Source of the DNA: Deltaproteobacteria bacterium
GTDB taxonomy: Bacteria; Myxococcota; Myxococcia; Myxococcales; 40CM-4-68-19
Reading direction: 5' to 3'
Assembly (NCBI GenBank): GCA_025358085.1
Contig: JANYKT010000145.1
Location: forward strand, 1 to 38,546
Length of the DNA: 38,546 nucleotides
Position numbers and translations under genes: made by a program
The notes under the pieces: generated by a model
Seen by the model: the letters and a program-made list of their open reading frames with translations, nothing else
Database searches by the model: none
What the model was told of the DNA's origin: nothing
In this document: in pieces, positions 1 through 38,546 of the stretch
Position numbering within the stretch: the stretch's first letter is position 1
Layout of the letters: each line of letters begins with the position of its first letter

Positions 1-197
1 GCGGACGTGGCGCACCGGGCGGCGGACGCGGCGCACCGGGCGGCGGACGTGGCGGCGCTGGGGGTGCACCCGGGGGCGGACGCGGCGGAGCCGGCGGTGG
101 AGCACCGGGCGGCGGAGCACCGGGCGGCGGAGCACCGGGCGGCGGACGCGGCGGAGCGGGCGGCGGACGCTCGGGCGGCTCGCCCAGCAAGCCGTAG
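1..197 (+). CDS. C-terminal end of a Gly/Ala/Arg-rich protein (5' truncated by window)
   Basis: Reading codons from base 3 gives an uninterrupted Gly-rich tail built from GAPGG and GRGG type units, ending in SGGSPSKP and a TAG at 195-197. Gly-rich tails with RGG-like units are common at the C-terminus of RNA-binding proteins such as DEAD-box helicases, but nothing of the body of the gene is in the window, so function cannot be assigned. The other forward frame at 7-360 is Ala/Arg/His-rich and gives an implausible protein. The frame choice rests on composition, the stop just before a hairpin and the low-complexity Gly/Pro pattern. Confidence 0.5.
   Translation, partial: GRGAPGGGRGAPGGGRGGAGGAPGGGRGGAGGGAPGGGAPGGGAPGGGRGGAGGGRSGGSPSKP
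101..145. repeat. Three perfect tandem copies of a 15-bp unit
   Basis: The unit AGCACCGGGCGGCGG occurs at 101-115, 116-130 and 131-145 without change, with degenerate copies on both sides across about 1-180. The unit length is a multiple of three, so copy-number change keeps the Gly-rich reading frame open (adds or removes five residues). Confidence 0.85.
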
Positions 198-266
198 CAG
201 CGCGGTCGCTTGCAGCGTGAGCGTTAGAAGCGCGCGTCAGCGTCAGAAGCGTCGCTTGAAAATTGG

Positions 267-301
267 CAGCGCGCCGCCGTCTGGTTTCCGGCGGCGCGCT
301 G
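267..301. terminator. Strong hairpin between convergent genes, candidate bidirectional terminator
   Basis: A perfect 13-bp stem (267-279 with 289-301, CAGCGCGCCGCCG and its complement) closes a 9-base loop. It lies between the stop of the Gly-rich gene (197) and the stop of the minus-strand gene ending at 314. On the minus strand the stem is followed by CCAATTTTC, a short T run; on the plus strand only TTGC follows. The T tract is weak, so this is a candidate. Confidence 0.55.
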
Positions 302-313
302 TTGCATCGAAAC

Positions 314-901
314 TCAGCCGCGGTGGTGGTGACCGAAGAAGTGCTTCAAGTGATCGGTGAACCCATCGGTGAAGCGGCCTGTACCGCCGGTGGCCAGATG
401 CTCGAGCAGCGGAACCTCGCGCACCAGATCGCGGAAGGCATCATCCCCCAGCCGCTCGTGCAGGAAAGCGACCATCGGGGGGCCGGCCTCGGCGGCGGAT
501 GCGCCCTCCATCCCCAGCGTCTTGAAGCTCGCCACCAGCCCCGCCAGGTGCGGCATGTGCTGTCCTTCGCGGGCGCTGTGGAAGGCTTCCAGCGCTTCCT
601 CGAACACCGCCCCCATGCCACCCGACGGATCATAGTGCTCGACCTGGGCCGCCCCGCGGACACCCTCGTCCTCATTGCTCACCTCGTCGTTGTCCATCGG
701 CTTCTCGATCGGCTGCGGCTCGGCGCCGCCTTCCGTGCAGGCTTGCATCCAGCCGTCCGCCTCGGGAATGCACTCCTGGATGATCTGGAAGCCCTGGTCG
801 GACGACTTGGAGCGAATCAGGTGCAGGCAGGCGCCCGCGGCTGCCTCGGCCTGTTCCTGGGACATGTTCTGCTCTTCGGTCAGGTGATCGATGATTTCCA
901 T
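314..901 (-). CDS. Hypothetical protein, DUF2780-like N-terminal half
   Basis: This encodes 195 residues from an ATG at 901. The first 60 residues are helical, with a pattern (two Ala-rich helices around a Ser/Asp turn, then an IPEADGWM segment) reminiscent of DUF2780 proteins, which have no firm function. Acidic residues are frequent around 65-85 and the tail ends in a His-rich HHHRG. There is no signal peptide or membrane segment, so it is likely cytoplasmic. No clear Shine-Dalgarno sequence precedes the ATG. The next gene upstream (934-1518) is on the same strand 32 bases away, so the two may be co-transcribed. Family similarity was judged by eye only. Confidence 0.55.
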   Translation of the reverse strand: MEIIDHLTEEQNMSQEQAEAAAGACLHLIRSKSSDQGFQIIQECIPEADGWMQACTEGGAEPQPIEKPMDNDEVSNEDEGVRGAAQVEHYDPSGGMGAVFEEALEAFHSAREGQHMPHLAGLVASFKTLGMEGASAAEAGPPMVAFLHERLGDDAFRDLVREVPLLEHLATGGTGRFTDGFTDHLKHFFGHHHRG

Positions 902-933
902 GCCGGCGAGCCTAGTGCAGCCCGAGTAAAGAT

Positions 934-1518
934 TCAGCCTTCAGCCGGGATTCCGTTGCAGGCCTTCAACTGCCGGATAAGCTGATCCTCCTCTGGTGTG
1001 GGCTCGGAGCCTGGGGCAAAGCCGACCTCGCCGTCGGGCAGGAACGAGGTCGTCCCCATCGGCGGTTTGCCGGCATTGCGGCGGCCGGTCCGCAGCTCTC
1101 CCAGTCGCACCTTCACCGTCTTGCAAGTGCCGTCAGCCGGCGGTGGTGTGAATTTCTTGCTTCCCTGAGACGACCCTGCGGACGGAGCCATCAGGCCCGG
1201 CCGGATCGACCGCACCTTCGGCGCGATGGGTGCCGCGGCGGCGCGATCCACGGCCCGGGAGTGCTGCAGGGCCGCGGCGCGCTTCTCGCGAATGCCCTGC
1301 GCCAGGCCTTTGGCCTCGCTCTTCGCCGGCGTTCCCGACGGCACCGCATCGAACTGCCGGAGCACCTCGTCGAACTCGGGCGAGACGCAATCGAAGTCGC
1401 CGGTCCTCGAAAGCGTCTGCTCATAGGACGTCTTGGCCTCGGCAAGCTGCTCTTCCGCCTGCGCCTTCTTTTTGCCAAACGCGAAACAGAGCAGGACCCC
1501 CAGCACGATCATCTTCAT
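934..1518 (-). CDS. Hypothetical protein with N-terminal membrane anchor or signal
   Basis: This encodes 194 residues from an ATG at 1518. It opens with a short hydrophobic stretch (residues 3-14) followed by KKK, then a charged helical segment rich in Ala, Glu and Gln, and a Pro/Gly/Ser-rich middle. Two Cys (one near residue 44, one near the C-terminus) could pair outside the cytoplasm. The Lys after the hydrophobic stretch would favour a cytoplasmic C-terminus, so location is unclear. No family recognised. It is divergent from the lipoprotein gene at 1696, with about 177 bases between them that must hold both promoters; no convincing -35/-10 pair was seen there. Confidence 0.5.
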   Translation of the reverse strand: MKMIVLGVLLCFAFGKKKAQAEEQLAEAKTSYEQTLSRTGDFDCVSPEFDEVLRQFDAVPSGTPAKSEAKGLAQGIREKRAAALQHSRAVDRAAAAPIAPKVRSIRPGLMAPSAGSSQGSKKFTPPPADGTCKTVKVRLGELRTGRRNAGKPPMGTTSFLPDGEVGFAPGSEPTPEEDQLIRQLKACNGIPAEG

Positions 1519-1695
1519 GCCGCCACTTGATCCCTTGCGTGGGCTTTGCGCAAGGAAGAGGTGCCGGCGTGTTTCCTGTCAGGGCTGGTGGCGCAGGGCG
1601 TCCCTTGGACCGTTTGCGAGCCTGCTTCTGAACGGCTCGCGGCCGGTTGAATTTCGCCGAGCGGCCTGAGGTCCTTGACCCACGGAGGCTCTCCC

Positions 1696-2151
1696 ATGCA
1701 GTGCCGGTCGCTTGCGTTGCTCGTTCTGGTTGCCGCCTGTACGCATGCATCCACGCGTCCGCGCCGGAAAAATCTGGCAGTCCGCATCTCGGCACCCGAG
1801 TCGCCGCTGCTGCGGGACTTCACCTTCCAACTCGTGGGACACGGCGTGCGGATGACCAGCGACGCGAAGGCCGACGCCCTCGACCTCGAGCTTTATTTCG
1901 ACGAGGGGCCGAGCCTGGTGGTGCCGGGCTCACTCCCGCGCGACGGGCAATTCAAGCTCGAGATTCGCCGGGATGGCAAGCTGCTCCAGACCCTCGAAAG
2001 CCCCGCCCAGTTCTGCTTCTACAAAGTCGCCACGCTGCGCGAGTTCTACGCCTGCCACGCAGAGCGGCTGTCATACGACTTCCTCGAGAGCGACGCTGCG
2101 CGCGAGCTTCCGGGAGGCCCTCCTCCGCCGGCTCCAGATACTCGAAAATAA
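1696..2151 (+). CDS. Small predicted lipoprotein of unknown function
   Basis: The ATG at 1696 is preceded by GGAGG at 1684-1688 with a 7-base spacer, which decides this start over the in-frame ATG at 1675. The 151-residue product has a short hydrophobic signal ending in a VAAC lipobox (Cys about residue 14), so it is expected to be lipid-anchored. The mature part contains a beta-rich segment, with acidic residues around FDEGPS and later Cys residues in a QFCFYKV segment and before HAERL. No domain was recognised. The gene lies just upstream of the remnant interrupted by the IS. Confidence 0.65.
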   Translation: MQCRSLALLVLVAACTHASTRPRRKNLAVRISAPESPLLRDFTFQLVGHGVRMTSDAKADALDLELYFDEGPSLVVPGSLPRDGQFKLEIRRDGKLLQTLESPAQFCFYKVATLREFYACHAERLSYDFLESDAARELPGGPPPPAPDTRK

Positions 2152-2170
2152 GACTCTGATCGCAAACTGA

Positions 2171-2571
2171 TTCGGCCTGCGTCTCTCCGCGGGCAGCAAC
2201 GACACCGCCCGCAACGGCGTCTTCGCTGCCGGGCTCAACCTCCCGCTGGACACCACCAGGGCGGGCCCGGACGCCACGCTGCTCGTCACCGCGGCGCCGG
2301 TCACCGTACCCGCGAGCAGCGCGGTCTTGAACCTCGGGACCGGCACGCTGGCACAGGGCGCCGCCATCAACGCGGTAAACGGCGTGCTCTACAGCGGCAT
2401 CAGCCAGAAGCGCGTCGACCCCAGCGCCGGCGCAGCCGCCTTCAACATGCGCGGCGATGTGGCCGTGCGTCCCTACCCGGGCTTGGCGCCGTTCTATTAC
2501 TCAATCCGGCTCCGGCTGACACCGGGCGCCGCGGTGGGCTCCGTCTTCGACGGGCAGAGCCTGGGCATCAA
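2171..2571 (+). pseudogene. Remnant of a gene truncated at both ends by the IS and an older deletion
   Basis: An open frame runs from just after an in-frame TGA at 2168-2170 to the left end of the IS. The translation is beta-rich (segments such as GVFAAGLNLPLDTTRAG and FYYSIRLRLTPGAAVG) and looks like part of a secreted or surface protein, but it has no start codon with a ribosome site and no downstream continuation after the IS, where a minus-strand gene begins at once. It is therefore read as the middle piece of a lost gene. Family not recognised. Confidence 0.55.
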
Positions 2572-4190
2572 GTTCCACGGCGCCATGAAACGTTGGTCGC
2601 CAGCGGTAGGTCGGAGCACGAGGGAAGAGCGCCTGCTGAAGCTGGCAGGTCGGAGCCGCAAGCTGCTGGTGTTTTTGCGACGGCACCGTCACGAGCTGTT
2701 TGACAGGGCATTTCAGGCTGAGCTGGGTTCTATGTATCGCGATTCCGGCCAGGGTGAGGAGCCGCAGCCGCCAGCGTTGATGTGCATGGCGGTGTTGGTC
2801 CAGGGCTACATGCAGGTCTCCGACGCCGAGGCTGTGCGGCTCTCGGCGACCGACAATTGCTCGCGGATGGTGCTGGGAACTCTCGGGTCGGAGGATGACG
2901 AGCCCGCCTTCTCGCAGGGCGGTTTGCAGCAATTCCGAAAGCGACTCGTGCGGAACGACATGGATCTCCGCCTACTGGAGCGGACGGTGGAACTGGCAAA
3001 GAAGACCCGGGCATTCGATTGGAAGAAGCTCCCTAAGACCCTGCGGGTGGCGGTAGATAGCCGCCCTTTGGAAGGGGCCGGGCGGGTTGAGGACACCATC
3101 AACCTGCTCGGCCACGCGGGTCGCAAGATCGCCGCGCGTGCTGCAATAACACTCAAGATCGACTTTGAAGAGGTGTGCCGGCTTGCCGGTGCTCATTTGC
3201 TCTTGGGGAATAGCATCAAGGCCGCGTTAGATATCAATGGGAACGACGCAGAGCAGAAGTCGGAGGCACTGAATCGGCTGTGCGGGCAGCTCGGAAGCTT
3301 GTCGGCGTGGGTCGAGAAGCGGCGGCTCGCCGAGGTCCTGGAATCGCCCCTGAGTCTGTATATCGAAGCCTTTGCCCAGGTGAGGGAGCAGGACCTCGAG
3401 GCGAAGCAAAGCGGTGGCGTCCAGATCCGCCAAGGGGTTGCGGAGGATCGCTGCGTATCGATCGAAGATGCCCAGATGCGCCACGGGCGCAAGAGCAAGA
3501 GCAAGCGATTCAATGCCTACAAACAACACATCAGCACGCATGTGGATGCGGAACTGATCCTCGCCGTCGCGGTGACACCTGCCAATCGTCCCGAGGAAGA
3601 ATCCACACCGGAGCTGCAAGCGGGCATGTCGCGATTAGGTTTCGAACCCGACGAACTGCACATTGATCGAGCTTACCTGAACAGCAGCATGGCGGAGGAG
3701 GTCGCCAAGCGCGGAGGCAAGGTGTTGTGCAAGCCGTGGAAAGGAAGCAACGGGACGCCGGGACTCTTTGGGAAAAAAGACTTCAAAATCGATATTCGGA
3801 GTGGAAGCATCACCTGCCCAGAGGATCAGGTCGAGGCGTTCGAACCCGGAGCTGTCGTGGAGTTCGACCCCGAAGTCTGCGGCCCCTGTCGAATGAGGGC
3901 GAAGTGCACGCAGGCTGCGTCGGGCCGGGGACGCACTGTGACGATGGGAGACAATGAGGCTCTGCAGAAAAAACTTCGCCTGCTCCAGTCGACGTCCGCC
4001 GGCCGCGAGAAGCTGCGCGAGCGCGTCGACGTCGAGCATCGACTGGCTCACCTGGGCAACCGGCAAGGACCCCGCGCTCGCTATCGCGGCCTTCGCAAGA
4101 ACACTTTCGACCTCCGACGGATGGGCGCCATTCACAACCTCGAAGTCATCGCACGGCGTGCTGCCTGAGGCCGCCCGGGAGGCGTGGAAC
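2572..4190 (+). mobile_element. IS1182-family insertion sequence, about 1.6 kb
   Basis: A complete DDE transposase gene is bracketed by candidate terminal inverted repeats: GTTCCACGGCGCC at 2572-2584, and the complement of GTTCCACGCCTCC at 4178-4190 (11 of 13 bases match). Internal base composition is visibly less GC-rich than the flanks. No target-site duplication was found next to these ends (CATCAA on the left, CTGTTC on the right), so either the ends are slightly misplaced or one flank was lost after insertion. The missing 3' half of the target gene favours the latter. Confidence 0.6.
2585..4168 (+). CDS. IS1182-family DDE transposase
   Basis: From the ATG at 2585 the product is 527 residues, a usual length for IS1182 transposases. 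The N-terminal part (about 1-150) is the helical DUF772-type domain. The DDE catalytic triad appears intact: Asp158 in RVAVDSRPLEG, Asp361 in LHIDRAYL and Glu484 in VDVEHRLAHLGNR, with the family's usual C-terminal Arg-rich motif RARYRGLRKN before INLEVI-like residues. A zinc-ribbon-like CGPC...C lies at roughly 430-445. The ORF is not closed upstream: it continues in frame through the target remnant back to 2171, so translation entering from that remnant would give a fusion. No frameshift or premature stop was seen, so the element may still be active. Confidence 0.9.
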   Translation: MKRWSPAVGRSTREERLLKLAGRSRKLLVFLRRHRHELFDRAFQAELGSMYRDSGQGEEPQPPALMCMAVLVQGYMQVSDAEAVRLSATDNCSRMVLGTLGSEDDEPAFSQGGLQQFRKRLVRNDMDLRLLERTVELAKKTRAFDWKKLPKTLRVAVDSRPLEGAGRVEDTINLLGHAGRKIAARAAITLKIDFEEVCRLAGAHLLLGNSIKAALDINGNDAEQKSEALNRLCGQLGSLSAWVEKRRLAEVLESPLSLYIEAFAQVREQDLEAKQSGGVQIRQGVAEDRCVSIEDAQMRHGRKSKSKRFNAYKQHISTHVDAELILAVAVTPANRPEEESTPELQAGMSRLGFEPDELHIDRAYLNSSMAEEVAKRGGKVLCKPWKGSNGTPGLFGKKDFKIDIRSGSITCPEDQVEAFEPGAVVEFDPEVCGPCRMRAKCTQAASGRGRTVTMGDNEALQKKLRLLQSTSAGREKLRERVDVEHRLAHLGNRQGPRARYRGLRKNTFDLRRMGAIHNLEVIARRAA

Positions 4191-4202
4191 CTGTTCGGCG
4201 CT

Positions 4203-4667
4203 CTAGCGGCCGTCGTACGCCTTCTTCAGTTCCTTGACGTCGATCTTCACCATCTTCATCATCGCCTGCATCGCGCGGCCGGCCTTCTCCGGATCCTTGT
4301 CGCCGAGCATCTCCCCCAGCTGCTTCGGGATGACCTGCCAGGACAAGCCGTACTTGTCCTCGAGCCAGCCGCAGCGCGACTCCTTGCCGCCCTTGAGCAG
4401 TTTCTTCCACAGCGTGTCCACCTCGCGCTGGTCCTTGCAGTCCACGAAGAGCGAGATCGCCGGCGTGAACTTGAAGTGCGGGCCGCCGTTGAGCGCGAAG
4501 AAGTCCTGGCCCTCGAGCTGGAAGGTGACGCTGAAAGCCTTGGCCTTGGGTCCCTTGCCGGTGCGCTTGACGGACTTGAGCTTCGAATTCTTGAAGACGG
4601 AGACGTAGAACTTCGCGGCCTCTTCGGCCTGGTCGTCGAACCACAGGAACGGCGTGATCTTCTTCAT
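4203..4667 (-). CDS. VOC superfamily protein, PhnB/3-demethylubiquinone methyltransferase-like
   Basis: This encodes 154 residues from an ATG at 4667 that overlaps the stop of the upstream gene as ATGA, implying coupled translation. The sequence begins KKITPFLWFDDQAEEAAKFY and contains GQDFFALNGGPHFKF, SLFVDCKDQREVDTLW and GWLEDKYGLSWQVIPKQL, all hallmarks of the PhnB-like branch of the vicinal-oxygen-chelate fold. Members of this branch sit with SRPBCC and ArsR genes in many bacteria; their substrate is generally unknown. It is the last gene of the three-gene operon started at 5501. Confidence 0.85.
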   Translation of the reverse strand: MKKITPFLWFDDQAEEAAKFYVSVFKNSKLKSVKRTGKGPKAKAFSVTFQLEGQDFFALNGGPHFKFTPAISLFVDCKDQREVDTLWKKLLKGGKESRCGWLEDKYGLSWQVIPKQLGEMLGDKDPEKAGRAMQAMMKMVKIDVKELKKAYDGR

Positions 4668-5158
4668 GGTGCTCTCTCTTTCAGTGAACCCTGCACTAGG
4701 TCGCCGAGCCGTTCCAGGCTCTGCGACCAGCCGGCCTCCATGCCGTCGAGCATTCTCGAGGCAGCCGCTGTAGCCTCGAGGACCTTTGCCTCCACGGTCA
4801 CGGTCGTCTTGCCGCCCCGCTCCTCGAAGGTGACGGTGGTGAGCACTTTGAGGACGCCCACTTGCGGTGTGCTGGTGAAGACCAGGCGTTCCAGTGGAAC
4901 GATCTCTTGAAACACGCCCGTCATCGGATAAACAATGCCGTCGGGCCCGCGCATGTGGATGAGCAACGCGCCCCCCGGCCGCAGGTCGACCTCGCAGACG
5001 GGATTGGTGAAGTGGTGGGGGCCCCACCAGCGGGCGAGGTATTCTGGCTTCGTCCACGCCTCGAACACCAGCGCGCGCGGCGCATCGAACACGCGTGTGA
5101 GCACCAGCGGGCGCTGGGCGAGGGGGTGGACGGGATCACTTGCGTGCTTTGCGGACAT
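4664..5158 (-). CDS. SRPBCC/AHSA1-domain protein
   Basis: This encodes 164 residues from an ATG at 5158. The family pattern is clear: LTRVFDAPRALVFEAWTKPE, then WWGPHHF, DLRPGGALLIHMRGPDG, a VTFEERGGKTTVT strand and a C-terminal helix ending GWSQSLERLGDLV. The AHSA1 fold binds hydrophobic ligands in a cavity, and the ligand is not predictable here. The start lies 23 bases inside the end of the ArsR gene and the stop overlaps the VOC start, so the three genes form one transcription unit. Confidence 0.9.
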   Translation of the reverse strand: MSAKHASDPVHPLAQRPLVLTRVFDAPRALVFEAWTKPEYLARWWGPHHFTNPVCEVDLRPGGALLIHMRGPDGIVYPMTGVFQEIVPLERLVFTSTPQVGVLKVLTTVTFEERGGKTTVTVEAKVLEATAAASRMLDGMEAGWSQSLERLGDLVQGSLKERAP

Positions 5159-5501
5159 TCTTTTTCTCCTTTGAGCGTTCCTGCTTCAGTTCGAGCAGGA
5201 GGTCGTCGAGCCGATCGAAGCTGTCTTCCCAGAACCGGCGGTACTGCTCGACCCAGTCGGCCACTTCCTTGAAAGGCGCCGGGCGGAGGGTGCGGAAGTT
5301 TTGCCGCCCCTCGCGCTGCTGCTCGATCAGGCGCGCCTTCTCGAGGACCGCGAGGTGCTTCGACACCGATTGCTGCGACATGCTGAAGGGCGCCGCCAGC
5401 TCGTTGACCGACGCCGGGCCGCTCGCGAGACGGGCGAGGATCGAGCGTCTCGTCGGGTCGCAGAGGGCGGCGAGGGTCGTGCTCAATGAATCCACAACCA
5501 C
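5136..5501 (-). CDS. ArsR-family transcriptional repressor (SdpR-like)
   Basis: This encodes 121 residues. The winged-helix pattern is typical: LAALCDPTRRSILARLASG, then VNELAAPFSMSQQSVSKHLAVLEKARLI (recognition helix) and a wing REGRQNFRTL. It lacks the Cys metal-binding motif of metal-sensing ArsR proteins, as expected for the SRPBCC-linked branch. The start codon is GTG at 5501, since no in-frame ATG or Shine-Dalgarno sequence is present, and it falls inside the palindrome at 5494-5509. Autorepression of the ArsR-SRPBCC-VOC operon is the simple reading. Confidence 0.88.
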   Translation of the reverse strand: MVVDSLSTTLAALCDPTRRSILARLASGPASVNELAAPFSMSQQSVSKHLAVLEKARLIEQQREGRQNFRTLRPAPFKEVADWVEQYRRFWEDSFDRLDDLLLELKQERSKEKKNVRKARK

Positions 5502-5509
5502 ATGGTTGT
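5494..5509. promoter_or_regulatory. Palindromic operator over the ArsR start codon
   Basis: ACAACCA at 5494-5500 and TGGTTGT at 5503-5509 form a perfect 7+7 inverted repeat with a two-base centre. ArsR/SdpR-type regulators commonly bind AACCAN2TGGTT-like sites next to their own gene. The GTG start of the repressor (5501-5499) is inside the site, so a repressor bound here would sit on the transcription start or the very start of the message. Confidence 0.7.
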
Positions 5510-5680
5510 TAATTCGCGGCCGGATGTCAACCGCGATCAGCGCAGCGCGTCCTCGAGCCGCTCCCGCAGCGCCTTGGGGTTCGCCCGCCCGCCACTCTCG
5601 CGCATGGCCATTCCTGCATGGCCGGTGCGTAGCACGGCCACGGCCCGGTCTGCCTAGCAGCTCGAAGCAAGTGACATTGT

Positions 5681-5712
5681 GGGCCCGGTCGCTTTCAGCA
5701 GCGGCCGGGCCC
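5681..5712. terminator. GC-rich stem-loop after the Cys-rich lipoprotein gene
   Basis: GGGCCCGGTCGC at 5681-5692 pairs with GCGGCCGGGCCC at 5701-5712 (11 Watson-Crick pairs and one G-T), with an 8-base loop. It begins 8 bases past the stop of the minus-strand lipoprotein gene. No T run follows on either strand, so it is only a candidate terminator or 3' stability element. The rest of 5502-5720 holds no convincing gene. Confidence 0.45.
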
Positions 5713-5720
5713 GCTGTATT

Positions 5721-6074
5721 TCACTGCATCGATTCCTGCCGCGCGGTGCAGCGACCGGCCTGGCAGGTCGCCAGGGTCTGCGTCCGCTCGGGCGCGCATT
5801 GCGGCTCGGCGCAGATGGGGCGGCAGGCCGCGATTCCGGCCTCCAGCGCGGCAGCGCGCTTTGTCGTTACGGCGCGCGGCTCGCAGGAGCTGGGGCAGCA
5901 GCCGCCGGCCGGAATTCGCGTGGTCGCGCATTCTGCATCGCTCGAGCAGGGTGCCACGTCGCTGCCCGCCGTCGAGCTGCGATGCGGCGCGGCTGCCTTG
6001 GTCACTGGCGCGGGCGGCGAACCATTGTTGGCGGCGCAAGCCAAGGCAAGCAGGGCAGCGGCGAGGTGGCGCAT
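5721..6074 (-). CDS. Cys-rich small lipoprotein
   Basis: The ATG at 6074 gives 117 residues with a short signal ending LALAC (lipobox Cys at residue 13), which decides this start over longer in-frame possibilities. The mature domain is rich in paired Cys: CSSDAEC, GCCPSSC, AACRPIC, QC and ATCQAGRC, a disulphide-knotted pattern seen in secreted myxobacterial proteins and in some inhibitor-like folds. A surface or periplasmic location is expected. Function is unknown. It lies about 100 bases downstream of the SDR-like gene at 6173 and could share its transcript; a stem-loop follows. Confidence 0.7.
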   Translation of the reverse strand: MRHLAAALLALACAANNGSPPAPVTKAAAPHRSSTAGSDVAPCSSDAECATTRIPAGGCCPSSCEPRAVTTKRAAALEAGIAACRPICAEPQCAPERTQTLATCQAGRCTARQESMQ

Positions 6075-6172
6075 CTCCAGAAGATGCAAGGCGCCCCAGC
6101 CAGGATCAAGGAGATGTGCGAGCCCGACTGCTGGCATACGCAATCGCTGGTTGCGGTTCCCGCAAGGCGACT

Positions 6173-6853
6173 TCAGCGAGCCGCGGCGCCCGCCGGCCGC
6201 AGCGCGAGTTCGTGCGTCCACGCCTGCGGCTCCTGCCCGTGCAGGAACTCCACCGCGCGCGCGATCTCCCGGGGAGGAATCGCCAGCTCGTGCGGCCGCC
6301 TTCCGCCTTCGCGCTCGATGCCGCCCTCGATGGCGAGATACGCAACGTGCACTGCCCTGGACTTCAGTTCCAGCGCCGCCACCGCGCACAGCGCGCGCGA
6401 TGCCGCCTGGGCCGCCGAGATCCCGGCGAATCCTTCGCGCGCCTTGAGGCCGCTGCCGGTGCCCATCTGCACGAAGCTCCCGCCGCCCTGCGCGATCAGC
6501 CGCGGCGCGGCTGCCTGCAACAGATGCAGCGTTGCTTGCGGATACCCCGACAGCGCGCGCTCGAAGTCGGCCAACTCCAGCACCGATTGCGGCCCGAAGC
6601 GCGCGCCGCTCGTCTGCGCCCCCACCACCAGATCGATGCGGCCGAGCTTCTCCCAGGCCTGCGCGCAGAGCCGCCCGGTCGAGGCACTGTCGCGCAGGTC
6701 GGCCAGCAGGCCAAGCCCGTGCGTCGCGGCCGCGAGCGCTGTGACGTCGCTCTCGGTGCGCGCGGCGCAGGCGATGTCCCAGCCTTTGCCCGCGAAGTGC
6801 CGCGCGATCGCACCGCCCAGACCGCGTACGCCGACGACCAGGAGCGCCGGCAT
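6173..6853 (-). CDS. SDR-fold protein lacking the catalytic Tyr and Lys
   Basis: This encodes 226 residues from an ATG at 6853 that overlaps the upstream stop by one base (TGATG). The Rossmann start VVGVRGLGGAIARHF matches the SDR nucleotide-binding loop in modified form (no TGxxxGIG), and an NNAG-like position reads GAQTSG. Where SDR enzymes carry YxxxK, this protein reads ISAAQ (residues 145-149): Tyr is replaced by Ile and Lys by Gln, by alignment with the neighbouring SDR (YCAAK). It is therefore probably not a classical dehydrogenase and may be a regulatory or structural partner of the upstream SDR. Confidence 0.75.
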   Translation of the reverse strand: MPALLVVGVRGLGGAIARHFAGKGWDIACAARTESDVTALAAATHGLGLLADLRDSASTGRLCAQAWEKLGRIDLVVGAQTSGARFGPQSVLELADFERALSGYPQATLHLLQAAAPRLIAQGGGSFVQMGTGSGLKAREGFAGISAAQAASRALCAVAALELKSRAVHVAYLAIEGGIEREGGRRPHELAIPPREIARAVEFLHGQEPQAWTHELALRPAGAAAR

Positions 6854-7599
6854 CAGCCGCGGTGGATCTTGGACAGTGAACTCTGCGCCACCGGCGTCAG
6901 TACGATTTCAGAGATGTTGACGTGAGCGGGGCGCGTGGCCACCCAGACGATGGCGTCAGCCACGTCGGCGGCCACCAGCGGCTGAAAGCCCTCGTACACC
7001 TTCTTCGCCTTGCCCTCGTCGCCCAGCCGCACCACCGAGAATTCGGTCTCGACCAGGCCCGGATCGATCTCGCTCACGCGCACGTTCGCCCCCGAGAGTT
7101 CGAGCCGCATGATCTGCGTGATGGCGCGGACCGCATGCTTGGCGGCGCAATAGATGACGCCGCCCTCATAGACGCCATGCGCCGCATAGGAACCGAGATT
7201 GATGACGTGTCCATTCCTGGCCGCGATCATGCCGGGCAAGAGGGCGCGCGTGACCCGCACCAGCCCGGTCACATTGAGATCCAGCATGCCAGTCAGGTCC
7301 TCGTCGCGCAGCTTGTCGATTGAATTGCGGCCGAAGGCGGCTCCGGCATTGTTGATCAAGATGGACGGCGTGCCCGCCGCGGTACAGAAGGCTTCGATGG
7401 ATGCTTTATCAGTCACGTCGAGTGCGTGCGCCACGGCTCTGGGCGCGCCCAGCCTTTCGCACTCCTGCGCGACAGCCGCGAGCCGGCTCTCCCGGCGCGC
7501 GCCGAGGAAGAGAGGGCGGCCGAGCTTCGCGAAGGCGCGGGCACAGGCCTCGCCGATACCGCTGGAGGCTCCGGTGATGACGACGAGTTCATTGCTCAT
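6853..7599 (-). CDS. Short-chain dehydrogenase/reductase, YdfG-like
   Basis: This encodes 248 residues from an ATG at 7599. All classical SDR signatures are present: TGASSGIG (cofactor loop, residues 10-17), an ARRE segment after strand 2 typical of NADP preference, INNAG, a Ser in NLGSYAA, and the catalytic pair Tyr150/Lys154 in YCAAK followed by DPGLVETEF. The closest general type is the NADP-dependent 3-hydroxy acid / serine dehydrogenase group, but the substrate is unknown. The start overlaps the stop of the upstream Gfo/Idh/MocA gene as ATGA, so these are translated from one message. Confidence 0.88.
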   Translation of the reverse strand: MSNELVVITGASSGIGEACARAFAKLGRPLFLGARRESRLAAVAQECERLGAPRAVAHALDVTDKASIEAFCTAAGTPSILINNAGAAFGRNSIDKLRDEDLTGMLDLNVTGLVRVTRALLPGMIAARNGHVINLGSYAAHGVYEGGVIYCAAKHAVRAITQIMRLELSGANVRVSEIDPGLVETEFSVVRLGDEGKAKKVYEGFQPLVAADVADAIVWVATRPAHVNISEIVLTPVAQSSLSKIHRG

Positions 7600-8618
7600 A
7601 GCGTGGTCACATCCAGTGGCAGGGGAAGCTCGCGGCAGGCTTCAGCATTGGACCGATAGGCGGTTTCAATGATTTGAATGCAGGCCACCGCCTCGCGAAG
7701 CTCGCGATTGACGAAGTCACCCGAGGCAATGGCGGTCTTGAACTGGTCAAAGAGCGAGTTGAACCACTTGGTATGCGAGGCGTCCATCCAGTCGCTTTCA
7801 ATCAATCCTTTTTCGGACTGACCGTCGCTGGTGATTTCCCAGTTGTCGTCGTCGATGACCAGCGCGCCCCGGGTTCCCTGCAGCGAATAGATCACCTTGC
7901 GGACGCCCGCAGTCCAGGTGAGGAAGGCGTGCGCGTAGCCATTCGGGAAGGTCAGTACGCAATTGAGATTGTCTTCGGTATCCCATTGCTGGTCGAGCGT
8001 CAGGGCCTTCGCGGTCACCTGGGTGGGCAGCGTGCCCAGCCAGGCAAAGGTCAGATAGAAGCTGTGCGATCCGTGGTCCATGGCGATGCCGCCGCCGGAA
8101 GTCTTCTTGTCGCGCCGCCAGTCGGTGCGCCATTCCGGAACGCCCTTCGCGTGCGTGGTCCGGAAGGTGTTGAGTGTGACCGCGCGGACCGTGCCAATCC
8201 GGCCTGAGGCAATGGTCTCGAGCGCGAACTTCACCACCGGAGCATGTTTGTAATTGTGCGCGGGAAAGACCACGCGCCGAACCTTGCGCGCGGCATCGAC
8301 CAATGATCTTGCCTCGGCCAAGGTGGTCGTCAGCGGCTTCTCGCAGAGGACGTGCGCGCCCTTCGCCAGCGCCGCCAGCGCAATTTCGGCGTGGTGCACG
8401 GGCGGTGTCGATATATCGACGAAGTCGAGCTGCTCCTTCTCGAGCAGCTCCTGGTACGTTGAATACAAACGCGCGCGGGGCAAGGCCTTGCGGGCCGCCT
8501 CCAGCCGCGCTGGGCAAAGATCGGCGACCGCCGCGATCTCGACGTCTTCGCGCCGCTGGTACGCGGGCAGGTGCCCCTTGCCGGAGATGAATCCAAAACC
8601 GACGATCGCGCCCTTCAT
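7596..8618 (-). CDS. Gfo/Idh/MocA-family NAD(P)-dependent oxidoreductase
   Basis: The ATG at 8618 (340 residues) is preceded by GGGAGG with an 8-base spacer, which favours it over upstream in-frame codons. The N-terminal Rossmann domain starts KGAIVGFGFISGKGHLPAY, followed by DFVDISTPPVHH and the CEKPL motif (Lys-Pro dipeptide of the family). The C-terminal half has the GGGIAMDHGSHS segment, with His residues in the usual active-site region. Such enzymes oxidise or reduce sugars, inositols and related cyclic polyols. First gene of an operon with the two SDR genes downstream. Confidence 0.88.
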   Translation of the reverse strand: MKGAIVGFGFISGKGHLPAYQRREDVEIAAVADLCPARLEAARKALPRARLYSTYQELLEKEQLDFVDISTPPVHHAEIALAALAKGAHVLCEKPLTTTLAEARSLVDAARKVRRVVFPAHNYKHAPVVKFALETIASGRIGTVRAVTLNTFRTTHAKGVPEWRTDWRRDKKTSGGGIAMDHGSHSFYLTFAWLGTLPTQVTAKALTLDQQWDTEDNLNCVLTFPNGYAHAFLTWTAGVRKVIYSLQGTRGALVIDDDNWEITSDGQSEKGLIESDWMDASHTKWFNSLFDQFKTAIASGDFVNRELREAVACIQIIETAYRSNAEACRELPLPLDVTTL

Positions 8619-8671
8619 TGGTGCAGCCTCCCAAGCCTTGCGCGGCGTGTAGCAGCAAGCGACCGGAGCTT

Positions 8672-8702
8672 CAAGGTCACGGCGTTCGCGACCGTGAACT
8701 TG
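8672..8702. promoter_or_regulatory. 31-base near-perfect inverted repeat in a divergent promoter region
   Basis: CAAGGTCACGG at 8672-8682 and CCGTGAACTTG at 8692-8702 are complementary at 10 of 11 positions around a 9-base spacer. The site lies between the Gfo/Idh/MocA gene (start 8618, minus) and the DoxX gene (start 8738, plus). Arm length and spacing suit a dimeric repressor or activator acting on both genes. No regulator gene is adjacent. Confidence 0.55.
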
Positions 8703-8737
8703 CGCTCGGCCACGGAGGCAGCTAGTCAACCGTACGT

Positions 8738-9205
8738 ATGATCTCCCGCGGCTTCTTTGCCTTCCTTGCATTCCTGCGCATCGCCGCGGGCGCCTCGCTC
8801 ATCCTCACCGGGCTGCACAAGCTCGCGTGGTTCACCGACCCATCGAAGCTCGAGACGCAGCTTTCTGGTTATGCCGCGCACCCGGCCAATGTACTGGTGG
8901 CGAAGTATCTCGCCTTCGTCACGCCGCACCACCACCTCTTCGCGCGCATGGTGGTGCTGGGCGAGATCGGGCTGGGGGCGATGCTGGTGGTGGGATTCCT
9001 GACGCCGCTGGCAGCGCTGCTGGCCTTCCTGATGGTGCTCAATTTCGTCTTTGCCAGCGGTCAGATGTTTTCGCTGCCGTTCTTTACGGGCGTAAGCGGG
9101 CTGGTATATCTGCTGGTCTTTCCGGTGCTCTTCTTCAGCCGCGCCGGAACCCTCCTCGGCATTGATGGCTTGATGTCGGGAGCAAGCGGGAAGCGCGCGG
9201 GCTGA
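8738..9205 (+). CDS. DoxX-family integral membrane protein
   Basis: This encodes 155 residues from an ATG at 8738. Four hydrophobic segments (about residues 8-26, 66-86, 88-110 and 115-135) and the family-type features FLRIAAGASLILTGLHKL and LGEIGLGAMLVVGFLTPLAALLA identify a DoxX/SURF4-type protein. Family members are inner-membrane proteins linked in places to thiosulphate or redox stress functions; the role of this one is unknown. It is divergent from the oxidoreductase operon across a shared promoter region with an inverted repeat. Confidence 0.85.
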   Translation: MISRGFFAFLAFLRIAAGASLILTGLHKLAWFTDPSKLETQLSGYAAHPANVLVAKYLAFVTPHHHLFARMVVLGEIGLGAMLVVGFLTPLAALLAFLMVLNFVFASGQMFSLPFFTGVSGLVYLLVFPVLFFSRAGTLLGIDGLMSGASGKRAG

Positions 9206-9284
9206 CGCCGCTCTGGCCGCTGCAGTGGCCCATCACGGGACTTGCAGGTCCATCGCCCGTGCGCGACGACCACCCGGAGATTCA

Positions 9285-9950
9285 ATGGGCAAGACAAACA
9301 ATTTTGTCGTCAGCCTGCTTGTCTTCCAGCTCTTGAGTGCGTGTTCGACTACGCTTGTCGCGCAGCGTCCGCTCGCGGCGGCAGCGGAGGACGCACCCCC
9401 TCTCGGGGAGCGCTGCTGGGCGACAGACGACTGCAGTCATGGCAAGTGCGAGGATGGTTATTGCGTGGATGAGCGCTCGAGACCACCGACTTTCCTCGAC
9501 CGGATCGGCGGCGTGCTGGAGGGAAAGTCGGCGACCGTGCTGCTGGCGGGAGACGAGCCCGTCAAGATAAGCGCGAAAGAACTCAAGATCGGTGTCGACC
9601 GGACGCAGTGGCTGGAATTGGGACAATCAACGAATGCCTATGTCTCGAAGACCGTCCCGACCGAGGCGCTGCGGCAAATTTCGGTGGTCGATCGAGGGCG
9701 TGGCGCTGTCGAAGGGCTCGGACTGGGTACCCTGGCTGGGCTGGCCACCGGGGCTTTGGTCGGAGCGAACGTCGGGAGTTCCGCAACACAGTGCGGTCCT
9801 GGCGAGCGCCAGTCCACGGATCCGCCGCCCGGCACGTCAACTGCGGTCTGTTTCAGCATGCTCGGTGCCATCGGCGGCGTCATTCTCGGAGCGCCTGTTG
9901 GATTACTGCTCGGCGCACTGATTGGTCACCGGACAACGATTCAGTTCTAA
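9285..9950 (+). CDS. Lipoprotein with Cys-rich head and glycine-zipper-like tail
   Basis: The ATG at 9285 follows GGAGA with a short spacer, giving 221 residues. The signal ends LLSAC (lipobox). A compact motif C-x(4)-D-x-C-x(3)-K-C-x(3)-Y-C follows at about residues 42-59, resembling the Cys-rich pattern of the lipoprotein at 5721-6074. The middle section is a small beta domain. The C-terminal third is Gly/Ala-rich (GLGTLAGLATGALVGANVG and GAIGGVILGAPVGLLLGALIG), like glycine-zipper membrane segments. Likely envelope-associated, function unknown. Confidence 0.7.
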   Translation: MGKTNNFVVSLLVFQLLSACSTTLVAQRPLAAAAEDAPPLGERCWATDDCSHGKCEDGYCVDERSRPPTFLDRIGGVLEGKSATVLLAGDEPVKISAKELKIGVDRTQWLELGQSTNAYVSKTVPTEALRQISVVDRGRGAVEGLGLGTLAGLATGALVGANVGSSATQCGPGERQSTDPPPGTSTAVCFSMLGAIGGVILGAPVGLLLGALIGHRTTIQF

Positions 9951-9975
9951 TCGTGGCGGTCCCGGCAAGAGCTGC

Positions 9976-10812
9976 CTAGTTGCCGGCAGTGCGCTGCGCC
10001 TTGATATGCGCGACGACGGAAGACCAGGCGGCCTCGCTCGGGTGCACGACCGGATCTCCGTGCTTCATGCCGGGAATGATCGCGAGCTCCGCGCCCGGAT
10101 GCGCGGCCGCGATGCGCTCGGCATAGGCGACCGGAAAGAGCTCGTCGCGCTCGCCGTGCTCGACCAGCAAAGGAGCCTTCAACCGCGCGGCCCCCGCGAC
10201 GTTGTCAAGCACGTTCGGGAGCAGCGGCGCCAGCAGTCGCGGGACGCGGTGGAACAGCACCGCCGCGTCCCGCGCCGAGGTAAATGCACCCGAGGTCGCG
10301 ACGCAGTCGGGCGCGGGGACAAGCTCGCTCGCGACATCGAGCAGTACCCCCGACCCGAGCGACAAGCCATAAGCGCAGGCGCGCGTCGCCGCCGGGAGCC
10401 GCGCCCGGAATGCGCGCCAGGCGGCGAAGCCGTCCTCGCGAAAGTGCGCGAGCGTGGGCTCTCCCGTCGAGGATCCGAAGCCCGAGTAATCAAAGACCAT
10501 GGCAGTAACGCCGTCGTCGTGGAGCAGCTTGAGCGCCTCGACCCAGGAGGAGATGGCCTCGCTGTTGCCGTGAAAGATCAGCACAGCCGGGGCAGTGGCG
10601 CTCGCCGCCGGGACGTAGAAGGCGCGCAGCGTGCGGTCGCCGCTGGAGATGCGCAGCTCCTCAAAGGTGAGGCCGCGGGTGGCCGGCGTGCGGCTGCCGG
10701 GGCCGTGAATCTTGATCATGCCGCGCTCGATGCGCGACACGAGGTAAGGCCGCGAGGCAAATCCAAGACCGGCACTGAGCATGAGCGCCAGAACGAGCAG
10801 AACACGTTTCAC
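9976..10812 (-). CDS. Alpha/beta hydrolase with N-terminal signal or anchor
   Basis: A GTG at 10812 gives 278 residues starting with a signal-like stretch (MKRVLLVLALMLSAGLG). The hydrolase fold is shown by LIFHGNSEAISSW (oxyanion region), VFDYSGFGSSTGEP, the nucleophile elbow GLSLG, an acid in HGERDELFP and the terminal His in PGMKHGD. This resembles the ABHD13/YqkD-type group of serine hydrolases; the substrate is not predictable. Upstream in-frame codons run into the end of the cyclase gene and lack any ribosome site. It follows the cyclase gene by 58 bases on the same strand. Confidence 0.82.
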   Translation of the reverse strand: MKRVLLVLALMLSAGLGFASRPYLVSRIERGMIKIHGPGSRTPATRGLTFEELRISSGDRTLRAFYVPAASATAPAVLIFHGNSEAISSWVEALKLLHDDGVTAMVFDYSGFGSSTGEPTLAHFREDGFAAWRAFRARLPAATRACAYGLSLGSGVLLDVASELVPAPDCVATSGAFTSARDAAVLFHRVPRLLAPLLPNVLDNVAGAARLKAPLLVEHGERDELFPVAYAERIAAAHPGAELAIIPGMKHGDPVVHPSEAAWSSVVAHIKAQRTAGN

Positions 10813-10870
10813 GCGCAACAGGATAACAGGGTCTTCATCGCTGCAATCGCGACGGCGAATTCGGTCGCAA

Positions 10871-12760
10871 TTAGCGCGCTGCCTGGAGCGAGCGCGACAG
10901 CCGGCGCAGGGCGTCTGCGGCCTCGCGAGCGCCGCACATCTTTGACGCCGCGGCGACCTGCAGGATCTGTCGCCCGGACGGGTCGCGCACCATCGCAAGG
11001 CGCTGCACCGCCTGTTTGCGCAACTCGCAAGGCGTTGCCGGGTAGGCCAGATCCGCGCGCGCCACCTCGAGCCGGTCCAGGTCGGTGACGGCGCCCGCAA
11101 GCTCGAGCACCTGCATCGCGTCGCGACGGGTTTGCGCGCGCGCAGACCCGAGCAGAGAGCGGACCTCGGGTGCGGCGCTGCGCCCGACCTTCTCACCAAG
11201 GAGCTTCACCAGGGCAGGGCGAAAACTGCGCGGAAAGCTCTCGTCATCGAGGTCGTCGGCGAGCGCGCGCAAGGCGCCGTGGTCGCGGGAGCCCGCCTCG
11301 ACTGCAAGCGCAAAGTCCGAAAAAGCGAGTCCAAGATTGCCCAGCGCCTGGTACGCCTTTCCTCGCACCAGCGCGACGGCAGGCGTGCGCGCGTCCGGGA
11401 CGTCGGCCAGCTTGTCCAGCTCGGTCAGAGCAGCGAGCGGCTGGCGCTCGATGAGCAGCTCTTCAGCGCGATCAAGCGGGGTGCGGGTATGCGATCGCTC
11501 TCCGGCCGCGGCGCCTGCGAGCACCAGCAAAACGGCCGCCCAGGCCGCGCGGCGCCACAGGAAGCGCGTGCCGCGAGCTGCGGCCTGGCGCAAGACCAGC
11601 GTGCGCGAGGGATCCGGGAGTTGCCCAAGCCGGCCCAACGCGCGGCCGCCATACGGCGCCGTGGCCCCCGCGCTGCGGACCGCGCGACGCAGGCGGATGC
11701 CGCGGCCCGAGGGCAAAAGACGCTCGCCCAGCGCCTCGGTCGGCGCCTCGCTTTTATTCATCGAGAGGTAGACGGCGTCGGTGAGCACCACGTCGCCCGC
11801 GTCGGCTGCCGCGCCCGCTTCGGTCGCAAGCTGCACCGGCTCGCCGGTCACGTCACCTCGAGCGAGCCGCACCTCGCCCTGGCTCAGCGAGATGCGCACC
11901 TCGATGGCCTCAGCGCGACCCGCGCCCGCGTTGAACCCGGCGAAGCGGTCCTGGATGGCCATCGCGCACAGCACCGCGTCGGTGGGGGACTCGAAAGCGG
12001 CGAGGAGCGCGTCGCCGATCGATTTCACCTTCTTTCCACCGAACCCGCGCACGACCGGCAGCAGGAGCGCGTCGTGCAGCGCCAGCATCCGCGCGTTCTC
12101 CGCGCGCGTCTGCACGCTGGTGCGCGCGGTGAAGCCTTTCATGTCTGAAAGCAACAGCACCAGATTGCGAGCCGCCTGCAGCGGAGGTGCTGCCGTGGCG
12201 CCTTGCAGAAGAAACAGCCTGACTGGCTCGGGCACCCCGCGCAGGACCCGCGGTCCCAGTTCGATCGCCTGCACGCCGGCGCGGTTCATCGACAGCCACA
12301 ATGCCTCGGTGAAGAGCACCTCGCCCGCGGAGCCCAAAGCCTCCACGCGCGCGGCCACGTTGACCGCGTCGCCGAAGACGTCGCCGCGCTCGAGTCTCAC
12401 CTCGCCAAGATTGATGCCCGCGCGGATCTGCAGCCGCTCGGACTCCGGCGCCCGCGCATTGAAGTCCTTGATCGCGCGCTGCAGAGCCGCGGCGCAGAGG
12501 AGCGCCCGCGTGGGCAATTCAAAGGAGACCAGAAAGGTCCCGCCGATGACCTTGATGCGCCGCCCGCCGTGCTGCTTGAAGACGGGTTCGAGCAGCCTTT
12601 CGTGGACCCCCAGCATGTGCTGCGTCTGTTCGAAAGTCTGGCGGCCGATGCGCTCGGGGTAGCCGACGATCGAGGTGAAGACGATGGCGAGGTTGCGCGA
12701 CCGCATGAAGGGGAAGTGTTGCGCACGCGTGGCCTCACTGGCACCCACGGCCTCGCGCAA
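10871..12760 (-). CDS. Double class III nucleotidyl cyclase domain protein with membrane segment and helical-repeat tail
   Basis: About 629 residues from a TTG at 12760 (a CTG a few codons upstream sits 5 bases after GGAG and is an alternative; the first ATG at 12706 lacks a ribosome site). Two class III cyclase homology domains occur at about 21-186 and 197-345. Domain 1 lacks both metal aspartates (Ser30, Gly74) but keeps Asn134 and Arg138. Domain 2 keeps Asp206, Lys246 and Asp250 but has Gln310 and Glu314 in place of Asn and Arg. The two domains could thus form one complementary active site. A transmembrane segment follows near 395-415, then a TPR-like and HEAT-like helical region to the end. 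Product (cAMP or cGMP) cannot be told. Confidence 0.85.
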   Translation of the reverse strand: MREAVGASEATRAQHFPFMRSRNLAIVFTSIVGYPERIGRQTFEQTQHMLGVHERLLEPVFKQHGGRRIKVIGGTFLVSFELPTRALLCAAALQRAIKDFNARAPESERLQIRAGINLGEVRLERGDVFGDAVNVAARVEALGSAGEVLFTEALWLSMNRAGVQAIELGPRVLRGVPEPVRLFLLQGATAAPPLQAARNLVLLLSDMKGFTARTSVQTRAENARMLALHDALLLPVVRGFGGKKVKSIGDALLAAFESPTDAVLCAMAIQDRFAGFNAGAGRAEAIEVRISLSQGEVRLARGDVTGEPVQLATEAGAAADAGDVVLTDAVYLSMNKSEAPTEALGERLLPSGRGIRLRRAVRSAGATAPYGGRALGRLGQLPDPSRTLVLRQAAARGTRFLWRRAAWAAVLLVLAGAAAGERSHTRTPLDRAEELLIERQPLAALTELDKLADVPDARTPAVALVRGKAYQALGNLGLAFSDFALAVEAGSRDHGALRALADDLDDESFPRSFRPALVKLLGEKVGRSAAPEVRSLLGSARAQTRRDAMQVLELAGAVTDLDRLEVARADLAYPATPCELRKQAVQRLAMVRDPSGRQILQVAAASKMCGAREAADALRRLSRSLQAAR

Positions 12761-12780
12761 AGTGTTCAGCAGAAGCTCTC

Positions 12781-14349
12781 CTAAGTCAGCCGCTTCACCG
12801 GCGCGGTCGGCATCCAGGTCCAGTCGGGGTGCCGGCCTTGCGCGTAGGTCAAATTCCAGTCGCTCTTGAACAGGGCGATGGAGTTACCGTCCCTGTCTAC
12901 CACGCAAAGCGCGTCGGTCTCCAACTCGAACGCGGCGGGGTCGAAGCCCGGCCCCGCGACCCAGCGCGCCACCGCGTACGGCAGCCGGTCGAGAATGATC
13001 TGCGCGCCGTACTCATGCTCGAGCCGGTACTGCAGTACCTCGAGCTGAAGCGCGCCCACCGCGCCCAGGATGGGATCCTTCATGCCCTGGCCGCGCTGCT
13101 GGAAGATCTGGATGGCGCCCTCTTCCGAGAGCTGTTGCAGCCCCTTCTCCAGCTGCTTGCGCTTCATCGCGTCCTTCGCGCGCAGGCGAGCGAAGATCTC
13201 CGGCGAGAAGCGCGGCAGCTCGGCGTACTCGAACGGCTCGCCCTCGCAGAGCGTGTCGCCGATGCGCAGCGTGCCGGTATCGAAGAGGCCGATCACGTCG
13301 CCCGGCCAGGCCTCTTCGATGACGTGACGCTCGGCGCCGAAGAGCTGATGCGGCATGGACAGGCGGATGGGCTTTTCGTCGGCACGCGCCATCCGCGCGT
13401 CCATCCCGCGGGCGAAGCGCCCCGAGCAGACGCGCAGGAACGCCAGCCGGTCCCGGTGCATCGGGTCCATGTTCGCCTGGATCTTGAAGACGAACCCGGA
13501 GAACTTTTCGTCGATGGGCGGAACTCGTTCGCCATCTGTCCTGGTCCGCGGTCCCGGCGGCGGCGCGAGACGAACGAAGGCGTCGAGGAACTCGTCGATA
13601 CCGACCTCTGTCCAGGCGCTGCCGAAGAATGCGGGCGACAGCTCGCCGCGCAGGATTCGTTGGTGGTCGAAGGGATCGCCAGCGTGCTCCAGCAGCTCCA
13701 GCTCTTCTCGCAGATTCGCCGGCAGGTCCTGCGGCGTGGGCCGCCGCGTGGCGTCAGGTCCGAGGTCGTCAAACAGCCGCGCTACGCCCTTGAAGTCGCG
13801 CCCTTGCCCGATGGGCCAGGTGATGGGACAGGTGCGGATGCCGAGCACCTCTTCGACTTCGGTGAGCAGATCGAGCGGCTCGCGGCCCACGCGATCCATC
13901 TTGTTGACGAAGGTGAAGATGGGAATGCCGCGCTGGCGGCAGACGGCGAACAGCTTGCGGGTCTGGGTCTCGACGCCCTTGCCGGCGTCGATGAGCATCA
14001 CCGCCGCGTCGGCCGCGGCGAGCGTGCGGTAGGTGTCCTCGGAAAAGTCCTGGTGGCCCGGGGTATCGAGCAGGTTGATGCGATGCCCCGCGTGCTCGAA
14101 TTGCAGCACGCTCGAGGTGATCGAGATGCCGCGCTGCCGCTCCAGCTCCATCCAGTCGGAGGTGACGTGCCGCGCCTGACCGCGCGCCTTCACCGTCCCG
14201 GCCAGGTGGATGGCGCCGCCGTGGAGCAGCAGCTTCTCGGTCAGGGTTGTCTTGCCGGCGTCGGGGTGCGAGATGATCGCGAAGGTGCGCCGCCGCTGGG
14301 TCTCGAAGACAAGCTTTTGCTCTGCCGCGTTGTCCACGCGCGCGCTCAT
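12781..14349 (-). CDS. prfC: Peptide chain release factor 3
   Basis: This encodes 522 residues, the normal RF3 length. It is a translational GTPase that recycles RF1/RF2 from the ribosome after termination. Motifs: P-loop HPDAGKTT, switch I RGISITSS, DTPGHQDF (G3), NKMD (G4), then the beta-barrel domain 2 (FSGFVFKIQANMDPMHRDR) and domain 3 (GAVGALQLEVLQYRLEHEYG) characteristic of RF3 rather than EF-G. The start is ATG at 14349. The cyclase gene follows after about 20 bases on the same strand and may be co-transcribed. Confidence 0.95.
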   Translation of the reverse strand: MSARVDNAAEQKLVFETQRRRTFAIISHPDAGKTTLTEKLLLHGGAIHLAGTVKARGQARHVTSDWMELERQRGISITSSVLQFEHAGHRINLLDTPGHQDFSEDTYRTLAAADAAVMLIDAGKGVETQTRKLFAVCRQRGIPIFTFVNKMDRVGREPLDLLTEVEEVLGIRTCPITWPIGQGRDFKGVARLFDDLGPDATRRPTPQDLPANLREELELLEHAGDPFDHQRILRGELSPAFFGSAWTEVGIDEFLDAFVRLAPPPGPRTRTDGERVPPIDEKFSGFVFKIQANMDPMHRDRLAFLRVCSGRFARGMDARMARADEKPIRLSMPHQLFGAERHVIEEAWPGDVIGLFDTGTLRIGDTLCEGEPFEYAELPRFSPEIFARLRAKDAMKRKQLEKGLQQLSEEGAIQIFQQRGQGMKDPILGAVGALQLEVLQYRLEHEYGAQIILDRLPYAVARWVAGPGFDPAAFELETDALCVVDRDGNSIALFKSDWNLTYAQGRHPDWTWMPTAPVKRLT

Positions 14350-14401
14350 ACCATGAGGGCGCCGTCCGGCGCTGACTGCGAGCGATTCAAATGCGATAGA
14401 A

Positions 14402-14431
14402 AGCCCGGACAGCTGATTTGCCGGCCGGGCT
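14402..14431 (-). terminator. Candidate terminator downstream of tRNA-Ala
   Basis: AGCCCGG at 14402-14408 and CCGGGCT at 14425-14431 form a perfect 7-bp stem around a 16-base loop. On the minus strand, the direction of the tRNA, the stem is followed by TTTCTATC. The T run is short and the loop long, so support is modest. Confidence 0.4.
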
Positions 14432-14453
14432 GGCTGGCGTCGATATTTCTAGT

Positions 14454-14529
<76 letters not shown>

Positions 14530-14553
14530 TGAGCTTTTTGGCGACGGGCGGCG

Positions 14554-14582
14554 CTTCTATCCAAGCCTCCTTGCGAAGTCAA
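14554..14582 (-). promoter_or_regulatory. Sigma70-type promoter for the tRNA-Ala gene
   Basis: On the minus strand TTGACT (14582-14577) is followed after exactly 17 bases by TAGAAG (14559-14554), a 4/6 match to the -10 box. The region just after it is GC-rich (CGCCGCCCG), like the discriminators of stringently controlled stable-RNA promoters. The tRNA 5' end lies 25 bases downstream of the -10 box. Confidence 0.65.
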
Positions 14583-14606
14583 GACGCTTGGGCCATAGGG
14601 GCGCGA

Positions 14607-15128
14607 ATGGGAATCCTGATCGTCGCGGTCCTCGCCACAGCGCTCGGCTTCATCCTCATCATCCTCATCGGCAAGGGCCAGCCGGTCTCGCCCGCGTCGC
14701 CCGAAAATCTGCTCCGCGAGACGGTCACCGATCTCTCGTGGGTCCGCCAATTCGGTATCGAAGGTTTCCAGCGGCTGCTGCTCACGCTCTTTACTGAAAT
14801 GGGCTTCCAACCTGAGCGCAGTGAGCGCGGCAGAACCACCGTCGATCTCTATGCCAGCGATCCCACGCCCATCCGCGGCGGGCGGCTCTACGTGCACGGC
14901 CTCTTCGGCGCGCCCGGCGTGCCGGTCGAGGCGGACGAGGTACGGAACTTGATCGAGACCGCGCGCGCCGAGTTCATCGGCAAGGGCGTGCTGGTGACGC
15001 TGGGCCGCTTCACCAGCGACGCGCGCGACACGGCCAAGGGCAACCCCATCGATCTGCTCGACGGCGACGACCTGGGCAAGCTGATGAAGAAGCATCTGCC
15101 CCAGGCGTTCGCGACCCGGAAGATCTAG
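14607..15128 (+). CDS. Membrane-anchored Mrr-like (restriction endonuclease fold) protein with degenerate active site
   Basis: From the ATG at 14607 the product has 173 residues. An N-terminal transmembrane helix (residues 2-22) precedes a domain whose pattern follows Mrr_cat: a GFQ-type helix end, VDLYASD, RLYVHG, VEADEVRNL, KGVLVTLGRFTSDARD and PIDLLDGDDLGKLMKKH. The acidic residue in VDLYA is kept, but the Q-x-K that normally follows on the next strand reads VHG, so the catalytic Lys is missing. It is likely a non-nuclease member. The longer frame reaching back to 14418 runs through the tRNA and is not used. Confidence 0.7.
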   Translation: MGILIVAVLATALGFILIILIGKGQPVSPASPENLLRETVTDLSWVRQFGIEGFQRLLLTLFTEMGFQPERSERGRTTVDLYASDPTPIRGGRLYVHGLFGAPGVPVEADEVRNLIETARAEFIGKGVLVTLGRFTSDARDTAKGNPIDLLDGDDLGKLMKKHLPQAFATRKI

Positions 15129-15162
15129 CGCCGGGGCGCTGCGCGAAAAAGCTCGGCCCCGC

Positions 15163-15339
15163 TCAGTCCTGCATGCGGCGCAGGATCTGATCTTTGCGGC
15201 CCTCGCGGATGAGACGGTCGTTCTTCCGCGCTTCGTCGAAGCTCAGGTAGGTGAAGTATCCGACCAGCAGCAGCATGAAGACGATGGGGATGTTGTCCGG
15301 GACGGACACGATCGCCCAGAAATTTGCGATGGGACCCAT
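15163..15339 (-). CDS. Small single-pass membrane protein, divergent from the cytochrome operon
   Basis: The ATG at 15339 gives 58 residues: a hydrophobic helix at about 14-32 (PIVFMLLLVGYFTYL) and a charged C-terminal tail rich in Arg, Lys and Asp (RLIREGRKDQILRRMQD). The longer frame reaching upstream is Arg/Thr-rich and rejected. Its position, back to back with the Rieske gene, suggests a link to the respiratory complex, but this is inference only. Confidence 0.6.
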   Translation of the reverse strand: MGPIANFWAIVSVPDNIPIVFMLLLVGYFTYLSFDEARKNDRLIREGRKDQILRRMQD

Positions 15340-15386
15340 GGGTCGCGACCTGTACCGCTGCGCTCCGTGCACGTCAAACGCCGCTC

Positions 15387-15405
15387 GTGCGACACACAGT
15401 CGCAC
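15387..15405. promoter_or_regulatory. Perfect inverted repeat between the small membrane gene and the Rieske gene
   Basis: GTGCGAC at 15387-15393 and GTCGCAC at 15399-15405 flank a 5-base centre. It lies in the 166-base divergent region that must carry the promoter of the whole respiratory operon. A second, shorter pair, GACAGG and CCTGTC, lies at about 15442-15461. A TTGACG at 15421 could be a -35 box, but no good -10 follows at 17 bases. Confidence 0.45.
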
Positions 15406-15505
15406 AGTGGACTGACGCGCTTGACGGTCATCACCTGCCGTGACAGGAAAGGGACCCTGTCCACCCCCTGTTTGAGAGGGTGATTTCGATTCTCCAAGGA
15501 GAGCC

Positions 15506-16042
15506 ATGCCCGGAGGAGATCCCGGCATTCCCCAAGCGGAGCGCGGCCACAACATCTGGTCCCGCCGCGATCTCGCCTCGCTGGCGGGCTGGGGCGCTAT
15601 CCTCACCTGCTTCGCTGCCGTCGGCGGCGCTATCGTCCGCCTGCTCTTTCCGCGCGTCCTGTTCGAGCCGCCCACCGCGTTCAAGGCCGGCTACCCCAAC
15701 GAGTACACGATCGGGGACGTCTCAGAGAAGTGGATGAAGAGCCAGCGCGTCTGGATCATCCGGACGCAGTCCAACATCTATGCGCTCTTGGGCATCTGCA
15801 CGCATCTGGGCTGCACGCCGCGCTGGCTGGGTCCGGAGAACAAGTTCAAGTGCCCCTGCCACGGCTCGGGCTACACGAAGGACGGCATCAATTTCGAAGG
15901 ACCGACGCCGCGCCCGCTCGAGCGCGTCAAGATCTCGCTTGGCGATGATGGCCAGTTGATCATCGATAAAGCTTTCCGCTTTCGGTACGAGCTGGGCCAG
16001 TGGGACGATCCCACGGCATTCGTCAAGTACAACGGCGTTTGA
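15506..16042 (+). CDS. Rieske iron-sulphur protein of a cytochrome bc/b6f-type complex
   Basis: This encodes 178 residues from an ATG at 15506 with AAGGAGA just upstream. An N-terminal twin-Arg (SRRD) and hydrophobic helix (about 26-47) form the membrane anchor and probable Tat signal. The 2Fe-2S ligands are Cys98, His100, Cys116 and His119, with the disulphide pair Cys103 and Cys118 (CTHLGC and CPCHGSGY). It moves electrons from quinol at the outer face to the next cytochrome. First gene of the respiratory operon; the following genes encode cytochrome b in two pieces. Confidence 0.95.
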   Translation: MPGGDPGIPQAERGHNIWSRRDLASLAGWGAILTCFAAVGGAIVRLLFPRVLFEPPTAFKAGYPNEYTIGDVSEKWMKSQRVWIIRTQSNIYALLGICTHLGCTPRWLGPENKFKCPCHGSGYTKDGINFEGPTPRPLERVKISLGDDGQLIIDKAFRFRYELGQWDDPTAFVKYNGV

Positions 16043-16063
16043 GTCAAGTACAACGGCGTTTGA
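16022..16063. repeat. 21-bp perfect tandem duplication over the Rieske stop codon
   Basis: GTCAAGTACAACGGCGTTTGA at 16022-16042 is repeated exactly at 16043-16063. The first copy ends in the functional TGA; the second copy is untranslated and holds a second TGA in the same frame. This looks like a recent slippage duplication. Confidence 0.95.
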
Positions 16064-16112
16064 GTTGTGAGCCTGTAGCCTGCAAAAGCCTGCCGAGCCT
16101 GAGGACGAAACC

Positions 16113-16895
16113 GTGCCCGAGACCGAACCTTCCAAGCCGTCCATCTTCGACATCGTCACCCAGAACTACGTCTGGCGGTCCATCTTCCGCCACGGTTATG
16201 CGGACACTCCGCGCAATCGCGTGCTGCAGGTCTCGGCCAATGTCTGGCTGCACCTTCACCCGTCCAAGATGCGCCGCCACGGCATTCGCTACCGGCACAC
16301 CTGGTGCGCGGGCGGCCTGACCTTCCTGCTCTATCTGTGCACGGTGGTCACCGGCGTGGTGTTGATGTTCTATTACCGGCCGACCGGCGAGTATGCCTAT
16401 TGGGACGTGAAGTACCTGGACTTCGATGTTCCGTTCGGCATGATCATGCGCAACATGCACCGCTGGAGTGCGCACGGCATGGTCATCTTCATCTGGCTGC
16501 ATATGTTCCGCGTCTTCATGACCGGAAGCTATAAGCCACCGCGCGAATTCAACTGGGTGGTCGGCGTCAATCTATTGACCCTGACCCTGCTGCTCAGCTT
16601 TACCGGCTACCTGCTCCCCTGGGACCAACTCGCTATCTGGGCGGTCACCGTCGGCACCAATATGGCGCGCGCCACTCCGCTGCTCGGCAATGAAGGTCCT
16701 TTCGGTCCCCAACTCGGTATGACTCCGCGCTATGACGCCCGCGCGCTGCTCACCGCCGGCACCGTGGTCGGCTCACCCACGTTGCTGCGTTTCTACGTCC
16801 TCCATTGCATCTTCATCCCCCTCATCGCCTCCATTCTGATGATTCTCCACTTCTGGAGAATCCGGAAGGACGGCGGTATCTCCGGCCCGCTGTAA
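16113..16895 (+). CDS. Cytochrome b, N-terminal (b6-like) subunit
   Basis: This encodes 260 residues from a GTG at 16113, with GAGGA seven bases upstream. It holds the four-helix haem b bundle. His pairs lie in MHRWSAHG...WLHMFR (13 residues between) and VLHCIFIP...ILHFWR (14 between, the spacing typical of b6 rather than of bc1 cytochrome b). The end [11 protein letters not shown] also matches b6. Cys65 in HTWCAGG sits where b6 carries Cys35, which binds the extra haem ci covalently. The protein oxidises quinol together with subunit IV and Rieske. Confidence 0.93.
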
Positions 16896-16910
16896 CCCGA
16901 GGTTCATATA

Positions 16911-17732
16911 ATGGCCGAGAACATCAATCCTGCGACCATCCAGGACCAGGAAGAAGTCAAGGTCACTGCCGGTCGCGCGCGGGCCAACATTCCGCTCGCC
17001 GACCTGCCGGACAAGGTCCACACCTGGCCTTATCTGGTCCGCGCCGAGTTCATCTCGGGCTGCGTACTTCTATTGGTGCTGATGGTCTGGTCCATCACTG
17101 TCGATGCGCCCATGGAAGAGCCGGCCAATCCCACCAAGACGCCCAATCCGTCCAAGGCGCCGTGGTACTTCCTCGGCTTGCAGGAAATGCTGGTCTACTT
17201 CGACCCCTGGATCGCCGGCGTGTTGCTGCCGTCGCTCATCATCGTCGGCCTGATGGTCATTCCCTATGTGGATATCAATCCCAAGGGCAATGGCTATTAC
17301 ACCTTCCACGAGCGCAAGTTCGCCATCACCACCTTCCTGGTCGGCTTTCTCGTTCTCTGGGTCGGGATGATCACCATCGGTGTGTTCTTCCGCGGCCCCG
17401 GCTGGAACCTCTTCATGCCCTGGGACTACTGGGATCCGCACAAGGTGGTGCCGCTCGCCAACATCGATCTTCCCTATATCGTCGGTATCCGCAGCGAGAT
17501 GGGCGCGATGCTCTTTGGCGCGGTCCTGGTGATCGGTTGGCTGGCCGGCATTCCGGGCCTGTTCTGGCAGTGGAAAAAGGATTCGCCCGCGATGCGCGAG
17601 CTGGGCCTGCTCCGCTACGGAATCGTCTCCAATCTCTTCATGGTCATGGCCGGCGTAGTGGTGAAGATGGCGCTCCGGCTCATGTTCAACATCAAGTACA
17701 TCCTGGTCATCCCGAACATCCTCAATATCTGA
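16911..17732 (+). CDS. Cytochrome b C-terminal subunit (subunit IV-like)
   Basis: This encodes 273 residues from an ATG at 16911, 15 bases after the b6 stop. It has a roughly 45-residue cytoplasmic head and several membrane helices (about 45-65, 98-118, 135-160, 195-220 and 232-255), more than the three of plant-type subunit IV. The quinol-oxidation motif that is PEWY in most complexes reads APWY here (KAPWYFLGLQE), without the Glu. Variant motifs of this kind are reported for menaquinol-using complexes. It forms the Qo site with the b6-like subunit. Confidence 0.9.
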   Translation: MAENINPATIQDQEEVKVTAGRARANIPLADLPDKVHTWPYLVRAEFISGCVLLLVLMVWSITVDAPMEEPANPTKTPNPSKAPWYFLGLQEMLVYFDPWIAGVLLPSLIIVGLMVIPYVDINPKGNGYYTFHERKFAITTFLVGFLVLWVGMITIGVFFRGPGWNLFMPWDYWDPHKVVPLANIDLPYIVGIRSEMGAMLFGAVLVIGWLAGIPGLFWQWKKDSPAMRELGLLRYGIVSNLFMVMAGVVVKMALRLMFNIKYILVIPNILNI

Positions 17733-17751
17733 GCGGTATCAAAAGCCCCCC

Positions 17752-20700
17752 ATGGCCACCCGACCTCTCGAGCTGCAATCCCTGAAGTGGCCGTTCGTCG
17801 GCCTCGCGGTGCTCCTCGCGCTCTCCACCGGCTGGGCCGTTTACGACGAAGTCTTCTCGCGGCGGCCGTGGAAGAACTACCAGCGCGAGTTCTTCAAGCT
17901 CGATGAGTCCCACCTGAAGGCCGACCGCGACCGCGCCCTGAAGCGCCTCGACGATCCCGAGACGAAGAAGCAGCTCGAGGCGGACGAGGCCGAGGCCAAA
18001 TCCGCGAGCGACGCCATCGCGGGCAATGCCGAGCAGCGAAAAGCCTACGACGCCGTGGTCAAGGCCGACGACGAGGCGGCGTCCAAGGAGGCGGAGGGCA
18101 AGCTCTACCTCGGCTTCGAGAAGTCGAAAGCGGACGCCATCTATTACACCTTGCGCGAGGCGCGCCACGAGGGGAACGCGAAGGAAGAAGAAGAGGTCCA
18201 GAAGAAATTCGAGGCGAAGAATCACGACGCCGACGAGAAGTCCAAGGTCTTCACTGCGGCCATCCAGCACCACAAAGAGACGACGGCCGCGCGACTCGCC
18301 TTCCTGCAGCGGCGCGATACGGCGCAAGCGAAGATCGACGCGTTCAGGAAGCCCATCGCCGACCTCGACAAGCGGCTCTCGGCCTTTACCGGCCTGGGAA
18401 AATTTCCGGCGATGGAGCAGTACTGGGTTTCGGGCCTGAAAAACTCGTGGGGCGCAGAGACCGTCGACCGTTGCCAGAATTGTCACGTCGCCGTCAATAA
18501 AGGCGGCTTCTCGGCGCCCTGGGAAGTCCTCGAGGCCGTCAAAGCCAAGATCTCCGACGCCGATCTGAAAGCGCAATATGCGCTCGATAAGGAAGTCGTC
18601 GATACCTATCAAACCATTCACGACAAGATCTGCGAGGACGCGCCGCCGCCGTCCGCTGCCATTCCCATTGGCGGTGTGCCCGTCGCTGCCGAGCCACCCC
18701 CGGCCGATCCTGCCGCTGCCACCGAGTGCCGCCCGCGCGCTCTCTATGAGAAGTGGCTGGAGCTGGGTGCGTCCTATTGCGGCCCCAATGCGCGCGCGCT
18801 CGCTCGCACCAAGGTGGTGTTGAAAGACGCCTCGGGTGCCGTGCTCGGGCTGGAGAAGGATGAATGGAAGGGAATGGCGCGGAATCCCACGCGGGACGCC
18901 ATGGCTGAAGAAAAAGAGGGTACTGGCGAAAACTCCGGGTGGGATGCGCGCGTGACGCAGGCCTGTACCGACAAGGACACGGCCGCTGCCTTCGACGATG
19001 CGGTGAAGGTGAATCCATTCGATGTCAAGCCGGTCTTTCGCACGCACCCGCATCGCTTTGAAATGCTGGTCAAGAATCACCAGCCCGAGACTTTCGGCTG
19101 CACCACCTGCCACGGAGGTGAGGGCGCGCAGACTAAAGGCGTCGAGCACAAGGCCTTCCGCCACGGCGCGGACGACCACGACTGGAACGATCCGCTCACC
19201 GATGAAATTCACATCATGGGCAAGAAGTACAAGGGCGCATTCCTGCAATCGAAGTGCGACAAGTGCCATTACAACGAATTGAATCTCGCCTATGCGCCGA
19301 CGCTCTCCGCCGGCAAGAAGCTCTTTACCGACGTGGGCTGCTGGGGCTGCCACCCAATCGAGGGCTACAACGAATTGCCCAAGCGGGGCCCGACGCTTCT
19401 GACCATTTCATCGAAGGTGTCGCCGGGCTGGCTGCAAACCTGGATTCAATACCCCAAGGCCTGGCGGCCTGCCACGCGCATGCCGAACTTCTGGCCGGGC
19501 GCGGTCGACGGCAGCGCGGTCTCGCATTCGATCGACGCGCACGGCGGCGTGCACCCGGACGGCCTTACCGACGAGCAGGCTCTGACGGACCACAAGAAGC
19601 TCCGCGATGAAGAGGTCTCAGCCATCTCCGCCTATCTCTGGACGCAGAGCGAACCGGCGAAGCTGCTGGTCGACACCGCGCCGAAGGGCGACGCCGCGGC
19701 CGGTAAGGAATTGTTCGACAGCGTCGGCTGCCGTGGCTGTCACGTCTACGAGAAAAATTCGAGTGCGCGAAGGAGCGAGGCCTCGGAGGAGCGCGACTAT
19801 GCGCCCAACCTTTACAATATCGCTGACAAGGCGCGTCCCGAGTGGATCTACAGCTGGGTAAAGAACCCCAAGGCGATGTGGCCCGAGACGAAGATGCCGA
19901 ACCTGCGCCTGACCGACACGGAAGCGGCCAACATCACTGCCTTCCTCGGAACGCAGAAGACCGACGCGCAGTATCCCGAACCGGCCGAATACAAGGACCC
20001 AGCGCAGCTCCGGAAGCTGGGCGAGACAGGCAAGACCTTGATCGCAAAGTACGGCTGCTTTGGCTGCCACAACATCAAGGGTTTCGAGAACGCGCAGAAG
20101 ATCGGCACCGAGCTCACCGAGCACGGAAAAAAGGACGCCAACCTGCTCGACTTCGGCGACGTCAAGTACTTCACCGAAAATCCGAGGCACCGGCAGACTT
20201 ATGCCAACTGGGTCTGGGAAAAAATGCACACGCCGCGCGTTTATGCTTATGAGCGCGTCGAGACCCGGATGCCGCAATTCGATTTCACCGACGCGGAATC
20301 GCTCTCCATTCTGACCTTCCTCAAGGGCCAGACGGGCGAGCGGCCCACGGTCGATTACCAGGCCGGCCAATCGCCGGTGAAAGCGGCCGTCCTTCAGGGC
20401 GAGAAGCTGGTCTTCTGGAACGGCTGCCGGCAGTGCCACATCGTGCAGGGCCGCGGCGGGCAGGTGCGCGACCAATACAACGAAGACAACCAGAGTTTTG
20501 CTCCGCCGGTGCTGACGGGGGAGGGTGCCAAAGTGCAGCCGGCCTGGCTCTTCGCCTTTCTCAAGGGCCCTTATCCATTGCGGCCCTGGCTCAATATCCG
20601 CATGCCTACTTTCCACTTCCCCGACCAGGATGCGACTGAGGTGGTGCATTACTTCGCGGCGGCCTCCAACAAGAGCTTCCCGTATCTGACCGCCGAGGCC

Positions 20701-21078
20701 GACCAGCCCGCCGGCCAGCGGCTCAAGGATACCGAGGAGCTGTTTACGGCGCTGCAATGCACGACCTGCCATGTGGTCGGAGCGCTGCGGCCAGGGCAGG
20801 ATCCGGGGTCCGCGGCTCCCAACTTCCTGATGGCAAAGAATCGCCTGCGGCCGGATTGGATCCCGCTCTGGCTGAAGAATCCGCAGGAGCTGCTCGACGG
20901 CACTCGTATGCCAAGCTTCTGGGACTTCTCGGACGAAGCGCACCCGACCTCGCCCAGCAAGCTCTTCAATGGCGACGCCAAGGAGCAAATCAATGCGCTC
21001 CGCGACTACCTGATGCACCTGGATCTGAAAGCGACGCCGCCGGGCAAGTCAGCCTCTCTGGACCCGCACCACGGCTAG
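17752..21078 (+). CDS. Giant membrane-anchored octahaem cytochrome c with coiled-coil stalk
   Basis: This encodes 1108 residues from an ATG at 17752. One transmembrane helix (about 13-32) is followed by a charged, Ala/Glu/Lys-rich coiled coil to about residue 215. Eight CXXCH haem sites occur at 241, 450, 502, 530, 660, 769, 892 and 1003. The last five recur every 110-130 residues, each followed by an (R/K)MPxF segment able to give the Met ligand, so they look like five tandem monohaem cytochrome c domains. The first three probably are bis-His. It is placed where cytochrome c1/f is expected and probably accepts electrons from Rieske. No Shine-Dalgarno sequence is evident. Confidence 0.93.
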   Translation: MATRPLELQSLKWPFVGLAVLLALSTGWAVYDEVFSRRPWKNYQREFFKLDESHLKADRDRALKRLDDPETKKQLEADEAEAKSASDAIAGNAEQRKAYDAVVKADDEAASKEAEGKLYLGFEKSKADAIYYTLREARHEGNAKEEEEVQKKFEAKNHDADEKSKVFTAAIQHHKETTAARLAFLQRRDTAQAKIDAFRKPIADLDKRLSAFTGLGKFPAMEQYWVSGLKNSWGAETVDRCQNCHVAVNKGGFSAPWEVLEAVKAKISDADLKAQYALDKEVVDTYQTIHDKICEDAPPPSAAIPIGGVPVAAEPPPADPAAATECRPRALYEKWLELGASYCGPNARALARTKVVLKDASGAVLGLEKDEWKGMARNPTRDAMAEEKEGTGENSGWDARVTQACTDKDTAAAFDDAVKVNPFDVKPVFRTHPHRFEMLVKNHQPETFGCTTCHGGEGAQTKGVEHKAFRHGADDHDWNDPLTDEIHIMGKKYKGAFLQSKCDKCHYNELNLAYAPTLSAGKKLFTDVGCWGCHPIEGYNELPKRGPTLLTISSKVSPGWLQTWIQYPKAWRPATRMPNFWPGAVDGSAVSHSIDAHGGVHPDGLTDEQALTDHKKLRDEEVSAISAYLWTQSEPAKLLVDTAPKGDAAAGKELFDSVGCRGCHVYEKNSSARRSEASEERDYAPNLYNIADKARPEWIYSWVKNPKAMWPETKMPNLRLTDTEAANITAFLGTQKTDAQYPEPAEYKDPAQLRKLGETGKTLIAKYGCFGCHNIKGFENAQKIGTELTEHGKKDANLLDFGDVKYFTENPRHRQTYANWVWEKMHTPRVYAYERVETRMPQFDFTDAESLSILTFLKGQTGERPTVDYQAGQSPVKAAVLQGEKLVFWNGCRQCHIVQGRGGQVRDQYNEDNQSFAPPVLTGEGAKVQPAWLFAFLKGPYPLRPWLNIRMPTFHFPDQDATEVVHYFAAASNKSFPYLTAEADQPAGQRLKDTEELFTALQCTTCHVVGALRPGQDPGSAAPNFLMAKNRLRPDWIPLWLKNPQELLDGTRMPSFWDFSDEAHPTSPSKLFNGDAKEQINALRDYLMHLDLKATPPGKSASLDPHHG

Positions 21079-21190
21079 CAGCTGCGGGGTTGAATGGGCG
21101 GCGTCCCGCAGCGTCAGAACAAGCAATGCACTTGACCACGCTGGATCGCTCTGTTACTGCGCGATCCGCTTTCACCTAATGGAGAATACG

Positions 21191-21880
21191 ATGAAGACTT
21201 TGAAGACGTTCGCGGTTCTCGCCGCGCTCATTCCGGCCGCAGCTATGGCGGAAACGGTCGAGGGCGTCGTGGAGTTCAGCGGCAAGGTTCCGACCGCCGT
21301 CAAGCTCCACCGCGAGGCCGACCCCTTCTGCGCCAAGAAGTCGATGACCGACCCGTCGGTCGAAGTCAAAGGCGGCAACCTTGCCAACGTCTGGGTGAAC
21401 ATCACCAAGGGCGCGCCGGCGGCAAAGTCGGTCCCCGACAAGACCGTTTCGATGAATCAGAAGGACTGCATGTACTCACCGCGCGTCACCACCGCGGTGG
21501 TGGGCGAGAAGATCGAGGCGAAGAACGACGACCCCGTCCTTCACAACGTCCATGTCTATTCCGGCGCCGCTACGCTCTTCAACAAGGGCATGCCGAACTC
21601 CAGCGCCGCGCCCATCGAGACCGTGGCCAAGGAAGAGGGAATGATGAAGTGGAAGTGCGACGTGCACCCGTGGATGCGCGGGTACATCGGCATCTCCAAG
21701 AGCGGCCTGCAGGACGTGACCAATGGCGATGGCGGCTTCAAGATCGCCGACGTACCGCCGGGCAGGTACACCATCGAGGCGTGGCACGAGAAGTATGGCA
21801 TCAAGAAGCAGGAAATCACCGTCGAGGCCGGCAAGCCCGTCAAGATCGTATTCAAGTACGACGGCACCGAGAAAGCTTAA
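21191..21880 (+). CDS. Secreted blue-copper (cupredoxin) protein with C-terminal beta-sandwich
   Basis: The ATG at 21191 has GGAG six bases upstream and is preferred over the ATG at 21179. The product is 229 residues with a signal peptide cleaved after AMA (about residue 21). Type 1 copper ligands are visible: His118, Cys156, His159 and Met162 (HNVHVY and CDVHPWM). The last 55 residues (GDGGFKIADVPPGRYTIEAWHEKYG) are a carboxypeptidase-regulatory-like Ig domain. Position between the multihaem cytochrome and the oxidase genes suggests a mobile or docking electron carrier. This functional placement is inference. Confidence 0.88.
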   Translation: MKTLKTFAVLAALIPAAAMAETVEGVVEFSGKVPTAVKLHREADPFCAKKSMTDPSVEVKGGNLANVWVNITKGAPAAKSVPDKTVSMNQKDCMYSPRVTTAVVGEKIEAKNDDPVLHNVHVYSGAATLFNKGMPNSSAAPIETVAKEEGMMKWKCDVHPWMRGYIGISKSGLQDVTNGDGGFKIADVPPGRYTIEAWHEKYGIKKQEITVEAGKPVKIVFKYDGTEKA

Positions 21881-21955
21881 GCCAAAAAGGGCTTCAGGCA
21901 GGAGCGGCGCTCAGTCGCACGAAGCCTTAATTGATTCGCGGGGGGAGGACCGATT

Positions 21956-21967
21956 AGAACCGGTTCT
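21956..21967. promoter_or_regulatory. Perfect 12-bp palindrome upstream of the haem A synthase gene
   Basis: AGAACCGGTTCT at 21956-21967 is self-complementary and lies 40 bases before the TTG start of ctaA, in the 126-base gap after the cupredoxin gene. It could be an operator or chance. Upstream in the gap, GGGCTTC at about 21888 and GAAGCC at about 21921 could form a weak hairpin after the cupredoxin stop. Confidence 0.35.
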
Positions 21968-22006
21968 TCCCTCGCTGTCTTTCCAGCCGGATCGAGGTCC
22001 AGAAAC

Positions 22007-23050
22007 TTGATTCGCCGACTCGCCGCCTTTGCCGCCCTGCTGACGCTCGTGTTGATCACGGCGGGTGGCCTGGTCACCAACACCGACTCGGGGCTCGCCT
22101 GCCCCGATTGGCCCATGTGCTTCGGTTCGCCGATTCCGAAAATGGTCGGCGGCATCGCGGTCGAGCATACGCACCGCCTGATCGCGACGGCGGTCGGACT
22201 GATTGCTGCCGCGCTGGTGGTGCTGACGTTGCGCCGCGCGCGGCAAACGAAGCTCCTGCTCCTCGCCGTGCTCGCCGCAACGGTCGTGCTCGGCGCTGCC
22301 ATCTATGCCGCGCAGGTCAAGTACCAGACTGACACTGTTCCGCCGCTGGCCGCCGCGTTGGTCTTCGCCGGTTTCGCAGCTTGCGGATTCATCGCCTTCA
22401 CCGCTCGCGACACCGACGGAAAGCTTGCAGTCACTTCGCTCGCCCTGGTCATGGCGCAGGGTCTACTGGGCGGCATGACCGTCCTCTACAGACTGCCCCC
22501 GACCGTCCTCATCCTGCATCTCGGCACTTCGATGCTCTTCCTCAGTGCGCTGGTGGTGCTCGCCTGCCACGCCAGCGCCCGCGAGGCGGTGATCGCGCCG
22601 CGGTTCCTGATCTGGCTGACCACGGCCGCTGTCTTTCTGCAGATCCTGCTCGGGGCGACCGTGCGGCACACCGGCGCGGGCCTCATCTGCACCGACCTGC
22701 CCTTCTGTCGCGGCGCGCTCTGGCCAATGAACGTCCATCCCGCCGTGCACCTGCACATGACCCACCGAGCGCTCGCCTTCGTAGTGCTGGGGCTGGTTGC
22801 CTGGACCTCCGCCCGGGTCGCCCGAAGCTCGACTGGGCTTTTGCGCGCGCTGGCTCTCCTGGCGCCTGCGATGGTGGTGCTGCAGATCGCGCTTGGCGTT
22901 CTCACCATCACCACATTCAAAGAACTTGTGCCGGTGACCGCGCACCTGCTCGTTGCTGCGCTGCTGCTCGTTACGCAGGTGTGCCTGCTGGCCCTGACGC
23001 GCTCGCAGCCCGCCGAGGCGCTGGCACCCGCGCTCCAGGCCGCGATGTGA
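22007..23050 (+). CDS. ctaA: Haem A synthase (CtaA/COX15 type)
   Basis: The start is TTG at 22007, after GAGG about nine bases upstream; no in-frame ATG fits the N-terminus. The 347-residue product has eight predicted membrane helices. The four haem-binding His are seen in VEHTHRLIA, LILHLGTS, HMTHRALAF and VTAHLL. Each half carries a Cys pair in the outer loop (CPDWPMC and CTDLPFC), the disulphide-forming type found in Bacillus CtaA. It oxidises haem O to haem A for the oxidase encoded downstream. Its stop overlaps the ctaB GTG. Confidence 0.93.
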   Translation: MIRRLAAFAALLTLVLITAGGLVTNTDSGLACPDWPMCFGSPIPKMVGGIAVEHTHRLIATAVGLIAAALVVLTLRRARQTKLLLLAVLAATVVLGAAIYAAQVKYQTDTVPPLAAALVFAGFAACGFIAFTARDTDGKLAVTSLALVMAQGLLGGMTVLYRLPPTVLILHLGTSMLFLSALVVLACHASAREAVIAPRFLIWLTTAAVFLQILLGATVRHTGAGLICTDLPFCRGALWPMNVHPAVHLHMTHRALAFVVLGLVAWTSARVARSSTGLLRALALLAPAMVVLQIALGVLTITTFKELVPVTAHLLVAALLLVTQVCLLALTRSQPAEALAPALQAAM

Positions 23051-23925
23051 CGGCGGCCGTCATGGGCGCCAGACCCCGCGACTTTCTCCAGCTGGCGAAG
23101 CCGCGCATTACCAGTTTGGTGCTCTTCACCTGCGCGAGCGGGCTGTGGCTGGCGCCGCGCGGAATCTCCGCGCTGGCGGTCGCAATCACGCTCACCAGCA
23201 CCGTGCTCATCGTGGCTGCCGCGAATACCCTCAACATGTATCTCGAGCGCGACAGCGACGCGCTCATGGCCCGCACTGCAAACCGCCCGCTGCCCGCCCG
23301 CCGCATGGAGCCCGGCGTCGCGCTGCGCTTCGGCCTCGTGCTCGTGGCCGTCTCGGTGCCGCTGCTGACTTTCGCGGTTGGGCCGCTGCCGGGGCTGCTC
23401 GCTTCCGTGGCGCTGGTCAGCTACGTGCTGCTGTACACCCCGATGAAGCGACTCTCGGCCGCGTCCCTTCTGGTGGGCGCGGTGCCGGGCGCCATTCCGC
23501 CGCTGATCGGCTGGACCGCCGCGACCGGCCGCCTCGACCTGCCCGGCGTGCTGCTCTTTGCAGTGATGTTCCTCTGGCAGGTGCCGCACTTCCTCGCCAT
23601 TACGCTCTTCCGCAAGGAAGACTACGCGCGCGCCGGCCTGGTGGTGCAGCCCAACGAGCCGGGCGGCGAGCGCGCCGCGCGAATCAATATCGTCCGCTAC
23701 ACGGTCGCGCTGGTGGCGGTCTCGCTTCTGTTCGTGCCCATCGGCTTCGGCCACGCGGCCTATCTCGCGACCGCGCTGACGCTGGGAGGAGCTTTCCTCG
23801 CGTATGGCGTTCTCGGCCTGCGCGAAGGCGCAGGCGTGCGCTGGGCCCGCAATCTCTTCCTGCTGTCGCTGGTGTATTTGCCGGTGCTCTTTGGCGTCTT
23901 GATGTGGGACCGCGCACCCCGATAA
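23047..23925 (+). CDS. ctaB: Protohaem IX farnesyltransferase (haem O synthase)
   Basis: A GTG at 23047 overlaps the ctaA stop as GTGA (292 residues); an ATG at 23062 is the alternative. The UbiA-type prenyltransferase signature is present: NMYLERDSDALMARTANRPL (N-x(3)-R-D-x(2)-D equivalent), YTPMKR, and a second acidic region around FRKEDYARAGLVVQPN. Eight or nine membrane helices are expected. It converts haem B to haem O, the substrate of CtaA. The tight overlap fits co-translation of the two haem A pathway enzymes. Confidence 0.94.
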   Translation: MTAAVMGARPRDFLQLAKPRITSLVLFTCASGLWLAPRGISALAVAITLTSTVLIVAAANTLNMYLERDSDALMARTANRPLPARRMEPGVALRFGLVLVAVSVPLLTFAVGPLPGLLASVALVSYVLLYTPMKRLSAASLLVGAVPGAIPPLIGWTAATGRLDLPGVLLFAVMFLWQVPHFLAITLFRKEDYARAGLVVQPNEPGGERAARINIVRYTVALVAVSLLFVPIGFGHAAYLATALTLGGAFLAYGVLGLREGAGVRWARNLFLLSLVYLPVLFGVLMWDRAPR

Positions 23926-24021
23926 ACCGCGGCCGAGTGTCGCAGAAGGCTCCTCTGGGGGCCGAGCAAGCAGTGAAAGGATTGAAGCAGTCGAACCGGC
24001 GTGCTACGCAGCCCAAACACA

Positions 24022-24279
24022 ATGGACGTTTCCACGGCGCAGCTCGGTATCTGGACCATCGCGCGCTTCTCCGCGCTTGCGGTGATTGCCACCGAGACAA
24101 TCTTTCTGTACCTCCGCCGCCGTGACGCAGGAATCATGATTGACGCTACCGCTTCCTCCCGCTTCTACTGGTCCGCGACGCCTGCGCTGCTGCTCGCCGG
24201 TCTCGCGTTCTGGTGCTTCGTCTCCGTCGCGCAGGGCGCCGCTGCTTCTCCCGTCGCCGCCCAGCTCCTCACCCGCTAA
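24022..24279 (+). CDS. Small two-helix membrane protein before the oxidase genes
   Basis: This encodes 85 residues from the ATG at 24022 (a GTG at 24001 in the same frame is possible). Two hydrophobic helices, about 14-34 and 52-76, are separated by a basic RRRDAG loop. It ends 8 bases before the coxB ATG. Not recognised as a named family; co-location suggests an accessory or assembly role for the oxidase. Confidence 0.6.
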   Translation: MDVSTAQLGIWTIARFSALAVIATETIFLYLRRRDAGIMIDATASSRFYWSATPALLLAGLAFWCFVSVAQGAAASPVAAQLLTR

Positions 24280-24287
24280 GGACCCTC

Positions 24288-25103
24288 ATGGATGAGACAA
24301 AGTACGGTTGGTGGCTGCCGGTGGACGTCTCCGTTCACGGCGCTCGTATCGACCAGCTGATCAGCGTCGTGCACTGGTTCATGCTGCTGCTCTTCGTGGG
24401 CTGGGGCGCTTTCTTCGTCTACTGCCTGATCAAGTTCCGCGCCCGCGATGGCCACCAGGCCACCTACAATCCGGTCAAGGGCATCTTCACCAAATACATC
24501 GAAGTCGCGGTGGTGGTGATCGAGGTGTTCGTGCTCTTCGGTCTCTCGACCCCGGTGTGGTTCGCTTACAAGAACCACCCGCCGGCCGAGAAGGACGCGG
24601 TCACCATCAAGCTGGTTGCCGAGCAGTTCGCCTGGAACTTCCATTACTCAGGCAAGGACGGAAAGTTCGGCCGCACCGACAGCTCGCTGATGAGCGGCGA
24701 CAATCCGCTCGGCCTGGATCCCGACTCTCCCGAAGGCAAGGACGATATCGTCACCGTGAATCAAATGCACATTCCAGTGCATAAGCCGGTGATTATCCAA
24801 ATCACTTCCAAGGACGTGATTCACAGCTTCAATATCCCGGTGCTGCGCGTGAAGCAGGACACCATCCCCGGCCAGCGCATTCCCATCTGGTTCGAGGCCA
24901 CGCAGACGGGCCACTTCGAGCTCGCCTGCGCGCAACTCTGCGGCCTGGGTCATTACCGCATGCGCGCCGACGTGTTCATCGACAGCCCCGAGGATTATGC
25001 CAAGTGGGAGGCCGACAACACGCCCCCGCCGGCCGAGGCGCCCGCTGCTGAAGCGCCTCCGGCTCCCGAAGCTCCCGCCGTTCCCGCGCCCGAAGCGAAG
25101 TAA
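24288..25103 (+). CDS. coxB: Cytochrome c oxidase subunit II (CuA subunit)
   Basis: The ATG at 24288, after TAAGGA, gives 271 residues. Two membrane helices (about 20-45 and 68-90) anchor the cupredoxin domain, which carries the binuclear CuA ligands His179, Cys214, Cys218, His222 and Met225. The residue between the cysteines that is often Glu is Gln216. Unlike caa3 subunit II there is no fused cytochrome c domain; the C-terminus is a Pro/Ala/Glu-rich tail of about 35 residues. It must therefore take electrons from a separate donor, presumably the multihaem cytochrome or the cupredoxin upstream. Confidence 0.94.
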   Translation: MDETKYGWWLPVDVSVHGARIDQLISVVHWFMLLLFVGWGAFFVYCLIKFRARDGHQATYNPVKGIFTKYIEVAVVVIEVFVLFGLSTPVWFAYKNHPPAEKDAVTIKLVAEQFAWNFHYSGKDGKFGRTDSSLMSGDNPLGLDPDSPEGKDDIVTVNQMHIPVHKPVIIQITSKDVIHSFNIPVLRVKQDTIPGQRIPIWFEATQTGHFELACAQLCGLGHYRMRADVFIDSPEDYAKWEADNTPPPAEAPAAEAPPAPEAPAVPAPEAK

Positions 25104-25115
25104 GCGAGGACACCT

Positions 25116-26930
25116 ATGAGCGTCGAACAACAGCCGCACGGCACTCCGAACGCACCCGCCATCGGGCCAGAAACCGGTCACGCGCACGGCGAACTCGCAC
25201 ACGCCGGCCCCGACCACGGTCACCACGAACTGCCCTTCTGGAAGAAGTACATCTTCTCCGTCGATCACAAGGTCATCGGCATTCAGTATGCGGTCACCGC
25301 GCTCTTGTTCCTCTTCTTCGGCTTCACGCTGATGATGATGATGCGGTGGCAGTTGGCGTATCCGGGCCGCCCGATGCCGTTCTTCGGCAGGTTCTTCAGC
25401 GACAACGTCATGCCGGGCGGCGTAATGGCTCCCGAGTTCTACAACCAGCTCGGCGCCATGCACGGCACCATCATGGTGTTCCTCGGCGTGGTCCCGTTGG
25501 CGGTGGGCGGCTTCGGCAACTTCGTCATGCCGCTGCAAATCGGCGCGCCCGACATGGCGTTCCCGCGGCTCAACCTGCTCTCGTACTGGGTGTTCGTTCC
25601 GGGCGGCATCATCATGCTGGCAAGCTTCGCCATGCCGGGCGGCGCCGCGCAGTCGGGCTGGACATCCTATCCGCCGCTCTCGGTCATCGCCTCATCGGGA
25701 CAGACTGCCTGGCTCTTTGGCATGATCTTCCTGATTACAAGTTCCTTGCTGGGCTCGATCAACTTCATCGTCACCATCGTGCAGATGCGCGCCAAAGGCA
25801 TGACCTTCTTCCGCCTGCCGTTCTTCGTGCACGCGCAGCTGGTCACCAGTTTCCTCCTGCTGCTGGCGTTCCCGCCGCTCGAGGCCGCCGGCATCCTGCA
25901 GCTGATGGACCGTCTCGCCGGCACCAGCTTCTTCCTGCCCACCGGACTTGTGGTCTCGGGCGAGGCATTGAAAGTTGCCGGCGGCGGATCGCCCCTGCTC
26001 TGGCAACATCTCTTCTGGTTCCTCGCGCACCCGGAGGTCTATGTCCTCATCCTCCCGGCCATTGGTATCGTCGCCGAAGTGATCGCCAACAACACCCGCA
26101 AGCCTCTGTGGGGATATCGACTGCTGGTCTATTCGATCATCTTCCTCGGCTTCATGTCCTTCGTGGTCTGGGCGCACCACATGTTCATGACCGGCATGGG
26201 AACCACCATGTCGACGTTCTTCCAGACGACCACCATGATCATCTCGGTCCCTTCGGTCATTGTCGTGACCTGCTTCCTGATGTCGCTCTACGGCGGCAAC
26301 ATCCGCTTCACCGTACCGATGCTGTTCGCCACCGCGTTCCTGCCCATGTTCGCCATCGGCGGCCTCACCGGCCTGCCGCTCGGCCTGACCGCTTCCGACA
26401 TCTACCTGCACGACACGTTCTACGTGATCGGGCACTTCCATTATGTGGTCGCGCCGGGAACCCTGTTCGCTCTCTTCGCGGGTATCTACTATTGGTATCC
26501 GAAAGCGACCGGCCGGATGATGAACTCCACACTGGGAAAGATTCATTTCTGGTGGAGCTTCGTGTCCATCAACTTCGTCTTCATGCCGATGTTCTTTCAG
26601 GGCATGGCCGGCCTCTCGCGCCGTCTCTATGACCCCACCGTCTATGCCCACGGCCGCGGCGTGCAGCCGCTGAACGTGGTCATCAGCTGGGCGGCGTGGT
26701 CCCTGGGCCTCGCGCAGATCCCCTTCATCATCAACTTCTTCATGTCCCTGAAGAACGGCGCGCGCATCGCCGAGAACCCCTGGAATGCGACCACGCTGGA
26801 ATGGATGGCGCCGTCTCCTCCCGGACACGGCAACTTCCTCACCGAACCCATCGTGTATCGCGAGCCGTACGAGTACAGCGTCCCAGGCGCAAAGCAGGAC
26901 TTCTCACCCCAGTTCGTGGCGGAGGCTTAA
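25116..26930 (+). CDS. coxA: Cytochrome c oxidase subunit I, K-channel lysine missing
   Basis: This encodes 604 residues from an ATG at 25116 after GAGGA, with a His-rich N-terminal tail and 12-plus membrane helices. The binuclear centre and D-channel are of type A1: Asn135 and Asp146 (GAPDMAFPRLN), HPEVY at 305-309 (CuB His, Glu307, the cross-linked Tyr309), WAHHM, and GHFHYV for haem ligands. In the helix after TTTMIISVPS, where A-type oxidases carry the K-channel Lys, this protein has Val383 (VPSVIVVTCF). The rest of that region aligns without gaps. Confidence 0.95.
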   Translation: MSVEQQPHGTPNAPAIGPETGHAHGELAHAGPDHGHHELPFWKKYIFSVDHKVIGIQYAVTALLFLFFGFTLMMMMRWQLAYPGRPMPFFGRFFSDNVMPGGVMAPEFYNQLGAMHGTIMVFLGVVPLAVGGFGNFVMPLQIGAPDMAFPRLNLLSYWVFVPGGIIMLASFAMPGGAAQSGWTSYPPLSVIASSGQTAWLFGMIFLITSSLLGSINFIVTIVQMRAKGMTFFRLPFFVHAQLVTSFLLLLAFPPLEAAGILQLMDRLAGTSFFLPTGLVVSGEALKVAGGGSPLLWQHLFWFLAHPEVYVLILPAIGIVAEVIANNTRKPLWGYRLLVYSIIFLGFMSFVVWAHHMFMTGMGTTMSTFFQTTTMIISVPSVIVVTCFLMSLYGGNIRFTVPMLFATAFLPMFAIGGLTGLPLGLTASDIYLHDTFYVIGHFHYVVAPGTLFALFAGIYYWYPKATGRMMNSTLGKIHFWWSFVSINFVFMPMFFQGMAGLSRRLYDPTVYAHGRGVQPLNVVISWAAWSLGLAQIPFIINFFMSLKNGARIAENPWNATTLEWMAPSPPGHGNFLTEPIVYREPYEYSVPGAKQDFSPQFVAEA

Positions 26931-26933
26931 GCC

Positions 26934-27545
26934 GTGTCCGAAACCGTCATTCCGTACATGGTCAAGCCGAACCCGGTGACCGGCATCCCCAACGGGAAGT
27001 TCGCCATCTGGCTCTTTCTCGCGAGCGAGGTCATGCTCTTCGGCGCGCTCTTCTCGAGCTATGTGCTGCTGCGCACGGGCGCGCCGCACTGGCCGCCCGA
27101 AGGAGGGTTGTCGAGCGAAATTCTCAACGTCCCGCTCGCCACCATCAATACGATGGTGCTGATTACCTCTTCCATTACGATGGTCCTCTCCTGGGCCTCC
27201 TGCAAGCTGGGCGACCTGCGCAAGTTCCGGATGTGGATGGCATCGACCATCGCGCTGTCGTTCGTCTTCCTGGTGATCAAATACTTCGAGTACCACCACA
27301 AGTTCGAACTGGGTCATTACCCCTCGCACGACAACTTCTACGCCATCTATTTCACGCTGACGGGCCTGCACGGGATCCACATCATCGGCGGCATCATCGT
27401 GAATACGTTCCTGCTCACCATCGGCACGCGGATGTGGAAGACCGACCCCGAGCATTTCACCAACCGCGTCGAGAACGCCGGCCTCTATTGGCACTTCGTC
27501 GATCTGGTGTGGATCTTCCTCTTCCCCGCGCTGTACTTGCTGTAA
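26934..27545 (+). CDS. coxC: Cytochrome c oxidase subunit III
   Basis: A GTG at 26934, three bases after the coxA stop, is preceded by GGAGG inside the end of coxA. The product has 203 residues and five membrane helices. Family motifs include WLFLASEVMLFGALFSSYV, the conserved Glu in KYFEYHHK, TGLHGIHIIGG and the C-terminal YWHFVDLVWIFLFPALYL. Subunit III stabilises the D-channel side of subunit I. It is the short form lacking the first two helices, as in caa3-type and quinol oxidases. Confidence 0.94.
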   Translation: MSETVIPYMVKPNPVTGIPNGKFAIWLFLASEVMLFGALFSSYVLLRTGAPHWPPEGGLSSEILNVPLATINTMVLITSSITMVLSWASCKLGDLRKFRMWMASTIALSFVFLVIKYFEYHHKFELGHYPSHDNFYAIYFTLTGLHGIHIIGGIIVNTFLLTIGTRMWKTDPEHFTNRVENAGLYWHFVDLVWIFLFPALYLL

Positions 27546-27563
27546 GTCAGGGAGACCAAGCTT

Positions 27564-27878
27564 ATGGACGCTGCCGCGCCGTTCGATCCCGTCGAGTTCA
27601 AGAAGCACCTGCGCCAGTACTACGCAGTCTTCGTGGCGCTGGCATGCCTGACCGCAATCACCGTCGGCGTGAGCTATCTCAGGCTCAACCGCCCGCTCGC
27701 CATCGGTGTGGCGCTGGTCATCGCCTCCATCAAGGCGAGCCTGGTGGCCGCGGTCTTCATGCACCTCATCTCGGAGAAGAAAGTCATCTTCGCGCTGCTG
27801 GCGCTGACCGTCTTCTTCTTCCTGCTGGTGCTGCTGCTTCCGGCGATGACTACGCTGGAAGGCGGGCGCATCCTCTAA
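27564..27878 (+). CDS. Cytochrome c oxidase subunit IV, prokaryotic type
   Basis: This encodes 104 residues from an ATG at 27564, after GGGAG. Three hydrophobic helices (about 18-40, 46-68 and 75-97), with AIGVALVIASIKASLVAAVFMHL in the second, match the prokaryotic subunit IV family found in caa3/CtaF-type oxidases. It sits at the outside of the complex and is not catalytic. The TAA stop overlaps the next ATG (TAATG), implying coupled translation. Confidence 0.88.
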   Translation: MDAAAPFDPVEFKKHLRQYYAVFVALACLTAITVGVSYLRLNRPLAIGVALVIASIKASLVAAVFMHLISEKKVIFALLALTVFFFLLVLLLPAMTTLEGGRIL

Positions 27879-28084
27879 TGTCGCTGAAGGCTTTCCACGT
27901 CTTCTTCGTCTGCATCTCCGTCCTGTTTACACTCGGGTTCGGCGCCTGGGCCGTGGCGGACTACTCCAGAACGGGAAGCACCGCTTCGCTGGTCATGGCC
28001 ATCGGCGGCTTCATCGCCGCGGTCGCGTTGATCTGGTACGGGCTCTGGTTCCTGCGCAAGCTGAAGGGCGTGAGCTACCTATGA
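27878..28084 (+). CDS. Small two-helix membrane protein in the oxidase operon
   Basis: This encodes 68 residues from an ATG at 27878 that overlaps the subunit IV stop. Hydrophobic helices at about 5-26 and 37-57 (SLVMAIGGFIAAVALIWYGLWFL) precede a basic end, RKLKG. Its own stop overlaps the ATG of the next small gene (ATGA). No family name was recognised. Tight overlap on both sides makes it a likely accessory subunit or assembly protein of the oxidase. Confidence 0.65.
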   Translation: MSLKAFHVFFVCISVLFTLGFGAWAVADYSRTGSTASLVMAIGGFIAAVALIWYGLWFLRKLKGVSYL

Positions 28085-28281
28085 TGAGTCTCCTGCTCGC
28101 TTGTCCGATGTGCTTCGGTGACGTGAATTCCGTCGAGGTCCACGCAGCCAAGGTCGGCGTGCTGGTGCTGCTCGGCTTCATCGTCCCGCTGTTGATGGCC
28201 ATCGCCTTCGTGGCGCGCAGCTGGGCAAAGCGGGCTCACGCGCTTGACCGCGCGGCGACCCAGCAGCAAGCGGAAGCGTAA
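28081..28281 (+). CDS. Small membrane protein with CPMC motif, end of the oxidase operon
   Basis: This encodes 66 residues from tandem ATG codons at 28081 and 28084. A short hydrophobic N-terminus leads to CPMCFGD (Cys8 and Cys11), followed by one strong membrane helix (about 25-46) and a basic, Gln/Ala-rich tail. A CxxC near the outer membrane face could bind metal or act in thiol chemistry, for instance for copper delivery, but this is inference. It overlaps the previous gene and is followed by the operon terminator. Confidence 0.65.
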   Translation: MMSLLLACPMCFGDVNSVEVHAAKVGVLVLLGFIVPLLMAIAFVARSWAKRAHALDRAATQQQAEA

Positions 28282-28311
28282 GAAACGATCAAGCTGCTGC
28301 GCAAATGAAAA

Positions 28312-28347
28312 GGGCCCGGAAGCGCGAGCGCCTCCGGGCCTTTCTTT
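28312..28347. terminator. Strong intrinsic terminator closing the respiratory operon
   Basis: GGCCCGGA at 28313-28320 pairs with TCCGGGCC at 28333-28340 and an inner GCG/CGC pair tightens the loop; TTTCTTTC follows on the plus strand. On the minus strand the stem is followed by TTTTCATTTG, so it probably also ends transcription of the protease gene finishing at 28364. Confidence 0.85.
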
Positions 28348-28363
28348 CACTCGCTCTTAGCGA

Positions 28364-31300
28364 TTAGTCGTGCGGGACTTTCAACAGGATTGACTGCTGC
28401 TCCTTGTGCCCGTTCGAGAAGTTCTCGAGCGAGACGACCATCAAGCCCAGTGCCGGCGTCTTCGCCCACTCCGCCGGATTGATAGTCTCAGACACGGTCG
28501 CGCTGCCGCCCGCCGCCAGCACGGCAAAGTCGCCGGTGGTGATTGAGTTGTTGAAGGCGTTGAACATCGCCGGAGTGGTGATCTGGTCGAACCCGGCAGT
28601 GAAACCATCAAAGCTGTTGATGGTGTAGCCGAGCCGCGGGTTCGCCGCGGTGATCCCGAGGTCGCTCGCGATCACCGGCAACAGCATGGTCGAGCCGTCG
28701 GTCGGCGCAGTCGCGAAGAAGTTGATGCTGACGAGAGTGCCGGTCGCGAGGTTGATGACCGCCACGAAGGTCTGGCCGGCCGCGGCGCCGATGACCGAGC
28801 CGAAGTCCGCCGCCACAACCGCGAAGTCCGGTATGCCGTCGCCGTTGGTGTCGATCAGCACGTCGAACTCTCCCGGGGCTGCGTTCGACCACGGCTTGAA
28901 GGTGTTGACCGCGAAGACCAGCACCTTGCCCACCGATGGATCGTCGAACGACTGGACGCCGACGGCGCGGACGCCATAGCGGCCGGCGCTCGCATTGGTC
29001 CCGCTCAAGCCCCACGCGTAGACGTCGGCGGTGCCGGGGATCTGCGCCGACTCATTGTGCAAGCTGAGCGCGGCCGAAGGAGTGGCCGGGCCGAAGTCTC
29101 CATCGATCTTCGCCGCTACCGCCGAGCGTGCGCGCGGAATGAGGAGGTAAGGAACCGACAGGGTGGTGGTCGCACCGTTCGCGTCGTCGTCCCCTTTCTC
29201 GCCGCCGGCGGTGCTGGGCGTCAGAACGATGAGGCCCGCAACTTCGCGGAAGCCGCTCGAGTCCCCCGCTGTCGCCGCGGGAACGTGCAGTCGCACGCGG
29301 ATGCGACGGCTTTCTCCCCCGTCGACCGTGATGCTCTGGTGACCGAGTTCAACCGTATGCGGCGATCCGCCGACTGGAACTGCCGAGACGTTGAACCGCG
29401 CATCGTGCTCGCCGAGGTTGGTCACCAGCAGCTCGCGCTCGACCGTCAAGTCCTTGCCGAACTCGACCACGCCGAAGCTCAGGTTGGCCGCATCGCGCCG
29501 GGCATCGCGCGCCACCACCGAGGTCTGTACCGCCGGCAGGGCCTCGACTGCGCCCGAGCCGCCGCGCGACACCCGGAAGCCGTGCACAACCGAAGCGTCC
29601 GCGGTGTTGAGGATGGCAGTGCGCACGTCGGCAGGATCCCAACCGGGGTGCGCCTGCAGTGCCAGCACCGCGACGCCAGCGACGTGCGGAGTCGCCATCG
29701 AGGTGCCGGAGAAAGCGGCGCCCTGGGTGCCGGTCCCCATCAAGCTGGAGACGATGTTCACGCCGGGGGCGGTGATGTCGGGCTTGAGGACGCCGTCGTT
29801 CGAGCGCGGCCCTGCCGAGCTGAAGCTCGCGAAGGCGTGGTAGTCAGCATTTGGAATCGCCGCCGCGTTGGAGAGAATGGCGCCCGCGGCCGCGACCAGC
29901 ATGGGACCGTCAGCCTTGCTGAGGCCGAGGAAGGGAATGCTGACGCCCTGAATGGTGCCTTCAAAGGGCGGCAGCGAGGCCGCGCTGTTGATCAGCGCCA
30001 CCGCGGCGGCGCCATGCCGCTGTCCGAAGGTAGCGCGGTCGACACGCGCGCAAACGCCGCGCCGGGTGACCACCAGCTTGCCGGCGATCGTCGCATCGAC
30101 GTATTCGGCCTCGCTGCAGCCGAGCGAGACTGCGCCCGAGGCGGTGCGCAGCACTACGACCTGAAGCGAAGTGCCGTCGGTGATGGGCGCGTTGTTCGAA
30201 TTCTGCGCGAGGACATTGCCGCCCCCCGTGAGCGCGAGCTGCACGCGGCCGAACGACGCCGGCGAGGTGGTATCCATCGCCGCGACGCTGATGGTCTTGT
30301 CGCCAGCTGCAGGAGAGCTGGTGATGTAGGGCGCTGAGCCGGCGTTGCCCGAGGCAGCGACCACGATCACGCCGGCCTCGGCTGCGTTCTCGGAGGCCTC
30401 GGCGTCCGCGCTGTCCTCGTCACCGAAGTTCGCGCCCAGCGACATGCTGATCACCTGCATGCCGTTTTTGATCGACCAGTCGATGGCCTCGGTAACAACG
30501 TTGGTGGAGCCGGAGCAGCCAAAGACGCGCACCGCGTAGAGGTCGGCGCGCGGGGCGACGCCGGGTCCGACGATGAACTTCTGTCCCGGCGTGCTTGCGT
30601 CATACGGGCCGTGGAAGGTGCTGCCGTCCGCGAGGACTCCGGAGCCCGCCGCGGTCCCGGCAGTGTGGGTGCCGTGTGAATTGCAGTCGAGTGGATTGGT
30701 GTCCGGCACGGGTGTACTGCCCGGAACGTTGGCGTTGTAGTCGTCGCCGACGAGATCCGTGCCGCCCTTCACGCGAAAAGCGTTGGGACCGAACAGTGTG
30801 GGGTCCGCGGCCAGCGTGGAAGTCGCGGCCGCGGCCTTGAAGGCAGCCGCGGTGCCGGGGCCGCCGAAGTTAGCGTGGGTGTAATCGATGCCGGTATCGA
30901 TGATCGCGATCTTGATGTTCTCGCCGTGGAAGCCAGTCGCGCCCCAGACCGCGTCGCCGCCGATGAAGGGAACGCTGTTGGCGTTGTTGAGTGTGTGGGT
31001 CCGCACGCCTTTGACGCCGACCACGCCCGGGAGCGTGGCGAAAGCAGCCAGGTGGCCAGCGGGGATCTGGACTTTGATTCCATTGATCGCATTCTGGAAC
31101 GTTGCCAGTACGGTGCCGCGATTGGCCTCGATCATCGGGGTCAGATTGCGCTGCTGCGCGGCCAGATCGCTCTCGATGCGCGCCCTGTCGGCAGGGCTGA
31201 TCTGCTTGCCGGGTGCCCGCGCCTGGACCACCGCGACCGGGTCACCGGACAGCTTGAGTACGACGATGATCTGGTCGGAAGCAGCCGCGCCCGCGTCGCC

Positions 31301-31420
31301 TGGGCTTGCCGCCTCGATCGGCTGGGCAGCGGGCGCCCGCACGAAGCGGCCAATTCCCTGAGCCTGGGCGCTGCCAGCAAGGAGCGCAAAGGTGGCTACG
31401 GTTTTCAGGATGAAACGCAT
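28364..31420 (-). CDS. Secreted subtilisin-like serine protease (S8) with PA-type insert
   Basis: The ATG at 31420 starts a signal peptide (MRFILKTVATFALLAGSAQAQ), so it is preferred over the upstream in-frame ATG at 31492. The product is 1018 residues. A propeptide (inhibitor I9-like, with LPGVVGVKGVR) precedes the catalytic domain: Asp175 in IIDTGIDYTH, His249 in NSHGTHTAG, Ser574 in SGTSMATPHVAG. A protease-associated-like insert (about 390-500) lies between His and Ser. The last 380 residues are beta-rich Fn3-like and a C-terminal domain with DTNGDGIPDFAV, a calcium-binding-like loop. Expected to be an extracellular digestive protease. Confidence 0.92.
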   Translation of the reverse strand: MRFILKTVATFALLAGSAQAQGIGRFVRAPAAQPIEAASPGDAGAAASDQIIVVLKLSGDPVAVVQARAPGKQISPADRARIESDLAAQQRNLTPMIEANRGTVLATFQNAINGIKVQIPAGHLAAFATLPGVVGVKGVRTHTLNNANSVPFIGGDAVWGATGFHGENIKIAIIDTGIDYTHANFGGPGTAAAFKAAAATSTLAADPTLFGPNAFRVKGGTDLVGDDYNANVPGSTPVPDTNPLDCNSHGTHTAGTAAGSGVLADGSTFHGPYDASTPGQKFIVGPGVAPRADLYAVRVFGCSGSTNVVTEAIDWSIKNGMQVISMSLGANFGDEDSADAEASENAAEAGVIVVAASGNAGSAPYITSSPAAGDKTISVAAMDTTSPASFGRVQLALTGGGNVLAQNSNNAPITDGTSLQVVVLRTASGAVSLGCSEAEYVDATIAGKLVVTRRGVCARVDRATFGQRHGAAAVALINSAASLPPFEGTIQGVSIPFLGLSKADGPMLVAAAGAILSNAAAIPNADYHAFASFSSAGPRSNDGVLKPDITAPGVNIVSSLMGTGTQGAAFSGTSMATPHVAGVAVLALQAHPGWDPADVRTAILNTADASVVHGFRVSRGGSGAVEALPAVQTSVVARDARRDAANLSFGVVEFGKDLTVERELLVTNLGEHDARFNVSAVPVGGSPHTVELGHQSITVDGGESRRIRVRLHVPAATAGDSSGFREVAGLIVLTPSTAGGEKGDDDANGATTTLSVPYLLIPRARSAVAAKIDGDFGPATPSAALSLHNESAQIPGTADVYAWGLSGTNASAGRYGVRAVGVQSFDDPSVGKVLVFAVNTFKPWSNAAPGEFDVLIDTNGDGIPDFAVVAADFGSVIGAAAGQTFVAVINLATGTLVSINFFATAPTDGSTMLLPVIASDLGITAANPRLGYTINSFDGFTAGFDQITTPAMFNAFNNSITTGDFAVLAAGGSATVSETINPAEWAKTPALGLMVVSLENFSNGHKEQQSILLKVPHD

Positions 31421-31440
31421 CTGAATTACCCCCTCAAAAG

Positions 31441-31492
31441 TTCCACGGAAGTGGAAGGGGGAAAACGTAGCGAAGTGTGGGCGAGAGATCAA
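31441..31492 (-). promoter_or_regulatory. Candidate promoter and 5' hairpin of the S8 protease gene
   Basis: On the minus strand TTGATC (31492-31487) is followed after 17 bases by TACGTT (31469-31464), a 3/6 match to the -10 box. Just downstream TTCCAC and GTGGAA (31441-31446 and 31451-31456) form a perfect inverted repeat with a 4-base loop, about 20 bases before the ATG. It may be a leader hairpin or a repressor site. Confidence 0.4.
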
Positions 31493-31534
31493 CCGCTTGC
31501 CCGGTTGACAGTCGACCCGCTTTGTGGATCGGGA

Positions 31535-32590
31535 CTAATCGCGCGGGCGCTCGGCGGTGACGATCTTGGTGAGGAACCCCAGCCGCTCGTCGAGAACCTG
31601 GAGACCGGCAGTCCGTACCCGGGCGGCCAGATTGTCCTTCACGTAGCCAACGTAATAGGGCTCATGAAAGCGATCGGGGAAGCCCAGGAGCTCCTGCCTG
31701 AGCTCGGGAGCGTCGGCGAGCTGGATGCTGTCGGCGACCACCAGCAATCCTCCCGGCCGCAGGACGCGCGCCATCTCTGCCAACACACGCGCGCGCACGT
31801 CTGAAGGCACCTCGTGCAAAAGGAAGAGATTGGTCACGACGTCGAAATGCCGATCGAGGAACGGCAACCGCTCGGCATTGTCGCAGACCAGCGAGACGTC
31901 GAGTTCGCGGGGCAGCGTCTCGCGCGCACGCGCGATGTAGTGCGGCGACAGGTCGACGCCGGTGAGCCGCGCCTCGCCCGGCAGGGCCGCGCCCAGCATC
32001 GACAATAAATGCCCGGTGCCGCAAGCGACATCGAGCACGCGAATGGGACGCGCGCGCGAATAGCCCTGCGCGCGCGCGAATCGGACGACAGGCGGAATGA
32101 GCCGGCGCCGCATCGCGTCCGCGGTGCCCCCAAAGAGCAACTCGACCTGCAGATCATAGAGCGCCGCGCTGGTATGTCCGAGATATCCCTCGGTCTGATA
32201 GTGAAAGTTGCGTGCGTAATAATGGGGATATCGCCCTGGCTCGGCCTCGGCCGGCAAGTCATTGAAATCCTCCCGGAGAATGCGCGAGCGCGCGCGAGGC
32301 AAGTCGGCGAGCAGGCGGGGGGCCGCGCTGACGTATTCACGCCACGGCAGGTGATCGATCAGCGCACGCGGGTAGAAGCCTGCCTCGGCGTCCTGCCAGT
32401 CGTCCTCGAGCAGCTGCTCCATGCGCTTCTTCAGCGACAGCACCGCCGCGGGCGTGGCTGTCAGGCTGACTCCGCGGCTGAGCGTGGCGGCATAAGCCAT
32501 ATAGGCGAGGCGGAGGGCTCCCGCTCGGGCAGTGCGGCTGGAGACATAGAAGCGGCGGGACAACTCGCGACGGATTTCGGTGGCGACCAT
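31535..32590 (-). CDS. Class I SAM-dependent methyltransferase with long N-terminal extension
   Basis: This encodes 351 residues from an ATG at 32590. The methyltransferase domain occupies about 180-300: RVLDVACGTGHLLSML (SAM loop), TGVDLSPHYIARARE, CDNAERLPFLDRHFDVV and LLHEVPSDVRARVLAEMARVLRPGGLLVVADS. The first 180 residues are helical, with an aromatic segment YPHYYARNFHYQTEGYLG. The substrate is unknown; the arrangement resembles UbiE/Coq5-like domains with an added N-terminal part. Upstream lies the decayed FMN reductase. Confidence 0.82.
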   Translation of the reverse strand: MVATEIRRELSRRFYVSSRTARAGALRLAYMAYAATLSRGVSLTATPAAVLSLKKRMEQLLEDDWQDAEAGFYPRALIDHLPWREYVSAAPRLLADLPRARSRILREDFNDLPAEAEPGRYPHYYARNFHYQTEGYLGHTSAALYDLQVELLFGGTADAMRRRLIPPVVRFARAQGYSRARPIRVLDVACGTGHLLSMLGAALPGEARLTGVDLSPHYIARARETLPRELDVSLVCDNAERLPFLDRHFDVVTNLFLLHEVPSDVRARVLAEMARVLRPGGLLVVADSIQLADAPELRQELLGFPDRFHEPYYVGYVKDNLAARVRTAGLQVLDERLGFLTKIVTAERPRD

Positions 32591-32650
32591 GTCCTGATTG
32601 TGCCCCTGGGCGCCGCGCGCGCAACTGTCACTGTGGTGACGGTGTGGAGA

Positions 32651-33029
32651 TCAAATCGAACCGAGCGCAGCCGCCGCGCGAAGGTACTGGACGACCATCG
32701 CGTGCAATCGCTCAGCCTGCCGCGGGTCGGCGAATGAGCCGTCCGGCGCGAAGGCCGTGGCGGCGTTCGCGAGCGCGAACATCTGGGGGTCCACCCACAT
32801 CCCGCAGGGTGGCGAGCAGCAAGCCGTTCGCCGCGCGCAGCCGGGCCGAGAGCTTTTGCGCGGCTTCGGGCAGCGGCAGGTCCGCGTTGAACGGCGGCAA
32901 CTCGAGAGCAGACGAGTCGGCGACGTCCACCTCAGCTCCAGCGGCGCGCGCGAAGCTGACCGCGACGTCGAGCAGCTGCCGATTCAAGGAGTTCCTGCGC
33001 AAAGACGCGCCGAGCGCGAGGAGCTTCAT
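32651..33029 (-). pseudogene. NADPH-dependent FMN reductase, internal deletion and frameshift
   Basis: The first 73 codons from the ATG at 33029 give a good flavodoxin-like NAD(P)H:FMN reductase start (LALGASLRRNSLNRQLL, FNADLPLPEAAQKL, ANGLLLAT). The expected FMN-binding PEYN...LKNAIDW region is missing. The frame then shifts, and the family's C-terminus appears in another frame (WVDPQMFALANAATAF, then AERLHAMVVQYLRAAA) to a TGA at 32651-32653. About 65-70 codons are gone, so no active enzyme can be made. The original ATG overlaps the sirtuin ATG on the other strand. Confidence 0.82.
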
Positions 33030-33825
33030 GGCGAGCTATCATTCCGGTCCGATGATCCCGATTCCAAGAGCAGGCCCCGGCCGGGACTTTGCGCCCTTAG
33101 AGCTGAGGCGCACCGACCGCGTCTTCGTCCTGACCGGCGCCGGCATCAGCGCGGAGAGCGGCGTCGCCACCTTCCGGGACGCGAACGGGCTTTGGGAGAA
33201 GCACCGGGTCGAGGACGTCGCCACGCCCGAGGGCTTCGCGCGCGATCCGCGCCTGGTCTGGCGCTTCTACTCGGAGCGTCGCGCACAGATCGCCAAGGTC
33301 CGGCCGAACCCGGCCCACGTCGCGCTGGCGAAGCTCGAGGAAGCGCTCGGCGACGGGCTCTTTCTCTGCACCCAGAATGTGGACCCGCTGCATGAGCTCG
33401 GCGGTTCGCGACGCGTGCACCATATGCACGGCGAACTCTGCAAGACGCGCTGCGAGCGCTGCGCCCGGCCCGCCTTCGACGATGCCCGGCAGTACGTCGA
33501 TTCCGAAGAGCCGGTGCGCTGCGAGCTTTGCGGCGGGAGGCTGCGGCCAGCGGTGGTGTGGTTCGGCGAGATCCCGCTCGGGATGGACTCGATCTTCGCC
33601 GCCGTTCAGGACTGCGATCTCTTCCTGACCGTCGGCAGTTCGGGCGCAGTGCACCCGGCAGCGGCTCTGGTCTCACACCTGCGCAATCATCCCAGTCCGC
33701 GAACGGGCCGATATGCGCGCACGATTTATTTAGGCCTCGAGCGGCCCGAGAACGCACATTCTTTCGACGAGTGCCGGCTGGGGAAAGCGGGAGAGCTGCT
33801 GCCGTCGCTCTTCGCGCTGCGCTGA
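33028..33825 (+). CDS. cobB: Sir2-family NAD-dependent protein deacylase (CobB, class III-like)
   Basis: This encodes 265 residues from an ATG at 33028 (GAGGAG four bases before it; ATG 33052 is the alternative). Motifs: GAGISAESG for NAD binding, TQNVD, catalytic His in HMHGE, a zinc site of two CxxC pairs (CERC and CELC), and FGEIPL. Tyr81 and Arg84 in FYSERR match the Tyr-x-x-Arg that lets class III sirtuins such as SIRT5 and CobB bind acidic acyl groups, so desuccinylation or demalonylation is likely besides deacetylation. Confidence 0.92.
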   Translation: MASYHSGPMIPIPRAGPGRDFAPLELRRTDRVFVLTGAGISAESGVATFRDANGLWEKHRVEDVATPEGFARDPRLVWRFYSERRAQIAKVRPNPAHVALAKLEEALGDGLFLCTQNVDPLHELGGSRRVHHMHGELCKTRCERCARPAFDDARQYVDSEEPVRCELCGGRLRPAVVWFGEIPLGMDSIFAAVQDCDLFLTVGSSGAVHPAAALVSHLRNHPSPRTGRYARTIYLGLERPENAHSFDECRLGKAGELLPSLFALR

Positions 33826-33846
33826 CCGGCTTGAACTCACCGCCAG

Positions 33847-34296
33847 CTACTTGCGCGAGGGATGAGGAGGAAAGAGGCGCGCCTCGATAGTGTCCGCGGA
33901 AGCGTTGAAGTCGGCCGCCACGCGCAGAAGCACGGCCCGCACCAGCCGGCGGCGCGGCGGCCGGGTGACAGCTTCTGCAAAGGCAGCGTCAATGCCGCGG
34001 CCCGCGCGCGCGGCGGCGCCCGCGAGGTCTCCAGGATTCAATTTCAGCCAGAGCGCCGCGCGGCAATAAGCATGATACGCGCCCATCCATTGCACCCAGG
34101 GCTCGTGGACGCCGGCCTCGAGCGCCGCGGCGCGTCCTTCAAGTTCGGAAAGCGGAAGGTTGTCCAGCTCGCGCAGCGCTCCGGGAAACTCTGCCGCGAG
34201 TGCCCGCAACACGCCCCGCTCAGCGCCGCCAATCTCCCTGATGGCGAGGAGCGTCCGATACTTCCGCAAGAGAGCGCGCTGCTCATTCTCTTCCAT
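33847..34296 (-). CDS. Hypothetical helical protein
   Basis: This encodes 149 residues from an ATG at 34296, 12 bases after the epsC stop on the same strand, so probably the last gene of the cysK-epsC operon. It is all-helical in appearance and Ala/Arg-rich, with conserved-looking aromatic residues in PWVQWMGAYHAYCRAALWLKL. There is no signal or membrane segment. No family recognised. Confidence 0.55.
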   Translation of the reverse strand: MEENEQRALLRKYRTLLAIREIGGAERGVLRALAAEFPGALRELDNLPLSELEGRAAALEAGVHEPWVQWMGAYHAYCRAALWLKLNPGDLAGAAARAGRGIDAAFAEAVTRPPRRRLVRAVLLRVAADFNASADTIEARLFPPHPSRK

Positions 34297-34308
34297 ACGT
34301 TACAACGA

Positions 34309-35205
34309 TTAGATACCGGCTCCCTGGGCGAAACGGCTCTCGAGCGGACGTGCCTGCGTGACATTGCTTCCGGGGGGCACCGACGCAGTCAGCCAGACGT
34401 TGCCGCCAATGACGGAGCCCCGCCCAATCGTGATGCGTCCGAGAATCGAGGCGCCCGCGTAAACGATCACGTCGTCCTCGAGAATAGGGTGGCGGTCCAG
34501 ACCTTTGATGGGGTTCCCAAGCTGATCCAGCGAGAAGCTCTTTGCCCCCAGCGTTACGCCCTGGTAAAGGCGGACGTTGCGGCCAATGCGCGCCGTCTCG
34601 CCAATGACCACGCCAGTGCCGTGATCGATAAAGAATCCTTCGCCGATCATTGCGCCCGGATGGATATCAATGCCGGTGACCGCGTGCGCGTGTTCGGTAA
34701 TCATGCGCGGAATCAGCGGCACGCCCAGCGAATGCAACTCGTGCGCGAGACGCTGGTGGGTGATCGCCAGTATTCCTGGATACGAGTAGATCGCTTCCTG
34801 GCGCGTCTGCAGCGCAGGATCGCCAAGAAAGGCTGCCTCCACGTCGGTCGCAACCCGGCGCCGGACCGCCGGGAGCTGCTCGAGGAAATGCACTTCCACT
34901 GCTGCCGCGCGCTCGGCACAGTGCGGGCAGTCCTCAAAGTCGTGGCCTCCGGCAAACGCGATGCCGCGCTGCACCTGTTCTCGCAGTGTGGCAAGCGCTC
35001 TGCGCACCGACTCTGCAACGATTTTGCGCAGACCAGACCGCGGCAGGTCGGTCTCGCGAAAATAGCCGGGGAAGAAGGCGTCGCGCAGGTCCTCCACCGC
35101 GGCGAGCACTGCCGGCAGCGAGGGGAGAGCCAGCCTTCCGCTTCCGGCTGGAACGATTTCCGCAGCGGAGGCGCACAAGGAATCGACGACGGCGTCGATG
35201 CTCAA
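34309..35205 (-). CDS. epsC: Serine O-acetyltransferase, EpsC type
   Basis: A TTG at 35205 overlaps the cysK stop as TTGA and gives 298 residues; no ATG fits the N-terminus. The C-terminal half is a left-handed beta-helix acyltransferase ([55 protein letters not shown]) with catalytic His and Asp in IDHGTG. The N-terminal 150 residues are helical, with a CPHC pair of unknown purpose. It makes O-acetylserine, the substrate of CysK encoded immediately upstream. The EpsC branch is the short-tail type found with cysK in many non-enteric bacteria. Confidence 0.9.
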
Positions 35206-36137
35206 GTGCGTGCCGGCTCGTCCCAAAGCCAGGTGCTCAGGTAACGCTCGCCCGTGTCGCAGATGATCGTGACGATGAGCTTGCCCTCCATCTCGGGCCT
35301 CGCGGCGACGCGCAGGGCAGCGGCGACATTGCCGCCGGCGGAGATGCCACAAAAAATGCCTTCCTCTCGTGCCAGCCGCCGCGCCATCGCTCCCGCTTCT
35401 TCATGGCTCATGGTCAGGATCTCGTCGACCAGCTCAGTTCGCAGATTGCGCGGAATGAAGCCGGCCCCAAGCCCCTGGATCTTGTGTGGGCCCGGTTTGC
35501 CGCCCGAGAGCACGGGCGAGTCCGCCGGCTCGACTGCGATGGCCCGGAAGGAAGGCCGGAGCGGCTTGATGAACTCCGCTACACCGGTAATGGTCCCGCC
35601 AGTCCCGACGCCGGCGACCAGGGCGTCGACCAAGCCATCCGTGTCGGCCCAGATCTCCCTGGCCGTGGTGCGGCGGTGGACGTCGGGGTTCGCCGGGTTA
35701 TCGAATTGCTGCAGGATGAGATAGCGCGAGTCGGCCGCGGCCATCTCCTCCGCTTTGGCGATGGCCCCCTTCATGCCCAGGAGCCCGGGCGTCAGCACCA
35801 GGGTCGCGCCGAAGGCGGCAAGCACCTTGCGCCGCTCAAGACTAGCGGTCTCGGGCATGGTCAACGTGAGTTTGTAACCCCGCACCGCGGCCGGCCAGGC
35901 AAGCGCAATGCCGGTATTCCCGCTGGTCGGCTCGAGCAGGACAGTATCGGGCTTGATCTTTCCGGCTCGCTCAGCCGCCTCGATCATGGCGAGGCCAATG
36001 CGGTCTTTCACGCTGGCGCCCGGATTGAGATTTTCCAGCTTGCCAACGACCTGCCCGGGCAGCCCCCGGCCGACTTTCGCCAGCCGGACGAGGGGAGTCG
36101 AGCCGATGAGCTGCGTCAAATCGCTTTTGATATTCAT
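35202..36137 (-). CDS. cysK: Cysteine synthase A (O-acetylserine sulfhydrylase)
   Basis: This encodes 311 residues from an ATG at 36137, with GGAGA five bases upstream. PLP enzyme of fold type [11 protein letters not shown], Lys in [11 protein letters not shown] (Schiff base), the substrate loop [12 protein letters not shown], the phosphate-binding [11 protein letters not shown], and the C-terminal [12 protein letters not shown]. It combines O-acetylserine with sulphide to give cysteine. The partner acetyltransferase gene overlaps its stop. The first gene of this short operon, its promoter must lie in the 170-base gap to 36308; no clear boxes were seen. Confidence 0.95.
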
Positions 36138-36307
36138 GCAGTCTCCTGATCCACGCCCACCGGTCAGGCCGGGGCGAGGGAAAGCGGTTGGCTTGCACTT
36201 AATGAAACTTCAAGATGATCGCAACCGGATCGCGTCAGGTCGTTCCAGACGGGTGAGCAGGTTCAGGTGCGCACGCCGAGAGAGCTTTCTTTGCGCAGGA
36301 GGCAACG

Positions 36308-36493
36308 ATGGTGAATCCAATCGAGTGGGAGCCGCAGGCCAGGGAGCGATTGGCCAAGGTGCCGTTCTTCATGCGACCGCTGGTCAGAAGGCGGGCGGAG
36401 CAGGCGGCTCGCGAGCGGGGAATGACAACGGTGACCTCGGTGCTGCTCGAAGAACTTAAAAGCGGGCAGCATGGAAAGGGCAAACTCCAGTAA
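36308..36493 (+). CDS. Stand-alone PCP_red-domain small protein
   Basis: This encodes 61 residues from an ATG at 36308 with a good GGAGG six bases upstream. The sequence IEWEPQARERLAKVPFFMRPLVRRRAEQAARERGMTTVT follows the PCP_red domain closely (W-x-x-x-A-x-x-x-L-x-K-V-P-F-F-x-R...). This domain ends the BchB subunit of dark protochlorophyllide reductase but also occurs alone in many non-photosynthetic bacteria, where its role is unknown. No other pigment genes are in the window. Confidence 0.82.
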   Translation: MVNPIEWEPQARERLAKVPFFMRPLVRRRAEQAARERGMTTVTSVLLEELKSGQHGKGKLQ

Positions 36494-36567
36494 GTGGAGC
36501 GCTGGAAGCATGCCAATGAGGGCACCAATGCACGGCAACAACTTCGCCGCCATTGTATGCAAACCAG

Positions 36568-37167
36568 ATGGACAAGAAGTTTTGGCAAAGCCTTTATGAC
36601 TCAGGCAGTCCCCGTTTCGACGTAGGGGCGACGAGCCCACCGCTCGTCGACTGGCTCGACGCGCATCCGAAGGCGGCGGGGCGCGCGGTGGTGCCGGGCT
36701 GCGGGTATGGCCATGACGTCATCGAATTGGCGCGGCGTGGGCTGGTTGCGGTCGGGATCGACTACGTGACGGACGCGGTTGAGGCTGCGCGGGAAGCGGC
36801 GCAACAGGCGGGCATGTCCGCGCGGGCCCTTTTCCTCGACCAGGACATTTTCGCTTTGGGCAGCGAGCACGACGGCAGCTACGACCTGTTCTTCGAGCAG
36901 ACCTGCTATTGCGCCATCGACCCCGGCCGGCGCGATGAGTACGCGGCATTGGCCGCGCGACTGGTTGCACCCGGAGGGCTCTTGCTCTTCGTCGTCTATC
37001 CCGTTGATGGCCACCAGGGCGGCCCGCCGTTCGCGATTGATTCCAGCGAGATCGGCCCGCGCTTCATTCGGGACTTCGAGCTGCTGCAGATGGGCCCGCC
37101 CGTGCGCACTTCGAAGCCGACGCGCGTGGGCAAGGAGCAGTTCGCGGTGCTGCGCAGGAGAATCTAG
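36568..37167 (+). CDS. TPMT-like SAM-dependent methyltransferase
   Basis: The ATG at 36568 gives 199 residues (a TTG at 36553 is possible). The start KKFWQSLYDSGSPRFDVGATSPPL, the SAM loop VPGCGYGHDVIELARRG, VGIDYVTDAVEAARE, then YDLFFEQTCYCAIDPGRRDEY and GGLLLFVVYPVDGHQGGPPF, follow the thiopurine/thiocyanate methyltransferase family. Natural substrates of bacterial members are sulphur, selenium or tellurium compounds. No ribosome site is obvious. It may be transcribed with the PCP_red gene 74 bases upstream. Confidence 0.85.
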   Translation: MDKKFWQSLYDSGSPRFDVGATSPPLVDWLDAHPKAAGRAVVPGCGYGHDVIELARRGLVAVGIDYVTDAVEAAREAAQQAGMSARALFLDQDIFALGSEHDGSYDLFFEQTCYCAIDPGRRDEYAALAARLVAPGGLLLFVVYPVDGHQGGPPFAIDSSEIGPRFIRDFELLQMGPPVRTSKPTRVGKEQFAVLRRRI

Positions 37168-37237
37168 GCTACTTGCGATCGGCGCGGCGGACGCCGTCTG
37201 GTCTCGACGGCACCCAGGCCCGGGCGTTTTGCGCGGC

Positions 37238-38068
37238 TCAGCCGCCGCGCGCGGCGGCGGCGTCCATCCAGGAGCGGAGTGAGCGCACGATAGGCTCGGT
37301 CACGGCGCTCAATTTCTCGGCGCGCAGCATATCGCGGAGCAGGTCGCGGCCCGCCAACGTCTCGTGCAACGCCAGGAGCGCCGCGGTCACACGCGTCTGC
37401 TCGGGCCCGCTCAGCCTGGCCGCCAGCACGAAGCCGTCAGGCGGTATGGGCTCGGTCACATGCAGCACGCGCAGCCATGGCGCGGCGTCGCCGACAGCGC
37501 GCCGCACATCTTCGAGCGCGGCTCCCGGGTCGCGTCCCGCGGCGTCGCTGACGAAGCAGGCGCAGACATCGGCCTCGCCCGCGACCACTGCCGCTGACGC
37601 TTTCGCCGCCGAGCCGAAGAACTCTTCGCTGGCGAAGAAGCGCTCGGGTGCGGCGCCCAGCATCGAGAGCTCAAGGCGTGGGAAGACGTAGCCTGACCCC
37701 GAGCTGCGATCGACCCAGGCCGCGCGCAGCCCACGCATGCGGGAAAGCCCAACCACCGGCTGGTCCTTGCGCACCAACAGGGCCGACCGATACGTCAGCC
37801 ATCCACCGCGCAGCGGCACCGCTGCGAGCCGGGCACCCTGGCGGGTCGCGCGCGCGTGCAGCAGGGGCGGCAGCCACGCTACCTGCGTAGTGCCCGCGAG
37901 CAGGCGCTCCAGCAGCAGCTCATAGCTGGGCGCGACCTCCGCGGTGACCGTATTGCCGAGCGCGGTGCCGAGCAGCCCCGCGAGCCTGGGCAGCAGCAGG
38001 GCGACATTGCCGCCGTGATTGTGGCTCGCGCCCAGCTCCAGCGGCGGCATCGTCATTTCAACGGTCAC
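37238..38068 (-). CDS. PhnD-like substrate-binding protein without a signal peptide
   Basis: A GTG at 38068 with AGGA upstream gives 276 residues; the longer frame to 38140 adds no signal peptide either. The fold is that of phosphate/phosphonate ABC binding proteins (PhnD/SsuA/transferrin-like): SYELLLERLLAGTTQVAWLPPLLHARA, SALLVRKDQPV, AAWVDRSSGSGYVFPRLEL, FFGSAAKASAAVVAGEADVCACF. No permease or ATPase gene is adjacent. A cytoplasmic ligand-sensing role is possible. Confidence 0.75.
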   Translation of the reverse strand: MTVEMTMPPLELGASHNHGGNVALLLPRLAGLLGTALGNTVTAEVAPSYELLLERLLAGTTQVAWLPPLLHARATRQGARLAAVPLRGGWLTYRSALLVRKDQPVVGLSRMRGLRAAWVDRSSGSGYVFPRLELSMLGAAPERFFASEEFFGSAAKASAAVVAGEADVCACFVSDAAGRDPGAALEDVRRAVGDAAPWLRVLHVTEPIPPDGFVLAARLSGPEQTRVTAALLALHETLAGRDLLRDMLRAEKLSAVTEPIVRSLRSWMDAAAARGG

Positions 38069-38162
38069 GGCGGGGATCCTGTCTTGATTGATTGCTAGTA
38101 CGCAAGTCCCTTTGGATTGCGACTGACCTGCGGGAGGCACCGAGGGTATAGGCTAAAAGCAT

Positions 38163-38546
38163 ATGGAGAGGCTCGTCGCGCTTTATGAGGAGATCCTCCG
38201 TGCGCTCGATGCGCGCCGGCTGGTGGGCGAGGCGTGCGCAGGCCTCGCGCGCGCGCCGCTGGTGCTCGCGCTGGGAAAGGCGGCGGGCGAAATGGTCGAG
38301 GGCGCGCGCGACGCGCTCGGTGATTCCCCCGGCGTCATTGCGCTCAAGCCCGACGCGCCCGCGCCTGCCGGCCCCGCGTGCGTGTACCGCGGGGATCATC
38401 CGATTCCGGACCAAGGCTCGCTGGAGGCGGGCGAGGCGTTGCTGGCGGCGGCCCGCGCGGCGGACCGGCCGGCTCTCATCCTGATCAGCGGTGGCGGCTC
38501 TTCGCTGGCGGAGGTGCCGATCGACGGCGTCACGCTGCAGCGCCTG
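38163..38546 (+). CDS. Glycerate 2-kinase, MOFRL/GckA type (3' end beyond window)
   Basis: An ATG at 38163 opens a frame that runs to the window edge (128 codons). The translation shows LVLALGKAAGEMVEGA, GDHPIPDQGSLEAGEALL and LILISGGGSSLAEVP, the N-terminal signatures of the DUF4147/MOFRL glycerate kinase family, which phosphorylate glycerate at C2. The C-terminal MOFRL domain would lie outside the window. It is divergent from the PhnD-like gene across about 94 bases. Confidence 0.88.
   Translation, partial: MERLVALYEEILRALDARRLVGEACAGLARAPLVLALGKAAGEMVEGARDALGDSPGVIALKPDAPAPAGPACVYRGDHPIPDQGSLEAGEALLAAARAADRPALILISGGGSSLAEVPIDGVTLQRL

Follow-up and report, generated by a model that had tools for sequence, protein, structure and literature searches.

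Rieske/cytochrome b complexes in which an octahaem cytochrome c serves as the c-type subunit are already known. In Nitrospina gracilis an atypical octahaem cytochrome c is the only c subunit, encoded beside a Rieske protein and a split cytochrome b, in an operon whose structure recurs in Kuenenia and Methylomirabilis (PMC3578206). Models exist of the Kuenenia complexes, for which it is called unclear why so many haems are required, and the two b6f-like complexes of Kuenenia contain a five-helix subunit IV (PMC12954380).

The window analysed here, a contig of 38,546 nucleotides from a deltaproteobacterial genome (Myxococcota), carries in this order genes for a Rieske protein, cytochrome b, subunit IV, an octahaem cytochrome as the fourth member, a cupredoxin, CtaA, CtaB and an aa3 oxidase. 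It has in common with Nitrospina gracilis, Kuenenia stuttgartiensis and Methylomirabilis oxyfera the Rieske protein, the split cytochrome b and the single octahaem protein in one operon. With the Kuenenia complex Kustd1480-1485 (octahaem subunit Kustd1485; PMC12954380) it shares the b6-like cytochrome b, the five-helix subunit IV, a large multihaem subunit with long helices and the expected covalent haem c_n. The proposed kinship to these complexes is drawn from operon content and the subunit IV helices. An NAD(P) oxidoreductase subunit forms part of the Kuenenia complexes, whereas no such gene is present between positions 15506 and 27878 of the window, and cupredoxin and aa3 oxidase genes follow instead. 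This additional subunit is reported for Kuenenia but is not listed among the features of the Nitrospina operon. The layout as such is not unprecedented; new here are the ligand map, the recognition of the stalk as an optional insertion, the broader range of organisms and the linkage to a blue-copper protein.

Directly upstream of the octahaem gene the following three genes are located:

15506..16042, + strand: Rieske [2Fe-2S] subunit, 178 aa (Pfam Rieske, 1.4e-9)
16113..16895, + strand: cytochrome b6-like subunit, 260 aa (Pfam Cytochrome_B, 3e-43)
16911..17732, + strand: subunit IV-like C-terminal half of cytochrome b, 273 aa (Pfam Cytochrom_B_C, 3.2e-8)

The cluster-binding motif of the Rieske subunit (CTHLGC...CPCHGSGY) is invariant across all 14 loci compared. 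Cytochrome b is split, the b6-like and the subunit IV-like parts being derived from separate genes, and its haem-b histidine pairs 116/130 and 231/246 exhibit b6 spacing. Furthermore, Cys65 in the segment TWCAGG, which corresponds to the attachment site of the covalent haem c_i/c_n in cytochrome b6, is invariant in 16 aligned homologues. Subunit IV has about five hydrophobic helices as judged from hydropathy only, and its Qo motif reads KAPWY, not PEWY, in 17 of 17 homologues. Variant Qo motifs occur in other bacteria. Profile searches gave no match to cytochrome f, whose place is occupied by the octahaem protein. Cytochrome b6f with plastocyanin has in common with this locus the split cytochrome b, the cysteine for haem c_i, the Rieske protein and a nearby gene for a blue-copper acceptor, but differs in the absence here of cytochrome f, in APWY for PEWY, in the five-helix subunit IV and in the eight-haem c subunit. 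The complex is b6f-like and is not filed as cytochrome b6f proper, because cytochrome f and PEWY are absent.

The reading frame of the octahaem protein was upheld in coordinates, frame and start, the ATG at 17752 being backed by homologues with the same first methionine and the same MxxKPLELQSLKWPF opening. The whole protein and the features of its N-terminal half are located as follows:

17752..21078, + strand: octahaem cytochrome c subunit, 1108 aa
17788..17862, + strand: membrane anchor, residues 13-37 (hydropathy, AlphaFold2 helix)
17866..18387, + strand: helical stalk, residues 39-212 (AlphaFold2 helices 39-67, 69-90, 97-139 and 143-212)
18472..18486, + strand: haem site 1, VDRCQNCH, residues 241-245 (invariant 25/25)
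19045..19356, + strand: haem 2/3 module, CXXCH at residues 450 and 502, running into site 4 at residue 530 (Cytochrome_C7-like)

The anchor is the lone hydrophobic segment of the protein by hydropathy and lies near the N-terminus. It is followed by the motif RRPWKxYQ (residues 37-44), in which Arg38, Trp40, Lys41 and Gln44 are invariant (25/25). All conservation counts for the octahaem protein refer to the 25 sequences with complete N-termini in an alignment of 26 homologues. Eight CXXCH motifs are found at residues 241, 450, 502, 530, 660, 769, 892 and 1003, and all eight are retained in each full-length homologue. Shuffled proteins of equal composition contained a mean of 0.01 and a maximum of 1 such motif in 20,000 shuffles, and chance or a frameshift was rejected as the source of the eight sites. 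The AlphaFold2 model, calculated without haems or partners, has a mean pLDDT of 78.6 and a pTM of 0.73 and depicts helical units resembling cytochromes past the stalk. A fold search with the full model returned nothing significant, the best matches being unrelated coiled-coil hairpins (such as SH3BP5 and colicin E3) with E values of at least 0.16, and a search of solved structures with the single sequence recovered a generic cytochrome c domain only.

The C-terminal half of the protein, residues 516-1108, can be assigned to five class I cytochrome c units, each predicted from a CXXCH motif, a C-terminal methionine and a match to the Cytochrom_C profile:

19297..19671, + strand: class I domain, haem 4 (residue 530), ligand Met577 (Cytochrom_C, 2.2e-8)
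19672..19986, + strand: class I domain, haem 5 (residue 660), ligand Met715 (Cytochrom_C, 4.4e-9)
19987..20355, + strand: class I domain, haem 6 (residue 769), ligand Met840 (Cytochrom_C, 0.0029, below cut-off; hhalign 96-99%)
20356..20706, + strand: class I domain, haem 7 (residue 892), ligand Met951 (Cytochrom_C, 5.6e-4; hhalign 98-99%)
20707..21075, + strand: class I domain, haem 8 (residue 1003), ligand Met1053 (Cytochrom_C, 0.0023, below cut-off; hhalign 96-99.6%)

Sites 4 to 8 are separated by 130, 109, 123 and 111 residues, and each is followed by a Met-Pro pair, four times within RMP and once within KMP, the five methionines being invariant in 25 of 25 homologues. When searched singly, each unit matches Pfam Cytochrom_C, three of the five above the curated cut-off and two just under it (19.3 and 19.7 versus 21.3 bits). 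In profile-profile comparison with hhalign the five units are homologous to one another (probability 96-99.8%, E values of 1e-9 to 1e-28). The modules of site 1 and of sites 2/3 align with them over just 11-24 columns at the CXXCH motif. Sites 1 to 3 form a module apart from the five class I domains. Candidate distal histidines of haems 1-3 are His432 and His443, both conserved in 25 of 25 homologues, and His471, conserved in 22 of 25; three conserved histidines for three haems suggest bis-His ligation of this module. The initial annotation had proposed eight haem sites, the last five in tandem class I domains at intervals of 110-130 residues with RMP-type methionines and the first three of a different kind. 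The site count is confirmed, the five domains are supported by hhalign, the Cytochrom_C matches and AlphaFold2, the intervals amount to 109-130 residues, and the separate nature of the first three sites is borne out by the restricted alignment around CXXCH.

Between the anchor and haem 1 the model places a helical stalk of about 175 residues, predicted with a pLDDT of about 90. Most members of the family have about 200 residues between the RRPWK motif and haem 1, but L066, L068, L069 and L070 as well as the 5-haem relative L018 have only about 40 (39-46). Homologues without the stalk still have all eight haems. The stalk is therefore an optional insertion in the octahaem family, and keeping the haems at a distance from the membrane cannot depend on it. 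It joins two points that would have to be close together, which is most simply achieved by a helical hairpin, and such a hairpin probably packs round the complex. The helical periodicity of the whole stalk does not exceed that of shuffled sequences and thus gives no evidence of one unbroken coiled coil. Of the coiled coil of about 180 residues originally described beyond the membrane helix, the helical stalk at residues 39-212 stands as a prediction, with the correction that not all members of the family have it, and its suggested role as a spacer between haems and membrane is not favoured.

The protein had also been left unconnected to the three genes directly upstream and unmatched to any named family. 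The latter is correct in that no curated Pfam or NCBIfam family covers its full length, but octahaem c subunits have already been published (PMC3578206, PMC12954380). SoxX (TIGR04485) scores 73.6 bits, above its cut-off, but this score is summed over the class I repeats of a protein of 1108 residues, whereas a small mono-haem subunit of SoxAX is expected, and no sox genes are found among the scanned open reading frames of the cluster; the name would be misleading. The NCBIfam names ExtS, QcrC and CcoP were likewise rejected, as their matches either miss the cut-off or stem from single class I units.

Members of the octahaem family are found in genomes labelled Myxococcales/Deltaproteobacteria, Acidobacteria and Omnitrophota. 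Of 195 genomes searched in the phylum to which the window belongs, with Myxococcales/Deltaproteobacteria as its named members, 24 contain one. A scan of genome contigs returned no Nitrospina, Kuenenia or Methylomirabilis locus. In each of the 15 homologous loci with enough contig, the octahaem gene is directly preceded by the genes for the Rieske protein, cytochrome b and subunit IV in this same order; these loci span Myxococcota, Acidobacteriota and Omnitrophota with octahaem identities of 29-73%. For the homologue L071, the 0.6 kb of upstream sequence retrieved shows no subunit IV. Between cytochrome b and the octahaem protein the pairwise distances correlate over 16 loci (r = 0.87), in part by shared descent.

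Since these three genes are upstream in all 15 sufficiently long loci, the octahaem protein is most likely the c-type subunit, namely the electron-collecting arm of a bacterial complex related to respiratory complex III, and with the genes directly upstream this role is largely settled. On the observed gene order, domain make-up and ligand conservation, it is highly probable that the protein forms the octahaem c-type subunit within a b6f-like complex of Rieske protein and cytochrome b; this complex would pass electrons from quinol via a cupredoxin to an oxidase. The genes that would supply the latter part of this route are located downstream:

21179..21880, + strand: exported amicyanin/plastocyanin-like blue-copper protein with a C-terminal beta-sandwich (start perhaps 21191)
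22007..23050, + strand: haem A synthase, CtaA/COX15-like, start uncertain (Pfam COX15-CtaA, 8e-36)
23083..23925, + strand: haem O synthase CtaB, start approximate (TIGR01473, 4.5e-78)
24288..25103, + strand: oxidase subunit II with the CuA motif CAQLCGLGHYRM (TIGR02866, 2.9e-45)
25116..27878, + strand: oxidase subunits I, III and IV (COX1, 1.4e-134; COX3, COX4_pro)

The type 1 copper ligands of the cupredoxin, His122, Cys160, His163 and Met166, are invariant in 14 sequences; its AlphaFold2 model has a pLDDT of 83.9, and the best Foldseek match is amicyanin (2e-6), with plastocyanins lower in the list. Oxidase subunit II does not carry a fused cytochrome c, as no CXXCH motif occurs in its open reading frame.

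From this arrangement we infer the following electron path. Quinol, probably menaquinol, would be oxidised by the complex; the genome contains menD, while futalosine-pathway genes of the MqnA/MqnD family were not found in it, which makes menaquinol from the classical pathway the likely substrate. One electron would pass via the haems b and the predicted covalent haem at Cys65 towards the negative side, the other to the Rieske cluster, from there to the membrane-proximal module of haems 1-3 and then through the five class I domains with their Met-ligated haems. It would most likely leave via the neighbouring blue-copper protein to CuA of the aa3 oxidase, with direct docking to CuA as the alternative. 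The same genome encodes a second Rieske/cytochrome b complex and two more haem-copper oxidases, and the acceptor is therefore not fixed by elimination. A cupredoxin gene adjoins or lies near the octahaem gene in most loci but is missing beside L042-L044, and an oxidase with CuA and no fused cytochrome c follows the complex in several relatives, the oxidase genes adjoining in some only; the acceptor may thus differ between members of the family.

Direct docking deserves the most attention among the alternatives. The octahaem protein would then be wired to CuA within a III-IV supercomplex, in the manner of QcrC, and the cupredoxin would have another job. The presence of oxidase genes in the same cluster, with a CuA site and no fused cytochrome c in subunit II, is compatible with such a wire, and the five class I domains could bridge the distance from the Rieske site to the oxidase. 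A weak likeness to actinobacterial QcrC and to chain 7q21_C points in the same direction, and the QcrC of the bc1-aa3 supercomplex is likewise a membrane-anchored multi-domain class I cytochrome of complex III. QcrC has two haems as compared to eight here, a fused cytochrome b and another anchor, and the likeness is that of the class I domain in general. Furthermore, linkage to the octahaem gene is more frequent for the cupredoxin than for the oxidase genes, and several relatives lack an adjoining oxidase, by which the direct wire becomes doubtful, though a possibility to be taken seriously. It concerns the exit path alone; the assignment as c subunit of the complex is common to both readings. 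More speculatively, and in our estimation unlikely, the five high-potential domains might constitute a built-in chain from the Rieske protein to a bound cupredoxin or to CuA in a fixed III-IV assembly, with the optional stalk clamping the assembly or limiting the swing of the Rieske head. If true, such a chain would set this complex, as a wired complex III, apart from bc1, b6f and alternative complex III.

The Geobacter ext clusters might suggest a different reading, an extracellular electron-transfer conduit in which Rieske/cytochrome b would serve as an inner-membrane quinol oxidase and electrons would be conducted outward. ExtP, ExtQ and ExtS resemble the present proteins in the split cytochrome b and the multihaem c lipoprotein, and cytochrome b scores on ExtP (9e-79) and subunit IV on ExtQ (2e-17), with a weak ExtS score for the octahaem protein. 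However, all three scores are below the family cut-offs, neither a porin, of the ext type or otherwise, nor an outer-membrane cytochrome was seen among the scanned open reading frames of the cluster, an aerobic oxidase is encoded downstream, and the five terminal haems appear to be Met-ligated, which usually denotes high potential. An extracellular conduit is hence improbable. That the protein is instead a catalytic octahaem enzyme of the hydroxylamine oxidoreductase or octahaem nitrite/tetrathionate reductase type, taking electrons from the complex, is suggested by the eight haems and by the HAO-like octahaem protein accompanying one Kuenenia complex, but is most improbable given no HAO, ONR or OTR match among family profiles and relatives of solved structure, five class I domains whose haems seem to have both axial ligands in place, and no evident conserved haem with open coordination.

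With the octahaem protein as c subunit of a b6f-like complex, an arrangement noted in a few nitrogen-cycle bacteria extends to soil and groundwater Myxococcota, Acidobacteriota and Omnitrophota, and a family without a curated name is now defined by eight fixed haems, fixed ligands, an optional stalk and a testable acceptor. Its aerobic setting may be simpler than that of anammox. This branch of octahaem complexes had previously not been laid out in detail. A 5-haem version is found in relatives (another family, same order) behind a cytochrome b and subunit IV of its own; haems 1-5 are similarly spaced therein and the stalk is missing.

The octahaem gene is linked in most related loci to the gene of an amicyanin-like copper protein (window 21179-21880). 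The octahaem complex and this protein would form a pairing similar to that of the b6f complex and plastocyanin, in a non-phototrophic host. In the window, the type 1 copper protein has a beta-sandwich fused on at its C-terminus.

In subunit IV (window 16911-17732) PEWY is replaced at the Qo motif by KAPWY, which is invariant in 17 homologues and places a proline where the quinol site usually has a glutamate. Cytochrome b (window 16113-16895) has an invariant HLHP stretch ahead of its first helix. Models of Kuenenia b6f-like complexes predict an additional haem b between the cytochrome b monomers, with His43 or His62 of this region as ligand (PMC12954380), and by analogy the HLHP stretch may be the counterpart of this site. 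The window's genome encodes a second Rieske/cytochrome b complex, whose cytochrome b is fused and contains PEWY; next comes a multihaem cytochrome that differs from the octahaem protein and bears a hydrophobic segment at its C-terminal end.

L080 2530-6169, second Rieske/cytochrome b complex, same genome as the window

Relatives from another family of the same order (L017-L025; about 420 residues where the start is clear) lack the stalk and have five haems. Since these correspond to haems 1-5, the C-terminus is suggested as the end at which the chain of class I domains lengthens or shortens. The octahaem protein (window 17752-21078) scores 73.6 against the NCBIfam SoxX model TIGR04485 (cut-off 61), so automatic annotation could wrongly label it SoxX, a possible misnomer.

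Immediately upstream of the respiratory cluster lies:

14418-15128, protein with an Mrr-type restriction endonuclease domain

In a groundwater relative (L037), frames with 11 and 4 CXXCH sites are located downstream of the octahaem gene on the minus strand, pointing to a bigger multihaem cluster.
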